From Takashimella koratensis (lineage: Eukaryota > Basidiomycota > Tremellomycetes > Trichosporonales > Tetragoniomycetaceae): a stretch of DNA of 64,000 bases. This document shows, in pieces, positions 1 to 64,000 of this stretch; position 1 is the stretch's first letter; every line of letters starts with the position of its first letter. The position numbers and the translations under genes were made by a program. Under the pieces are notes generated by a model. It was not told the DNA's origin and made no database searches. It was given only the letters and a program-made list of their open reading frames with translations. The DNA lies in the NCBI GenBank assembly GCA_003116875.1, contig BCKT01000001.1, positions 2,103,486 to 2,167,485 of the forward strand, read 5' to 3'.

Positions 1-203
1 TGTCTCAACTCTTTTCGTGGGTAGCAAATGAGATGTGACTTTTAGCAATACCGCGTGATCGGGACTGTGATTGAAGAGACTTTTATGATTTCCAGTTGCT
101 TCGAGTTTTCTCCCATTTTTTTCTGCGATTTTCTTATTGCCTTGTTGTTCTGTGCTCATCTCGAATCATCCACCCCACCACCTAGTCACGCACGACGATC
201 ACG

Positions 204-1043
204 ATGCCTCTCTATGAGCTCTTCTGTATCGTCTCGCACAACCCTGCGTCGCCTGTGAGTCTCGCCCTTTGTTTTGGTTGGCGATCAAGCATGTATTTTG
301 CCCTTTGCTGATTGTCTCTCCCTTGTCCTACCTGACCTTGCCGTCAATGATCGCTTTTCGTCCTTCGCTTCTCATCCTCATACCCCCTTTATACCTGGCT
401 CTTCTTGGTCTCCCACACTTCAATCCATTACTGTCTACTCCCATTCGCCTTGCCTTATTATCAATTCTCGCGCATAGGCCAACTTGCGACAACTCATCGA
501 GTCCCTCGCGCGGACAGTTCACAACACGGGCGGCGTGGTTCGTGATCTGCAAAGTTTGGGTGTAGCACGGACTTTGCCAGAACGGATGCGAAGGAACCAG
601 CAGTACCATACGAAGGGAGAGTGAGTGGAGCTGTGAATTGTTTGGATTCTATGAATCGGGGGTGTGGAGGTGGTTGTGGATGATGATGAGCGAGGTTATC
701 GGAACATTCCGGGTTAGAGGTTGTCTTTCCCCCCCCCCCCCCACCCCCAGGCGGTGGAAGACTCTTGCTATTCCTCGAGCTTCTTGGGCTGGAGAGAGAC
801 TCTGGAGAGACAGCCGCTGACACCGCTTTAGCCACTTCACAATGACGTTCGATACCAGCCCTGTCGTCATGCAGCGACTAAACGAGACCCTCCGGGTAGA
901 CCCGCTCGTCATCCGGTAAGTTCTGGGGTTGCATGGACTTGAGCAGATGGGGATGAGCTGGTGTTCAGTTGGCTACAGAGGGAAACGATAAGCTGACGTG
1001 GATTCTTAGGTGGATGTTGTTGAAAAAGGGAGAAAAACTGTAA
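204..1043 (+). CDS. MRP17: Mitochondrial small-subunit ribosomal protein bS6m
   Basis: Four exons read 204-254, 478-620, 832-915 and 1010-1043 give a 103-residue protein starting [12 protein letters not shown] and ending [10 protein letters not shown]. This is the S6 pattern: a first beta strand, a helix ([26 protein letters not shown]), a middle section [16 protein letters not shown] and a last helix with a VIRW-type end. bS6m sits on the platform of the mitochondrial ribosome small subunit with bS18m. The length fits yeast Mrp17-type proteins. No separate cleavable presequence is visible, which is common for this family. The second intron contains a 14-C run. All joins keep frame and donors are GTGAGT, GTGAGT and GTAAGT. 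The symbol is by family analogy. Confidence 0.88.
729..742. repeat. Poly-C homopolymer (14 C) inside a bS6m intron
   Basis: An uninterrupted run of 14 C lies in the second intron of the bS6m gene. It is probably length-variable and prone to sequencing error. It does not touch coding sequence. Confidence 0.9.
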
Positions 1044-1579
1044 GTTGCTCGTATCCGTTGCCGCACCCGTTTCTCGGGACTTGGTAGTTCAACAAGTATC
1101 AAATTATCATCTATCATTTTGCTTGGTCGAGACTGACCCCTGCTTTTAGGCGAGACTTGAACCCAGCACCCTTGTCGAGTCTGCGTGACCTGCCGGCAAA
1201 CCAGGACGTTTGATTGGAGTGAGGCAGATCGGGGAAAGGCAAGGCGGAAAACGCTTGAGATAGGTTCTGGAGCGGAGTAGAGGGAAAGGAGTGCATAGAT
1301 ACAGAGGGCCAGGATGGGCGTCGACCACATATCCACCGTATTATCACTTGTACAACATGCATGAGTCTTGACATTGATCCTTGGTTTGGTTATTGTCTGC
1401 CGTGGAGGCTGTTGTCGGTGTTTATGGGGTCCTTGATTGGCTGGGTTGGCGCAGGGTGCAAAGAGGGTCTCATTCCGGCTCTGTCCCAGCCTACAACCGG
1501 TTTTCTTCGCGTCGTTCTCCATTCTCCCTTCTCTCCACTCTCTCTCTCATCCATTCATTCACTCATCTCACCAACCAGC
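1044..1579. other. Intergenic region between bS6m and the peroxidase gene
   Basis: No supported gene. It holds the 3' flank of bS6m and the pyrimidine-rich leader (about 1510-1575) of the peroxidase. A T-loop-like sequence near 1147-1165 on the minus strand was examined and rejected as a tRNA because no matching acceptor stem exists. Confidence 0.6.
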
Positions 1580-3438
1580 ATGACTGCAGTCAAAGAAGGT
1601 GACTACGAAGGTAAGCTTTGCATCGCCAAAATTTGCGACGGACCAGGCTCACGATCCCAGCGCTTCGGAACGAGGTGAAGAAAGTCCTAGCCCAACCGGG
1701 GTACGATGATGGAAGCGCGGGGCCGGTGTTTGTGCGGTACGTCAATGGCTCAATGTCGCTTCAAGAGAGAACGAGCACTATACGATACAATGTTGCTGCT
1801 GTCATGGTCACGTTCGTGCTGACCATCACTGGCTGACAGACTCGCATGGCACGCCAGCGGCAACTTTAGTCTCGTCGAGGTGAGCTGCCTACCATGATGT
1901 CTGACGGCATGAAGCTGACATTCACTCAGCACAATGGAGGTTCAAATGGGCAAGTCATCTCTTGGTTCAGTTCAAGGTACTAGGGATGACGAGCTGATCA
2001 CTCCCTCAGCGCTGGCATGCGGTTCCCACCCGAAGTGAGTCGCCAGTTCTCCCTCGATCCCTTCCAAATCCAGCGGCGACTGACCACCTACCCCGTAGTC
2101 TGTCGACCCTGCCAACGCCGGCCTTCACCACGCCATCACCTTCCTCATGCCGATCCAAGCTGCCAACCCCTGGATCTCTTACGCCGACCTCTGGAGTAAG
2201 TCCTAGTCCACGATCTTCGCGTTCTCTCCACCCATCGTCCACATCAACCCTATCATCGCCGAGTTGGACGGACGCAATGTGCCCGCAGCTGCTCCTGACG
2301 CAACACAGCGCTGGCCGGGTGTACCGCGATCGAGACGATGGGTGGGCCGAGGGTGCCGTGGCAGCCCGGAAGGACGGACTACGAGTCTGCCCAAGCGGCC
2401 GAGACGCATCGAGGGAACGTAGGCGACCGGTGAGTGGCGATTACTAGAGTGGAGAGATCCAGGTCTAGGTGAAGGGGCTAAAACGATTCTCGATAAGGTT
2501 GCCGGACGGAGCACTGGGCGCAGACCATATTCGGGATGTCTTTGGCCGTATGGGCTTCTCCGACCAGGTGAGTGTCTGGGTCATGAGAATCTGAACGGCG
2601 CATAGCTGATAAACGATGTAGGAGATTGTCGCGTTGTCCGGCGCTCATGGGCTCGGTGAGTACTGCACTGAAAGCTAGTCACGGTATTAGCTGGGGCTTA
2701 CCAGCATATCAGGTCGCTGTCATTCCGACCGCAGCGGGTTTGACGGGTACGTTTTGACCATATCTTACCAGGCGATGGTGGTTCACAACTTGAACGTGTC
2801 TGACAGCCATGCTCTTACAGACCGTGGACAGTCACCCCGACGAGGTTCTCAAACATGTACTACAAGCTCCTACTCAAGCGCAAATGGGAGCCACGTAAAT
2901 GGGACGGCCCCTTCCAGTGAGTTGCGAAGCGTCCAGACGGAAATGCACATAGCTCATGATGGCGGCAGATACGAGACCGTTGTCGCGGGTACTAAACTGA
3001 TGATGCTCCCAACGGATGTGAGTGGCTGAAGTCCATGCGGCAGCTTTGATTCCACCATGGAGTATCGTGCTTATAATTGAAACCATCAGATGGCACTCAT
3101 TGAAGATGACAAGTTCCGCCCGTGGGTGGAGAAGTACGCCGATAGCCAGGAGCTTTTCTTCAAGGACTTTGCGTTGGCGTTTGGCAAGCTTATCGGTGAG
3201 TCTGTTGTCTGCAAAACCCTGGGTCAACTATCCCCCCAGCTGATTCTTGTCTGCGGGCTGACGAATTGCTTTCATGTGGTGTTTCGCAGAACTCGGTGTC
3301 GACCGTGACGATACCGGCTTCGCCAAGCTTGTCAAAAAGAGTGCGAAAGAAGGGAAACCTCTCGACAAGACAGCTCTGCCGACCGGCGGTTGTCCGTTCG
3401 CTTCGACCGGACCTAGAGGTAGAGACGCCAAACTGTAA
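1580..3438 (+). CDS. Heme peroxidase of the cytochrome c / ascorbate peroxidase class, with a peroxisomal-type C terminus
   Basis: A class I plant-type heme peroxidase that reduces H2O2, assembled from about ten exons. The distal site reads [11 protein letters not shown] (Arg, Trp, His), the proximal site [13 protein letters not shown] (axial His), followed by GFDGPW with the Trp at the CCP Trp191 position and the family motif [10 protein letters not shown], then [18 protein letters not shown]. The start [10 protein letters not shown] leads almost directly into the catalytic fold, so there is no mitochondrial presequence as in S. cerevisiae Ccp1. The C-terminal extension ends RGRDAKL. Ala-Lys-Leu matches the PTS1 peroxisome signal consensus, so a peroxisomal or cytosolic enzyme is inferred. 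Whether the electron donor is ascorbate or cytochrome c cannot be decided here. Confidence 0.88.
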
Positions 3439-3727
3439 CCTATACCTGATTCTTGTTTGCTGTGTTTCTATGAGATGCGTAACTGTAGATGATTGTATGT
3501 TGTGACCGCCTTCAGCGAGAGTGAGAGACCCAGAAGAGATGCATCTACATGCGACCGGGGTCGAGGCAAGGGGTGGGTCCAAGAGAACAACTGATTGTAT
3601 AACATGGAAGAGATGTAGGTTCTATGATGGCCCAAAGGGAAAGAGCGACACTACGCGACTCGGACAGAAGGACGAGATGACACGGATGAACCAGAAACTG
3701 GGCCTGGTGATCAGTGACGTTCTCCAA

Positions 3728-4850
3728 TTACATAAAGTCGTCGTCGTCAAGAACATCGTCGTAGACCTCGGTATCGACCTTGCCCGCTCCGAGGGCCTTG
3801 GTCGAGCCCAACTTGGGCTTGGCCGGCGCGTTCTTCTTCTTCCCGCTGGCCTTGTCCCTCTCATCCTGCTGCTTGGTGTTACCGAGGACACTGAGCGTCG
3901 ATGAGACTTTACGCGTCTGGACGGCGTTGAGGGACTCGCACATGTCCTTGGCGAGCTGCTCGATGAAAGCAGGGAACAAAGGGTTCGTAGCATGACGAGC
4001 GAGAACGGCGGTCACAATGCTTTGGGAAAGGTCGGTAAACTCGGCTTTCGTCTTGGGGTTGGCAGTGAGCGCGGCCTTGATCGCGTCACTACGGTCTGAG
4101 GTAGGTGTTAGTTTGGCCGAAATCCGCAGCAACAAATTGTGGGGGATCAAGATTTGCTACGGCAAGAGAAGAAGAAGAACTCACCCTCAAGAGTCGAACC
4201 GCCCATGAGGTCAGAGGCAACGGCCATATCCGCCTCGAGCTCCCTCTCGCGCGCCTGTCGCCGCCTGTCCTGCTCCGTCATCTCGTCCATCAAGTCATTT
4301 CCCCCACCTCCTAACCGCTGCATTTATCAGCATTGAATCTTTTCGGACTGTCCTGAGTTGTGCCAAAGAAGAGAACAAGGTGGCAAAGTCGCCGCGAGGC
4401 TGTCGCTATCACAGCTGTAACAACCTCGCGGCGGATCAAGAGAGACAACAGCACGAGATCCACTTACACCCTCCGCTGCGAGTCTCTCCTTCTCGGCAAT
4501 CTTCTGCTTCAAGGTCATCTTCTTTGGCGCGGCCGCAGCCTTGGCCGCCGGAGCCGCGGGTGCGGGCTTCTTCTCGTCGTCCGACTTGTCCCAGTCGTCG
4601 TCGTCATCATCCTCGTCCTCGCCCGCGAAACGGCGAGCGACGGGGCGCGGCGGGATCGCGGCAACGGCAGGGGTGGAAGAGCCGGAGTTGACGGGCTCGT
4701 CGTCGACGTCTGATGTGCAAATAGAGGAAGGGATGGACGAGTTAGCAAAGGAACGCAGAGGCGAGGAAGAGGCGAGACAAGGTTGAGAGACCTGGCCTGT
4801 GCGATTATGAGATAGAAGGGGTGGGCAGACTCACCCCAGTCGTCAGACAT
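3728..4850 (-). CDS. HCR1: Eukaryotic translation initiation factor 3 subunit J (eIF3j/HCR1)
   Basis: Minus-strand gene starting MSDDW at 4850 and ending in an acidic tail VLDDDDFM at 3728. The N terminus is very acidic (EDEDDDDDDWDKSDDEKK), followed by an Ala/Pro/Lys linker and the marker motif KKMTLKQKIAEKERLAAEG. The C-terminal half (SDAIKAALTANPKTKAEF, LARHATNPLFPAFIEQLAKD, then an SSTLSVLGNTKQQDERDKAS stretch) matches the eIF3j fold. eIF3j binds the decoding centre of the 40S subunit, loosely attached to eIF3, and acts in start selection, recycling and 20S pre-rRNA processing. A tiny first exon (16 nt) joins across an intron near 4834. The gene is divergent from cyclin L. Confidence 0.92.
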
Positions 4851-5159
4851 GTTGGTGATAGCTTTGAGAGAGTTGAGGGAGTGTATGTGAAAAGCGGTAC
4901 GAGGCCTTGCGATGTTATCGAGTCGATCGCGTGAGGTTGTGGTGGTTGCCGTGAAGAATGGAGAGGAGAGTGAAACCAAAAATCCAAAAGTCAAAGTGAA
5001 AAAACGGCGTCGACCCGTTCCCATTGTTCCCAGGTACTGATTACCCTTCTTCCTTATCTGCTCCCCTCCGATAACCGTCAACAACAGGAGAGATTTCCGT
5101 CTCTTCCCCCTTGCTCCCTCGTTCAGTCTCCTGCTCTCACTAGTATCCACCTCGCAGCG
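4851..5159. promoter_or_regulatory. Shared promoter region between divergent eIF3j and cyclin L genes
   Basis: About 310 bp separates the two divergent start codons. The cyclin L side is pyrimidine-rich (CTCTTCCCCCTTGCTCC-type tract). No TATA box is obvious. Confidence 0.5.
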
Positions 5160-6744
5160 ATGCCGCGCGGCCCACACCCCCTCGCGTCGGTCGCGCAGAT
5201 CTTAGAGACACCCTCGGCGGCAGACGGTGTCCCCGCCGACCTCGAAGCCGACCTCCGCGTCGCTGGGTGCATGCTCATCCAAGAAGCCGGCATCCTCATG
5301 GACCTGTACGTCTACCACGAAGAGCAGCAAGTCTTGCCAGTCAAGATAGGAGGACCAGCTGACGAGAAATCTGTTCTCTGTCTCTCTACGCTGTGATCTG
5401 CTTCTTATGATAGGCCACAGAGTACAATGGCTACAGCCCAGGTTGTCTTCCACCGATTCTTCTACGTCAGCTCCATGTTCTCCTTCGGTGTGAATGTGAG
5501 TAAAGACAAGCTGGTTATAACAGTGCACAGGCTTCTACAGTTCTGTCCAAGCCGACCCAGAGTTCAATTTTCGAGTCTATGCTGACAGACATACCCCTAG
5601 GACCTCTCCGTCTCCTCGCTTTACCTCGCGACCAAGCTCAACGAGACCTCTGTCCGGTTGCGCGACCTGATCAACACCTACATTTTTCTCCAAGCTCGGA
5701 TACAGCACCTCCTCTCGCTCCCAGCGGACCAGCCTCTATCTCCCCGCGCAGGTCCGAGTCTCTCGTCTGGCCGTAACTGGAACGACGGGCCTGGCGGTGG
5801 TGGTGGTGCGAGTCCCAGCGAGGATAGGGGAAAGGGCAAGAGTAGACAGATGGATGAGATGGACGAGGTTTGGAAGGGGTTCAAATTTGAGGTCCCGAGC
5901 TTCCACAGCCCTGTGTTCTGGGAATGTAAGTGCACATGGACCAGGCGGCCGGGATATGGGCCGGAAGGCGGGACGAAGTGTTGATGATTTGCAGGGAAGG
6001 AAGCAATCCAGTATAATGAACTGCAGATATTGAAACGGCTAGGCTTCAACATGCAGGTGAGTGCTGGTTTCGACGATGGAGGAGGACGGGGGTAGGAGGG
6101 CTTGTTCCTTTGCGTCATGTGCAATGCAACAACTGACTTGTTTCAAGGTCGACTTGCCATATAGTCACGTCATCAATTATCTAAAGATCCTCGACCTCGT
6201 GTTCGAGGAAGGCGTAGCCCAGCTGTGCTGGTCTGTCCTCAACGATGCGTGAGTTCTCTCCTTCCGTACCATTCCCTTACGGTCATTTCCTTTCAATTGC
6301 TAACAAGCGATCCACTACCCTGCTGCCCAAAACAGCCTCCTAACCCCATTGTACGCTCAACAACCTACCCACGTCCTCGCGGTCTCTTCGATCCTCCTCG
6401 CCACTCGGCTCCACCACATTCCGCTGCCGCCGGACTGGTGGCTACTCTTCGATGTGGACTTGGCCGACGCCCATGCGTGCTGTGCGACGATCATGCGGCT
6501 GTACGACGACTGGGGGATGGGGTCCGTGGGTTCGTTGTCGGGTGCCGGAGGGGCGGGTGCGCAGGAAGGGAATGGCGTGGGAGGTGGACTGAGGAACGGG
6601 GAGAGCGGTGGAGAGGAGGAAGGTGAGGCAAAGCAAAAGGAGAAAGAAGCGAGGTGGAGGCGGGCGTGGGTGTTGATGGAGTCGAGAAGAGCGGTACGGC
6701 GGTGGGTCGAGGAGAGGAAGGGTACAGAAGAAGTTCAGTCGTGA
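5160..6744 (+). CDS. Cyclin L-type cyclin
   Basis: Start MPRGPHPLASVAQILETPSA, end TEEVQS. The first cyclin box carries FHRFFYVSSMFSFGVNDLSV, SSLYLATKLNETSVRLRDLI and later WKEAIQYNELQILKRLGFN, the arrangement of the cyclin L / cyclin K / cyclin T group. The second box reads LPYSHVINYLKILDL and later THVLAVSSILLATRLHHIPL. Cyclin L partners CDK11-type kinases in transcription and pre-mRNA splicing in the nucleus. A Gly/Ser/Pro-rich insert (LSPRAGPS through DRGKGKSRQ) splits the first box, and the C-terminal tail is Gly- and Glu-rich rather than the Arg-Ser domain of animal cyclin L. At least five introns. The family call is strong, the exact subtype less so. Confidence 0.82.
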
Positions 6745-7092
6745 TTCTCTGTGAGCGCATGGAGATATCGCTCGATTGAGATTCATTCCACCCCATACAC
6801 ATCTACCTCGTCCGCAACGCTAGCACCTCCTTTCTGTAGCCATTCGTAGTATGCATCTTTGCATGGTAGTTTACGATACCGATATGTCGTAGATAGCTTG
6901 TCGTTCCCTTCGGGCCGAGAGGTGCCACATTGACGGAAGCCGTGAGTGGCTACTGCCGGTTGGACGAGCAAGCCAACACCCACCACCGGATCTCACCTCT
7001 TTCTTGTCTCCCGTCCACCGTCCACCTCCTCATCCCATCGCAACCACCGGCATCACCTTCGACGTCTCAACACCCACTCCATAATCTCTACA

Positions 7093-7500
7093 ATGGTTCT
7101 CGGTCGTCTCATCCACATCACTTTCGACGCGCTCGCCATCTCCGCCGTGCTTGCTGGTGTCAAGAAATCCACTGGATTCACGTGGGTCGCGTCTTTACCG
7201 TTTTTCCCCTTTCCCCTTTCCCCTTACCCATTGCCCACTGCTCTCTTCTCCTCTCTTCCTTCATCCCCACTCAAAGCCGCCTCATACACGCTGACATTTG
7301 GTCTACCTCGCATGCCTGCTCTCCTTGTCGTGCTGCCCATCTGTCACTGGTCAACACCCGATTCTTGCAGCCCGCAAACCGAGCTCATCCCCGAATCTTC
7401 CATTCGATCATTCGCCAACGGCTACTTGTCTACAGGCGAGACTATCTTCAACGTGATTGCGGGACAAGCCGTGACGAGCGAATACTTCAAGAGGGCCTAA
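7093..7500 (+). CDS. Small mitochondrial DUF1748 protein (MIN8-like)
   Basis: Two exons, 7093-7181 and 7371-7500, give a 72-residue protein. It starts MVLGRLIHITFDALAISAVL, continues AGVKKSTGFTPQTELI and ends AVTSEYFKRA. This matches the fungal DUF1748 family: a short N-terminal membrane helix, then a conserved G-x-R/K-x-S-TG segment and a second amphipathic helix. The budding-yeast relative I recall (Min8) is a mitochondrial protein linked to cytochrome c oxidase assembly; that link is from memory. The donor GTGGGT follows the Thr codon split. In the unspliced frame the gene would look like a 184-residue ORF, which is misleading. Confidence 0.8.
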   Translation: MVLGRLIHITFDALAISAVLAGVKKSTGFTWVASLPFFPFPLSPYPLPTALFSSLPSSPLKAASYTLTFGLPRMPALLVVLPICHWSTPDSCSPQTELIPESSIRSFANGYLSTGETIFNVIAGQAVTSEYFKRA

Positions 7501-8148
7501 GTGCTTTCGATAGACGATACGATGCCGTAGGCAAGACAGCGGTGATGGAGCTGGCGGTTGAGGCGATGAGGGTTACCCCGAGGGAGAAGGGAGAGGAGAG
7601 GGAGGGTGGAAAAAGACGTGAGAGTGTGAGCTTCTCTCGACTGGTGTAGCAGCTTCGCTGTTGTTGAGATCGGTCAGGCGGTGTGTGCCGACACCCCACG
7701 TAGAATGGACATCCGCGTCGTGGTTCTCTTCTCCATCTTTCATCTCGTATCCACTCGCTCGTTGCGCCCTCGCCAAGCGGTATGTCTGGCCCATGAGATG
7801 GTGTTTCCTTGTTCCTTTGGTCGTTTGACTCTGGATCTGACTTTATTATGTACACGTATCATCCTTCCGTTGGTGTACAGACCCCACTCTCCCTTGGGAT
7901 GCTGATGCTCCAGTCGAATCGCCTGCGCACCGAGACCTCATTAATCGGTTCATACGGCGCCCTCTTCTCCTGCCTATCTTGACCTAGAAAGCTAAAGCCT
8001 TATTTCTTCCTCATCGTCAAACTCTCGCGTACCTCGAAAGCTAAAATAGCTCTACAGACTGATCATTATAAGAGGACCAGATCAATGCGCTAAAGTCTTA
8101 TCCACAGCGAACACATTCGATATAAGCAGTCCTAACCGCGGGGTATCT
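7501..8148. other. Convergent 3' intergenic region
   Basis: Lies between the stop codons of the DUF1748 gene and the minus-strand membrane-protein gene. No coding signal. Two similar GAAAGCTAAA-type segments occur near 7988 and 8036, but no larger structure is seen. Confidence 0.5.
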
Positions 8149-9947
8149 CTACTCCTCCTCGATGACGGTGTGTGACGTGACGAAGACGCGCGAGGGACCT
8201 TGTTGGGGCAATGGGGCAGTCTCCAGGGGCGATCTGAACTTTTGCACGACGGTGGGGAGAGCCGGCATTTCGCTCATCCTCGCGTTCCTCGACCTATCCG
8301 CCGTTGCCGCAAACGGTCTCTCGGACTCTCCATCACCCCCACCCCCTTGTGCCCTTCCGCCCACTGCTCCTGCTCCTGCTCCTGCTCCGTATCCGCCGGC
8401 AGGGCCTATCTCGTCGTCGTACTTTGGCCGAACGTGCTGGCTCGTCATCTCCCACGCTGCAAAGTTATCCGCCATCACGTCGGGTCGAACATTAAGTCGA
8501 TCTCCAAGCTCAATGAATTGTCGCTGACCCATGGCCCCACCGACCGTCGTGGGTCGGCGATACATTGCCATACCCTGGGCTTTCTTCTCCGCGTCGTCTG
8601 GGCCTGACTCAGATGCCATGTCTCGAGGAAGGATGATGATGATGCTCAGGCAAGTGGCCGCGAAAATTCCCAATAGCCCGGTGATGTAAAGGATATCACA
8701 CCAGAAAGTGGACCTGTTGATGACTTGCTTGGCGGTAAGCCCGTCAGACGCGAGGATGAGCTGCAAGGACAAGGAATCAGGTTGAACTTCACGACGATCA
8801 TCGCCTCGATGGGATCATACTCACAAAGCAGATGGAGTAGACGACACGGAAACCGGTACGAAGTTCGTTCATCTCCTGGAAGAAGAGCATACGATCAATG
8901 ACGTCTGTCGGAGCACCTTGACGTCGAATCTTGTTGATGAATCCGGGCACGACGATACAGAGACCGAGCGAGGCGATCGCATACCTATCCATTCCAAGCA
9001 TTCACCAATATCAGCCAAGGTTGACTCGAGGGGATCGTAGCCGGCACTCACGTTATGGCAAGACAAGCGCCTGCCAGGATCACATTGGCTTTCATGATAT
9101 CTACATTGTGTGTCTCCATGCAGAGCGCACCGATGAGTAGTCCAAGAGCAGCCAGGGAGCCTGCGATCCACCCTTTGAAGAAGATACTGTTCACCCATGT
9201 GCGCGTGGGCCCGCCGGGGGTGCTGATGGACGTGATCAAGTAGCCCCAGTAGACGAACTGCAAGTGCGTAAGTCGGCTGCGGCGGTTTGCGCTGAGGGGG
9301 TTCGGTGCTTACTTCTTCTAGGTGGACGGACTGGAGGAACGCCCAACCTAGGACAAGCAGGCTGTTGGAGACTCGCAAAAGGGTCAGGCTGGAGCTTCCC
9401 CATAGTTGCGACGGGGCAGGGATCGTCTCCCCCACGTAGACGTAATACTGGGCAGCGTCGAAGGTAGGTGGGCAAATCGGATAGTGGGTACAGTGGATAT
9501 GGAAGGCAAGGTTGTCAGTGGAAAGGAGGTGCAAACCACAGGAGAGAGGGTGATGTGGCATTGGTAGCCTGGGACAAAGGAAGGGGATCGACTCACCTCG
9601 TGGTAGGCCGCGATCATACCGAGTACCGCCCATCCAACCAGGAACATGGACGAGCCGAGGAGGAACCAACACATGAGGGCTCGGAACCATTCTTTCTTCG
9701 AGAATATTAGGCACCTGGGGGTTGGACAAGCGTGGCGTCAGTATGTCTCTAAGAGGCAGGGTTCATGACGCTACAATTGACCAGAGAGGAGTGGCGCGTG
9801 AGGCACATGTGGAGGTAGGAGATGAGCGAGGTTGAAGAAGAGTCAGACGTACCGAAGCTTATCGTAGTGCCAGCAGTGCCAAATGAAGAAGATGACCGCC
9901 GAAACGGGCATCAACATGGCAAAACACTGGTCCGCGGGTGTGTACAT
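8149..9947 (-). CDS. Seven-transmembrane integral membrane protein of unknown function
   Basis: Minus-strand gene starting MYTPADQCFAMLMPVSAVIFF at 9947, with about six exons. Hydrophobic segments in order: MLMPVSAVIFFIWHC; WFLLGSSMFLVGWAVLGMIA; VSNSLLVLGWAFLQSV; WIAGSLAALGLLIGALCM; ILAGACLAITYAIASLGLCI; TGFRVVYSICFLQLILA; ILYITGLLGIFAATCLSIII. That is seven helices, followed by a cytosolic tail of about 150 residues that is Gly/Ala-rich in the middle and ends HTVIEEE. The short outside N terminus, seven helices and long tail resemble a fungal GPCR-like layout, but I see no diagnostic motif of STE2/STE3, Git3 or Pth11 receptors. A transporter or scaffold is also possible. The final exon is clear; small internal splice sites are less certain. 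Confidence 0.68.
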
Positions 9948-11304
9948 GGCGGCGAATGGGTGGGAAGCGAAGGGGTCGTCGGTAAGTGGCGAGTGGGGAG
10001 AAAAAACTGGGCAGAGGAAAGACGAGAGACGGGACTAAGGCGAAGTGAGTGTGGGACTGTAGTCGAGACCGACTGTAGAGAGAGAGGGTGGCGGGGATGG
10101 TTGTCTCAGCTGAGTGCGAATGTGTACAGAGGGTGGAGAGACAAGCAACGACAAAGATGTGCAGAGAGAAGGAGGGAGTAGCAAGCGAGAAGCGAGGTGG
10201 CGAGGTGGTCAGGTAGAGAGGCAGAGAGGTGGAGCGAGGGGATGGAAGAGTATGGTCAGGAGACGAAAGGGAGCGACCGGTTAACGAGGGAAGAAGGGGT
10301 AAGGAGAGATTTCTATGAAAGATGGAAGGGACGAAGGGGGTTAAGAACCGTTTCATCCAACCTTGCCCCGAGATCGAATGGTATTTAACCGCCCAAGCGC
10401 CTATCTCGTTGTTGAAAATTTTTGTCCATACCTGCTTTGGGGAAGCCGTTCTTCGGCCGTTGATCTGGGCCGACATCACGGCTGTGCGGTCAGGTACATG
10501 GCCTACAGGACCCAAAGTTGTTGGAGAGGCGACACGTCGACCGGTTTCTTCAAACCCACGAGTGCACTAGTCCGTGAGTGAGTGAGTAGGTGAGAAAGGG
10601 GCTTTGAAAAGGAGTAAAGGAAACGAGGATCGATCGATTTCGTCTCAAGATCAGATACAGGAGTAGTGGATCACGCGTGTCACTCTCTAATCGCGTCGTC
10701 TATTGCGGCCGGGGCGGCCGGGGAAAGGCGGATTCAGAGGAGACGCACTTTGAAGGGATCCGAGGATACCTTCAAATGAACGTTAGCCAAAGGACGTGGA
10801 CAAATGCCACTCGAGTCGCAGTACGGGCAAGCGATAGTGTACATTCCAAAGGGCCCATATCCTAGCTCGGTCTCAGTCGGCGACTCACAGGTATCCCATT
10901 ACCCCGACCCACGCATACAAAGTGATCCCTATCTCAAAAAACGCGCACGTTGTATCCCCTCCCGTCCTTTGCCCAAGATAACGGATACATCTAGTTCGGC
11001 CACTCCGGTTCGGCCATTTTTAGTACACACCATCCGTTGGTCGTACCAGACAAGACAAAGTCGGGTCCGTACCGCTCGCTATGAAGCCAGACAGACAAAT
11101 CGGGTGTAGGTAACAAATCTAAAGCTATTAGACATTGATATCAGTTTCGAAAAAGGGCGAAAAGCTATCCCGTTAAGGCGGTCATGATCTTAGGCTAGCC
11201 GATAGACCGATCCCGCACAATCTCCATCTCTCCCCTCCCCTCCCTCCTCGGTCACTTTCTCTCATCCAGTAGTTCCACCGACGTGTACGAGGCCCGGGAC
11301 GCGG
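9948..11304. other. Intergenic region upstream of the seven-helix gene
   Basis: About 1.36 kb between the start of the seven-helix gene and the stop of the RING gene, both on the minus strand. A purine-rich plus strand (9990-10330) is the complement of a pyrimidine-rich leader. Open frames here are compositionally simple and look non-coding. No repeat or RNA gene was seen. Confidence 0.5.
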
Positions 11305-13703
11305 TCAATACCCTCCTGGGCCGGACTGGTCCGCCTCCCTTGGACGGGTAGGCACGAGCCCTGCCATCCCACTCTCGCTTGCCCCACTTTGCAACCTTGG
11401 CCTTCTCCCACCTCTCCCGCCTCTCCCTCCACGCCCGGCTTGCCCGTTCGAGCTACCCACCCCCCGCTCGCGCCGCATCAGGTCAAGGTACCGTGAGAAC
11501 CGGGTCGACGTGGGCGTTCCGGCCGCAGGAACGGAAACAAGCGCGATGGTACCGTCAGATATTGCCGGGCCGGTACTAGCACTCGCCGCCAAAGAGCCCG
11601 AGGGGAGAGAGGAGTGCGAGCCGGCGGTGAGGGAAGAAGGGATCGCGTCGGGGTTAAAGTCTAAAGGTGGACGTTAGCGAGGTTTCCTTGGGGTTAGGGC
11701 GGGAATGATGTATAAATGAAGATATGGTTATGAATGTGAAAACGACAATGTATGAATCTGTTCAGCAACCTACCTTTTCGGCACAGGGGACAGCTTGTGG
11801 ACACTTGAAGCAGCCTAAGTAACCAAACATCAGCAAACGGTTACCCACAGATCCCGCTCAATCCCATGATCAAAGCCCACACTTCACACTCACCAAGGAT
11901 CGATACAAGCTTGATGGAACCTATGTCGCCCTGGACAAGGCAAGACCCGCAGATCATCTCCGTCTTCAAACTCGATGAGGCAGATCGGACACTGGTCTTC
12001 TGTGCTCGACACCTGCAGCTCTCCCCTTCTCTGATCCTCGTCATTGAAGCTTGCAAAGGTATCTCTATTCCGGAGCCCTGGTATCTCTCTTTCGTCTTCA
12101 CCTGCGGCCGACGCAAGCCAGGAATGAGCCGTCATCGTAGAGGGTTGAGCTTGGAAAACATCGCCTGTCCCGGACCCATGGGAAGTACGAGGCGTCGGGT
12201 CTGCCATCCTATCTTCATCGATCTGGGGCGACCTGGGTGGCGGACTCTGAGCGAGCACTGGCGCCTCTACTCCATGATCAGTCAGGAGCACGCTCGACTC
12301 TCTATCCGATTCCCATCGTTTCGATTCGGGTCGACTATGTCCCTCTGCACTATTCCTCCTCTCACTCTCGTTCTCCGCTCCCGCGCCTCTCGCGTCACTC
12401 CGAGTAAACTTGATAAGCGGGAACGTATCGATGATCGCCTGAGCCAACCCACGCGGGCGGTTATCGCCTTCCCCGTCGACTCCGCCTGCAGCGTACCGAC
12501 GAGGTCGAAGGGCTTTGCGGAGGATACTGATCACTGTAATACAGACCATGACGCAGATGAAGCCTGCGATGACGTATACGGCGATCATGGCTTTGGATTT
12601 GCTGCTGGAGGACGAAGGGGAGGAGGAGCTGGAAGAGGGGGGAACGATCGGTTCAGCTTGGCCGGTAGAGTTCCGAGCGGTGAGCGTGCCGCCGAGGTAG
12701 GTCTTGTATAGCAGCGGGCTCCCGGCGAGGGTCTCGTTGACGGCGGTGGCACTGGATAAGGTTAGCAGGGGGTGAAGGTTTGTAGTGGTGAGAGACTTAC
12801 GACATGTTTAACAGCGTAGCGTTGTAGGTCCAAAAACTTGTATTCGTATAGGAGAACTGGTAGTCGGTGACTCTGCGTCTTGGTCAGCTCCAGGGTGCGG
12901 TGCTCTTTTGACACATGAAGCCACATACTTGGCTACGGCGTTGGTCTTGATAGCAAACACGTCAAGTGGTTTCTCGAAATCTTGAATGTACTCTTGGTTG
13001 ATCAAACACGACTCGGCTGTGAGTGTGTAAAGCAGCTGCGGAAGAGAGGTTATCGTCAGTGTTTCTCGCTTCTACACATGGGGTCCGGTGAATAAGTCGC
13101 AATGAAGGCTTAGAGACGCTGAGTGGGCAAGACTTACCGCAGACACAGCACCAGCATCTCGGGCAAGGGTGAAGATATCCCATTCTTGACTGGCATTCGT
13201 CTCGTTGACGTCGCAGCTAATGAACGCGATAAACGGGGTAGTCGTAGATAAGTTGCCAGCGGCCGCGGCTTCTGTAAAGTGCACGAGAGCACCGGACGTC
13301 GTTCCTCCTGTCGATACATCTGCCCGAAGCTGATACGATCTGAGAGGGGTCAGTTGACGCTCAATGGTCCGCAGCAGCCATCCAAATGGATCGAGAGCCC
13401 TGCCGCAGTCCAATGTAGATCTCGAGTCCAAGTTTCAAACAAGCCGAGAGGAAAGACTTACACGCCGCCGCTGTATACGCCCTCCGGATCGGTCCAGATG
13501 ATGGATATCGTGGACGAATCGGTAAAGTTTAGACTGGAGGTATCGTTGACTGGCTGCGCGGGGATGTATCCAGCAACTGGCGGGAGAGAGGGGAGGACGG
13601 AAGTGAGGATGAGTGAGGAGATGGAGGGGATCGCGAGGAGTGTCGAGAGCGAGGGCCGATGTCGACCGGACCGCGCGGAGCGGCGAGGGTGGTGGTGGTC
13701 CAT
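11305..13703 (-). CDS. PA-TM-RING type E3 ubiquitin ligase
   Basis: Minus-strand gene starting MDHHHPRRSARSGRHRPSLS at 13703 and ending QSGPGGY. Order: N-terminal signal/anchor (LAIPSISSLILTSVL), a lumenal region of about 250 residues with N-glycosylation sequons (NDTS, NFTD, NLST, NETN) and the protease-associated-domain-like FIAFISCDVNET, then a transmembrane helix (AVYVIAGFICVMVCITVISIL), a disordered linker and a RING-H2 finger. The RING reads CPICLIEFEDGDDL, LPCPGRHRFHQACIDPW, then CPLC across a short exon (about 11775-11817). PA-TM-RING ligases sit in endosome/vacuole membranes and ubiquitinate cargo with an E2. There are three residues between the third Cys and the first His, where one is usual. 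The last exon (11305 to about 11661) encodes a Ser/Gly/Arg-rich tail. Confidence 0.83.
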
Positions 13704-14292
13704 GCCGGGGAGGAAGCGGTGCGATGAAGAATGGGCAAATAGATGGAAAGGTGAAAGTGGAAAAACGGAGGAGAGATAGGGTTAAGCCTCTTGCACAGCA
13801 AGCGGCACTGTTGATTACAGGCCAAAAAACGTCGTCGTCGTCGCTGTGATCGTGGTCGTGCTCGTCTCGATGACGACCGCGGTAACTGTCTCGACGCTGA
13901 AGATTGATGGGACGATGGTCGACGATGGAGACAGAGACAAAAGTGAAGAACAACACCAGTGAACAAGTTTGGTGAGGGATAGGGGTACAACGGGAGATCC
14001 AGGAATAGGCAGCGCAGCGCTAAATTGAATGTTTCTGGGCCCGAGACATGGCTCGTGAGATGGTCGTCGGGTGAATCATTCACCAGTTGAAATGTTGAAT
14101 GATTCGTCGTCGTGCACTTGACTCTGCTCGAGTTCCGCGAGTGGAGGGTGTCCGGGATGTGAGAGGAGGAGGTCAAGTTGGAGGTGAGTGGAGGAGAGAT
14201 GGTAGGTAGGTGGTAGGTGGTACAAGAGATGGAGACCAGAGCAGCTGATGCCGACTCGCTCAGGGTCAACTGCGACTCGAGTTTCCAGTTTC

Positions 14293-14334
<42 letters not shown>

Positions 14335-14439
14335 CCAACAGCGACATGACGCGGCGTTGACTATTTCACTCTTCTCATTATTCATCCCTCTCCCAACCTC
14401 TCTCCCACCCTCCATCATACACACACCTCTCGTCTCTCA
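13704..14439. promoter_or_regulatory. Divergent promoter region between the RING and UBX genes
   Basis: Roughly 735 bp between two divergent start codons. It contains a GTCGTC-type run near 13830 and a CA microsatellite at 14297-14333 about 105 bp upstream of the UBX start codon. No gene seen. Confidence 0.5.
14297..14333. repeat. (CA)n microsatellite, about 18 units
   Basis: Perfect alternating AC tract of 37 bases, about 105 bp upstream of the UBX-protein start codon and therefore likely in its promoter or leader. Confidence 0.95.
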
Positions 14440-15868
14440 ATGTCGCAGCCACCTGAGCAGCCCGTCGATTCGGTGCTTAACGTGGACAAAGCAGCGGTGC
14501 AGGCTGCAGAGCCAGCGGCGGCAGCAGACGTTGTTCAACAGCCGGTGTTGGAGCAGGTCGAGGTTGAGCCGGCCGCACAGGCGTCAGCATTGACTTCTAC
14601 CGCTGCCGCCGCTGTCCCAGAGCCTCAGGTGCACGTCTTCAACCCAGCCACGGGTTCGAGCACACGTACGTCCCTCGTCCAACCACTTACCTTCTCATTT
14701 TCCTGCCTCCTTCCACTTCCTTCTACTTGGAGTCCACCCCGGGCCCCGTCAATCACGATCTAACCTTCCACCTCAGCGTCCGAGGTCTCCGACGCCTTCT
14801 TCGAAACCACAATCGCCGACGTTCAGTCATACCACGAAAGCATATTGTCTCGGTCCAAGCGGCTCAACGAGGCGCCGCTGTTGACCAGTAAACACCGAGA
14901 CGAGGAACGAGCGCAAAGGGAGAAGAAGAAGGCGGAGAAGTGGCCAAATGTGGGTGACGAACTACTTGATTTGGTCGTTGGGGCCAAGCAAGGGCAGAGA
15001 ATGTGTTGGAAAGGTAGGTGTAGATGCTGACGATGAATCTAGACGACGATCAGGATCAAGTTTTCCGATGGGACGCAGATTCAGAGTACTTTCCCTTCTT
15101 CCAGCCCGTGAGTTACGCCCACCTCACTATCCTCTCAACTCGTCCCCGCTCTCAACCCCTTCCACCTGATCTTGACGTCTATTCTTAGGATCCAACCAGT
15201 CTACGCTTTCGTCCGATCCACTCTCGACCCCTCGCACCCGGCTTCTTCGACATCATTCACACTCTACTCTCCACCCCGCACTGTCTACCCTGAACACCCA
15301 GCGCCCACTCCCAAACCGACCAAAGCCGCGGCGTCAGCCAGCCTGCACAAGGTGCATATCCGCCCCCCGGCCAACTACGGGCACGTCAAGGGGGATATCG
15401 CAGCTGGTATGCAGGCAGGAACGGGTGGGGCGGAGACGTTGGCAGAGTTGGGGTTGGTCCCGCAGAGCGTGTTGCTCATCCGCTGGACCGATGAAGCGAT
15501 GAACGGTGAGTTAGGTGACCAGTGACGAAAGGCGTAGAGACCCTACAGTGGGCGTAGGGATCTTACATTGGCGGAAAGTAATTACAATGCTGATGAGTGG
15601 GATACAGCGTCAACTGTTGAAGCACCATTGAGGGCTGAATTGAAAGCGAAGAGTGAACCTCTACCTCCCCCGGGTCCTCCAGCATCTGCTGCGCCTTCTT
15701 CATCCGGTCAACAACCAACCGCCGGTGCCTCGACCGCACCCAAGGAGAAGAAGATCCCTACGTGAGTGATATGAGCTATTCCAAGACATCTAGGCATTTA
15801 GTGGATCAAGCGCGGATACTGACTCGTCGTTTAGGTGGCTGCAAAAGGGTCTGCTCAAGAAGAAATGA
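14440..15868 (+). CDS. UBX-domain protein of the TUG/ASPSCR1-Ubx4 group
   Basis: Start MSQPPEQPVDSVLNVDKAAV, end IPTWLQKGLLKKK. An Ala/Glu/Val-rich disordered N terminus is followed by FNPATGSSTPSEVSDAFFET and DVQSYHESILSRSKRLNEAP, then LLTSKHRDEERAQREKKKAE and a UBX domain starting WPNTTIRIKFSDGTQIQ, ending VPQSVLLIRWTDEAMN. The helix-rich block before UBX and the WPNTTIRIKF entry are typical of TUG/Ubx4, whose UBX domain binds the Cdc48/p97 ATPase. No N-terminal ubiquitin-like domain is visible, so it is shorter than mammalian TUG. The tail is Pro/Ala/Ser-rich and ends with Lys. At least four introns; the last exon is only about 35 nt. Confidence 0.82.
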
Positions 15869-16142
15869 TCGCATATTGTTGGAGCATCTTCCCACCTCCA
15901 GTTTCTTGTACAGTAGTAGTCCAAGTCACATGTACCCTAGCTAGAGAGCTTAAGACAGAGCCAGTTCACATCGTGCACTCGTGTACATAACATGATTCGT
16001 GTCATTCTAGTCATTATTCACCCAAGTATACCAGGATCGTGTATGCTGGTCCCAACTAACGTTCAAGAACACAGATCCCTCAAGATACAACACCCACTCA
16101 CTCAAACTCCCTCTTCGGCACCAAAGCCGTATCCCAACCTCG

Positions 16143-18985
16143 CTACAGATGCCACCACTTCTTCTTCCCTTTTCCTTGATCCTGCTGAATCCCAACTTTA
16201 AGTCCCAACTCCTTGACACTCGCTTCATCCGCTGACTCTCTATACGCGAAAACCACTCTCCCTTTTGCCGCTTGAATCGAGACCTTACTCTGTTCTGCTC
16301 TCCCCCACGCTGCGTACCCTGCTCTTGCCATGTCCAGGTAATCGTTCTGTCCACGGAGTCGCTTCGGGACGTTCTTTGCAATCTTCTGCATCACGTTGTG
16401 GTCCCCTGACGAACTCTTGGATCGGGTCCTTGATGAGATCGAAGAAGGGGATTGAATAGGGTTCCCGTCAGCGTCGAATTGGGAATCAACAGCGTCGAGT
16501 TCCACTTGAATCTCGGGTGGAAGGCGGAGGGGGAGGATTAGTGTCGTGTAGAAGTTTTCGTAGGGATTAGCGACGGGCTCGACCTGTGGAGCGAGGATGG
16601 GCTGGAAAATGGGTGGTTGAGAGGCAGTGACATGGATAGGGCCGTGGAAGGTGTCGGGGAGGAAGACGAGGACGTCTCCGGATTTCGTCTCTATCCGAAG
16701 GTCGAGCTGTCGATTGAAATCGATCTCAATCTGGTTCGGACAGGAGATCCCGTGTTAGCATGGACTTGCACCTCTATCCTGCACCACGACTTAACCCCAC
16801 CATGGCAGAAACCTAACTCACGATATCGACTTTGATACCTCCCGACTTGCTATTCACCTCAACTCTTGCCTTCTTCCTCCCCTTCTTGTTTCCCCACTCT
16901 TCCCCTCCTCGATCAATCACCGCCAATCCCAGCTCAATCGGCCCGGATTCGCTCGTGAACCTTCCATCTGGTGGTACTACCCATTCCTTTGCCAACTTTG
17001 CGAGCCCATCGATTGGGGCTCCTATAGTCGTGTTGAACCTCTCGTGCGGGTATGCGCTGAGTCCGCTAAGGGTTGCGTTGGCAGCAGCGCTGATTCCGTG
17101 CGGCATGGTGATTAGGGACGATTTGAGGCAAGGGTCAAAGTAATGCGTGGACCAGATGGGGGTCTTGCCAGTTGAAGAGAGGCTGACATCGGTCTCGGGG
17201 TTCGGGCGAGGTCGGGTAGGTGCAGCCGGTGCAGATGGCAGTGGCTTGAAGGAAGTGTCGATAGCGCTTGTCGGTGGGGAGGTGGTAAGTGCCCCCGGCT
17301 CGTCGGAGAGGATGGGCTGGTCGGTGGAGGACAAGGGCGCCGGAGGGAGTCGAGGGGGTACTATGCGCCCGTCGACGCCAGTGGTTGGATTCGACATGGA
17401 TGTGGACTGTTCCGCGCGGCGTAAAGGTCCTGGAGCGTTGTAGTTTTGACCAGAGGATGGTGCAGAATGAGCAGGAGGGAGCCTCGAGGGTCCAGAGGAA
17501 GCGTTCATTGTGCCTACGTCGACTTGGTCGGTTCCGTATCCGTTCCCTACAGCGTAACTATCTCCGTACCCTTCGCCCGTAGGGTATCGATGCGATTCGT
17601 TCGAGATACCAAGATTCTCCAACCTCGTCGCTGTTCCTGCTGAGCAAGTTCGTTTTCTTGACTGAGCGGGCCGTACCGAGCGTTCAGCGCTGATCGACCC
17701 GGGAGGGACATAGGATACGGGCGGGTAAGGAGTTGCCACTACAGTCGACGCGGGTCCGGAGATCGCTCGGTGTCGGCGCGGAGGGAGGTTAGGGGGTGGT
17801 TCAGAGAGCCGGGAATAGGCGTATTGCGCAGAAGGAGCGATAAGTTCGGGAGGGATGGTGGACTTGTAGTCGGGTCTGTAGAGGTATGCACAGAGGGAGT
17901 GAGGTGAGGAGAAGATGATGTAAGCTTGGATTGACGAGAACAAAAACAAAGGAGGAATAAATAGCACCAGGCTAAAAGCTAAGAGAAATGACGTACTGCC
18001 ACTCGGGTGGGATCTGCTCAACAACCAAATCCAGCAAGTCGGTCAGTCAGCGTGGTCTGCAACCTTCAAGGCAGAGGCAGCGAGCGGTGAGAAACATAGG
18101 TCTGGGGGATACACTCACAGGCGCCGGGACATTCGACGGTACACCAGGTAACGCCCTTCGCTTCCCTCTACTCCGGATCCTCTCGTCGCCCTCGGAATCA
18201 CTGAGTCCACTCCTCGGCCCCTCGGAGCTGTGTCCATAGGTTGAATGCGACTGGTCGGACCCTGCCCATCCCTGACCACTCTGTCCATGCACTCCTGGTG
18301 CGCCCGGCATACCTGACCTCGGCGGGAGGTCTGGCGGTAGTGCGACTGCCGGTTGGGGAGGGGAGAAGACTGGGAACGGCCTGGGTGGGAGGTTGGGAGC
18401 TAGCGAAGGAGAGCCGGGAACAGGGGAGAGTGGTTGAGTCCCGTTTGAGCCAGTGTTGTTGCCGCCGAGTTTCTGGGCGGAGCAAGTCGCGGGAGTCAAG
18501 TGGAATGGAGAGGACGGAGGGGTTAGGCTGTGACCTGCTCCCACACCGGCAAAGTTGGTAGGTGTCCTCGGTGTGAGAGGAGGGACCATCGCGTCGAATC
18601 CGTTTCCCGAGGCTCCACTTGTCCCCGTCGACAAAGACGGGTTACTCTCTTCCGTGTGCGACAACATCGCAGCGAGACTACTACTTCCCCCTCTCCCTTC
18701 CCCACTTCCGTTCCCCATCCCCCCGCCGTTTAAGACATCATGGTAGCTGTAGCTTTCATTACTCCCTGTCCCTGTCCCGCCCTCGAGGCTCGTGCAGCTG
18801 CTGTTCGGCTGAGAGGTGGCGGTGCGGTACCGAGATTCGAGAACATCTCGGTCCAAAGAGAGTGGGTGGTATTCGGACAAAGACAGGGATTGGGATCGAG
18901 GACGCTGTAGGCTGGGAGTAACACGAGATGCAGCCCGGGAGGTGGAAGGGTGGGAAGTGCGTTTTTGCGAGAATGTGCGGGACAT
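16143..18985 (-). CDS. Large disordered protein with a DUF7330-like C-terminal domain
   Basis: Start MSRTFSQKRTSHPSTSRAAS at 18985 with a good Kozak context (CCACCATGTC), end GKGKKKWWHL at 16143. The first 600 or so residues are Ser/Pro/Gly-rich with many PPRLPP-type and SPSS motifs, suggesting SH3/WW or kinase targets. The last third is folded-looking: NTTIGAPIDGLAKLAKEWVV, VEVNSKSGGIKVDIV, LDLRIETKSGDVLVFLPDTF and FHGPIHVTA. Repeated S-G-D/G-I/V-x-V-F-L-P strands resemble the basidiomycete DUF7330 domain, whose function is not known to me. The protein ends in a basic helix. Three exons at least. It converges on the UBX gene, 275 bp apart. No membrane helix. Confidence 0.7.
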
Positions 18986-21240
18986 GGTGGGACGAGATGA
19001 ATGGGAAAGGGGTGGAGGAGAAAGGTGATGGAATGAGAGTGGGAGGAAGATGGTCAAGTTGGATAGGCAGAAGAGATGGATGACAGGTTGCGGATGGGGC
19101 GAGGTATGGTGACATCCTATGATCCGCAGGATCCGCGGGGAGGTCGGGGGTCGTATCTCATCGGTGCAGGGAGTGCACGGACAGGGAGATCCCTCTGACG
19201 TGACAAGGCTGGTCGACTAGTACCAGCGGAAACGAAGCAAGCACCAAACGCCGATAGGTTCGGGCGAAGGGTGAGGGGCAGAAGGGGGGATGGGGAAGGG
19301 AAAGATGAGCTGTAACCTGAGGCAAGGTTAGCGGTTCGTACTAGAGTCGCAGTCTCCACAGGATCGACGCCCATTCAGACGAGTCCTCTGGAATCGCACC
19401 TGTTTGCACCTCTCGGAGGGTCGGAGGGGTCGGAGGGTCGCATCCCAAACGACGTCACGACGTCACCATCACGTTGGCTGGAAAAAAGTTTAACCTTGTT
19501 TATTTAGCCGACAGAAATCCCTGACTTCATTTGTGGGATGTAGTGCATGGGCTGACTTGGAGTAAAACGGTGATCGCCTGGGGATGCTTGTACCACCCCG
19601 GGTTTGGCACGGACGTGCTGATCCATCAAATGCAGTATTTCAGTCTTTACCGACTCGATGTAACCTCTAATCATGAGCCCCTCGATCTCTATCCAGTAGG
19701 AACAATTCAACCCGCCAATGTTGAGTACGCAGATGGCGAGCTACTTAGGTCAAGGTCGCGAGTAATGATTTGCCCATCGAGGTACTTGCAGTTTCTATCT
19801 TGGAGTACCGGTCGAGAACGCTACAGCAGTGTACTTCCTCGAGGTTTGGCCTTGGGAGTCGAAGAGTGAGGTTTTCCAATTTGACATGTTCGTGAAACAA
19901 CCCAAAGTAAAACTTGCTCACCCGCGAGAACTTGCCAAGCCACCTCGTAGATACTTACCGACATCGCATCGGTGTATGCACTTCGGTCGAGTCGCGCGAA
20001 ACGGGCGAGCATCTAGTTGCATGAATAGGACATGACGTTGCGGCCGAGGTGCTGGATGCATCGAAAACGCTGTGCTGCGGTCTCGACTGGGTCGGCGGAG
20101 CTCTCGGGCTGCGCTAACATGGCGGTCTGTGAGAGGAGAAGTTGGTGGAGAGATGGAGAGGACCCGCCGGGAGACGTCTCAACAGTCTGGAGACAGTGTG
20201 ACGACTTGACCCTGTCTCTACGGTACTTTGCACATTCGCCCAACGCATGTCAATGAACCTGGCTCGACCTTGCCCTTGACATGTGAGCTCGTTGATGTAT
20301 ACTGCGTGTCGGTCGAAATCGCAACGTTGCTTGGGCGTCCTTTGGTTGTGGGTTGACCAGTGCCAGGGCGGAGACAGGGTGGTTGCCTACTTGGTGTACT
20401 GTATGGTATCATCCATGCCCGCTGCCATTTTCACCGCGTGTTTCGTGTTTCGGGCACATTCCTCCTTTTTGGACGTGGGTGGGACTCGGGACCTGGCTGG
20501 ACCTGGTCATTTTATGGGTCAGGCAGTATATCGGCTGAGGCGTGAGATGTGAGCCGTGAGCCGTGAGCCGTGAACTGTGAGCTGTACCTGGAAGACGCAC
20601 GCGTAGGATGTATGCATGCAGCAGGTGTTAGGTGATATACCCTGCCGTGTCCCGTGCAGACAATAACGACCGAAACGGAGACGAGACGAAGGGTCAAAGG
20701 AAGGGATCAATGCGCCCTGGCTTGCAAGTACTGTAGAGTTATTGCGCCCCGTGCCCTCCTTCATCTCCTCGCCTCCATCGCACTCTCCACTGTATCCTTC
20801 ATTCCACCCATCTTCACCTTCAACTCTACTCCACTTTCCACCTTGCTCCCCGTCCCTCTCCCCTCCCCCTCCTCCCTTCGCCTTCTGGCTCATCCTCTCA
20901 TCTCTTGAACACATCGACGCACTCCCTCACCTTGACAACCCCAATCTGCTTGAATCGATAAAAACTAGCATCGACCACTGCTCAAAGGCTAGCCAGTTGG
21001 GCATAGGCAAGCCCACATTAACCCAATAATCAACTCAACGCCGCTACATTCCCTCTTGACTTTGTCCACATCCCATATCCATACCACTCGTACGTCCTCT
21101 ACCCACTACCTCTTTCTCTCCTCCTCTCCTCCTCTCCTTCTACCTGCCTGATCCACACTTCATCCTGCATAGCGACCATCCTTCTCCGCCTATCAACGAT
21201 ACCCACGTCACCACCTCCTCGGCTAACACACGCCTAGGCC
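18986..21240. other. Long divergent intergenic region (2.25 kb)
   Basis: The longest gene-free stretch in the window, between the DUF7330-like gene (minus) and the Upa2-like gene (plus). It holds a short GGTCGGAG-type repeat (19413-19440), a CGTGAGC-type repeat (20541-20584), several short ORFs without homology, and a strongly pyrimidine-rich leader (about 20750-21240) before the Upa2-like start. A short unannotated gene or ncRNA cannot be excluded in 19500-20250. Confidence 0.5.
20541..20584. repeat. Short imperfect 8-bp tandem repeat (GTGAGCC-like)
   Basis: Four to five imperfect copies of GTGAGCC(G/A) in a row, drifting to GTGAACT and GTGAGCT at the end. Confidence 0.75.
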
Positions 21241-24200
21241 ATGTCTGTCCCACCATACATTTGGTCCTCGGCACCCTCCTTCGACCCCACGGCACGCCCA
21301 TTCAACCCCACTCCACCATCATCCTCCTTACACGGACACTCTGCGCCGCCCACCACCTCGGCCGCATATACTAGCTACGTCCCTTCGCCAACGTACCCAG
21401 CAGCAGGGTTCGGGATGCCCAGCGTAGCTCCACCACGACCGCAGGTGTCACCTGGTACAATGTCGCCTGGTGTCCCAGGTAAGTACTCCCTTCGATGCTC
21501 ACCCACTTACCGGGCCCTTACCCACACTGCATGGCGTGGACCCCAGCTGATCATCGTTCTCTCTCAGCCCCACGCGGATACTCTCCCTCACACCCTGTCG
21601 ACACCGGTTTCCCTTCCTCCTCCCGGCATGGAACGGGGTTTGCACCGACCGACGACGCGAGCCAGTGGTGGACCTCTCAGGCCGCCCCTTCCTTCCACTC
21701 TACCCAGGCCCAGTTCCACCAAGGCCAGCCACTGCCTCATATCAATCCCAATCACCCTCTCATGCGCGCCCCTATCCCAGTACACCACTTCAACCAGCCT
21801 AGCTTGCACCGTTCGTTTACTGGCGATTCCCCAGATTGGACGGAGACGCACAGCCTTCCAAACCGATACGGCAATCGAGCGACCACCTTGCCACCGCATG
21901 GCAGGCCTAGTCTCAACGGAGGGCGGGGAAGGTCCAACGGGAGGGATGGGCGCGACAGGCCATGGGAGCGGGGAAGGGAGGGTAGTGTTGAAAGAGACTC
22001 TGGCACAATTCGCAATGTACGCCAGCGCCAAACCGGGCCACCCAAAGCTGTCCTGGGCGGACCAGGGGGAAAAACCTACGACGAGCTACAAGCCCAAGCG
22101 CGACAAGCTTCGCTTCCCCTCTCTATCCCGTCTGGATCCAGAGACGCCCTATCGCCCAGTCCCAACAGAAGCGCCTCGTCGTCTAGTCCGACAAAACCTG
22201 AACCCACCTCGTTGTTCAAAGGCAACCCGGTACACGTCAAGCTCCCACCAGAACACTACAGTCCACCAGATACCCCACGGCGCTTCAAGACCCACCACAC
22301 CGAAAACAGTATGGAACAGCCTTCAACGCCTCCAAGGCCGAGGAAAGAGGCCTTTCCATGGCCCAAAATCAAGGTGCATACCTCTCCTACAGCGATCCCC
22401 TTGCCTGGGTCCCCGAATGACACTAGTGAACTTGATATCCAGGAGCGAGCAAACGAACAAGATCCGTTATCCCCCCCGTTGGTAGGGGATGTGGAGGGAA
22501 AGACGATGTGGAAAGGGAAGGAGGTGCTGGTCTCTACCCCCTCTTCGGTGAGTGTGATTCAGCCGAGCTCCGCTGTCAGAAAGTAGCTGATCCTTTTTCA
22601 GTCGGGCTGGGACCAATTGAGAAAAAAGTGGTCGGCTTCTGTATCGACCCTCGCTGCGTCGCAGACACTCGACGAAGAGGTTAAGCCGGAAACGGTTTCA
22701 AGTCCCACTCGCGATCTTTCGTCGTCACCTACTCATGAGCCACTGGTAGCGGTGGAAGACAAGGTACAAGGTGCCGTCACGAAGCAGGAGGATGATCCGG
22801 CAGTAGAGGAAGAGGCGCAGCCACTGTCGACAACGACCAGTCCCACGAAACGAGTCTTTACTGGCAACACCTTCCTAAAACGGACACTAGGCAACATGCT
22901 TCGAGACCCTGCTACCCCTCGTCGAAAGGAGCGAGCGGCCGACCTTTCCTCATCGACCTCTTTAAACGACGTTGCAGACTCGGCGGCCGACGTGAGGACC
23001 TCCGACTCGAACGACTTATCCCTCGATCACATCACCATCACAACGGACATCTCGAAGGAAATGGTAGAGGTCCCTCTCTCGACAGCGTCAGCTGCGAGTG
23101 TGGGAGAGGAGAAGACTACCAAGCGTCGGCGGTCGGTTACAGATGGCAACGACGAGCCAGCTCTGGCTGAGGAGGAAGTAGTAGAGAAACCAGCACCGCA
23201 CGGCAGTCGGTTCGGATCGTCAGCTCTTCAGAGGCAACTACAGGGGTTCCTCCGCGCCGATGCGACCGCCTTCCGCCCAAGAGCCATGAATGAGGTAGCC
23301 ACCACCGCTCAAGAACTCTCACTACAAGATGTCCAGGGTACTGAAATCGAACCCGTACCGTCTTTACCAGAGGAGACTCCAGAGGTGGCGCCACTTCACC
23401 TCCACGAGAACCGAACCGAGTCTGAATCTACCGTGGTTCACGTTGAGGAGGCCCCGATCAAAACCGACGTTGATGAGGAGGTCCAAAACCCAGTATCCAA
23501 ACGCTTAAAGCCAACAGCTGCAGCTTTCGTACCCCGACTTCAAAAACCCTCGGTCCCTTCGACGCCCGACAACAGCAGCCTGCTGGAGTACTTCTCCATC
23601 GGTACCTCCTCGTCACCACCTAAACCTCGGGGCGCTACTTTCGGTATCAACGTCCTCAAAGACCAGGCTCTCGGGCACCAGACTACTGCATCAACCTCCT
23701 CCAACCGATCGTTACGTGCCACCGCGGAACCGTTCCGCCCAACTGCCAAACCGTTCACCCCGGGTCTCCTCGGAGAAAGCGCTCTAGGGCTATTCACCTT
23801 CACGCACAAGCTCCGACCCACTGCGCCCGTGTTCACACCGTCTTCAGGACAGAACACGGGTACAGCGTCACCGGAGAAGAAACACCTGGAGACCGACGTC
23901 GAAACATCTCCAGGAACTAAGATACATTTCTTTTCTCCCGAAGCAACAAGTACACCGATCAAGCCTCGGCACTCGGACGACTCGGAATCTGTCTCGGAAA
24001 CATCGAGGATGCTAGGTCAGCCAGATAGCGTAAACATCTCGTCGTACACCGACATGGATGTGGTCGACCAACAGCTCGCAAGCGACAGCATCGTCTCGTT
24101 AAACCCCAAGGCACAGGTGTTCAAGCCCGCTGCCGAGCTGGTGGTGGACAGCGCGGTAGCCGAGAAGGAGAAATTGGTTCTGGCATGGCGAGATTCCGCC

Positions 24201-27160
24201 TCTCCGCGATCGAAAGAGGCCGAGCGGAACGATCCAGAGGCTAGAGAGCCGGTAAGCTAACAATGGTCCGAGAACTAGCTAACATTTGACAGTCCGAGTC
24301 TTCAGGCTCTCCCGAAGACGAGCGAGGCTCACCGTGGTCTCGAAAACGTTCAGCACAACGCTTGTCGCAAAACTCGTATCTGCCTCGAGTCTGGACCGAC
24401 CTGTCCAAAACCTCCCCTCCTTCTCCCACCAAAACAAGCAGCGTCACCATCCACCCTTCTCGCCCGCTACCCAGTCTGCACACGACTCCACACGCGTCGA
24501 CACCCCCAGAGTACGAATATGCTCTTCCCTCCGAAGATGTCTCGAACGACGTGGGGATGCCGGACGTACCGCAGTCCGCGCATACATTGCAGATGTCGGG
24601 CTCGTTTGGTCCTTCCCCTGTTGCCGACCGAGGCGAGTTGGCGGGACTCCCGGACACCCAACAGATACGGGTCCATGAAAGTCCTACTATCCTCAGTGGA
24701 GTGGAATCCAAGGTCTTTGTCTTTGAGGACCAAGATAGCGAAGCGCCACTGTCGATCGACGACCACCCGGTCCCTGTTCGTTCAAAGTTACCCGCCAACG
24801 ATCGGGAAAAGTTGAAACAGTGGATCTTCCCACTCTCACCAGAGAAACGACCTCTCGTGCATAGAGCCCAGTCTATGCCTGAGGATAGAGGCGAGGAGCT
24901 GCGGGTGCCCAACGTGCGGGCCAGTCCGTCGAAATCGGAGCCGGGTCTTCCGCCCCTCAACCCGGAGGAAATCGACGCTGGCATCAAACGACCACAGGAG
25001 GTGGGCGGCTTCGTCGACACGCTTCGTCTAAACGACCACGAGCACCCAGTCGACCCGGAACCTCGGCTTCACCTCAGCCCTCCTCGCTCAGACACCGGCG
25101 TCGCCTCGACTCGAATCGATTACCCTACCTCTCCCGGCGGCTTGAGAGTCTATCCTTTTGGGGAAGACACCAACCGAACTTCACTCGAGCTCGCATCCAG
25201 GCAAACCTCCGTCGAATTCCCACTTCGTCAAGAACCTCGGCGTATCCTCTCCATTGTGAATGACACCGACCACCTCACGCCTCAGTCCGCGAACACGGAA
25301 TCAGCGACGACAACGGGACCCCGCGCGCACAACTCGTCTTCGTCGTTGGCAACTACGAACGCCGCGTACCCACAGACGAACGGAAGTCAGGTGATCGTGT
25401 TGGATGAGCTGGTGCACTCGTTGGAGCACCAGGTGGAGGCGCTAAAAGAGGCGAATGCGTGGTTGGAGTCGGAGAGTAGGAGGCAAGTGTATGAGTTGTC
25501 AGAGAGGATGCAAGCTACCGAGGAGGTCATTCACAGCGCTGTCAAAGGTGAGATTACAGAAGACATGATTTCGATCCGTGAGCTCACGTAAAACCTGATT
25601 TCTCAGAGGCCTTACAGGGCATGGACAACCACCGCTCGGAAACCCTTCTCGGGCAAGTGGCCACGATTCTGGAAGAGCACACCAGCCTCCTGCATACTAT
25701 TCAAGAAACCACCGAGGCACCCGTGACAGCTGTCGATTCGGACGACAGTACACGGGTAGACGACCTATTCAAAGCCCTCTTGTCGGGCCAACACGCCATG
25801 ATGGAGCGATTCAGCGAGATGAATGCGGATTCAGAGGTTCAGCAAGATCTCCGAGCTGCGACGTCGGCGCTGCTGGAGGCTCGGGAAGACGCGCATGCAA
25901 GGGAAGCGGTGGCGGATGATCTGGGGAGTAGGTTGGAGGGTATGAGGAAGAGGCTGGATGAGAGTGAAGTGGCGAGGAGAAAGTTAGAGTCGGAGTTCGA
26001 AGTGGTGAAGGGGCAGAGAGATGTGGCGGAGGGGCAGCGGGAAAGTGAGAGGGAGGGTGGGGAACGAGAGGCGAAACGAAGTGAGGAGATGCGAGAGGAG
26101 GTTAAGGAATTGAGGAAGGTGATGGAGGAGCTAAGAGCGAGTATGGGGGAGAAAGACAAGAAGTTGGAGGAGATGCGCTGGCTCGTAGAGGCGACGAAGG
26201 GAGAAGCGGACGCGTCCAAGCGCGTGTTAGAAGTTGCGACGGCAGAGGTGAGTCATTCTTTCCTGGACGCTTGTCATGATGGTTCCCAAAGTCTTACCCT
26301 AATCCACATTACCATCCTCAGCGCGATGAAGCGAGAGCTTCTCTCTCTGCCCAGAAGAACGCCGAGGCAGATGGCGAAGCTCAAATTCGAATGGCGTTCC
26401 AACAAACAGTGTTGGAACAGCTTGCGAAACTCGACGTTGGTGGCAAGACGGGTGACGAGGAGCAGATTCGCGAGCTTAAGAATGAACTGCACGCTGTTCG
26501 GTCCAAGGTAGGTCAAACAAGCAGCTGCCATAGTGGTGCGTTGAGGTGAAGAGCTGACACTTTGGCCACAGTATGAGGTATCACAAGAGCTTCGCAAGAA
26601 ATCTGAACTCGAAATATCGTCTATGAAAGCCACATCTCAGCTCCGCCAAGCCGAGATCTCCGCCCAGCTCGACAAGGAGCAGAGTCTCCGAGCTGCCGAA
26701 GCGAAACGAGCGGACGCCGCTGAGGAGCGAGAGACGGAGTTGAAGAAGAAGGTTGAGGAAATGGAGAGGCAGATGGCGAAAGTCAGGGAAGAGCGAGACG
26801 CCTGGCAGATTGCAGCCAACGAGAGGCAGACTTGGGCCAAGATGGCTGAGGTGAGTCGCGTTGTCTGCTGAAGCACCTGAAAGCATTGTGTTGAGTGGTT
26901 TTGATCTGACGTATTTTACACAGGTCCGACTAGCCGCAGTTCATCAGGAGAACTATTACTGGCGGCAATTCGCACTCGATGCCGATCGGTCAAGGATGAG
27001 AACGTACTTAAAGACCAAACCGTTCTCGCCGGATCCGGCGGGAGATGGGGGAGCCAATGGATCCGGGAATGGGCACGTTAATGGACAAAATGGAGGAGCG
27101 GGCGGGGCAGTGAAGCTGAATGAGGACGAGGATGGGGGGACGTGGTGGGGCGCAAAGTAA
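21241..27160 (+). CDS. Upa2-like PAM2/coiled-coil scaffold protein of mRNA transport
   Basis: Eight exons give about 1,800 residues. Start MSVPPYIWSSAPSFDPTARP, end DGGTWWGAK. Residues 1-600 are disordered, with an RGR/GRDGRDR patch in exon 2. Between about 623 and 915 lie five PAM2-like motifs; the best reads LNPKAQVFKP, close to the PAM2 consensus that binds the MLLE domain of poly(A)-binding protein. The C-terminal third (from about 1340) is long coiled coil rich in Glu/Lys/Arg/Leu (for example EMRWLVEATKGEADASKRVL). The last residues carry a WW pair between glycines. Several PAM2 motifs, coiled coils and a terminal GWW-like motif are the layout of Ustilago maydis Upa2, a dimeric scaffold of endosomal mRNP transport with Rrm4 and Pab1. 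Orthology is inferred from architecture, not alignment. Confidence 0.75.
23250..24128 (+). other. Cluster of five PAM2-like motifs in the Upa2-like protein
   Basis: Positions and cores: 23250 LRADATAFRP, 23505 LKPTAAAFVP, 23712 LRATAEPFRP (followed at once by TAKPFTP), 23811 LRPTAPVFTP, 24099 LNPKAQVFKP. All share Leu, Ala and Phe-x-Pro at fixed spacing (L-x-x-x-A-x-x-F-x-P). The last is a textbook PAM2; the others have Arg/Lys in place of Asn and may bind MLLE more weakly or bind other MLLE proteins. Confidence 0.8.
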
Positions 27161-27915
27161 GGGCTCACCTCCCCAATCGAGGTGGTGAGAAGTTGAGAAG
27201 ATCAAAGGAGAGAGGCGCGTGAAGCGGGAAAGTGTCGGTTTGAACGATCTACATGACCTCAAGATTAGGCCATTGTCACGACTGTCTGTCTACTGAACGA
27301 GAAGAGAAGCGAAAAATGTCGATTTAAAGTGACGAAGAGCTACGATCATAACGATGTCCATATACGACCTTGATGAAGAAACAATGTCCAGTGTTGCACT
27401 TAGTCCCCGACCAGGCCGTGCATTAAGCTCATTCAGAAAACAGAAAGCCCAGAACAGAGTAAGCATGCGGGGCAGAGGTTGGCAGCGCTCCACCTTGCAG
27501 GCAATAGGTTGGGGACCATTGTGAAATCCTTTCAGCCGTCATGACGGTGATTGTTACTGTGAGGCCATAACAAAGCTGCTAGCGTGTTACACATGCGTCA
27601 CTCCAATCATGCTGTTTCACTAGCAGGTGAGCGACACTCTGAGTAAAATTGAAGGTGGGCCCAGACTTGCATACCCTTTGAGGCATACTGCGGACGTTTC
27701 AACTAGTTGTTTCACATTTGCTGACTAGATGCTCTTTTCATAATCAATTCGTGAGCTGCAAAGTGGACATGTCAACGCTTGCCACTCGGCCTTTCCATAC
27801 TCGGCATCAACTTTTCCGTATTATATAATGCTGAATGAAAGATGGGAAAAGGTGAGCTTTCGTAGATCAGTCCAATCACTTACTTGAATACGAACATCAA
27901 CAGCATCAGTTCATC
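27161..27915. other. Intergenic region before the tandem small-gene array
   Basis: 755 bp between the Upa2-like stop and the first array gene. No coding signal. A TATATAAT-like box lies near 27821. The sequence looks more AT-rich than the flanking genes. Confidence 0.5.
27820..27830 (+). promoter_or_regulatory. TATA-like box upstream of array gene 1
   Basis: TTATATAATG about 95 bp upstream of the array gene 1 start codon. Similar A/T boxes precede array genes 3 and 5, while the intron-rich neighbours show none that I can see. Confidence 0.4.
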
Positions 27916-28323
27916 ATGGCGACTCCCTCTCAGAACTCGAGCCTTCCCACTACAACTCGGTCCAATATGACCACCATCAACGTTGGCTTGACCAATGGGA
28001 TGGTATTTGTGTCCACTGATGCCTCCGTGCCAGATGACCCAAAATCTCAAGAATTGTTCTCAATCATCACCGCAGCTTTGGTCGAGGAATTTTCTGCCGG
28101 GGAAACCAACAAAGGCATCCTTAAGGCAAATCTCACCATGGATGAGCTAGAGAAGACAGTCTCTGACTCGGTCAACTACCTTGGGTATCCGATACGGAGG
28201 ATCGAGGGTCCGCAAGCTGACAGCTTGGCCCTTTCATTATCTATGGAGACTGGTGATCATAAGCCTGCAGGGGTATGGATGCGAACGACCAACTTTTCCT
28301 TGGACAATGGAATGCCTGGATGA
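27916..28323 (+). CDS. Array gene 1: small protein of an unrecognised tandem family
   Basis: A single-exon ORF of 135 residues starting MATPSQNSSLPTTTRSNM and ending LDNGMPG. It shares the array pattern: a first strand (TTINVGLTNGMVFVST), an acidic helix start (PDDPKSQELFSIITAALVEE), a second helix (NLTMDELEKTVSDSVNYLG) and a late strand (YPIRRIEGPQADSLALSL), then GVWMRTTNFSLD. I recognise no known domain. No signal peptide or membrane helix. It is the most diverged member, lacking the Gly-Trp-Ser motif of genes 2-4. Its 3' flank (28907-28927) resembles that of array gene 4. Confidence 0.6.
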   Translation: MATPSQNSSLPTTTRSNMTTINVGLTNGMVFVSTDASVPDDPKSQELFSIITAALVEEFSAGETNKGILKANLTMDELEKTVSDSVNYLGYPIRRIEGPQADSLALSLSMETGDHKPAGVWMRTTNFSLDNGMPG

Positions 28324-29239
28324 ACTATTGTCCTCCAGTCACGCCTTGCTGGTTCGGCCAGCCTGTTTAGTTGTTCACCCCCATACATAGCCTTTCTATC
28401 AACAACCCTATCAAAAATCCCTGCTTTATCTTTTAATAGCATTATTCATCAATCCCTCATATTAGGATTCAACCGGACCCTTTGCTCTTTCTCTCATGGA
28501 CACGAGCACTTTCATTGTCCTCAATATTCCTTGTTATGGGTCTGGGAACGCGTTGAATCCACTACGAGAAACGTTTTGCTTGGGCCCGCTGCATATTGTT
28601 GTGAGACTCAAAGGATCAAAGCATGGATCAAAGCAAAACGATAGCTGAACACTCCGCTCTTTTGAGTCTCCGCCAATCCAATAATGTTTTACCGGAGAGT
28701 GAAGCTGCTCAGTATGTTACTATCGATAGTGCAGTCGCTTTGACGGGGTTACGGGTAACTTTCATTAAGGCAGGATAGCTTGCAAGTCCTTTTCCTCCAT
28801 TACCTTATCCTACTCCTATCTCCACCGCACGCGATAAGACATAGCTCTGATGAAGTTGTCCAAACTAGCTGAGGAGACCTTCGAGATAACCTTAGCTGAC
28901 ATTCCCATGCTGAGAAGGGATGTCATCCGTTGATCTAAGCCTTGTCGAACCCTTTATCCTTTCTACCCCTCTCCACGGCCTACTACCGCAATCCTCATGC
29001 TCCGTCATGAAAGGTGATTACAGGGTTCGGACGTGCTATGCACTCCACAATGAAAGGAGGTCTTCCACCCCTGACCTTTACCAAAGAACTCAGCAAACTA
29101 CCCGGACGACATGAGAGAGAGCCACATTTCTTCCCTCCCCCGTCCCCTCTTTAACCGTCCATCCACCCTCACCCCCGAACCTCAGACGGCATTGGACACT
29201 GGACTTTCGGTGCCGTATAGAACGAACACTCGTACCACC
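28324..29239. other. Intergenic region between array genes 1 and 2
   Basis: No supported gene. Part of 28790-28930 resembles 32600-32730 (3' of array gene 4), including GCTGAGAAGGGATGTCATC versus GCTAAGAAAGGATGTTATC, so the flank seems duplicated along with the genes. The upstream extension of the gene 2 frame (from 29111) is open but probably leader. Confidence 0.45.
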
Positions 29240-29725
29240 ATGAGTATCCAGTCAAACTACTCGGACGTCGATACTCTGAACACCGCACTCGAGTCTCTAG
29301 GTGTTGAGGAGGCCAAGACTTTGAAAGTCCCTGCAGCGAATGACGAGGATGCCGACACCTTGATTGCCGAAAGCCTTTCGGTCGCCTCCGATAACTCAGG
29401 TCCTGACAACACGGAACGAAAATACCTCCTCGTTGGTACCGGCTGGAGCGACGTTCTCGAGCGCAACCACGTCTTTCTCCAACAGTCCGGCGCGGATATC
29501 GATGACAACGAATGGGAGCAAATCTCGACCAAGATGGCGGAATTCGCAGCAGAGACGGTGTGGAAAGCGGATGCTGTTTCGGTGCTCTACCTGAACCAAG
29601 CGATCGCGTTTTGCAAAGAGAACTTTGGCCCTTCCGGTTACTCAGTTTACAGGATGGACGACAGCGACAACTTGCAGATGCTTGAAGAGAAAGAACGACG
29701 GGTCAAAATGTCCTCGACGCCTTAA
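29240..29725 (+). CDS. Array gene 2: small protein of an unrecognised tandem family
   Basis: A single-exon gene of 161 residues. I chose the ATG at 29240 (CCACCATGAG context), although the frame is open from an ATG at 29111. Start MSIQSNYSDVDTLNTALESL, with an acidic disordered N terminus, then the core: KYLLVGTGWSDVLERNHVFL, an acidic linker (GADIDDNEWEQISTKMAEFA), a long helix and GPSGYSVYRMDDSDNLQMLE. The Gly-Trp-Ser and Gly-Tyr-Ser-x-x-x-Met-Asp positions align with array genes 3-5. Probably soluble and intracellular (no signal peptide). Function unknown. Confidence 0.68.
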   Translation: MSIQSNYSDVDTLNTALESLGVEEAKTLKVPAANDEDADTLIAESLSVASDNSGPDNTERKYLLVGTGWSDVLERNHVFLQQSGADIDDNEWEQISTKMAEFAAETVWKADAVSVLYLNQAIAFCKENFGPSGYSVYRMDDSDNLQMLEEKERRVKMSSTP

Positions 29726-30194
29726 CCTTTGCTCCACCTGGGTCTTCAGACTCCCTATCTCCAGTGCTTGAGCTTTCTTTCACCCGTTTTGCTCGCAGTT
29801 ACTTACAATTTTGTACAATTCCGATCACCCTACCCCTCGCTTTTTCACTCCCTCGACACACACAGAGTCTAGCTCTAGTTCACTGCCGTTTTTCCTCTGC
29901 AGTTTTCTCCCTGGTCCTGATTTGCACTTTCTTGTTGTCTTGAATGTACGTATGTTAATGCCCGCTTGAGCCCCCAAGTCACCAGTACATCAAGCAGTGC
30001 GTTTAAGGCAGGTCACCGTCCTCTCAGAACACATTTCATCTTCTTCTTAACATTTATGACTAGGTCGAACTTTCTCAACGCTAGCTGCCATGTTCAGGTC
30101 CCTCACCCTTTCGCGCCACCCAAATTAACAACCTCAGAGCGTTCTCCTTCGGCAGAACCCCCACGGCTTGCTCCATTAGTTGCCCCCTTCCCTC

Positions 30195-30430
30195 AAAATC
30201 GCCGCAGGTCCATTCATGTGATCCGCGCAAGGCAGCGGTGGTCTACATGAAAGGGTTGACAGCGACGAGGGGTCTAGAGCTTTGTTCTCTGACCAAACCC
30301 ACAGAGCCCGTTAGGATCCTTTCAGCACCACCGCTCTACAATCTGCAACAGTTCATCATGAAAAGAGGTCTCAGACTTTTTGGGGAAGTTCAATCAAACT
30401 CAGCAGTGCACTCGAAGCCACATAAAAAGC
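30195..30430 (+). repeat. Duplicated upstream block, copy 1 (5' of array gene 3)
   Basis: Shares with 31465-31690 the ordered segments CATGTGA(T/C)CGCGCAAG, ATGAAAGGTTGA, GGGTCT-GCTTTGTT, GGATCCTTTCA and GAAAAGAGGTCTCAG(A/G)CTTTT, then GGCAGTG / AGCAGTG. This is direct evidence that genes 3 and 4 arose from a duplicated unit including promoter DNA. Confidence 0.75.
30421..30430 (+). promoter_or_regulatory. TATA-like box upstream of array gene 3
   Basis: CATAAAAAGC about 125 bp upstream of the gene 3 start codon, at the end of the block shared with gene 4. Confidence 0.35.
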
Positions 30431-30548
30431 GGAAAATACTCCCCCATCCGTTCCCCACTTTCCCAACCACCCATTTCAGCTCACCGTCCATACCCCTGAC
30501 ACTAGTCGACATCGAGATTGGTAACCAACCTAAACGACACGATTGGAA

Positions 30549-30968
30549 ATGGCCGACACGAGAAGCGACATGGACGTCGTCCCGCCCCCCAGCGAGTCAA
30601 AGGAGACCGAATCGCCCACGCCGAACAGCAAATCCACGATTTCCGTTTGTGTCGCATGGAGCAAGCACGACTGCGGGTATACGTGTGTTTTTCGGGAAGG
30701 CTCATCCAAAGACATGGAGGACGCCGAGGAGTGGAAGAAGTTCGACGAAGCAGTCAGAACGTTTGCGACGATGCCCGCCACCCAACCGGAGGCCGAGTCA
30801 GGCGCTCACCAGAAGAAGGGGATTGAGCTCTTTACCCAACTCTTCCAGTCTTCTGGATACTCGATCATTCCGATGGATGCAGCCCAACTCAGTAAGAGCC
30901 TTGTAGAGTGGGAAGGACAGGGAGGCTACGAGACGGACGTGATTTTTCGAAAAGATTCGGAAATCTGA
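30549..30968 (+). CDS. Array gene 3: small protein of an unrecognised tandem family
   Basis: A single-exon gene of 139 residues from ATG 30549 (GGAAATGGCC context); an in-frame TTG at 30543 is not a plausible start. Start MADTRSDMDVVPPPSESKET, a Pro/Ser/Glu-rich N terminus, then the core: STISVCVAWSKHDCGYTCVF, an acidic turn (SSKDMEDAEEWKKFDEAVRT), a helix (GIELFTQLFQSSGYSIIPMD) and a final helix/strand (AAQLSKSLVEWEGQGG, then ETDVIFRKD). It aligns well with the C terminus of array gene 4 if that gene is read through its frameshift. No known domain recognised; probably soluble and intracellular. Confidence 0.68.
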   Translation: MADTRSDMDVVPPPSESKETESPTPNSKSTISVCVAWSKHDCGYTCVFREGSSKDMEDAEEWKKFDEAVRTFATMPATQPEAESGAHQKKGIELFTQLFQSSGYSIIPMDAAQLSKSLVEWEGQGGYETDVIFRKDSEI

Positions 30969-31801
30969 TACAATCCGGATACATTCTGTCCAAGCCGAAA
31001 GCCTGGACGTTCGGCGACGAATCCCTCTCGCAACGATGTCTGTTTTGCACCGCTTTTTCACCAGACCGCAGACCTCCTCTGACACATATTAATAGGTCCA
31101 GAGTTTCGTTCAACACCTCTTTGGTTTCCACCTTGTACATTTTCGATATTCACTTTGACACCTTCTCCCTTTTTCTCATGGCTTGCCTTCCTGTATATGA
31201 CCGTCTGATGCTTTCCGTCCACAGCATACCTGGATGTGCAGTACGGCGAATCCCGTGACATGAACACGGCTCTGTGCGAATTTGAGCTTGCTTTGAAATA
31301 CCACTGGTTTTCACTGAGCATGCTCATGCCCAACACCTTCTGGCACTCTAACCAACCTTACTCAGCAGAGACGTCTGTCTTCCAATAGCCCCCCCGATGC
31401 AGCCCTTTGACCCTTCCTTGTGACCATCCCTTCCGACTCGCGCTTATCCACGGCAGTTTTGAATCCTCTCATGTGACTCGCGCAAGCTAGCTGAGACGAG
31501 CATGAAAGGTTGAACATAAGAAAGGGTCTTGTGCTTTGTTACACCACCAAATTTGTAGATGCAATGGATCCTTTCACTATCACAGTCTCACAGTCTCCAA
31601 GCTTTCAGGGTGAAAAGAGGTCTCAGGCTTTTGGGGGGCAAATTTGAACTCGGCAGTGAACAGACTCAAGACAGCGTAGAAAGCGATTTTTCTCCCTCGT
31701 CAACACCCAGTTTACCGACACAACACCCTTCCGGTCGCCGCTGCTCGACACCGAACCGCTCATACAACCCACCATCATCACGCACAACACGTCCCAACAC
31801 C
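30969..31801. other. Intergenic region between array genes 3 and 4
   Basis: No supported gene. Contains the second copy of the duplicated upstream block (about 31465-31690) and the leader of array gene 4. Confidence 0.45.
31465..31690 (+). repeat. Duplicated upstream block, copy 2 (5' of array gene 4)
   Basis: Partner of 30195-30430; the strongest local match is GAAAAGAGGTCTCAGGCTTTT at about 31612-31632. The open frame across it (from 31559) is not conserved in copy 1, so it is treated as leader. Confidence 0.75.
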
Positions 31802-32466
31802 ATGGACATCGACACTTCGCTCGCCTCGGACGCCACCGGCTCGACCGAAACCAAAAGCAAAGTCCTCTTCTCTGCGGGCTGGAGTGAGGAAGGAGGTGGA
31901 TATCTCTTTTTCGACCTGGAAGGCGATCAGTCCCCCGAAGCCCGCGACGCTCTCGAGGTAATCGCCAATTCGTCCACCCATTTCGCGGATGAGAAACGCA
32001 CCTTCAACAGGAGATTCGTGAAATCAGAGGAGCTCAGAGCCATAATCAAGGAGAAAGCGAGCGAAGCCGCCAAACCTTTCGGCCTGGAAGTTTCAGAGAT
32101 CCCGTTGAGAGGCTTGCTCCCATTCTGAACAGGTGGATCGAGAAAAAAGCATACCTCAATTCCGGGCCGGTCACGTTGTTCGCCACTGAGACGGTCGACG
32201 AGAAACCCATCTCTGCGTCTGTCCGCAACTCCCCCGCCGCCGAGACTGTCGACCAGAAACCCAACATTGCGGCTGTTGAAGGAGAGCCGGAGCATACCAC
32301 TGACGGCGCTGAGACTCTCAAAGTGGAGCCGACCACTACCACTGTCGACGTCCCGGATCTCAGCAAAATTTCGTCTTCCTTCGGGGAGTTCGACGCCGGT
32401 CGCGATGTCGCCGCGATCGCCAAAGCCTTCGGCTTCCCGAACACAGAATCGTTTCTTTCGCTTTGA
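31802..32466 (+). CDS. Array gene 4: tandem-family member with an apparent 1-nt frameshift
   Basis: ATG at 31802 (ACACCATGGAC). Start MDIDTSLASDATGSTETKSK, then the core KVLFSAGWSEEGGGYLFFDL, an acidic helix region and a long helix (EELRAIIKEKASEAAKPFG). In frame one the protein stops at 32128 just after LEVSEIPLRG. From about 32104 another frame stays open to 32466 and reads ERLAPILNRWIEKKAY, then VTLFATETVDEKPI, an acidic/Pro/Thr tail and NTESFLSL. The second frame continues the family pattern of gene 3, so one base seems missing in the CCC run near 32101. It is either a real break (truncated 108-residue protein) or a sequence error. No intron explains the frame change. Function unknown. 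Confidence 0.6.
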
Positions 32467-32971
32467 GAAATCCTTGATTCCCATTACCACCCTTTTCACG
32501 CATTGTACTCTCTCCAAGCCCCGTAAGACCTGTCGACACATATCACGCGTTTCATTTTACCATAGTTCCCAGCCTTCCGCGCGACGGCTTGGACTTTCAT
32601 TCCTCACCAGCGTGTCTTACTCTTATCTCCATTTGAGGCGATATTTAACCTCCTCTTCTGACAGATCTGAGCGAGTTGGAGTTTCCTCAAGTCGGCTCAA
32701 TGTTTCCCAAGCTAAGAAAGGATGTTATCATAACTGCGTACTTGTTGAGGACTTGAATCTTTCCACCACTTTCCCTGAGCTACTATAAGAGCCCGTCAAA
32801 GCCGATGGGAAAGGCGGTATCAGAGCTATGTGTTTCAGAATCGAGCTCCGCAAAAAAACCCCTAGAGGGGATAAATAGTTGAACCATTCCCCCTCCCTCT
32901 TCATTCTTACCTCACACCATCAACTCGACTTCGCCGACCTTGGATACTGACCTTTTTGACCAGCTCAAGCC
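32467..32971. other. Intergenic region between array genes 4 and 5
   Basis: No supported gene. Part of the first half resembles the 3' flank of array gene 1. A GATAAATAG box at 32871 lies about 100 bp upstream of gene 5. Confidence 0.45.
32871..32879 (+). promoter_or_regulatory. TATA-like box upstream of array gene 5
   Basis: GATAAATAG, about 100 bp upstream of the gene 5 start codon. Confidence 0.4.
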
Positions 32972-33550
32972 ATGTTGAACGACAAGAACCACAAATCGGA
33001 GGCTCTGATGGAAATCCTGTCAAACAATCCCAAAATTGACCCAATCTTCTTCTGCACCACCATGAACGAGCTCAATCTTCCTGACTGGGCTCTCAACTCC
33101 TCCGTCGGCGGCTCCGACACCTCCGAAAGAGATCCCAGTACCTTTTGCCACACAGCCAGCACCGCTCCCTACAAGTCCGGCAGCTCCCACCAGAACACCA
33201 TTTTGGTCGCGGCCGGTCATGATGAATCAATCGGCTTTTACCTTTGGCTGACATCAAAAACCAAGAATCTCGTCGAGGACCCCAAGAAACTCGCCGAAAC
33301 AATCGACGCGATCAACTCCATCTACACTCACAATCTCCAGCTGGATTTGACATTCGCCGAACTCGCATCCGACGGTTTCCAGGAAAGATACGTCCGGCAA
33401 CTGCAGAAATTCGATTGCGGCGACTTTCAAATCGAAGCCATGGACGCCGAAACGTTCAAGAAGTACAGGGATCAGAAGAAGAAGCGAGAGCCGAGCAAGG
33501 TCGACAGTCGCGCTCTCAACGAGTCCCAGTCAGGATTTTCAGGCGCTTGA
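32972..33550 (+). CDS. Array gene 5: small protein of an unrecognised tandem family
   Basis: A single-exon gene of 192 residues, start MLNDKNHKSEALMEILSNNP, end ESQSGFSGA. The N-terminal 70 residues differ from the other copies (PIFFCTTMNELNLPDW). The core follows the array pattern: NTILVAAGHDESIGFYLWLT, an acidic helix (LVEDPKKLAETIDAINSIYT), a second helix (QERYVRQLQKFDCGD) and FQIEAMDAETFKKYRDQKKK with the conserved Met-Asp. Gly-His-Asp replaces Gly-Trp-Ser. Basic C-terminal tail. No signal peptide or membrane helix. It ends 194 bp before the stop of the convergent TBC gene. Confidence 0.66.
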   Translation: MLNDKNHKSEALMEILSNNPKIDPIFFCTTMNELNLPDWALNSSVGGSDTSERDPSTFCHTASTAPYKSGSSHQNTILVAAGHDESIGFYLWLTSKTKNLVEDPKKLAETIDAINSIYTHNLQLDLTFAELASDGFQERYVRQLQKFDCGDFQIEAMDAETFKKYRDQKKKREPSKVDSRALNESQSGFSGA

Positions 33551-33744
33551 CCAATGCTTTCGTCTGCGGCACCTCTTTCCTCTCTCCCTGGATGGAGATG
33601 ATTTTCAGACAGTTTCTTTTGTCTGCCGACAGCTCGGAATGCACTCATCGTATTTTCTCACTCTCCTTTTTGTCTTCTCGGATGACTAGAGAATCAGGGG
33701 TCGCTTCACTGTGTGGCACTAAGTGCATCAACTCCAATACTTTA

Positions 33745-36132
33745 CTACAACAGAGCCGCCTGCGCTTTCCCTTCGTCCACCAACCTACTCCACTCTAGAC
33801 GCCACTCGCCAATCCTCAACTTGACCTCAGACTGCCACAACATCTTCCTGATCCAGCGCATCATCTTGTCCTCGTCCTCGATCACGTAGAAGCTCGACAA
33901 GAGAGATAGGATCGATTCGAAATTAGCAATCTTTGCTGATAAGAGGTCTGTGATGGGACTGGTTAGCCGGGGTCACAACAGCTGAGGTCTTGGTACCAGA
34001 ACTCACCTTTGAAGGCCCAGACGATAGCTACCGTCGCCAAGATCATGACATCGTAGCCGTCGAGGAACATGGCGTCCCAAAGCCGAAGCTGGAAATCGAA
34101 CGGCACAGTGTTGACAAATAGTGTAATGTAGATTTTCGCACCCCAAGATGACGAGCTGATCATGTTCTTTTGCTGCAGGATTTGGCGTCAGCTTGGCACT
34201 GAGCATGAGACGGAAAGCCTCAATGTAGTACTCACGAAGGATTGGTAGACATCTGGCATGAGGTACTCGATGAGTCGCTCTTGAACGTAGAACGTCTCTA
34301 AAAGCCCTGGGAACCCAGGAGCGAAGATTCCGTGCATGTCGTACACGTCGTGGATCCTTACTAATAGCGCGTAGGCTCGCTGGAGAACGACAATTTTGAT
34401 CAGCCACTGTTTTGTGTAGGCTGACTGAGCCGTGGTCCGTGGTAGCACTCACCTCTGGCTCAAAGTAACATAGCAAGGTCGCAGCGATTGAGCCCATGCC
34501 CTGGCAGTATCCGCATGTCTCGCAGAGCTGAGAGAACGAATGCAGGACATGGAAGAGGGATCGTTGGCCCTGTCCGAACCGAGTTTGGAATAGGACGTGT
34601 CCGCTGATTGTCCGTGGCACGTCAAGGTCGATCTGGACGTCAGATGTCGAGGGCAGGTCAATGCGGCGCTGTTGCGGGCAGCATCAGCTGTATGAAACGA
34701 TCATTTTAGCTTCAGATACTCACAAGATACTCTTCCTGTAGCTGTTCGACGCTGCGGTACTTGTCTTTGCCCTTGGCCAAAGCTCGCTCATCCGCCAATG
34801 TCCACCACGCTGCCATCCTCCACCGATCAGGAACACCCTTGTACACTCTTCTCGCATGTTTCGCTCCCTCGGTGCCTTGCGACCACTTCCAGTCCGTCAC
34901 GTTCCCACCCGTATCTCTTCGCTTGACCGACATCATTTTCATCCACTTGCCCACGCGCTCCTCTTCCTTCCTCTTCGCACGGCGGATGGCTTCTCCATCG
35001 ATACGCTCGGGAGGGGGACGTGCTGACGGTCCCGCCTCGCCCCCGCCAGCGACAACCCCCGCGGGCGAGGGCTGAGCGGGTTCTTTCCCTTTGAGAGGTG
35101 ATGTGGAGGGCAGTTTTGGGATTTTCTGAAACGGAGCAGACGGGACCTGAGCCAGTCGAGACTCCTGGCGGTTGCGAAGAGGCTCATCGACGAAACCGTA
35201 TCGGTCAAGGCGAGAGCGGAAACCAAGCTCTTGCTCGCTGAGCTCTCCCGGGTCGCTAGGCAGCATGAGTGTCTTGCGTGCACCGTTGGCGGAACCACCA
35301 CGGGTCCGCTCGACGCCTTCGTCCCATCCGTCACCGTACACTCCTTCCACCTCGAGCCGAGCGTCTGGGACATAATGGTAAACAATGGCTCGTTTTTGCG
35401 TAATGAAGGTGAATCAGCAACCACGACCGACTCACAAGTTGATCGAACAAAGAACGCGTCCGCCTCCTCGCCAGGGTATTGGGACGACGCAGCGATAGAC
35501 AGCTGGCTCGTGCTCGCCGACGAGGTGTTGGTACCTGTCCCAGTCCCTGACGGGCGGGGGCTTAGGCGCGCGATGCTAGGGTGCACGGGTGAGCTCGCGG
35601 TGGACGAGGTCATGGTTGAGTTGGCAAGATCGTAGGAGACTGAGCGACGGTCCGGTGTCTTGGCTACCGAGGCGGAGGATGTGACTCGAATCGGTGGTGT
35701 AGACACGCCCCCTCCCACTGACCCTCCTCCACTGCCTGCGCTTAGACGGGGGTTGCCTGGCATACGCTGTGTGAGGCTGGCAGCAGGGCCCTCCCACGAG
35801 GTTGGCGACTGCGACTCGTCCTCCAAGCGCATCTCCTCGATCGTCCCTTTGCTGACTGGTAGGTGGCCATTGCCGTTGGAATTTAGCTTTACGATTCGAG
35901 GGGGAGCTGGGAGGGCGCTGGATCTGTTGGGAAGGGCACGTTCCGCGTGGACCGTGTCGGCTGTTGCATGTGAAGCTGTCGTGGAGGCCCAGCTCTCCCT
36001 GCCGGTATTGTAAAGGTCAAAAATGCCTTCAGCCTGATTGGCACTCTCGACCGTGGATTCGCGGTAAGGGCTCCTGGGAGCTGGGGCGATTGACATCCGC
36101 TGAACGTCGGACAGCACCTCAGAGTCGTCCAT
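33745..36132 (-). CDS. TBC-domain Rab GTPase-activating protein
   Basis: Minus-strand gene with about seven exons. Start MDDSEVLSDVQRMSIAPAPR at 36132; C terminus about DEGKAQAALL at 33745. A disordered Ser/Pro/Gly-rich N terminus of about 400 residues precedes the TBC domain. The domain starts HARRVYKGVPDRWRMAAWWT, has the arginine finger in IDLDVPRTI and the glutamine finger in YCQGMGSIAATLLCYFEPE, then FAPGFPGLLETFYVQERLIE, then TLFVNTVPFDFQLRLWDAMF and LDGYDVMILATVAIVWAFKD. Both catalytic residues are present, so it should stimulate GTP hydrolysis by a Rab in vesicle traffic. The Rab partner is unknown. The last exon (33745 to about 33950) is convergent with array gene 5. Confidence 0.85.
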
Positions 36133-36726
36133 CGCTTGCTCGGATCCTCTGGTCGTCGAATCTTTTGCCGAAAAATAAAAATAAAAAGTCGAGGAAAAAG
36201 CGGGGCGTGCGTGTTTAATTATACGTCATTAACGATGCGATGGGGGATGAGGTGGGAGGTTCTGCTGGCGTCGAAATGGGTAGAGGTGGGGATGAGAAGG
36301 GATTATAGTAGGTATATGAAAGGTAGAGAGAGGAAAAGATTGGAATGAGGGGGTCAAGTCGATGGAGACGTGCAGAGGTGGAGAATGCGCAAGGAGGGGG
36401 GATTAGGAGTTCAAGATGATAATTTGAATCTGTTAGCTCAGATTTGTAATTGACAGTAGTAATACTAGTGACCCAAATGATTGGGACCCGGGATCGACCG
36501 GGTATGGCAAGGATCAACGGAGGTCGGTCGTCCAATTACTGCTTCAGTACCATCACCACTTGATCCAGTCTCATCCCATACTCCTCATCTTGAACCATTC
36601 CCCACTCCACTTCCATCCCCATCTTGCTCTTCAAACCCCGTCATCGCGTAACAGAGGTTGTGTTCGACAGCCGTCACCGTCTCCTTTGTGCGATTGAGCA
36701 TCTTCACCCCACCTCTATCGTTGATC
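36133..36726. promoter_or_regulatory. Divergent promoter region between the TBC gene and coiled-coil gene A
   Basis: About 590 bp between divergent start codons. AT-rich near 36170-36235 and 36415-36475. No gene or repeat seen. Confidence 0.45.
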
Positions 36727-37572
36727 ATGTCAATGTCTTTGGCGGATTTGACCAAAGCGGTTCAACAGTTGCAAGCCAACAATGTGAAAGTCGAAGCAAA
36801 ACTCAAGCAACTCGAAGCAGAACACGAGCAACTCGAAGCAGAACACGAGCAACTCGAAGTGAGAGTACGTGACCTGGAGACGGATTACGAACGCTCCGTT
36901 CTTAGCCGTCAAACGTTGCTTTCGCACTCCATTCTCCACTTCGCCGCCAAACTATACAAGGATCCAGAGACCACCACAAAACGTTCGAAACCGAATACTA
37001 AGCCTGACCAAAAAGCAGAAGCGGTAGACCCAACCTCGCAGTCTCTTGACACCGTACGTACATCTTGGCTCACATGCTAGTTCACGACCTACGGACGAGG
37101 ATTGTTGACCGCCCGCTCACAGGTGATTCGCACAATTAACATTTCGATCGTGAAGGCCGGCTCTAGCAGGTTCCAGGCTCGTCTGAGGGAGGAGGAAGAT
37201 GGTCAAGCGTTTCACACATCGGTTAACGATAATTTGACTCGGATCGTTGAGGAAGCGAGAAGCGGAGACAGAACGGATGCTGCGCATCCCGAGAAAAGTG
37301 CATCGTTGTTGGTGAGGTTGGGATTAGAGGTGGAGCTTGTGAGGGCCCGACAACTGGAGCGGTCACACAAGGTCTACGATCTAGAAGAAGGACTGCAGAG
37401 GGTGAGAGGTGATGTCGATACAGTGTTGCGACTTTTAGGACGAAGGGAAGCTACGATCGCGGTCCAAACTTTACTCGACGCGAGCGGCAATGCCTGGAAT
37501 CCCCGCGAGATCCAAGTAACTTTGCATGTTGACAAAGGTCTCATCGGATCCGTAAATTTCCCACGCATTTGA
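36727..37572 (+). CDS. Coiled-coil gene A: paralog of the gene at 60390-61254, family not recognised
   Basis: Two exons, 36727-37053 and 37123-37572, phase-0 intron, 258 residues. Start MSMSLADLTKAVQQLQANNV; heptad coiled coil with 21-bp DNA copies encoding QLEAEHE; then LETDYERSVLSRQTLLSHSI, a Lys/Pro-rich hinge ending exon 1, and a folded-looking exon-2 domain: SGDRTDAAHPEKSASLLVRL, GLEVELVRARQLERS, DVDTVLRLLGRREAT, and NPREIQVTLHVDKGLIGSV. The same motifs with the same intron position occur in gene B. The stop is 85 bp upstream of PEX16. No signal peptide or membrane helix; possibly nuclear (KRSK patch). I recognise no domain. Confidence 0.78.
36808..36859 (+). repeat. 21-bp coding tandem repeat (2.5 copies)
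   Basis: Two identical 21-bp units (36808-36828, 36829-36849) and a 10-base partial third. Each encodes one heptad, QLEAEHE, so a copy-number change adds whole coiled-coil turns without shifting frame. Confidence 0.9.
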
Positions 37573-37657
37573 TCCCGGTCACTTGCACTTGTAGTGACAG
37601 TCCCCTGTTCTCCTGTCCCTTGTTCCATTCATCCATCACTTGCTCCGCCACGCCCAA

Positions 37658-39144
37658 ATGCTGCATCTTACCCCCACCTCTACTCCCTCCGCCTTTCCAA
37701 CCTCCCTCGGCACATATGAACGCCTTCTCGTCGACAATCTCGGTTCCGTTCGTACCGTCGAATCGGCAATTCGGAATCTCACTTGGTTTCTTCCAGGTCG
37801 TTTTCAAGATGCGGAAGTCGCGAGCGAAGGATGTGAGTAGACTCCTCCATACTCCTACTTTCTCATAATACCCTTTTACACTTCTTGGCGACATGTACTG
37901 AGACATACGGCTCGCCTGTGCGTTTCCTTCAGTGTACGCGCTCTTGTCCCTCGTGTCATCATACCACGACGCTCTCCTAGCAAAACGTATCCCACGCTCT
38001 CTTTCTCTTCCACCTCACCCCTTCGACTCTCAACCTTCATCCTCCTCATCCAAATCCATCCCTCTCCGACCCCGCATCTCTCCCCTACTTGCACCGCCGT
38101 CCGACCACGCTCGCTACACGCGATACTGGACAGAACGATCTACCACATACCGCCGCGCCAGCCGAGCGCTCGTAACCGTCGGCTATGTTGAACTACTTAT
38201 CGAGATGGTCGCGCGGAGACGAGGAGGGGATTGCGTTCGATGGAAGGTCGTCGCGAGTGTGGAGAGTATCAAGTCAGTTGATCAGTTCTCAGAGTTGGGA
38301 AGGCAGCTAACAGCTCCAACAGGTCCTTCTTGCGGATACTGTTGCTATTGATCACCCGCCGACCAGTGCTGTACCCATCCGCCCCTCAACGCGAGTACGA
38401 CACCGCGCAGATCCCGCTGGACGTTCTTGAATCTCGTTCTTCCACTTCACTCAACCAGGCTCCGGCACCGCAATCACAACCCGTCATTCCCCTCATGCGA
38501 GCGCATGCCCCTCTCCTTTCCCACCTTTACCCACTCGTCTCCAGCCTGCCGGATTCACATCTAGCCGACCCACTCATCCTACTGCCTGAACTCAACCCGG
38601 CGGCCTACGCCTCGGAAATGCTTTCGTCCACTGCCACTCTCGTGCATGTTCTCCTCTTGATCCGACTGGCAGTAAGTTCACGTGACGATTTACCTATGCG
38701 CAAAAGTTACAATTCACTGACACCACCTTCTCTCGCAGCGCTCGTCCACGGCGCCACAGTACCGACCATCGTCACTCCCGACGCTTTCTCGATCAATGCA
38801 CCCTTTCCTCATCCCTATGTTCATGCAGCTTCTCGCTCGATACCTCCGACAGAAACCCGTCGATTCAGTACTCTTGTCGCAACACTACGCCCACCTCGAC
38901 AGGCAGATGAGCTCGGCGTTCTTCCTCCGCGGCCCGATGTGGATCGGATGGACGAGGCCAAAGGTCATGGGTGTGGTCAAGTTCCTCGAACGTATCCCAC
39001 TCGTTGGCCTGGTTGGCGAGTTTGTCGAGGCATACGTCCCGCTCGTGGACGAGTACTTCTACTGTGAGCATGGGGTGACTTGGACCGTGGTGGTTACCTT
39101 GGAGGGACAGGCAGCTGACGATGTGGGCAGATACTGCGTCATAG
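37658..39144 (+). CDS. PEX16: Peroxisomal membrane biogenesis protein Pex16
   Basis: Start MLHLTPTSTPSAFPTSLGTY at 37658, end VDEYFYYTAS. Pex16 landmarks: YERLLVDNLGSVRTVESAIR and NLTWFLPGRFQDAEVASEG at the N terminus, VYALLSLVSSYHDALLAK, YTRYWTERSTTYRRASRALV, ELLIEMVARRRGGDCVRWKV, and a C-terminal half with HPFLIPMFMQLLARYLRQKP, FFLRGPMWIGWTRPKVMGVV and FLERIPLVGLVGEFVEAYVP. Pex16 is an integral membrane peroxin that recruits Pex3 and membrane proteins to ER/peroxisomes. About five exons; the last is 14 nt. The start lies only 85 bp after coiled-coil gene A. An in-frame TTG at 37640 is not a plausible start. Confidence 0.88.
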
Positions 39145-39939
39145 CGCATGGGTCTTCTCGGAAGGACTGCAGTGCATGTATCCCCGTTTGGCCGATATTG
39201 GAAGTCAGAGGCCGCCGCATTCGTGGGCGACCTCGTCCTCTCGGCGCCCGAGGGGATGAAAGGGGTCGCCGGCTGCGCAGAGGGCTGAGGGTTGGCCTGG
39301 ATCAGCGCAGTACACCCAGAAATGGGGCATCTGCGAGGTCAAAGGCAGACGTTGAACGGCGACGCCGAGTCGGACCAATGGTGCTAACAATGAAAGCAAT
39401 CCACATTCGCTGAGCGTCAGAGCAAAGCCGATCTCGGACTCAGCCAACTCAGACTGTAATCGGCCAACATTGATTTCGAATAACGTTTTTCGAATCCACC
39501 CCATTCTTTGCACACTTCACACCTGAGATCCTTCGGGGTTGAGGATATTGCACATACTGACGTATACCTTTTCACCTCCAGACTCCCCGCTAACAATGGT
39601 CGAGTCTGGCCATCTAACGACCCCAGCTGGATGGTGTACAAAGGATGTACCTGGAGGATTTCGAATGGAGTGTCGACTCTCACAGCTCTTACCTGTCACC
39701 ACCGTGTGGATGGAGGCGGTGTGGGGCTTACCTTTGTGAATCGCTTCTCCAGCTGGAGAAAAGGAGTGAACATGGGAACATTGGAAGGCTTCAAACTCCA
39801 CCTCGGCAAAAACGGCTATCTATTCTTTAGCGCTCTCTCCTTTCCATCTCGGGGGTTTGGTGAAACCAGAGCAAGGCTCCCCCCCGGTGCGTACAAGCTG
39901 CTGGATGCCCACTTGAACGTGTTCATTCTTTTCAGCCCT
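39145..39939. other. Intergenic region downstream of PEX16
   Basis: Open frames on both strands (for example plus 39508-39993, starting only at a TTG) lack family motifs. No supported gene, repeat or RNA seen. Confidence 0.45.
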
Positions 39940-40263
39940 TCAACCAGTCTCCGTGATCGGTCGATTGGTTTTACCCACCTCCCCTCCACCTGACGTTGGC
40001 CGTGTATTCGAAAATCTCGACCCCAACCCTGTTGCCTTCCTATCATCTTCGTTGACCTTGTATTTGTAATTTTTTCCCAAGTCTCTTTTCAACTTGGCCA
40101 AAAGCTCGTACACCTCCTTATCTTTCTGACGTCGACGCGGAGAGGGGGTGTTGGGAGGTTGAAGGGGTCCACCTCTGTCCTCCCGCTCGCTCCCTTCTCC
40201 GCCTTCACCCTCGGAATCGATCTGAATCACGATCACAACCAAAAGAACGAAAAGCCTCCACAT
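39940..40263 (-). CDS. Putative small secreted or membrane-anchored protein (107 aa)
   Basis: A single-exon minus-strand ORF starting at a true ATG (40263): MWRLFVLLVVIVIQ, a hydrophobic signal-peptide-like start, followed by an acidic Glu/Gly stretch, a Pro/Arg-rich segment and KDKEVYELLAKLKRDLGKNY, which looks like a real amphipathic helix. The tail is Gly/Thr-rich. No family recognised. Length and composition fit a small secreted protein, but it could be a chance ORF. Confidence 0.4.
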   Translation of the reverse strand: MWRLFVLLVVIVIQIDSEGEGGEGSEREDRGGPLQPPNTPSPRRRQKDKEVYELLAKLKRDLGKNYKYKVNEDDRKATGLGSRFSNTRPTSGGGEVGKTNRPITETG

Positions 40264-40694
40264 TTACCCCCCCTTCTGCCTCCTACCTCCTGCCACCTCT
40301 CATTACCGGTCAAGGCGACCGACTCGGATTGAGGGAGGAGGACTGATGTGCTTTAAATACCGGACGAGGGTTTGTCCCCGCCCCCCCCCGGTCTCTATCC
40401 ATTCCTCTGCTGACCCCTTCCCCACCCCGACGCTCGGGTGCATGCTGCACAGCATTGTCCCCGTCAGCGACTACGCCGCCACCACTACTACAGCCTTCAC
40501 CATCACCAACACCACTACCACCACCAACGACCTCGTCGTGGACGATACCGTGTCCACATCACAACCAATAACGGCTCCCATCTCGTCCCCACATCGGTCC
40601 ACCCACCCACTCCCAGCGCTGGACAACTTCACACCCCGCTGCTCACCCCACCACTCACCCTATTGACCTCACCCACACCCATTCGGCAGCAGAA

Positions 40695-41777
40695 ATGGAG
40701 GCACCTTCGCCCGCGCCGACCCCTGGACGCTCCATGGACATCCTAGCCGCTCTCGCAACGTCGCTCAATGCCGCCGCCACTCCTGCCACTCCGGAGGCTG
40801 CCACGCCTTCCAAGACTGAGCGGTTCCAACCCCAACCCTTCAAGCCTCACCCGTTCAACGCATGGGGCCAAGTAGTACGCAACGACTTGACACCGAAAGA
40901 CAGTGCGGCCGTGACGTCGGGAACTCCTTCCCCGGTTCAGCGGGGAGAAGTCCCGGTTCCCACCCCTTCGCCCGACCAGGCCGCTACCAAGGCCGATGAA
41001 GACACGATTGACAACGGCAGTGCTGGGCCACACCCACTCCCGTCCGAGCTGTGGTGGCAGGGTCCATGGGACAACACTGCGGCTGCTTTCCCCCAGCCCC
41101 AACATGGGCAGGGCGCTACCGCTCCGCGCGTCATATACCCTGGTGGCCCAGGTTTGCCGTCGCCGATCCCACCGGCTCTCCCGCGTCCTACCGACATGGA
41201 CGTACATATGACCTCGCCCTTCTTGCGAGCTCAACAAGCCCATCACGCCCATCACGCCGCGCACGACTACTCAATCATGCCCATGTTCCAAGCTCTGCCG
41301 TTCAACATGGCCGGTATGGGCGGGAATGGGACCCGCAGCGTCGAGACCTCTCCGGTCCTTGACGCTCACACCCACGCTCATGGCCGCATTCAAGGCCGCG
41401 CCTATGGGCAGGTAGCCACCTACCAGGCGCTCACCAACCCGTATCCTCTAGTGCACGTCTCGCCAATCCACTGGCAGACGACGGTGAGCCCCAACAGCCT
41501 CCTCCTACCCCCGATCAACGACAAGGCCGGGGACAGGAGTTACTCAAACTACCACGGAAACCACTTTGGACGCGTGGGTCAGAAGAAGAACGTCATTGCG
41601 TGCGGAACGTGTCGAGCGCGTAAACTCAAGTGTGACCAGACTCGGCCTCGTTGTGGGAATTGCGCGAAACGACCGGGAGACACGTGCGAATACGATACGG
41701 TGGTTCGTCGTCGTGGACCGGGGAAGAAGCGCAAGGCAAGGGAAGAAGCCCTCGAGGTGTACCGCCACGGCGCATAA
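40695..41777 (+). CDS. Zn2Cys6 binuclear-cluster transcription factor with the cluster at the C terminus
   Basis: A single exon of 360 residues. Start MEAPSPAPTPGRSMDILAAL. The first 290 residues are Pro/Ala/His/Gly-rich with no recognisable fold (a likely activation region). The zinc cluster near residues 297-325 reads CGTCRARKLKCDQTRPRCGN and CAKRPGDTCEYD, with all six Cys in the CX2CX6CX5-8CX2CX6-8C arrangement. It is followed by a basic stretch (RRRGPGKKRKAREE), likely an NLS/DNA contact, and ends EALEVYRHGA. Most fungal Zn2Cys6 factors have an N-terminal cluster plus a middle homology region; here the cluster is C-terminal and the middle region is missing. Targets unknown. Confidence 0.85.
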   Translation: MEAPSPAPTPGRSMDILAALATSLNAAATPATPEAATPSKTERFQPQPFKPHPFNAWGQVVRNDLTPKDSAAVTSGTPSPVQRGEVPVPTPSPDQAATKADEDTIDNGSAGPHPLPSELWWQGPWDNTAAAFPQPQHGQGATAPRVIYPGGPGLPSPIPPALPRPTDMDVHMTSPFLRAQQAHHAHHAAHDYSIMPMFQALPFNMAGMGGNGTRSVETSPVLDAHTHAHGRIQGRAYGQVATYQALTNPYPLVHVSPIHWQTTVSPNSLLLPPINDKAGDRSYSNYHGNHFGRVGQKKNVIACGTCRARKLKCDQTRPRCGNCAKRPGDTCEYDTVVRRRGPGKKRKAREEALEVYRHGA

Positions 41778-42146
41778 TCTTGCGCGTCGGGTTGGTTTCG
41801 TGTTGGCGTTTGAGATTCAAACTTCGTGATTCTAGCTCGTATCAGCCTCGTCAACCTCGGTCCGTTAGCTTCGCCACTTCAGCTTTGCATCGTCAGCCTC
41901 GTTTCGTCCTAGTCACGAAGTTGATCTTCGTAATAGTCGAGACGTCAATTCAACATTTTGACGGATCATGTCGATATATTCAATATACAGCAATTTGTTT
42001 TGCACTTCTAGATACCGTACCATACCCCATCCCCAAATCCGTTTCTCGTATTCCCCCCTTCCACTTCTCGTATACACCGTTCAAAAGCCTGGATAAACAA
42101 TGGACAATGTCAGGTCAGCCATATGCAACTCGTAGCTTACGCCCTT

Positions 42147-42894
42147 CTACAGTTCCGATGACACAACCACAAAATACTCACAGCAGTCGCAGTCAAACGG
42201 ACAGAGCGGGGTGCCTGCACTCATTAGCTACATGTGGTCCCGGTGTTTCTTCTAGACATGACTCACCGCCTGCTTCGGGGTCGATACCGAGTTCTGCTTC
42301 TTTGTAAATCAAGAACCCTTCCTCCGTCTTCCGTCCTGTTGATCCAATTGTCAGTCTCAACCACAACACGGTCCGCCAGCAACCAACAATCTGTTCCCTG
42401 TTCCCCGTTACGCAACACTTACTTGGGCCTGTACCTCGTGAATCCTTGAACGCATCTTCATCCTCAGCTTCTTTCCTATCCCGTTTCTTCCCCTTTTCTT
42501 TCTCCTTCCCCGGCCCATTCGCTTCTCCCTTGCCCTTGCCCTTAAGGTCCGCCTTCCCCGTGCTGGTGGCGACGATAGGAATCGAAGTGTCCACAACCTC
42601 TACGACCCTGCTCTTGCTCGAATCGGAGACACCATTCTTCTCCGCTCCAATCTTGCCTGCCTTCTTCTCGTCCCCAACCTTCGCTACCTTCTTCTTCTTC
42701 ACAGCTTTCTCAGGCTGCGCGGTGGGCGCCGCGGCTGACGCAGTACGTTTGGACGGGCCTGGTGCGGACGCAAAGATATCGTCAATCGACGAAGCTTCGG
42801 CGTTGGTGACAGGTGCGGGTTTCGACTTGACCTTATCTTTCCCCTTAGATGAGGCGGACGCGATCTTAGTCTTCTTGGAAGCTTCTGAAACCAT
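42147..42894 (-). CDS. DUF1764 family protein
   Basis: Start MVSEASKKTKIASASSKGKD at 42894. A Lys/Ala-rich basic N terminus with SIDDIFASAPGPSKR, then a Gly/Lys-rich linker, DAFKDSRGTGPS, and the DUF1764 signature RKTEEGFLIYKEAELGI followed by GGTPLCPFDCDCC. The last exon (42147-42214) supplies the Cys-rich end and a short tail (EYFVVVSSEL). Three exons. DUF1764 proteins are small, widely conserved eukaryotic proteins of unclear role; the basic composition suggests a nuclear or nucleolar place. The gene is divergent from UBC13. Confidence 0.8.
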
Positions 42895-43212
42895 GACGAG
42901 TCGGATGAGAGCTGAGTTTAGAGAGCAACAACAACAGATCTCGCTCTTCAGCGATCTGTACCACTGAAAAAAATTGGAAATGACCCAGACTGGATTGACT
43001 AAACGACACACTCGACCAGTGGTGGACGGCACATAGTAAACATTGCGCTATGAGCTCATGACCTGGGAGAGCCGTTTATCATCAACCCACCTTTACCTCC
43101 TCTCCTCCTCCCTCCTCTCCATCTCATCTCCCTTGACCCACTTGGGACTCCTCCATCGCCCGTTCCCTACTCTCTGCATTTTTAACCTACTCCATATCAA
43201 CCTCGCTCAACC

Positions 43213-44070
43213 ATGTCGGGACTCCCTAAACGCATCCTCAAGGCAAGTCGACGTTTGTTCATCCCTTCTATCTCGTTCACCCCGACAACGGCAATCGCTC
43301 ATTCCCCTCTTGTTGGACCCATACTAACCAACTGTTATAGGAGACGGAACGCCTCATGGCAGACTCTCCACCAGGTATCACCGCCGCTCCCAAGGACGAC
43401 AACCTCCGACACTTTGACGTCACTGTCCAGGGCCCCGACCAGTCTCCTTACGAAGGTGAGTTGGTGGACCAGGAATCAGAATGTGAGGTTCTCCAGGACG
43501 AGTCCGCTAATCTTGCTCCCTTTCTCCACTACATAGGCGGTGTTTTCAAGCTCGAGTTGTTCTTGCCTGAAGAGTACCCTATGAACCCGCCAAAGGTTCG
43601 ATTCCTTACCCGCATCTACCACCCGAACATCGGTAAGTTCGCGGTTCTGACCATGATCCATCTCCCGTTTCTTGGTGGGGCAGTAACGTAACTGATACCC
43701 TTCTCTTCACTCTTCATTCGCTCCACTATACCTACAGATAAGCTGGGTCGAATCTGTCTGGACATTCTCAAGGACAAGTGGTCCCCAGCTCTTCAAATCC
43801 GAACTGTCCTGTACGTACTCTCTCCCTCTCCTTCCATCCTCCTCCGATTCTACCCTATCCTCCATCCGCCTCCTTCCACCAATTCTCCTCTATCCCTTCG
43901 CTGCCCTATCTAACGCCCTACTACCTACTAGCCTCTCGATCCAGGCTCTGCTTGGCGCGCCCAACCCCGACGACCCGCTGGCCAACGACGTTGCCCAGAA
44001 TTGGAAAGAGGACGAGAAGGCGGCTATCGCGCAGGCAAAAGAGTGGACTCGTCTGTACGCTGGCGCCTAA
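43213..44070 (+). CDS. UBC13: Ubiquitin-conjugating enzyme E2 Ubc13 (UBE2N)
   Basis: About 150 residues, start [20 protein letters not shown]. Family landmarks: [58 protein letters not shown] (HPN motif), [20 protein letters not shown] with the catalytic Cys, and [20 protein letters not shown]. The Ubc13-type [16 protein letters not shown] and the length fit Ubc13, which with Mms2/Uev1 makes Lys63-linked chains for error-free DNA damage tolerance and signalling. Five exons; the first is 30 nt (43213-43242) and its donor is GCAAGT, a GC-AG intron, with acceptor at 43340. Confidence 0.95.
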
Positions 44071-44086
44071 GCGGGAGTTTAATGGA

Positions 44087-44101
44087 GGGGGGGGGGGGGG
44101 G
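44087..44101. repeat. Poly-G homopolymer (15 G) just downstream of UBC13
   Basis: An uninterrupted run of 15 G starting 17 bp after the UBC13 stop codon. Confidence 0.9.
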
Positions 44102-44547
44102 TAAGAATGGAAAGGGACAGGTGCGGAGGTAGGCACGTGGGCGGTTTGGGAGCGGGTTTTTGCTGGGGGTTCCAGTTGAAGGCGGCGGGTATGGAATTGG
44201 AACTTGCGTACGATCAGTTCCTTCCTTCTTTTCGTCAACAGAGTCCTCTCTCGTCCTGAAGAGTGACATTGATTACCTCTTCTCCATCTTAGACCTCCTC
44301 TGCTCCTCCTCTCCAGCTCGTCTTGTTCATCCATCTACTCTCCTCGTCGTGTCTCTTGTTTCTCAATTCGTCTCCGTCGTCGTCTCCACCTTCGTCCCTT
44401 CTCTTTGTATACCACCTCTTTCGCTTTTCTGAGTAGCTCTCCTCTCCTGAGTAGCTCTCCTCTCTCCTCTCTCTTCTACGTTTCCCATGTCGCACTCAAG
44501 CCTTGGATGTAGACCTTTCTTTTTGCTAACGATCAAGACGACGGACT

Positions 44548-44597
44548 CCTGCACCTGCACCTGCACCTGCACCTGCACCTGCACCTGCACCTGCACC
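44548..44597. repeat. (CCTGCA)n hexanucleotide repeat
   Basis: About eight perfect hexamer copies in 50 bp. Confidence 0.9.
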
Positions 44598-44933
44598 AGC
44601 CCTTCGGCAAAGCTTTGTCTGTCTCGGGAATGATTCGGCATAAAGTATCATAGGTAGCATCGATCGACCAGACTACTGACTACTGACAATCGACAAACTA
44701 CAAACGTGAGACAAAAAACCCCCCCATCAATTGGGATCTACGTAAATCGCGAGAGGACTTCACAACACCGACTAGCTCTGAGCCAACCCGACCTCATACG
44801 TTACTGACGTTACTACACCTCTGTCTCTTTATCACAACTAGTATTCTCTCTTACCTTCCCTTGTCCGTCTCCCTGGTCCCCTTCATGCCCCTTCCCTCTC
44901 TCCCCCGCCTCCGCTTCTCCCCTCTTCCCTTAC

Positions 44934-47042
44934 TCATCTCTTCTCTGGTGGCGGCACGTACCCGCTATTCCCCGCTACGGCACCATAACTCGGTGGTCTT
45001 CCACTCCCTGCATCATCCATCTCTCCTTCTCTCCCTCCGCCCACCCCCGGTCCTCCACCAAACCCTCCTTGTCCATCCACTGGCGACCTCAACAGCGCGC
45101 TGTGTCCCTGCCCCACCAAGTGTTGTGGGGTCGGGACATGCAAACCCCCAGTACCTCCCCTACTCGCATCCTGTTGATGCTGAGCATAATACCCATTCGT
45201 CGTAGATGGGTAATACCCTCCTCCTCCTCCTGCTGATCCATTCGGTGTAGTCGGACTCGTCGCTGCTCTCCCGATCGCACCGAGTCCATCATCGTAAGCG
45301 TCATAAGCATCGCTCACTCGGTTCCCTCCAGCCCCGTTGACGCCGTTGTACCCGCTCAGGTCGTTGGAAGCATGGTGTACGCTAGGTCCAGGGTCGTACC
45401 CCGACTCGCTGGACCCAGAGGGACCGGAGTAATAATCGTGAGGACCGAGGTGGGCTTGAGGAGCGGGTGTAGGCGCAGGAGCAGGGTTTGGAGTAGGGAT
45501 GGTGAGTCCTGCGGCCTGGGGCGGGTAGGTAGGTCCGTGGTGTGTCCCGTAAGGGTCAGGGTATGCCGCAGGTTGTGGGTTGGAGTAAGGGTCGTTGTAT
45601 CCGTTGTTCCCTTGGTAGTCTAGATAAATGTTGTATCAGCGACGACTTGCACAAACCGCGACAATGCAATCTTGATCCAGATCAAAACGGTACAGCAGTC
45701 CCATCCACTCACAGTTCTGGTTAGGGTCCGCACCGTAGCCGTCGCGGTCGGCATACTGGTTCTGCTCTCCGTACTGATCGTGCCCGTATTGAGCCGGATT
45801 CCCATAGGCATCGTAACCTTGGTGTTGAGGCTGAACCACATCGACGCCACCTGGACCAGCTCCGACCCCGGCATTACCCGCCGAGACCGATTCATTATCG
45901 TACCCTCTGTACCCTTGATAACCCCCATTCTGCGGCCAAGCACCTGGTACCCCATGACCGAGGTCGCTCGCTGGTGATTTTGCGACTTTTCGACCGTACC
46001 CTACACCTACACCTTGTAAGACGCTTCCGTCCCTCCTGAGCCCGTTGGCCCCCGCTCCACCGGCAACACCGAGCGTCGATCCGGACCCGGAACCATTGGG
46101 GAGCGCACCTGGCATATCTTCGTATAGGTACTTGTCCTCTCCTGGATCCGTGAGCGGGACCCGCTCGAGTTCCTGGAAACTCGGCAAGCCCTGTTCTTTC
46201 TTCCGAAGCTGTTCGTCCCGAATCGCAAGAAGCCGCATCTCGTCTGGCCCATCGGATCGGTTGTACCCGTTCTTCGTTGAGTAATTGTACGGGTCTCGCC
46301 TAGGGTCGCCTGATTCTTGATCCCTCCTCGCACCGACGCAGCATCGGCCGATACTGTAAGCGCAACCAGAGAAACCAAGTAACAGCCAGGCCGCGAGGGT
46401 GAGCCATACTGAGATCCCAACGGACGCAGAGGCCCCAGAGACGCTGTCGATTCGAGATTTCGCAATGTAGAAGATGGCGATATCGAAGATGAATGCGATA
46501 AGAGCGAAAGAACCTGCAATGCTCGCTGTGCAAGTAGGGAAGCAGAGAAGGGACATGGTGGAGATGTGAGAGAGGAGACCAAAGACAGTCGCACCTGCTG
46601 CGAATGCCAAGGCAACAATGTGAAGAAAAAGAGTGTAGGTGAGGTATTTCGTCACCGCCTCGGGGATGTTGAACACGGAGACGTTGAAGAGAGTGTTGGG
46701 GTCTGGGGTGGAGTTGTCAATACTTGCAGGTCAAAGTAGTTGATTCAAGCTCTCCTCTCTTGTACTCTTCTCCACCCTGGCCAACCCCTCTCATTTAGAC
46801 TCGGACTCACCAAACTCGTACCCGACCTGCGGCCCCACACAGCTCGTCGACCCCTGGTACGTCAAACAATACCCCAATGTTCCCAACTTGAGCTCCCCAT
46901 CGTAGGTGCCTGACGAGAAGGTGGCGTCGAGGAAGTAGAGGGACTTGAGAAGCGGGGTGTTGAAGGAGACGATTGCGAGGAGGATGGTAGCGGCGAGGGA
47001 GAGAATGGTACCGGGCGTTGCGGAGCGGGATCGGTACCCCAT
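44934..47042 (-). CDS. RIM9: pH-response regulator PalI/Rim9-type membrane protein (SUR7/PalI family)
   Basis: Start MGYRSRSATPGTILSLAATI at 47042, end GYVPPPEKR. Helix 1 at residues 12-30; the external loop carries LGTLGYCLTYQGSTSC, the SUR7/PalI Gly-x-x-Gly-x-Cys...Cys signature. Helices 2-4 follow (YLTYTLFLHIVALAFAAGAT; TASIAGSFALIAFIFDIAIF; SVWLTLAAWLLLGFSGCAYS), ending in CCVGARRD. The remaining two-thirds is a Gly/Tyr/Asn/Pro-rich cytosolic tail with PPSY near the end. Rim9/PalI assists the Rim21/PalH sensor of ambient pH and wall stress at the plasma membrane. Three or four exons. An ortholog of another SUR7-family protein is possible. Confidence 0.85.
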
Positions 47043-47332
47043 TGTGTCGGGTTGTGGGTTGAGAAGAGTGACGAGATTTTGTGAAAAGTGAGGGGAGTGA
47101 ATGGAGATGAGGAGGAGAGGAGGAGAGGGCGCGGAGGGGATGGAGGAAGGAAGGGACGAGGTGATGAAGTTTAGATGTAGAGGTAATCAAGCGGTCTGAA
47201 ACGGCGCAAGGGGGAGCGATGAATCCCAAAGTCTGCCGTCTTCACAGTCACCGCTGTCCGATTCTCGTTCGAACTCCTGGCGTCACTCCTTGAGAATATG
47301 CGCCGCTCTCCCGCCGTCACCGTCACGGTCGT

Positions 47333-47665
47333 TCAGAGGTCGTCGTAGTCGCTGAGCGACAAAATGGTGGGATGGTCGTACAGAAACTGAACGACGACTT
47401 GAATCGTCTGTAGTAGATCGTGGGGTCTGAGCGAAACACGAACGATCCGTAATTCTCGCGCCGCACCGTTTCTCTGTTCCTTTGACTGGGTCTGGGTCGT
47501 TACCGCGTAAACGGGCGCTTTGGTGGTTTCGTCAAGATGTTTGCGTAAGAAGAATTGAAGTGGGTGTTCGGTTGGTACACAGCAATGCAAGAGGTTGATG
47601 TCGAGGTGTGAGTCGTCGAGGCTTGGCGACGTCCGTAAGTCTTGCCGATCTGTGTACCGGGCCAC
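47333..47665 (-). other. Possible orphan C-terminal exon or gene remnant without a start codon
   Basis: A 110-codon open frame beginning only at a GTG, ending SDYDDL. The composition looks protein-like (SPSLDDSHLDINLLHCCVPT; ELRIVRVSLRPHDLLQTIQV; VVQFLYDHPTILSLSDYDDL). No in-frame ATG or clear upstream exon with ATG was found. It may be the last exon of a small gene whose start I cannot place, or a remnant. No family recognised. Confidence 0.3.
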
Positions 47666-48181
47666 ACCGCGTTGTTCGTGTACCTCAGCTCTCCAGCAAT
47701 CGCCGTATCTTCCCAGCTGGCTGCTGTGCGTGGATAACAGCAGGTCGCGCTTCGAACTGCCGTGGTGGGGGATCGATACAAGGTGTGAAGAGATGAGATG
47801 AGGTATGTAGACGAGGTAGGAGTAATATAAAGTGAGTCTCCAAGGCTGTGTGTGGGATGGCGGTATGCAGGGCGGTGTTATAGGAGATTATTACTACTTG
47901 TGGAAATTACCCCACGTATGAGGAACGGTCCAAGCATTGGGCAAAGAGGGGAAAGAAAGGTGGCGAGCTGCTTCAGGCTGAGATTTCAACAGTATCCATA
48001 CGTTCACCGTCATAGTGCTCTTCTCTCACATGACAAGCGTGCACTCTATTCCAGCAGTTTGTCATATTGTTTGTTGTTCCTGTCACGTCCCAAGCATGGA
48101 GAGGCACAATTAAAATCGATTTTGCATACTAGTTTCAAACACAGGAAACAGACGAGACTTGTCACATAGCAGCCGGGAGGA

Positions 48182-48197
48182 GGGGGGGGGGGGGGGG
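48182..48197. repeat. Poly-G homopolymer (16 G)
   Basis: An uninterrupted run of 16 G in the region 3' of the HMG-box gene. Confidence 0.9.
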
Positions 48198-48415
48198 AGA
48201 GAGGCAGAGACGGTCACAGGGGGTTTCGTTAAAACGGGGTATCTCGCTAATCTCAGTGGTTCTTTTTATATTTCTTAAAGCTTTTTTTTGTCTTTTCCAA
48301 CTTTCTTTGGACCTCTCCATCCCACATTGTTGTCGTTTGAACCACACGCTACCCAAATCCCTGGGATACCACATGCACTCAGATCAATTATCCCAACATC
48401 GACTTTGACCAAGCT

Positions 48416-49826
48416 TTACTCCTTGGTCTTCTTCTTCTTCTAGCCCAAAATGTCAGCTCTCAATGCACTACACTGCACTACCCAGCCCAACCTCGCTCAC
48501 CTTCTTGTCGCCCGCGGCGTCGAGGGTGGCAGCGACGGCCGCCTCGTCCTCCTTGTTCTTCTTCCTCTTCTCCTTCTTTGCCGAGCTAGGCGGGACAGAG
48601 GCGACGCCGATCGGTTGGGGCGTGTACGGCATGTGTTGCGCCGACATGGGCGTCTGGAGGACGTGTGGGGGAACGGCCGAGATGTGCTGCTGCTGTTTTT
48701 TGGCAGACTGTTGGCGCTAGACAAATGGCAGGAGGGGACAAGATAGTCAGCTCTTGATCGCAGGAAGTAGGGAAGAGCATGGACTTGGTTTGGATTTAAA
48801 AAGCCAAGGAGAGCCCAACGCCAGCACCAAGACTCACCGGAACATCATCAGAGTCGTCATCAGAGTCCGAGTCGTCCGAGTCACTCACCGCTGGGATGGG
48901 GGCCGAGTGAAGCGCGGACGGCGCGACGGTCCCGGTCTGGTGGTGGCTCTGGGCCTGGGAAATGAGCAGGGGCTCGACATTGGCGAGGGAGGATGAACAA
49001 TACTCACCAAGTGGTTGTTGTACTGCTCCTCCTGAATGCGGAAGGCGGTGGTGGCGTCGTTGTACGCGTTCTCGTAAACCTGTAAACATCGCATCAGTCC
49101 AAACTCATTCACAGCCTTGCACTCTTTCCCATGATTGCGCACCTTGCGCTCAGCCTCGGAGAGGTCCTTCCATCTCTGCGAGATGAGGTTGAGGACGTCC
49201 TTGTACGCCATTCCCGGGTTATTCGCGCGGATCAAGTCCCTAACCTCGTTCTGGTAGAGGATGTAGGCGCTAGGCGGGCGTTTAGGTGCGTTGGGGTCCT
49301 TGATCTTCTTCTCGCGCTTGGCCTTGACTTTCTTGCCCGAGGCATCGACGTCGCCGTTGCCCGAGGGACCGGCGAGGGACTGGGCCGCGCCGACGGTGGA
49401 GAGACCCAGCTGACGGAAAGCAGCGGGGTTTGCGCCTTGCTCAATCGCGCTCAAGGCGGCCTTGGTGGTAAGCGCACCAGGGGTGAGGCGAGCGTAGTCC
49501 TCGATGATAGAGACGCAGCGCGTCATGACATCGGCCATCTCGCGGAACGACGCGATCATCTAAGTGGGTTGGGATTGGGGCCGGGGGTGGGGGTTGCAAA
49601 GAAATATGTGTTAGCGAGAGGTTAGAGTGGCGCCACAACGCGTCTGAATGGATAGGTGGTGGTAGTGAAACCGGGTGTGGACGCGTTGGGATGTAGACGT
49701 GTGGAGTTTGGTGGGTCGACTTGGGTGGTGAGGGGTATAGGGGGTGGTTACTAGGTGAGAGGGGGAGATGTCACTCACCGCCTGCCTCTTGATCTCCATC
49801 TCATCCCAGCCGGGTTGTTGTGCCAT
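48416..49826 (-). CDS. HMG-box chromatin protein (HMO1-like)
   Basis: Start MAQQPGWDEMEIKRQA at 49826, then a second exon MIASFREMADVMTRCVSIIE, a lysine-rich linker (GKKVKAKREKKIKDPNAP) and one HMG box: PNAPKRPPSAYILYQNEVRD, LIRANNPGMAYKDVLNLISQ, RWKDLSEAERKVYENAYNDA. After the box an acidic Ser/Asp tract (SDSDDSDSDDDSDD) and a C-terminal Lys/Glu tail (AKKEKKRKKNKEDEAA, then DKKKKKTKE; a short final exon supplies the end). An N-terminal helical region, one box, an acidic patch and a basic tail resemble yeast Hmo1, which bends DNA at rDNA and ribosomal protein genes. The exact ortholog is not certain. Confidence 0.82.
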
Positions 49827-50552
49827 GTTGACTGTGGCTGTATTGTGCTGTGGGTCATGGTCGACGCGATTGCATTGAGGGTGGTGGATGGTGAGTGGAT
49901 GCTGTCAGCTGGTGCCCTACGCGGGTAGGGGGATACGGGGGTCACAGGATACGGGTGCATTGATGGTGATGGTTGAGGGCGAGTCGTGAAGAGAAGGCAG
50001 GATGGCCATGTAATCGATGCGAGTTGAGAGTTGACTGACCTTGAGTCGGGTTAGGATGAGTGCTTAGGATGAATCCAAGGGGGTTAGGATAAGAATCGTT
50101 GTGGTTGAAGACGAAGGTTGAAGGGGGATTAGGAAGAAAGGGAAGAATGAAAAGGTCACACGTTGACTCGAATATATATGCTCAGATTAGGATTCGAAAG
50201 AAAAAAGAAGGAGGGGAGGGGGAAAGCAAAACAGACTGGGGATACAGTCGGGGCTTATTGGTTACTCGATTAGTACAAGTAGTAGTACTGCAAGGTGGCA
50301 GGTGGCTAGTAGTCTCTCTCTTCACCGGGTCAATTCAATCTTGGCACTTTGATTCCGCTAATGCACATGTAGTTACGTAACACACGTTGCATTTGAAACC
50401 AACGAGGAGATGAAACCGCAACGCACTCCCGCACTTGCCCTTGATCCTTGCGGCTGTGCGGTCAACGTCTAGTGCGGTGGGAAAGAGGGAATCACATCCC
50501 ATCACATCTCATCCCACCATCAACCACACGTTCTTTCCCCCTCCGACCCACC
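49827..50552. promoter_or_regulatory. Divergent promoter region between the HMG-box and membrane-protein genes
   Basis: About 725 bp between divergent start codons. Contains CACCCTCCA-type runs near 49870 and a purine-rich section 50110-50230. No gene seen. Confidence 0.45.
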
Positions 50553-52191
50553 ATGTCGGCCTACTACACCCAGCCCCAGTCCTCATCCCACCCCCNCCCC
50601 CACTCCCACTCCCACTCCCAAGCCCGGCTTGACGACCTCAACCCCCCGGACGTATACTACGACGACGACGAAGAACGTGATCCAAGCTTTGATGTGCGAG
50701 CAGATTTCGATGCCCTCGGCCCGAGGTGGATCGATACACAGGGGAAGAAGAGGTCAATCAAGGTCGAGGAGTGAGTCGACCGAGGATCTCGAGCGAGACT
50801 GTGCATGAAGCAGGGATGAGATCGAGTCGTCTGGAGAGCGGTGGCAAACATCGGCTACGAGTCGATCACTATGACCCCACCGATCGTGTTAAGCACTTGC
50901 TGATCATACCCCTTAGGTACCTTCCCGTGACCGACCGTGCCGCTCCGTCGGGCTACTCAGCAGTCAGTACTGACCCAACCACCAAAGAGGAGCTCGTCTC
51001 TGTCCCTGTCCTCGGTCCAGAGTAGGTCTCATCTTGTCCACTTGTCTTGCCCATATAGCAGCAGCTGTTGTCCTTCCACTGTTCTCATCGGTACCTGCCA
51101 TACTTCACGCGCCTCTAACATGGAACCCGCTGACACACCTTAGATGGTCGAGGGCAGAGCTGCATGAGATGTCGAAACGAGGCAAAACCGAAGCAACGGC
51201 CGAGCAGCGAACACTAGCATGGCGAGCATGGTCTCGTGGTCAGCGCGGGATCTGTGGAATCCCCTGGCTCACTCGCCGAGTAGTCGTTTTCGCTGCCTTC
51301 TTCTTCTGTGTCGGGTGAGTGCAAGCAGCTGCCTTGGACCTACCAAGAGGCGGACTCGGCCTAAGAAGAAAATTGCAGCTGGAGACGTAATCCTAAAATT
51401 GTGGTGTAGGTGTGAGCTGTGCTGATGAACTTTCATGGCAGACTAGCGATCGCGCTGTATTTCACGATCCCACGAGCTGTGTCGTTCACGTTCTATCAAG
51501 ACAGTCCGTTCTCTGTAGACAACTCGACAATCGTATTCAATCGCAGCCCTACCAACTTTTCATTCACTGGCAACCTCAACCTCCTTGGTGAGTCGCAAGC
51601 TTCTACTCATCCACCTCGACTGATATCTTAACCTTGACTCCTCGACCTCGAGAGATTCTTGACCTTTTTCGCTACGATCAAGCTAATGGTTGACAATACA
51701 GCCGACTCGTCAAGCAACTACCTCCCTGTTCACTTCACTTCGGTCGAAGCGACAGTATACGACCTATCCACTTCCGAGGCAATCGCAACGGGTCAGTACG
51801 GGAACCACTTTATTACGCATGCGAAGAACGTACCGATCGTGTTTCCCGTGACTTTTGCATACAGCGCAGTCAACGACTCTGACACGACTTGTAAGTCTTC
51901 CCGCATACCCTTCTTCGCCAACAATCTGATCCTTCCCTTTCGGCTTCCTTATCGCCCGACATTCTACTCTCAAAAGACATCGACGCTAACTTCTCTTCCC
52001 TTGCTCCCCAAACTCTAGGGAACGACATGTACAATGGCTGCGCGCACGAATGGACAGGAACCACCCGTCCCGATCTCAAGTTCCGACTCGAGATCAAAAT
52101 GTCGATTCTGGGCCTCGCGACACACCCAATTAGCGAGACTCAATTGGACGGGATCACCTGCCCGTTCCAGCTCCCTTCCAACTCGGTCTAA
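50553..52191 (+). CDS. Single-pass membrane protein with a LEA-2-like extracytosolic domain (tentative)
   Basis: Start MSAYYTQPQSSSHP, end FQLPSNSV. An N-terminal cytosolic region of about 150 residues includes a His/Ser repeat and a unique ambiguous base (n) at 50596. It is followed by TRRVVVFAAFFFCVGLAIAL, a transmembrane helix, then an outside domain with N-sequons (NSTI, NFSF, NDSD): TFYQDSPFSVDNSTIVFNRS, YLPVHFTSVEATVYDLSTSE, GQYGNHFITHAKNVPIVFPV, MSILGLATHPISE. The strand pattern after one membrane helix resembles LEA-2/NDR1-type domains, including yeast Tag1, but I base this on topology only. Seven or so exons. Function unknown. Confidence 0.72.
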
Positions 52192-52695
52192 CGATGACCA
52201 ACCAAAATAATGTCAGGCAATGTGGAACGCACGACAACTGCTGCGATCTCATTTGTTCTGTCGTGCATCTTCGTTTCTCCTCTTTTGTTTACGCCCTCAT
52301 ACGACTTGTTTCCATTATCACCACGGTTTGAACGCCTCACGCCACGACGGTCGAAACCTCACGCTCCAACGCCCCTTTTTTAATCCAGACCTACGTGGTC
52401 GACTCAAGCGCCCCCATTCATCTTTCTCACGACCTCTGGTGTGGTCCTTTTCGCCTCTCTCACCTGTTACATTACCATGGACATTGCTATGCACGCCTTC
52501 ACCCAATTTGCACTATTCATGAGCCTCGAAACCTTGATGAGCAACGTTGACGATGGTATTATGATATGGTGATATTACAACAAGTATCCAATATTCTCGA
52601 TTCCCTTAGTGTCTGAGAAATCAGTAACAACCCCCCACATATTGAGTCTTGGTGTCCTCGCATGGTCACCCCTGGAGAGGCCGACCATAACTCAC

Positions 52696-53052
52696 TTAAT
52701 CCAGTTTGCGCCTCCTTACAGGTGTTTTGACAGTCTCGACCTTACTCCTTGTCCTCCCTGCGACACTCTCTCCATTCCCATCACCTCCACCTCCCTCCCC
52801 GTCATCCATCTTTCTCTCCACCCCACCCGCACCTTCACCACCTGCCGCCGCGATCACAGGAACCGGTACTCCCTTCTTTATCGCGCCCAGCCCCGCCGCG
52901 GCCGCCGGAGTTGGGGTCCCGGGATACCGTTGGCGCAGTGATCGAAAGTGTCGATACATGCAATAAGTGACAGGGAAGAGGGCGATGAAGAGCGCAAGGG
53001 AGAGGTACTCGACTTGGGCGTCGGTCAGGTCGTGTTGAAGTCGCGATCGCAT
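52696..53052 (-). CDS. Small single-pass membrane protein (118 aa), uncharacterised
   Basis: A single-exon ORF on the minus strand from a true ATG (53052): MRSRLQHDLTDAQVEYLSLA, then a hydrophobic helix LALFIALFPVTYCMYRHF and a basic flank FRSLRQRYPGTPTPAAAAG. The rest is a Gly/Glu/Lys tail ending VETVKTPVRRRKLD. The helix with charged flanks suggests a real type I/III membrane protein. A 7-bp tandem repeat and the element shared with the promoter at 60.3 kb lie upstream. No family recognised. Confidence 0.5.
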   Translation of the reverse strand: MRSRLQHDLTDAQVEYLSLALFIALFPVTYCMYRHFRSLRQRYPGTPTPAAAAGLGAIKKGVPVPVIAAAGGEGAGGVERKMDDGEGGGGDGNGESVAGRTRSKVETVKTPVRRRKLD

Positions 53053-53096
53053 GGGGGGAGGGTCGAGGGGGGCTGGAGGTCGGGAAGGTTGAGGAG

Positions 53097-53180
53097 GTTG
53101 GTAGTTGGTAGTTGGTAGTTGGTAGTTGGTAGTTGGTAGTTGGAAGTTGAAAGTTTGTAGTTGGTAGTTGGTAGTTGGTG
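53097..53180. repeat. 7-bp minisatellite, GTAGTTG, about 11 copies
   Basis: Repeated GTAGTTG units with a few variants (GAAGTTG, AAAGTTT). Because the unit is 7 bp, a stop-free frame on the minus strand reads as a heptapeptide repeat, but no start codon supports coding. It lies 45-130 bp upstream of the small membrane gene start codon. Confidence 0.9.
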
Positions 53181-53232
53181 TTTGGGATGGGTGATGTAGA
53201 AGAGCAGAGTGCAATGTCAACAGTGACGTCGA

Positions 53233-53264
53233 GTTGCGGAGATAATCGGTTTCGGGATTTTGCC
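53233..53264 (-). promoter_or_regulatory. Shared promoter element, copy 1
   Basis: The minus-strand segment GGCAAAAT...ACCGATTATCTCCGCAAC matches 60285-60315 over about 31 bp with one gap. The core AACCGATTATCTCCGNAAC is identical except for one base. It lies about 180 bp upstream of the small membrane gene start codon. Confidence 0.55.
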
Positions 53265-53831
53265 ACCCACCCAGAACGAATCCCACCCAGGCTGGGCCGA
53301 AAAACCGAAGCCTCGATCCTCGCTGACCAACATTTCCACCACCAATCAACTTGTCTAACCACCTCATCGTCCATCATCCATCCCCATCTCTCACCTCTCT
53401 TCTCTCACCTCTCACCCCCCTCGTCCTATTTGCCAAACCCGACTCACCCCTGTCCAACTTCCTACGACCCGTCCACCCACGTTCTCCGGCCGACGGACGT
53501 ACCCTCCACCTTGGTGTGATTTCCAACTTGAGCGACCAATGAGCTTGGCGGTGTGACAAATCCCCCCATCACCCCCTGTCTGTTTTCCGACCCGACATTA
53601 CCCGCACCAGTCATCCACTCTTTCGCTTCTTCACACTCCATCATCCCACCTTTCTTACCTCCTCCTTCTTCACATCTAGACACTTAAACGTATACACATC
53701 CCTTCAACCCTTCATTGCACCAACTCCCCCACTTTCGCGACCTACGACCTCTGGACGTCTGTCATTCGACCGGCCCATAACTCCTTCCATCACACCATAC
53801 TCCACCACCCACCCTCCACTCACCACCCACC

Positions 53832-54885
53832 ATGTCTGCGGTTCGATCGCTTCGCGCTCTCTCTATCCACTCGACATCTTTCGCGTCCTCCTCTCGTCTC
53901 ACTCTCACCCACTTCTCCCGTTCTCACCTCGCCCTCTCCTCTTCTCATCCCTTTGCGCGTAGGGCCCAACACAACCTCGCCCAACCGTCGTCTTTGCCAT
54001 CGGGATTCGAGGGCGTCCCAGCACCCGGATACTCGGGGACCGTGAAAGCGTCAAGTTCTTCGAACGGTACCAAGGAGGAGAAAGTAGGCGGGGTGGAAAA
54101 GAAAGAGGCAGAGGCCGCGGAGAAGAAGGCTCCCGCTGCGAAGAGGAGGGAGATCAAGTCGAAAAAGGCAGCGTTGACTATGGTGAGTGTCTCTACCTAT
54201 TCCGAGGTACTGTAACACTTGGACAACGCACTGGTGTCCATGGCTAGATTCATACCTCGGTCCTTACCCTCATCCTCGAGCTTGCCGATGACCAGTGAAG
54301 CCTGAGGTCCCACTCACTCCATCCATCATCCTCTTTGGTCATTTGTTGACCCTCTTTCAGACCCCTGAAGCACTCACCCGCCTTCGCGCGCTCTCCGACT
54401 CACCTACGGGCCCCAAACTCCTCCGTATCGGGGTGAAAACTCGTGGTTGTGCCGGAATGGCCTACCATCTCGACTATGTCGACCCACCCGGCGGCCGATT
54501 CGACGAGGTCGTCGAGCAAGATGGAGTTAGGGTTTTGATCGATTCAAAGGCTCTGTTCTCGATCATTGGGAGTAGGATGGATTGGAGAGATAATAGGCTC
54601 AGCGCGGGGTTCGTGTTTGATAAGTGAGTATATACGGAGATGAGCAAGAGCGGAATGGGCGGGGAAATAGAGGAAAAGGAAGTTGTCAAAGTGTTGAGCA
54701 GATGTCTGAGAAGAGAGGATTGATATATTTCTTACTTCTGGATTGCTGCTGACCACCTCGTGTAGCCCTAACATTGTCGACACCTGCGGTTGTGGAGACA
54801 GCTGTAAGTGGAGCACTCCAATGATCATGACCTCGAGCAAAGGCGCATTCGCTGACGGTGTACCTTTCCAGTCAACATCCGCTGA
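53832..54885 (+). CDS. ISA1: Mitochondrial iron-sulfur assembly protein Isa1
   Basis: Start MSAVRSLRALSIHSTSFASS, an Arg/Ser/Leu-rich mitochondrial presequence of 40-50 residues, then a Lys/Glu/Ala linker and the A-type ISC domain: TPEALTRLRALSDSP, KLLRIGVKTRGCAGMAYHLD, FDEVVEQDGVRVLIDSKALF, SIIGSRMDWRDNRLSAGFVF, then NPNIVDTCGCGDSFNIR. The three Cys (RGCAG, CGCG) that hold the cluster are intact. Isa1 works with Isa2 and Iba57 in late mitochondrial 4Fe-4S assembly. The last exon is only 14 nt (54872-54885). At least four exons. Confidence 0.93.
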
Positions 54886-55299
54886 TCCGTCGCCTCTTTG
54901 CTGGCATCCGAGTCCCTTGCAACGCTATCCCGCCACTTTGCACACTCTCTAGATCCACCATTCCTAGTATCCCATACCATGTATGCATCTTTGTCACGCG
55001 TGTTGTCGATCCACTCGTCCTGAGGTGAGACTCGAGACTCGGCCGTTGCTCGGTGCCACACTGGTCCTATCGCCGGTATATTACCCAAAGCGGCAACTTT
55101 TACCTTTGCCCCCTGCTTGTGCTGGGTGTTGTTGTTTCCATCCCTACTCGTCGTTCATGTTCATGTCCATCTCCATCCTTCACTCTTGATACCTCGATCC
55201 ATCTCAACCTATCTGCTCCCTCAACCCCTCCTCACACCTACTCACCCATCGACTTCCTCCCACACCGATTACCAGACCGCATCTCCCGAGTCACGATCC
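54886..55299. other. Intergenic region between ISA1 and SWI3/RSC8
   Basis: About 410 bp in the same orientation, holding the ISA1 3' flank and a pyrimidine-rich leader (55140-55260). No gene seen. Confidence 0.5.
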
Positions 55300-57590
55300 A
55301 TGTCGACACCTAAAATCTCGTTCAAAGTGCCCCCCGTCGCTGAAGACGAAGCGACGGGAGGCGACGTGACGACCCACGACCTCTCAACTGCCCCGGGCAA
55401 AGACCGCGAGCGCGAACCTTACTATGGCGGCGATATCGCAAATATCAGTGAGGCCGGGCAGGCGGCTTCGGCTATGGACGTGGATGCGAGCAATGGAGGT
55501 GGGTCGGGTGTTCCTTCTTCAGCCTGAACGTGTTGGATTAGCATCATGTTATGATCTGCTGTGCACATCATCGCGTCGACTTGGGATTCCATTCCTCACT
55601 ACCCATCCATCCAGCTTGTCGCTGACACCTTCTTGCAGAGGCATCAACAGCACCAAAAGGCGAGACTTCGGGTGGGGCGGATGCACCCGAAGTCGGCGGA
55701 GAGGGCGCGACGCCCGCTGCCGAGACCCCCGCCGTTGACGCCGGCGACGACCGACCTTCTGCCTCTGAGCTTCACGCGCTCGCAACGACCTACCTCGCCT
55801 CCCAAACCCACCCACTCATCATCCCTTCTTACTCTTCCTGGTTCTCCCTCTCCACTATTCACGCTATCGAGCGTAAATCCCTCCCCGAGTTCTTCTCTAA
55901 ACGTAACCGATCCAAAACCCCGGCCATCTACAAGGACTACCGCGATTTCATGATCAACACGTACCGACTCAACCCGGGGGAGTATCTAACAGTGACGGCT
56001 TGCAGGCGGAACCTGGCAGGAGACGTCGGCGCGATCATGCGTGTCCATGGGTTTTTGGAGCAGTGGGGGTTGATCAATTACCAGATTGACCCAGAGACGA
56101 GACCGGCGCCTCTTGGACCACCTTTCACGGGTCACTTCCGCGTCACCCTCGACACACCCAAGGGATTGAGCAACCTCCACCCTGGATCGCGACCCAACGC
56201 CGCCTCCATCTCCGCTGCTGCAGGTGCAAACGGCGCCGCGGCCAACGGGACCAGCGGATCCGCGACCAAGCCCACCCTCGACCTCGGAAAGATTATCTAC
56301 CAGTCGACTTCACGCGTTACCAAGCCCGTCACCGAGTCTGATGCGACCAAGATCTCTCTCGCAGCTTCTGCCGCCACCGCCAACGGTGCCGCCCCGCGCC
56401 CAGCCACTTACGCTTGCGAGACTTGCGGCACCGATTGCACGCGGACGCGATACCACTCGATGAAGGATGGCGAGTACACTATCTGCCCGTCATGTTTCGT
56501 CTCTGGCCGATTCCCATCCACCATGTTCTCTGGAGACTTTGTCCGACTCGACGAAGAGCTGTTCAAGCATGGATCGTCGGGAGCCGGTCCCGATTGGTCA
56601 GACCAGGAGACGCTGCTTCTCCTCGAAGGTGTGGAGATGTACGATGACGATTGGAACGCGGTCGCGCTTCACGTCGCGACTCGTAGCAAAGAACAGTGTA
56701 TCGCCAAGTTCCTCCAGCTTCCGATTGAGGACAATTACTTGACAGTGGATAACGCGGCGGATCTCGGGCCGTTGCGGTACCAGGCGGGAATGAATGGGCT
56801 GCCGTTCGAGGGCGCAGAGAACCCAGTGATGAGCGTGGTCACGTTCCTCGCGAACGCGGTCGGACCGGCGGTCGCAGCGTCTGCGGCACAGAGCGCGCTG
56901 GGCGAGCTAGCGAAGGGGTTGAAGCGGAAGCGGGACGCGGGGGATGCCAAGGCGGCAGCGGAGAGTGAGAAGAAGGCCAAGGGCGGGGAAGATGAGGTCA
57001 AGGCGGAGGAAGCGGAGGCTGCGGTTGCAGGTGAGGGCGAGAAAGAATCGGCATTCACGACAGCAGCGGTCGACGGCGATACCGAAATGGCATCGACACC
57101 TGCTGCCGAGCCAAGCAGCGCAATTATCGGCGAGACCAACGGTGACGATACTCTCGCACCTTCCCATACTTCTCTCGAGCGCGCTGCCTCCCTCGCTCTC
57201 GGTGCAGCAGCAGCCAAGGCCTCCGCCCTTGCTCAACACGAAGACTCTCGTCTCTCCCAACTCGTTTCCCGTCTCGTCGCTGCTCAAACGCGGAAGATTG
57301 AACTCAAGCTGGCCATGTTCGAGCGGCTCGAAGACGCCCTGGAGGAAGAGAAACGAAAAGTCGAGTTGGGAAGGCAACAGTTGTTCAAGGATAGGGTCAG
57401 TGTCCAGAGGCAGTTGGAGAGTGTGGAGGCACTGGTGAAGAAGGCCAAGGAGGAGCCGGAGAAAGTGGACAAGGAGGAGGTGGAGAAAGTGAAAGAGATG
57501 GGAGGAACGAGTACAGCTCAGAATGTGCAAGAGGTGGTAGGGGAGGTTGAAGTACCCGAGAAGGAAGGAGCAAGCGTGCAGGCGCTGTAG
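55300..57590 (+). CDS. SWI/SNF-RSC complex subunit of the SWI3/RSC8/SMARCC family
   Basis: Start MSTPKISFKVPPVAEDEATG, end KEGASVQAL. Domains in order: SWIRM at about residues 110-220 (THPLIIPSYSSWFSLSTIHA, KTPAIYKDYRDFMINTYRLN, TVTACRRNLAGDVGAIMRVH, FLEQWGLINYQIDPE), a ZZ-like zinc finger (ACETCGTDCTRTRYHSMKDG, then CPSCF) and SANT (WSDQETLLLLEGVEMYDDDW, VALHVATRSKEQCIAKFLQL). An Ala-rich section and an acidic/basic region precede a C-terminal leucine-zipper-like coiled coil (RKIELKLAMFERLEDALEEE). This is the core scaffold of SWI/SNF or RSC chromatin remodelers. With the ZZ finger it looks closest to Rsc8/Swi3-type subunits. Two exons. Confidence 0.92.
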
Positions 57591-57871
57591 ATAGATACAA
57601 TGTGACGTGTTTGGGTTTGGGTCCGAGGGAGAGGGCGCGGTATAACGCGTTAGGTGAAAAAGTTACATCCTCGTCGGTCCTCTTCGGTTCGTCAGTGTGG
57701 GGTTTCGGTGTACAGATTTATGCATGTTCAGATACGAAACGATGTCACGACAAAGTTGAGCGAAACGGTTAGGTACTGATAGCTTACAACAACAGATACT
57801 GAACAGAGATCCAAAAGGAAGCAGCTTGAAACCTTTCATAAAATCCGGTCAAGGTTGTCTCTCAAGCGGGT

Positions 57872-60198
57872 TTAGGAAGAACCGCTCACTGGAGGGGGCG
57901 CGGGGGTCGGTTGAATCTCACGGACGAGGTCGCGCGTCGGCCCGTGGACTTTCATCAACGTTGCGAGAGCGAATGTTGCGTGTTCGAGCAAGTCTAAACC
58001 TGTTAGCTAGTCCACTTCCATTCCAGCCATTCTCATCCCCAGCCAGAACCAGAACCAGAACCAGTAGTACTCACATTCGTCCCTATTATCCCTCTGACAC
58101 ATCTTCAATACCTCTTCTACACCTCTCTCCCTAAACACGATCCCCGCCGTCTCTTCGTCCCCGTCGACTAGGACAGTAAGGAGTGTCACCAGTGTGCTCT
58201 TCATCCTGCTGAACGCTCGAGTATCCACCTCTAAACCCGCCGGGAGGTCGGTGATCCTTGCACCGCCGGGGTGTTGGACAGGAAGATTTTGAGTCAGGGA
58301 GGTGGTGAATGGTGCTTCGGCGGGTAGGAATTTGATCATTGCGCGAAGAAGAACTAGGATGGTGTTAAGACCTGAGAGATCATGGGGATTCATGTCCACT
58401 CACCAACGATAGTCTTGACGATCCCTCGAGGCCCATCTTCACGCATTCTGTTCAACATTTCCTCATCCCCTCCAGGTTTCGCACTCCCCTGACCCTCCTC
58501 TTCCTCATCCACATCCATCTCGCCGTCCACTCCCTCTTTCCCCGCCTGCCTACCCTTCCCTCCCTTCCTCACCTCTTGCGCACGCAGATCCACCACCTCC
58601 CCTATCGTCGTCAATATCTCCGCAACCAGCACGACCGCCTCGAACACGCTCGGCAAGGTCGCCACGTTTCCTTCCACATTCTCCACCATCGTCATCGCTC
58701 TCTCTGCCAGTTCGTTGAATTCGGTAATGAGGAAAATGTCGGCGCTGGGACAAGGTGTGGAGAGAAGTGGAGAGGAAGATTTGCGGAGGACGTGGAAGCG
58801 GTCGATCATCTTGAACAGCATGATACGGCTAGGTAAGACTCCATCGGAACCTGAGGTCTGCTCAGATCGCTTGAATGCAGAATTGAGGATCGAGTGGAGG
58901 TTGGAGGAGATGTACATCATCGCATATTCGATACCGGTGTCCCGGACCGTTTCGTTTTCGGGTCCCGCCTCGTCGATGCGCACAAGGCAGCGCCGGATCC
59001 ATTCAAGGCCAACGGGAGATTTAGCTATCCGCGACCTAGAGGAGAGTCTTGTTAGTCTTTGGGTTCAAGCGTGAGAAAAAGTAGAGTAAATGCGTGGGCA
59101 TAAGGTCAACTCACAGCCATCGGGAAGGGTCAGACTGAGCCATGACGATGAAGAGGTGGAAAGTGACGTTGATCGTAGTCATATCAGGCGACCACAATAA
59201 CCGTCTTCAGCAACTACCGTCAGCCCTGTTTGCCTATTCTTTCCCTATCTTCATGTAGCCCAGGCCTGAAGTTGAGCCAGATACTCACTCAAAGATGTTG
59301 TCTTCGCGAGATCCGGACAAGTACGCGTCCAGCGCCTTCTCTACTCGCTCGTTCACGAAGCTCACCGGCTGTCGCTGGCTGCTCGAGGTTCCGTTCTCGT
59401 CGCTATTCGAGAACCGAGGTGGGGTGAAAAGGTTGTACAGGATCTTCACGAGAGCCGCACCGAGCGCTTGGTCTGTGATACGTTAGGTCAGAGTCACCAA
59501 TGAGCCAGTGAAAGCTTTGATCGCGAACAATCGAGTCAACGTACATGCTCTGTCTTCAAGGTCTAATCCACCAGTGACTCGGTATATCATCTTCCTCAAC
59601 GCTCGTTCGTGTTGACTATCATAACAAATCAGCCCAACCCCAACCCCAAGGTCAAACCTCCCCTCTCTCTCTTAGGTCGTCAAGTTGCACTCACAATACT
59701 GCACTTTGGTACTCTGCCCTTCCGGAAGCCAAAACATTCAGCTCAACCTTGGCTACTCGCGTCGCCAATCGGACGATATTGGACTTGATTCCGTCGTCGC
59801 AGGTAGCTGAACTGAGGAGGTTCCAGATATCTCCAAACATCTCAAATGCGTCTTTCCCATGACTCGATCCGTAGGCGTTGACACTCTTGACCACATCCTG
59901 GGAGCTGAGTCAAGACAGATCAGCGTCCGACATAGAAGTTGAATCTCCTAGGAAAGATTGAAAAGAGGATTGGGGGGGAAGGGAAAGCTGAGTTGCCTCC
60001 CACTGCTCACTTCATGGTCACATCACTAGCGATGGCCTTGGAGAGGTCGGTGAGGTATTGGATAATCTGATCCAGACGATTCCGGTCAGCGAGTAAACCG
60101 ATAAACGAGGCGCTACTTTGCGTCAGGTTCCACCAGAGGTCTCCGATCCGATCTCCGGATACCTCGACGACGTCAATGTCGGGCGAGGCAGCGACCAT
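57872..60198 (-). CDS. Ataxin-10-like (Atx10/Ctr86 domain) protein
   Basis: A minus-strand gene of about seven or eight exons. Start MVAASPDIDVVEVSGDRIGD at 60198 with an ideal CACCATGG context; an upstream in-frame TTG at 60258 was rejected. Helical repeat protein: GDLWWNLTQSSASFIGLLAD, FEMFGDIWNLLSSATCDDGI, KSNIVRLATRVAKVELNVLA, then a central part with a Gly/Glu/Lys insert. The C-terminal Atx10 domain reads FSRMKSTLVTLLTVLVDGDE, FRERGVEEVLKMCQRDNRDE, LDLLEHATFALATLMKVHGP. In animals ataxin-10 acts in neuronal survival and cytokinesis; the fungal role is unclear. The last exon ends REIQPTPAPPPVSGSS. Internal splice sites are partly uncertain. Confidence 0.78.
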
Positions 60199-60284
60199 GG
60201 TGTGCGCCGAGGATCTGGGTGAGGATGAGGATGAGGAGTAGGGTTTCACAAAACTCAATTTTTCGGCTTAGCCCTCGTGTGTAC

Positions 60285-60316
60285 GGCAAAACGCGCAACC
60301 GATTATCTCCGGAACT
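60285..60316 (+). promoter_or_regulatory. Shared promoter element, copy 2 (between divergent ATX10-like and gene B)
   Basis: GGCAAAACGCGCAACCGATTATCTCCGGAAC, written here in two parts only for orientation: GGCAAAACGCGC then AACCGATTATCTCCGGAAC. It matches 53233-53264 (minus strand). It lies 74 bp upstream of coiled-coil gene B and 87 bp upstream of the divergent ATX10-like start. Confidence 0.55.
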
Positions 60317-60389
60317 CACATTCACTCTATCGCTCATCTTCCCTCTCATCCTCATCTCTATTCTGTGTACATCTCCCTCTGTGTACAAG

Positions 60390-61254
60390 ATGACGCCAAC
60401 TACTTTATCTCCAGAACAGCTCACGACTGCCGTCATGGCCCTCAACGCGCACGTGGTCTCCCTCAACGCGCACGTCGTCTCCCTCAACGCGGACGTGGTC
60501 TCCCTCAACGCGGACGTGGTCTCCCTCAACGCCGACGTTTCTCAACTCAAGGGAGACGTCCGGAAGCTCCAGCTTGACTACGAGCGCTCCATCCTGGCCC
60601 GACAAGTCCTCTTCTGGCACAGTGTGGTTCATTTCGCCGGCTCAATGTTTAAAGATCCGGTGATGAAGCGACCAAAGATCGAGCCTAAGAAGAAGGGCAA
60701 GGGCAAGGGCAAGGAGGACAAGGACGAAGAGGCCAAACCTTTGAATCGCGTAAGTGCATCTCTGAGCTGACCACCGTGACAAAAGTGTTGACTGTCCATA
60801 GTCGATCCAGGATTTGAACGCCTGCGTTCTACAAGGAAGTGGTTCCACTCTCTTCAAAAAGCGAGTCGCAAGCGAAGGCCAGGGCTTCGAAACAAGCATT
60901 CGCGTGAACATGAACCGGATCCTCTTGGAAGCGCTTTCTGGCGACCGCAGCGACTTGGCTCACCCGGAGAAGTCCCCCTCGGCGTTGATTCGCTTAGGGT
61001 TAGAGATTGAGCTTGTGTTAGCTCAACAGATGGAACGAGGCGGTAAAGTTGGCGACCTCGAGACGTGTCTACACAGGGTCAGAGATGACGTGGACACAAT
61101 TCTTCGTCTCCTGGGCAAGGACGAGGCCACATCTGCCGTGGAATCAATGGTGGCGACTTTTCGGAACGACTGGATCCCAAACGAGATTCAATTGATCCTG
61201 CATACAAATAAAGGCTTGATTGGAACCATCGTTTACCCGGCGCTGGAAAATTGA
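60390..61254 (+). CDS. Coiled-coil gene B: paralog of the gene at 36727-37572, family not recognised
   Basis: Two exons, 60390-60749 and 60802-61254, phase-0 intron, 270 residues. Start MTPTTLSPEQLTTAVMALNA, followed by five heptads encoded by 21-bp DNA copies, then LQLDYERSILARQVLFWHSV and HFAGSMFKDP, a strongly basic hinge (KRPKIEPKKKGKGKGKEDKD) that looks like an NLS, and the exon-2 domain: GDRSDLAHPEKSPSALIRLG, LEIELVLAQQMERGG, DVDTILRLLGKDEATSAVES and IPNEIQLILHTNKGLIG. Motif order, spacing and intron position equal those of gene A, so the two are paralogs. No signal peptide or membrane helix. Its stop is 98 bp before the Vip1/Asp1 start. Confidence 0.8.
60441..60545 (+). repeat. 21-bp coding tandem repeat (5 copies)
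   Basis: Five 21-bp units with consensus CTCAACGCGSACGTGGTCTCC, each encoding one heptad (LNAxVVS). The copies are near-identical, so the array probably varies in number between strains. This expansion is independent of the one in gene A: different sequence, same unit length. Confidence 0.92.
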
Positions 61255-61352
61255 TTCCGCTGGGGGGATAAGTCTCTTGTCTGCTGTACCCTGTTTTGTT
61301 TTCTCTCTCTCCCTGTTCTCCTCACCATCGTATCCCTGTGTATACTCGGCCC

Positions 61353-64000
61353 ATGCTCCCGACTCCAGCGCCTACCCCTCCTCCCGCCGCCTCGGCAGAT
61401 TCCGAGCCCGACCCCCAACCACTCTCTTCCTCCCCGCAACAACTCACCTCGGCTCCCCTTACCGCACCCAACGCAGCACCGACTATCGCCACCGCCCCAT
61501 CAATCCCAGCCAACAAAATGCCAACGGTCACCCTCGGTGTCTGCGCAATGGACGTCAAGGCCAGGTCAAAGGCCATGAGAGAGATCTTGACGAGGTTAGT
61601 GCAGATTGAGCAAGGAGGAGTGGACGTCAAGATCTTTGGAGATGTGGTTATTCTTGAAGAAGGTGAGTACAGGGGTTAAGAACGTGCTTGAATGGGTTTG
61701 GTCCAGATCTAGCTCGTTTGTCAGTGTTCTGACGATGATTCTGCTCCAAACACCGACTGAAACCGCTATGAAATGCTACTCAACTCGGCCCCATCCTCAC
61801 TTCGCAGATATCCACCATTGGCCGCCTGTCGACGTCCTCATCTCCTTCTTCTCCACCGACTTCCCACTCCCCAAGGCCCTCGCCTACACTCAAATCCCCA
61901 ACCGCCTCCCACCTATCTCTATCAACTCCCTCGCTATGCAATCTCTCCTCTGGGACCGACGCCTCGTTCTTGCCATTCTCGACCACGTTGGCGTTCCTAC
62001 CCCGAAACGCGCCGAAGTCTCTCGTGACGGCGGACCTCGGGTCCCGCCCGAACTCCGTAAACGCGTTCGACGCGACCTCGGCCTCGTCTTCCCGGGCCAC
62101 AAAGCGCCTGGAGAGGACGACTGGGACCCAGTAGTGCTCCCCGAGAGGTGGAAGGGGAAGACTAAGAAGGATCCAGTGCCTAGAGGGAAAGAGGTCATTC
62201 TCAGGGAAGATGGGGACGCGATTATTATCGACGGACACGTTATTGAGAAACCGTTTGTGGAGAAGCCGGTAGATGGGGAAGATCACAACGTGTACATCTA
62301 CTACCGAGGTGGTGGCGGTCGTAGGTTGTTCCGAAAAGTGAGTTGGATATCTCATTGGGGTAAGACACCTCAGGCAAGGAAGACCTATCAGGGCTGGGGG
62401 CTTAAGCCTTCGCACCTGCTGTGGTGTTCGGTACGGCGGCCGGCGCGCGTCCCACAGGGTGGGCAGCGAAGGGAGAGCAGGAACAGCCATGATTAGAAGA
62501 GGCTTGAATCGGGGACAGAGAGACCCATGAGGAAGACGAAGCGAGGACAAGGGAGTGGGCGGTATCGCAGGCATCATCAAGTTCTTAATGGACGCTGACC
62601 CGTTCGTTCAGGTCGGTAACAAGTCTAGCGAGCACGACCCGAATCTGTACCACCCCCGAACGCTGGGCTCGTACATCTACGAAGAGTTTATTAACGTTGA
62701 CAATGGTGAGCTATTGCCTTTGACCTTTGGACCGACAGCTGACCCATGCGCCAGCCGAGGATATCAAAGTCTACACCGTTGGAACCACCTTCTCCCACGC
62801 CGAGACGCGCAAGTCGCCCGTCGTCGATGGTCTCGTCCAGCGTAACGCCGACGGCAAGGAGACGCGCTTTATTACCAAATTGTCGCCGCAGGAAGAGCAG
62901 TACGCTCGCGATGTCGTCGATGCTTTCGGCCAGCGCGTGTGCGGGTTCGACCTCTTGCGTTGCGAAGGAGGGTCCCGCAGTATGGTCATTGACGTCAACG
63001 GTTGGAGCTTTGTCAAGGGCAATCAGGTACGTGCTAAACAATTGGGTGAAAGGTGACTGCGTGCTGATAAGAGCAGGCATACTATGACAAAGCCGCCGAG
63101 ATCTTGTCTGCCGTTTGCCAGACGGCGAGAGAACGAAAGGCAACATCAATGCAGGCGGCAGGTATCTCGAGGGTCATGCCCCCTCCAGACATTGCCGCGG
63201 CATCGTCGACCACTAGCACTCTCAGGGCGACTGTGACTGTTCTTCGTCACGCGGACCGCACCCCCAAGATGAAGCTCAAGTTCTCCTTCCCTGCACACGA
63301 AGAATGGGCGCGCCCCTTCCTCTCCCTCCTCCGAGGCCACAGGGAAGAAATCATCCTCCGCGACCCTCGCCAGCTCAACTACATCCTCCAAGCTGCCGAG
63401 GAATCGTCCAAACACCCAGATATCAAGCCGGAGATCATCGCCAAGCTCGATCAGCTGCGTGAAGTGCTCGGCAAGAAGATGTCGCTCGCGGGGACCAAGG
63501 CGCAGCTCAAGCCTAGTTTTGTGAAGAAGAAAGGGGAGAAGGATGATGAGAAGAAAGAGAAGAAGAAGAAGAAGGAAGTGAATTCGGACGAAGAGGATGA
63601 GGCTGCGACGGAGGAAGGGAACCGACGGATCGCGGAGTGGATCAAGCGCGGTAGCTTGGACAACAATGACGAGATGGACGACAACGTGACAAACCCGGAT
63701 ACTGTCCCTTCCGCTGTCAGTGGGACCACGGAACCTCCTCGGACTCCCGATATGCGCGCGCTCATCGGCGGGTACTCGCATGACCAGTCCAACATCCCCG
63801 AAGGTCTGGAGAAGATGCAACTCGTCGTCAAGTGGGGCGGCGAAAGCACCCACGCGGCTCGATACCAATCCCGCGACCTCGGCGATGCTTTCAAGAAGGA
63901 TATCATGATCATGAACAAGGACGTCTTGAATAATGTCAAGATCTACACTTCGTCAGAGAGACGAGTGATCAATACCGCCCAGGTCTTTGCGCACGCTCTG
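61353..64000 (+). CDS. VIP1: Diphosphoinositol pentakisphosphate kinase Vip1/Asp1 (PPIP5K), 5' part, cut by the window end
   Basis: Start [20 protein letters not shown] at 61353 (a downstream ATG at 61518 is an alternative). The kinase part reads [40 protein letters not shown], then [78 protein letters not shown] and FGFDLLR-type [20 protein letters not shown] with [10 protein letters not shown]: the ATP-grasp kinase of PPIP5K. The histidine acid phosphatase-like domain begins [18 protein letters not shown]. Vip1 makes 1-diphosphoinositol phosphates from IP6/5-IP7, controlling phosphate signalling and polarity. About six exons so far; one intron (62338-62611) is 274 nt, far longer than the rest. 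The 3' end lies outside the window. Confidence 0.93.

What the first reader, a model, noticed from the sequence alone, without database searches (positions are those of the whole stretch)
27916..33550. Tandem array of five small, intronless, fast-diverging genes of an unrecognised family
Five consecutive plus-strand single-exon genes (27916, 29240, 30549, 31802, 32972) share one pattern: a first strand ending near a Gly-Trp-Ser (VGTGWSD, VAWSKH, SAGWSEE; AAGHDES in gene 5), an aromatic strand (YxFF / NHVFL / YLWL), an acidic start to a helix, a second helix, then a late strand ending Met-Asp in three copies (GYSVYRMD, GYSIIPMD, FQIEAMD). Known neighbours are intron-rich, and the array region looks more AT-rich. 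Array DNA is duplicated in flanks as well as genes. I recognise no domain. Inference: a lineage-specific, still-changing gene family, perhaps stress- or partner-regulated.
Basis: partly seen in the sequence, partly recalled or inferred. Interest (0 to 1): 0.85.

Follow-up and report, generated by a model that had tools for sequence, protein, structure and literature searches.

The report
Fast-diverging tandem family of small proteins
A yeast-like fungus carries a row of small single-exon genes, at least four of which descend from one ancestor but have drifted so far apart that mainly the duplicated DNA in front of them still shows the kinship.

The parts
27916..28323 (+). g1: 135-aa intronless ORF, acidic; member of the array by position only
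   Evidence: ORF; best overall coding frame but weakest score, 0.096; no significant protein, profile or upstream similarity to g2-g5; single-sequence AlphaFold best model pLDDT 61 (other four 43-50), b-b-a-(b)-a-b then b-b
29240..29725 (+). g2: 161-aa intronless ORF (first ATG of the frame at 29111); domain core about 29402-29722
   Evidence: g2-g3 z 9.3 and 10.2 local, 6.4 global; AlphaFold of core pLDDT 86.8, pTM 0.76
30549..30968 (+). g3: 139-aa intronless ORF; domain core about 30621-30965
   Evidence: DNA alignment with g3 continuous from upstream into the coding part, 29838-30707 with 31051-31933
31993..32466 (+). second open frame overlapping and continuing past the g4 stop; coding-like acidic tail with internal repeats, so g4 is probably longer and its frame is interrupted (or read with an error) in this assembly
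   Evidence: coding score 0.306 versus -0.312 and -0.227 in the other frames of that strand, for 32101-32463; 111 codons open past the g4 stop, chance about 0.019; repeats D1; no Pfam match, single copy found in genome; not significantly like the C-termini of g3, g2 or g5 (962, 442, 1607 of 3000)
32972..33550 (+). g5: 192-aa intronless ORF; domain core about 33179-33490
   Evidence: profile of g2+g3+g4 finds it at 6/2000 shuffles, 0/332 control frames, the best of five training sets; upstream DNA homologous to g2's
28778..29207 (+). upstream region of g2, duplicated copy of 32587-32955
   Evidence: score 73, z 10.6, 0/300 dinucleotide shuffles, 0/184 real control segments; coordinates
32587..32955 (+). 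upstream region of g5, duplicated copy of 28778-29207
29838..30548 (+). upstream region of g3, duplicated copy of 31051-31801
   Evidence: score 161, z 32.5, 0/300 shuffles, 0/183 control segments; coordinates
31051..31801 (+). upstream region of g4, duplicated copy of 29838-30548
29052..29066 (+). divergent copy of the shared upstream element, -188 from the g2 start at 29240
   Evidence: same register as in g3/g4, but not above chance without that register
30360..30374 (+). shared upstream element (GAAARGMGGTMTCAG), -189 from the g3 start
   Evidence: one of exactly three exact matches in 25.1 Mb; the pattern was drawn from these copies
31612..31626 (+). shared upstream element, -190 from the g4 start
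32809..32823 (+). shared upstream element, -163 from the g5 start

Best explanation
A tandemly duplicated, probably taxonomically restricted gene family of a tremellomycete, with four secure members (g2-g5) and one candidate (g1). Each gene is a single exon encoding a small acidic soluble protein: a hydrophilic, probably disordered N-terminus followed by a roughly 100-residue alpha/beta domain (strand-hairpin, helix, helix, strand, then helix or strand). Shown: common descent of g2-g5 (through duplicated flanks, plus protein similarity for g2-g3), coding-like composition, and a confident predicted fold for the g2 core. Inferred: the domain works inside the cell by binding another protein (a small partner-binding or oligomerising module rather than an enzyme). 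Also inferred: the copies are switched on together through the upstream block they inherited, and their fast protein change reflects divergence of the partners they bind.
Against: No expression, localisation or interaction data exist here. Partner binding is inferred only from size, charge and lack of enzyme resemblance. Nine of ten protein pairs are marginal or not above chance, so one fold for g4 and g5 rests on descent and weak profiles. A codon-position contrast that I first took as protein constraint is reproduced by codon-shuffled controls and is withdrawn; confidence was lowered from 0.45 to 0.42 for this. Synonymous codon choice alone does not favour the called frames of g1, g3 and g4. 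The shared element in g2 and g5 is not above chance without positional register (53/100), and its rarity could merely mark duplicated DNA. The g4 frame change suggests at least one copy may be decaying. Saturation prevents any direct test for positive selection.
Confidence: 0.42

Rival explanations
1. Relaxed, decaying duplicates: the array is the product of birth and death with little present function, and the proteins differ because nothing holds them.
For: g4's frame appears interrupted relative to its coding-like continuation; paralog proteins are only 17-25% identical to g3; codon-position contrast gives no sign of constraint beyond shuffled controls.
Against: The five called frames keep the best overall coding scores of six (g1 0.096; g2-g5 0.217-0.356; the SWIRM piece, part of the training set, 0.320). 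They stay open over 108-192 codons, each with a chance of 0.001-0.02 in local intergenic-like DNA, not corrected for frames tried. g2-g3 protein similarity survives saturated third positions, and g2 has a confidently predicted fold.
Confidence: 0.22
2. Arms-race family: the copies are variable recognition or antagonist proteins (self/non-self, anti-mycovirus, or against another microbe), with conserved promoters and diversifying proteins.
For: Tandem array, extreme protein divergence with duplicated flanks still recognisable, possible gene decay, no detectable relatives.
Against: No recognised domain of any kind, so none of defence, toxin or effector type (Pfam); no population or phenotype data; positive selection untestable at this saturation.
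Confidence: 0.2
3. g1 is a true fifth member whose sequence has diverged beyond recognition.
For: Adjacent, same strand, similar size and acidity. Its independent single-sequence model gives the same b-b-a-(b)-a-b order.
Against: No protein, profile or clear flanking-DNA signal; best model pLDDT only 61, the other four 43-50; C-terminus predicted as strands, not a helix; lacks the upstream element.
Confidence: 0.4
4. Recent horizontal acquisition of intronless genes from a bacterium or virus, then tandem duplication.
For: Single exons in an intron-bearing genome; slightly lower G+C.
Against: No match among 5.8 billion proteins by g3 (7 candidates) or the five-sequence profile (2969 candidates), nor in PHROGs or NCBIfam at useful E-values (best PHROG E 0.15 for g4), nor in viral structures at E <= 0.001.
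Confidence: 0.07

Closest known systems
Taxonomically restricted (orphan) tandem gene families of fungi
   Same: Short genes, no recognisable relatives, tandem copies, fast change (the general kind is described from knowledge)
   Different: Here the duplicated flanks prove paralogy even where protein similarity is gone, and a confident fold is predicted for one member
C-terminal domain of bacterial RNase J (and the like-built small domain of RNase E)
Kinetoplastid protein Q4D6Q6 (PDB 6xyb)
   Different: 7% identity; g1 model pLDDT 61; not among the 50 rows shown for the g2 model; unrelated organisms

Membership tests
One paralogous family (g2-g5) | Common descent by duplication, shown in protein or flanking DNA | tested here: met
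   g2-g3 protein; g3-g4 and g2-g5 upstream DNA; g5 profile. The link between the g2/g5 and g3/g4 pairs is g2-g3
One paralogous family including g1 | Significant protein, profile or flank similarity of g1 to any of g2-g5 | tested here: not met
One paralogous family (g2-g5) | Same fold in all members | tested here: inconclusive
   Only the g2 core (aligned with g3 and g5) was modelled well; g3, g4 and g5 not modelled separately; g1 low confidence
Lineage-restricted (orphan) genes | No detectable homologs outside the lineage | tested here: inconclusive
   No hits, but the nearest proteome in the database is about 72% identical on one conserved protein and the search needs shared 5-residue words
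RNase J C-terminal domain | Same fold by structure comparison | tested here: inconclusive
RNase J C-terminal domain | Attached metallo-beta-lactamase / beta-CASP nuclease | tested here: not met
   ORFs of 108-192 aa with no such Pfam domain
Classically secreted effectors | N-terminal signal peptide | tested here: inconclusive
   By inspection of the translations all N-termini are hydrophilic; no predictor was run
Any Pfam, NCBIfam or PHROG family | Match at the curated or a significant threshold | tested here: not met
   only sub-threshold rows: Fis1_TPR_N E 0.051 (g3), RAB3GAP2_N E 0.18 (g5), phrog_6598 E 0.15 (g4)

The most novel reading that the evidence does not exclude
An undescribed fungal domain family under partner-driven (arms-race-like) diversification, in which the upstream control block is kept while the proteins change so fast that paralogs inside one genome are no longer recognisable by sequence search.
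Probability: 0.2. Interest if true: 0.65.

Novelty: new member of a known kind. Interest (0 to 1): 0.4.

Why it matters
Whether orphan genes arise by sequence divergence or from non-coding DNA is an open question (PMC7028367, start of abstract seen). Here is a within-genome case where divergence is directly visible: genes shown to be duplicates by their flanks have proteins that the genome search could not link. It also offers an uncharacterised small domain with a confident model for one member, and a local cis element that can be tested by reporter assay.

Full report
Where it is. The window is G000:C1:2103486-2167485 of a 25.1-Mb, 24-contig genome. A neighbouring SWIRM/Myb chromatin protein (55626-57587) has its best database hits at 70-72% identity. 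Among the named ones are Cutaneotrichosporon oleaginosum 71%, Saitozyma podzolica 70%, Cryptococcus gattii 70% and Kwoniella species up to 69% (3877 proteins at E <= 1e-20 among 7995 scored candidates, 120 listed). On this one protein the organism is a tremellomycete with no close relative in that database.

The observation. The five plus-strand ORFs exist as stated. Against a codon model trained on five pieces of neighbouring genes, the called frame scores best of six in each (g1 0.096, g2 0.356, g3 0.217, g4 0.271, g5 0.283 bits per codon; the SWIRM piece, itself in the training set, 0.320). g1 is the weakest. The synonymous-codon part alone is best in the called frame only for g2 and g5, so for the others the signal is mainly amino-acid composition. 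The chance of staying open in local intergenic-like DNA is 0.001-0.02 per ORF, uncorrected for frames tried. No ORF holds an intron-like signal under a simple consensus. The upstream neighbour has a canonical intron at 26851-26923 (read by eye).

Who is related to whom. Shuffling tests of the domain cores are clear only for g2-g3 (0/1000 in three scoring schemes; z 9.3 and 10.2 local, 6.4 global). g3-g4 is marginal (23-39/1000) and the other eight pairs are not significant (71/1000 or more). The decisive evidence is DNA. Upstream of g3 and g4, 29838-30707 aligns with 31051-31933, running into both coding sequences; the upstream part alone gives z 32.5 against dinucleotide shuffles. Upstream of g2 and g5, 28778-29207 aligns with 32587-32955 (z 10.6). 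For g2/g3 the support is 3/300 shuffles and 0/183 real control segments. The other seven pairs are not supported: the best are g2/g4 (9/300 shuffles but 18/183 controls) and g1/g3 (16/300, 10/183). Leave-out profiles (16 runs) recover g5 best with g2+g3+g4 (6/2000 shuffles, 0/332 control frames; 37-1610 of 2000 with four other training sets) and g4 at 17-566 of 2000, but never g1 (392-1196 of 2000). I therefore count four members and one candidate.

Divergence and constraint. In g2/g3 and g3/g4, third codon positions are identical in 0.35 of aligned codons, no more than in codon-shuffled controls (0.32 and 0.31; 93 and 123 of 500 as high). Silent sites are therefore about saturated. That g2 and g3 proteins are still clearly alike suggests amino-acid constraint. 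The contrast between codon positions that I first read as constraint is equally present in the controls and is withdrawn. In the g3/g4 pair a 72-nt upstream block is 75% identical without a gap (30314-30385 with 31566-31637), so part of the upstream DNA appears kept. That comparison is inferential, because such repeats are picked for their likeness.

The upstream element. GAAARGMGGTMTCAG, a pattern drawn from the array itself, occurs exactly three times in the genome (reversed control: one), all in the array, at -189, -190 and -163 of g3, g4 and g5. g2 has a weaker copy at -188. The common-word test (15-mers) places the best shared word at -190, -189, -191 and -164 in g3, g2, g4 and g5, with 0/100 shuffles reaching it, but without g4 the g2+g5 matches are not above chance (53/100). 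I treat it as a duplicated block that may be a shared control site.

g4. The annotated frame stops at 32128. An overlapping frame, 31993-32466, carries coding-like sequence for 111 codons past that stop and encodes an acidic repeat-bearing tail. No intron was found under the simple consensus.

Known or new. No relative was found by protein search, Pfam, NCBIfam, PHROGs or PDB sequences. Absence is weak evidence of orphan status, because the nearest proteome held is distant and paralogs in this genome already escape each other's searches.

How it probably works. Small size, acidity, hydrophilic N-termini and lack of any enzyme resemblance favour a soluble intracellular partner-binding or oligomerising domain, expressed from a common inherited promoter block, with proteins diverging as partners diverge. 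Descent, coding-like composition and the predicted g2 fold are shown. Partner binding, co-expression and the cause of divergence are inferred.

Noticed in passing
window 31993-32466: A second coding-like frame overlaps and continues past the g4 stop, with repeats at 32181-32345; g4 is longer, interrupted, or mis-sequenced.
   Followed up: partly
window 30085-30903: A long stop-free stretch (273 codons) in another frame overlaps the g3 upstream region and coding sequence; its sliding coding scores are poor, so it looks like chance.
   Followed up: partly
window 55626-57587: SWIRM/ZZ/Myb chromatin-remodelling subunit in one 654-codon open frame, i.e. a large gene part without introns near intron-bearing neighbours.
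   Followed up: partly
window 53097-53179: Heptamer array GTTGGTA, about 12 copies, inside a 225-codon minus-strand open stretch (52699-53373).
   Followed up: no
window 60439-60560: 21-nt tandem array, about five copies, inside an open frame (60105-60767): possibly a coding minisatellite.
   Followed up: no
window 63071-64000: Histidine phosphatase (branch 2) domain protein running to the window end.
   Followed up: no
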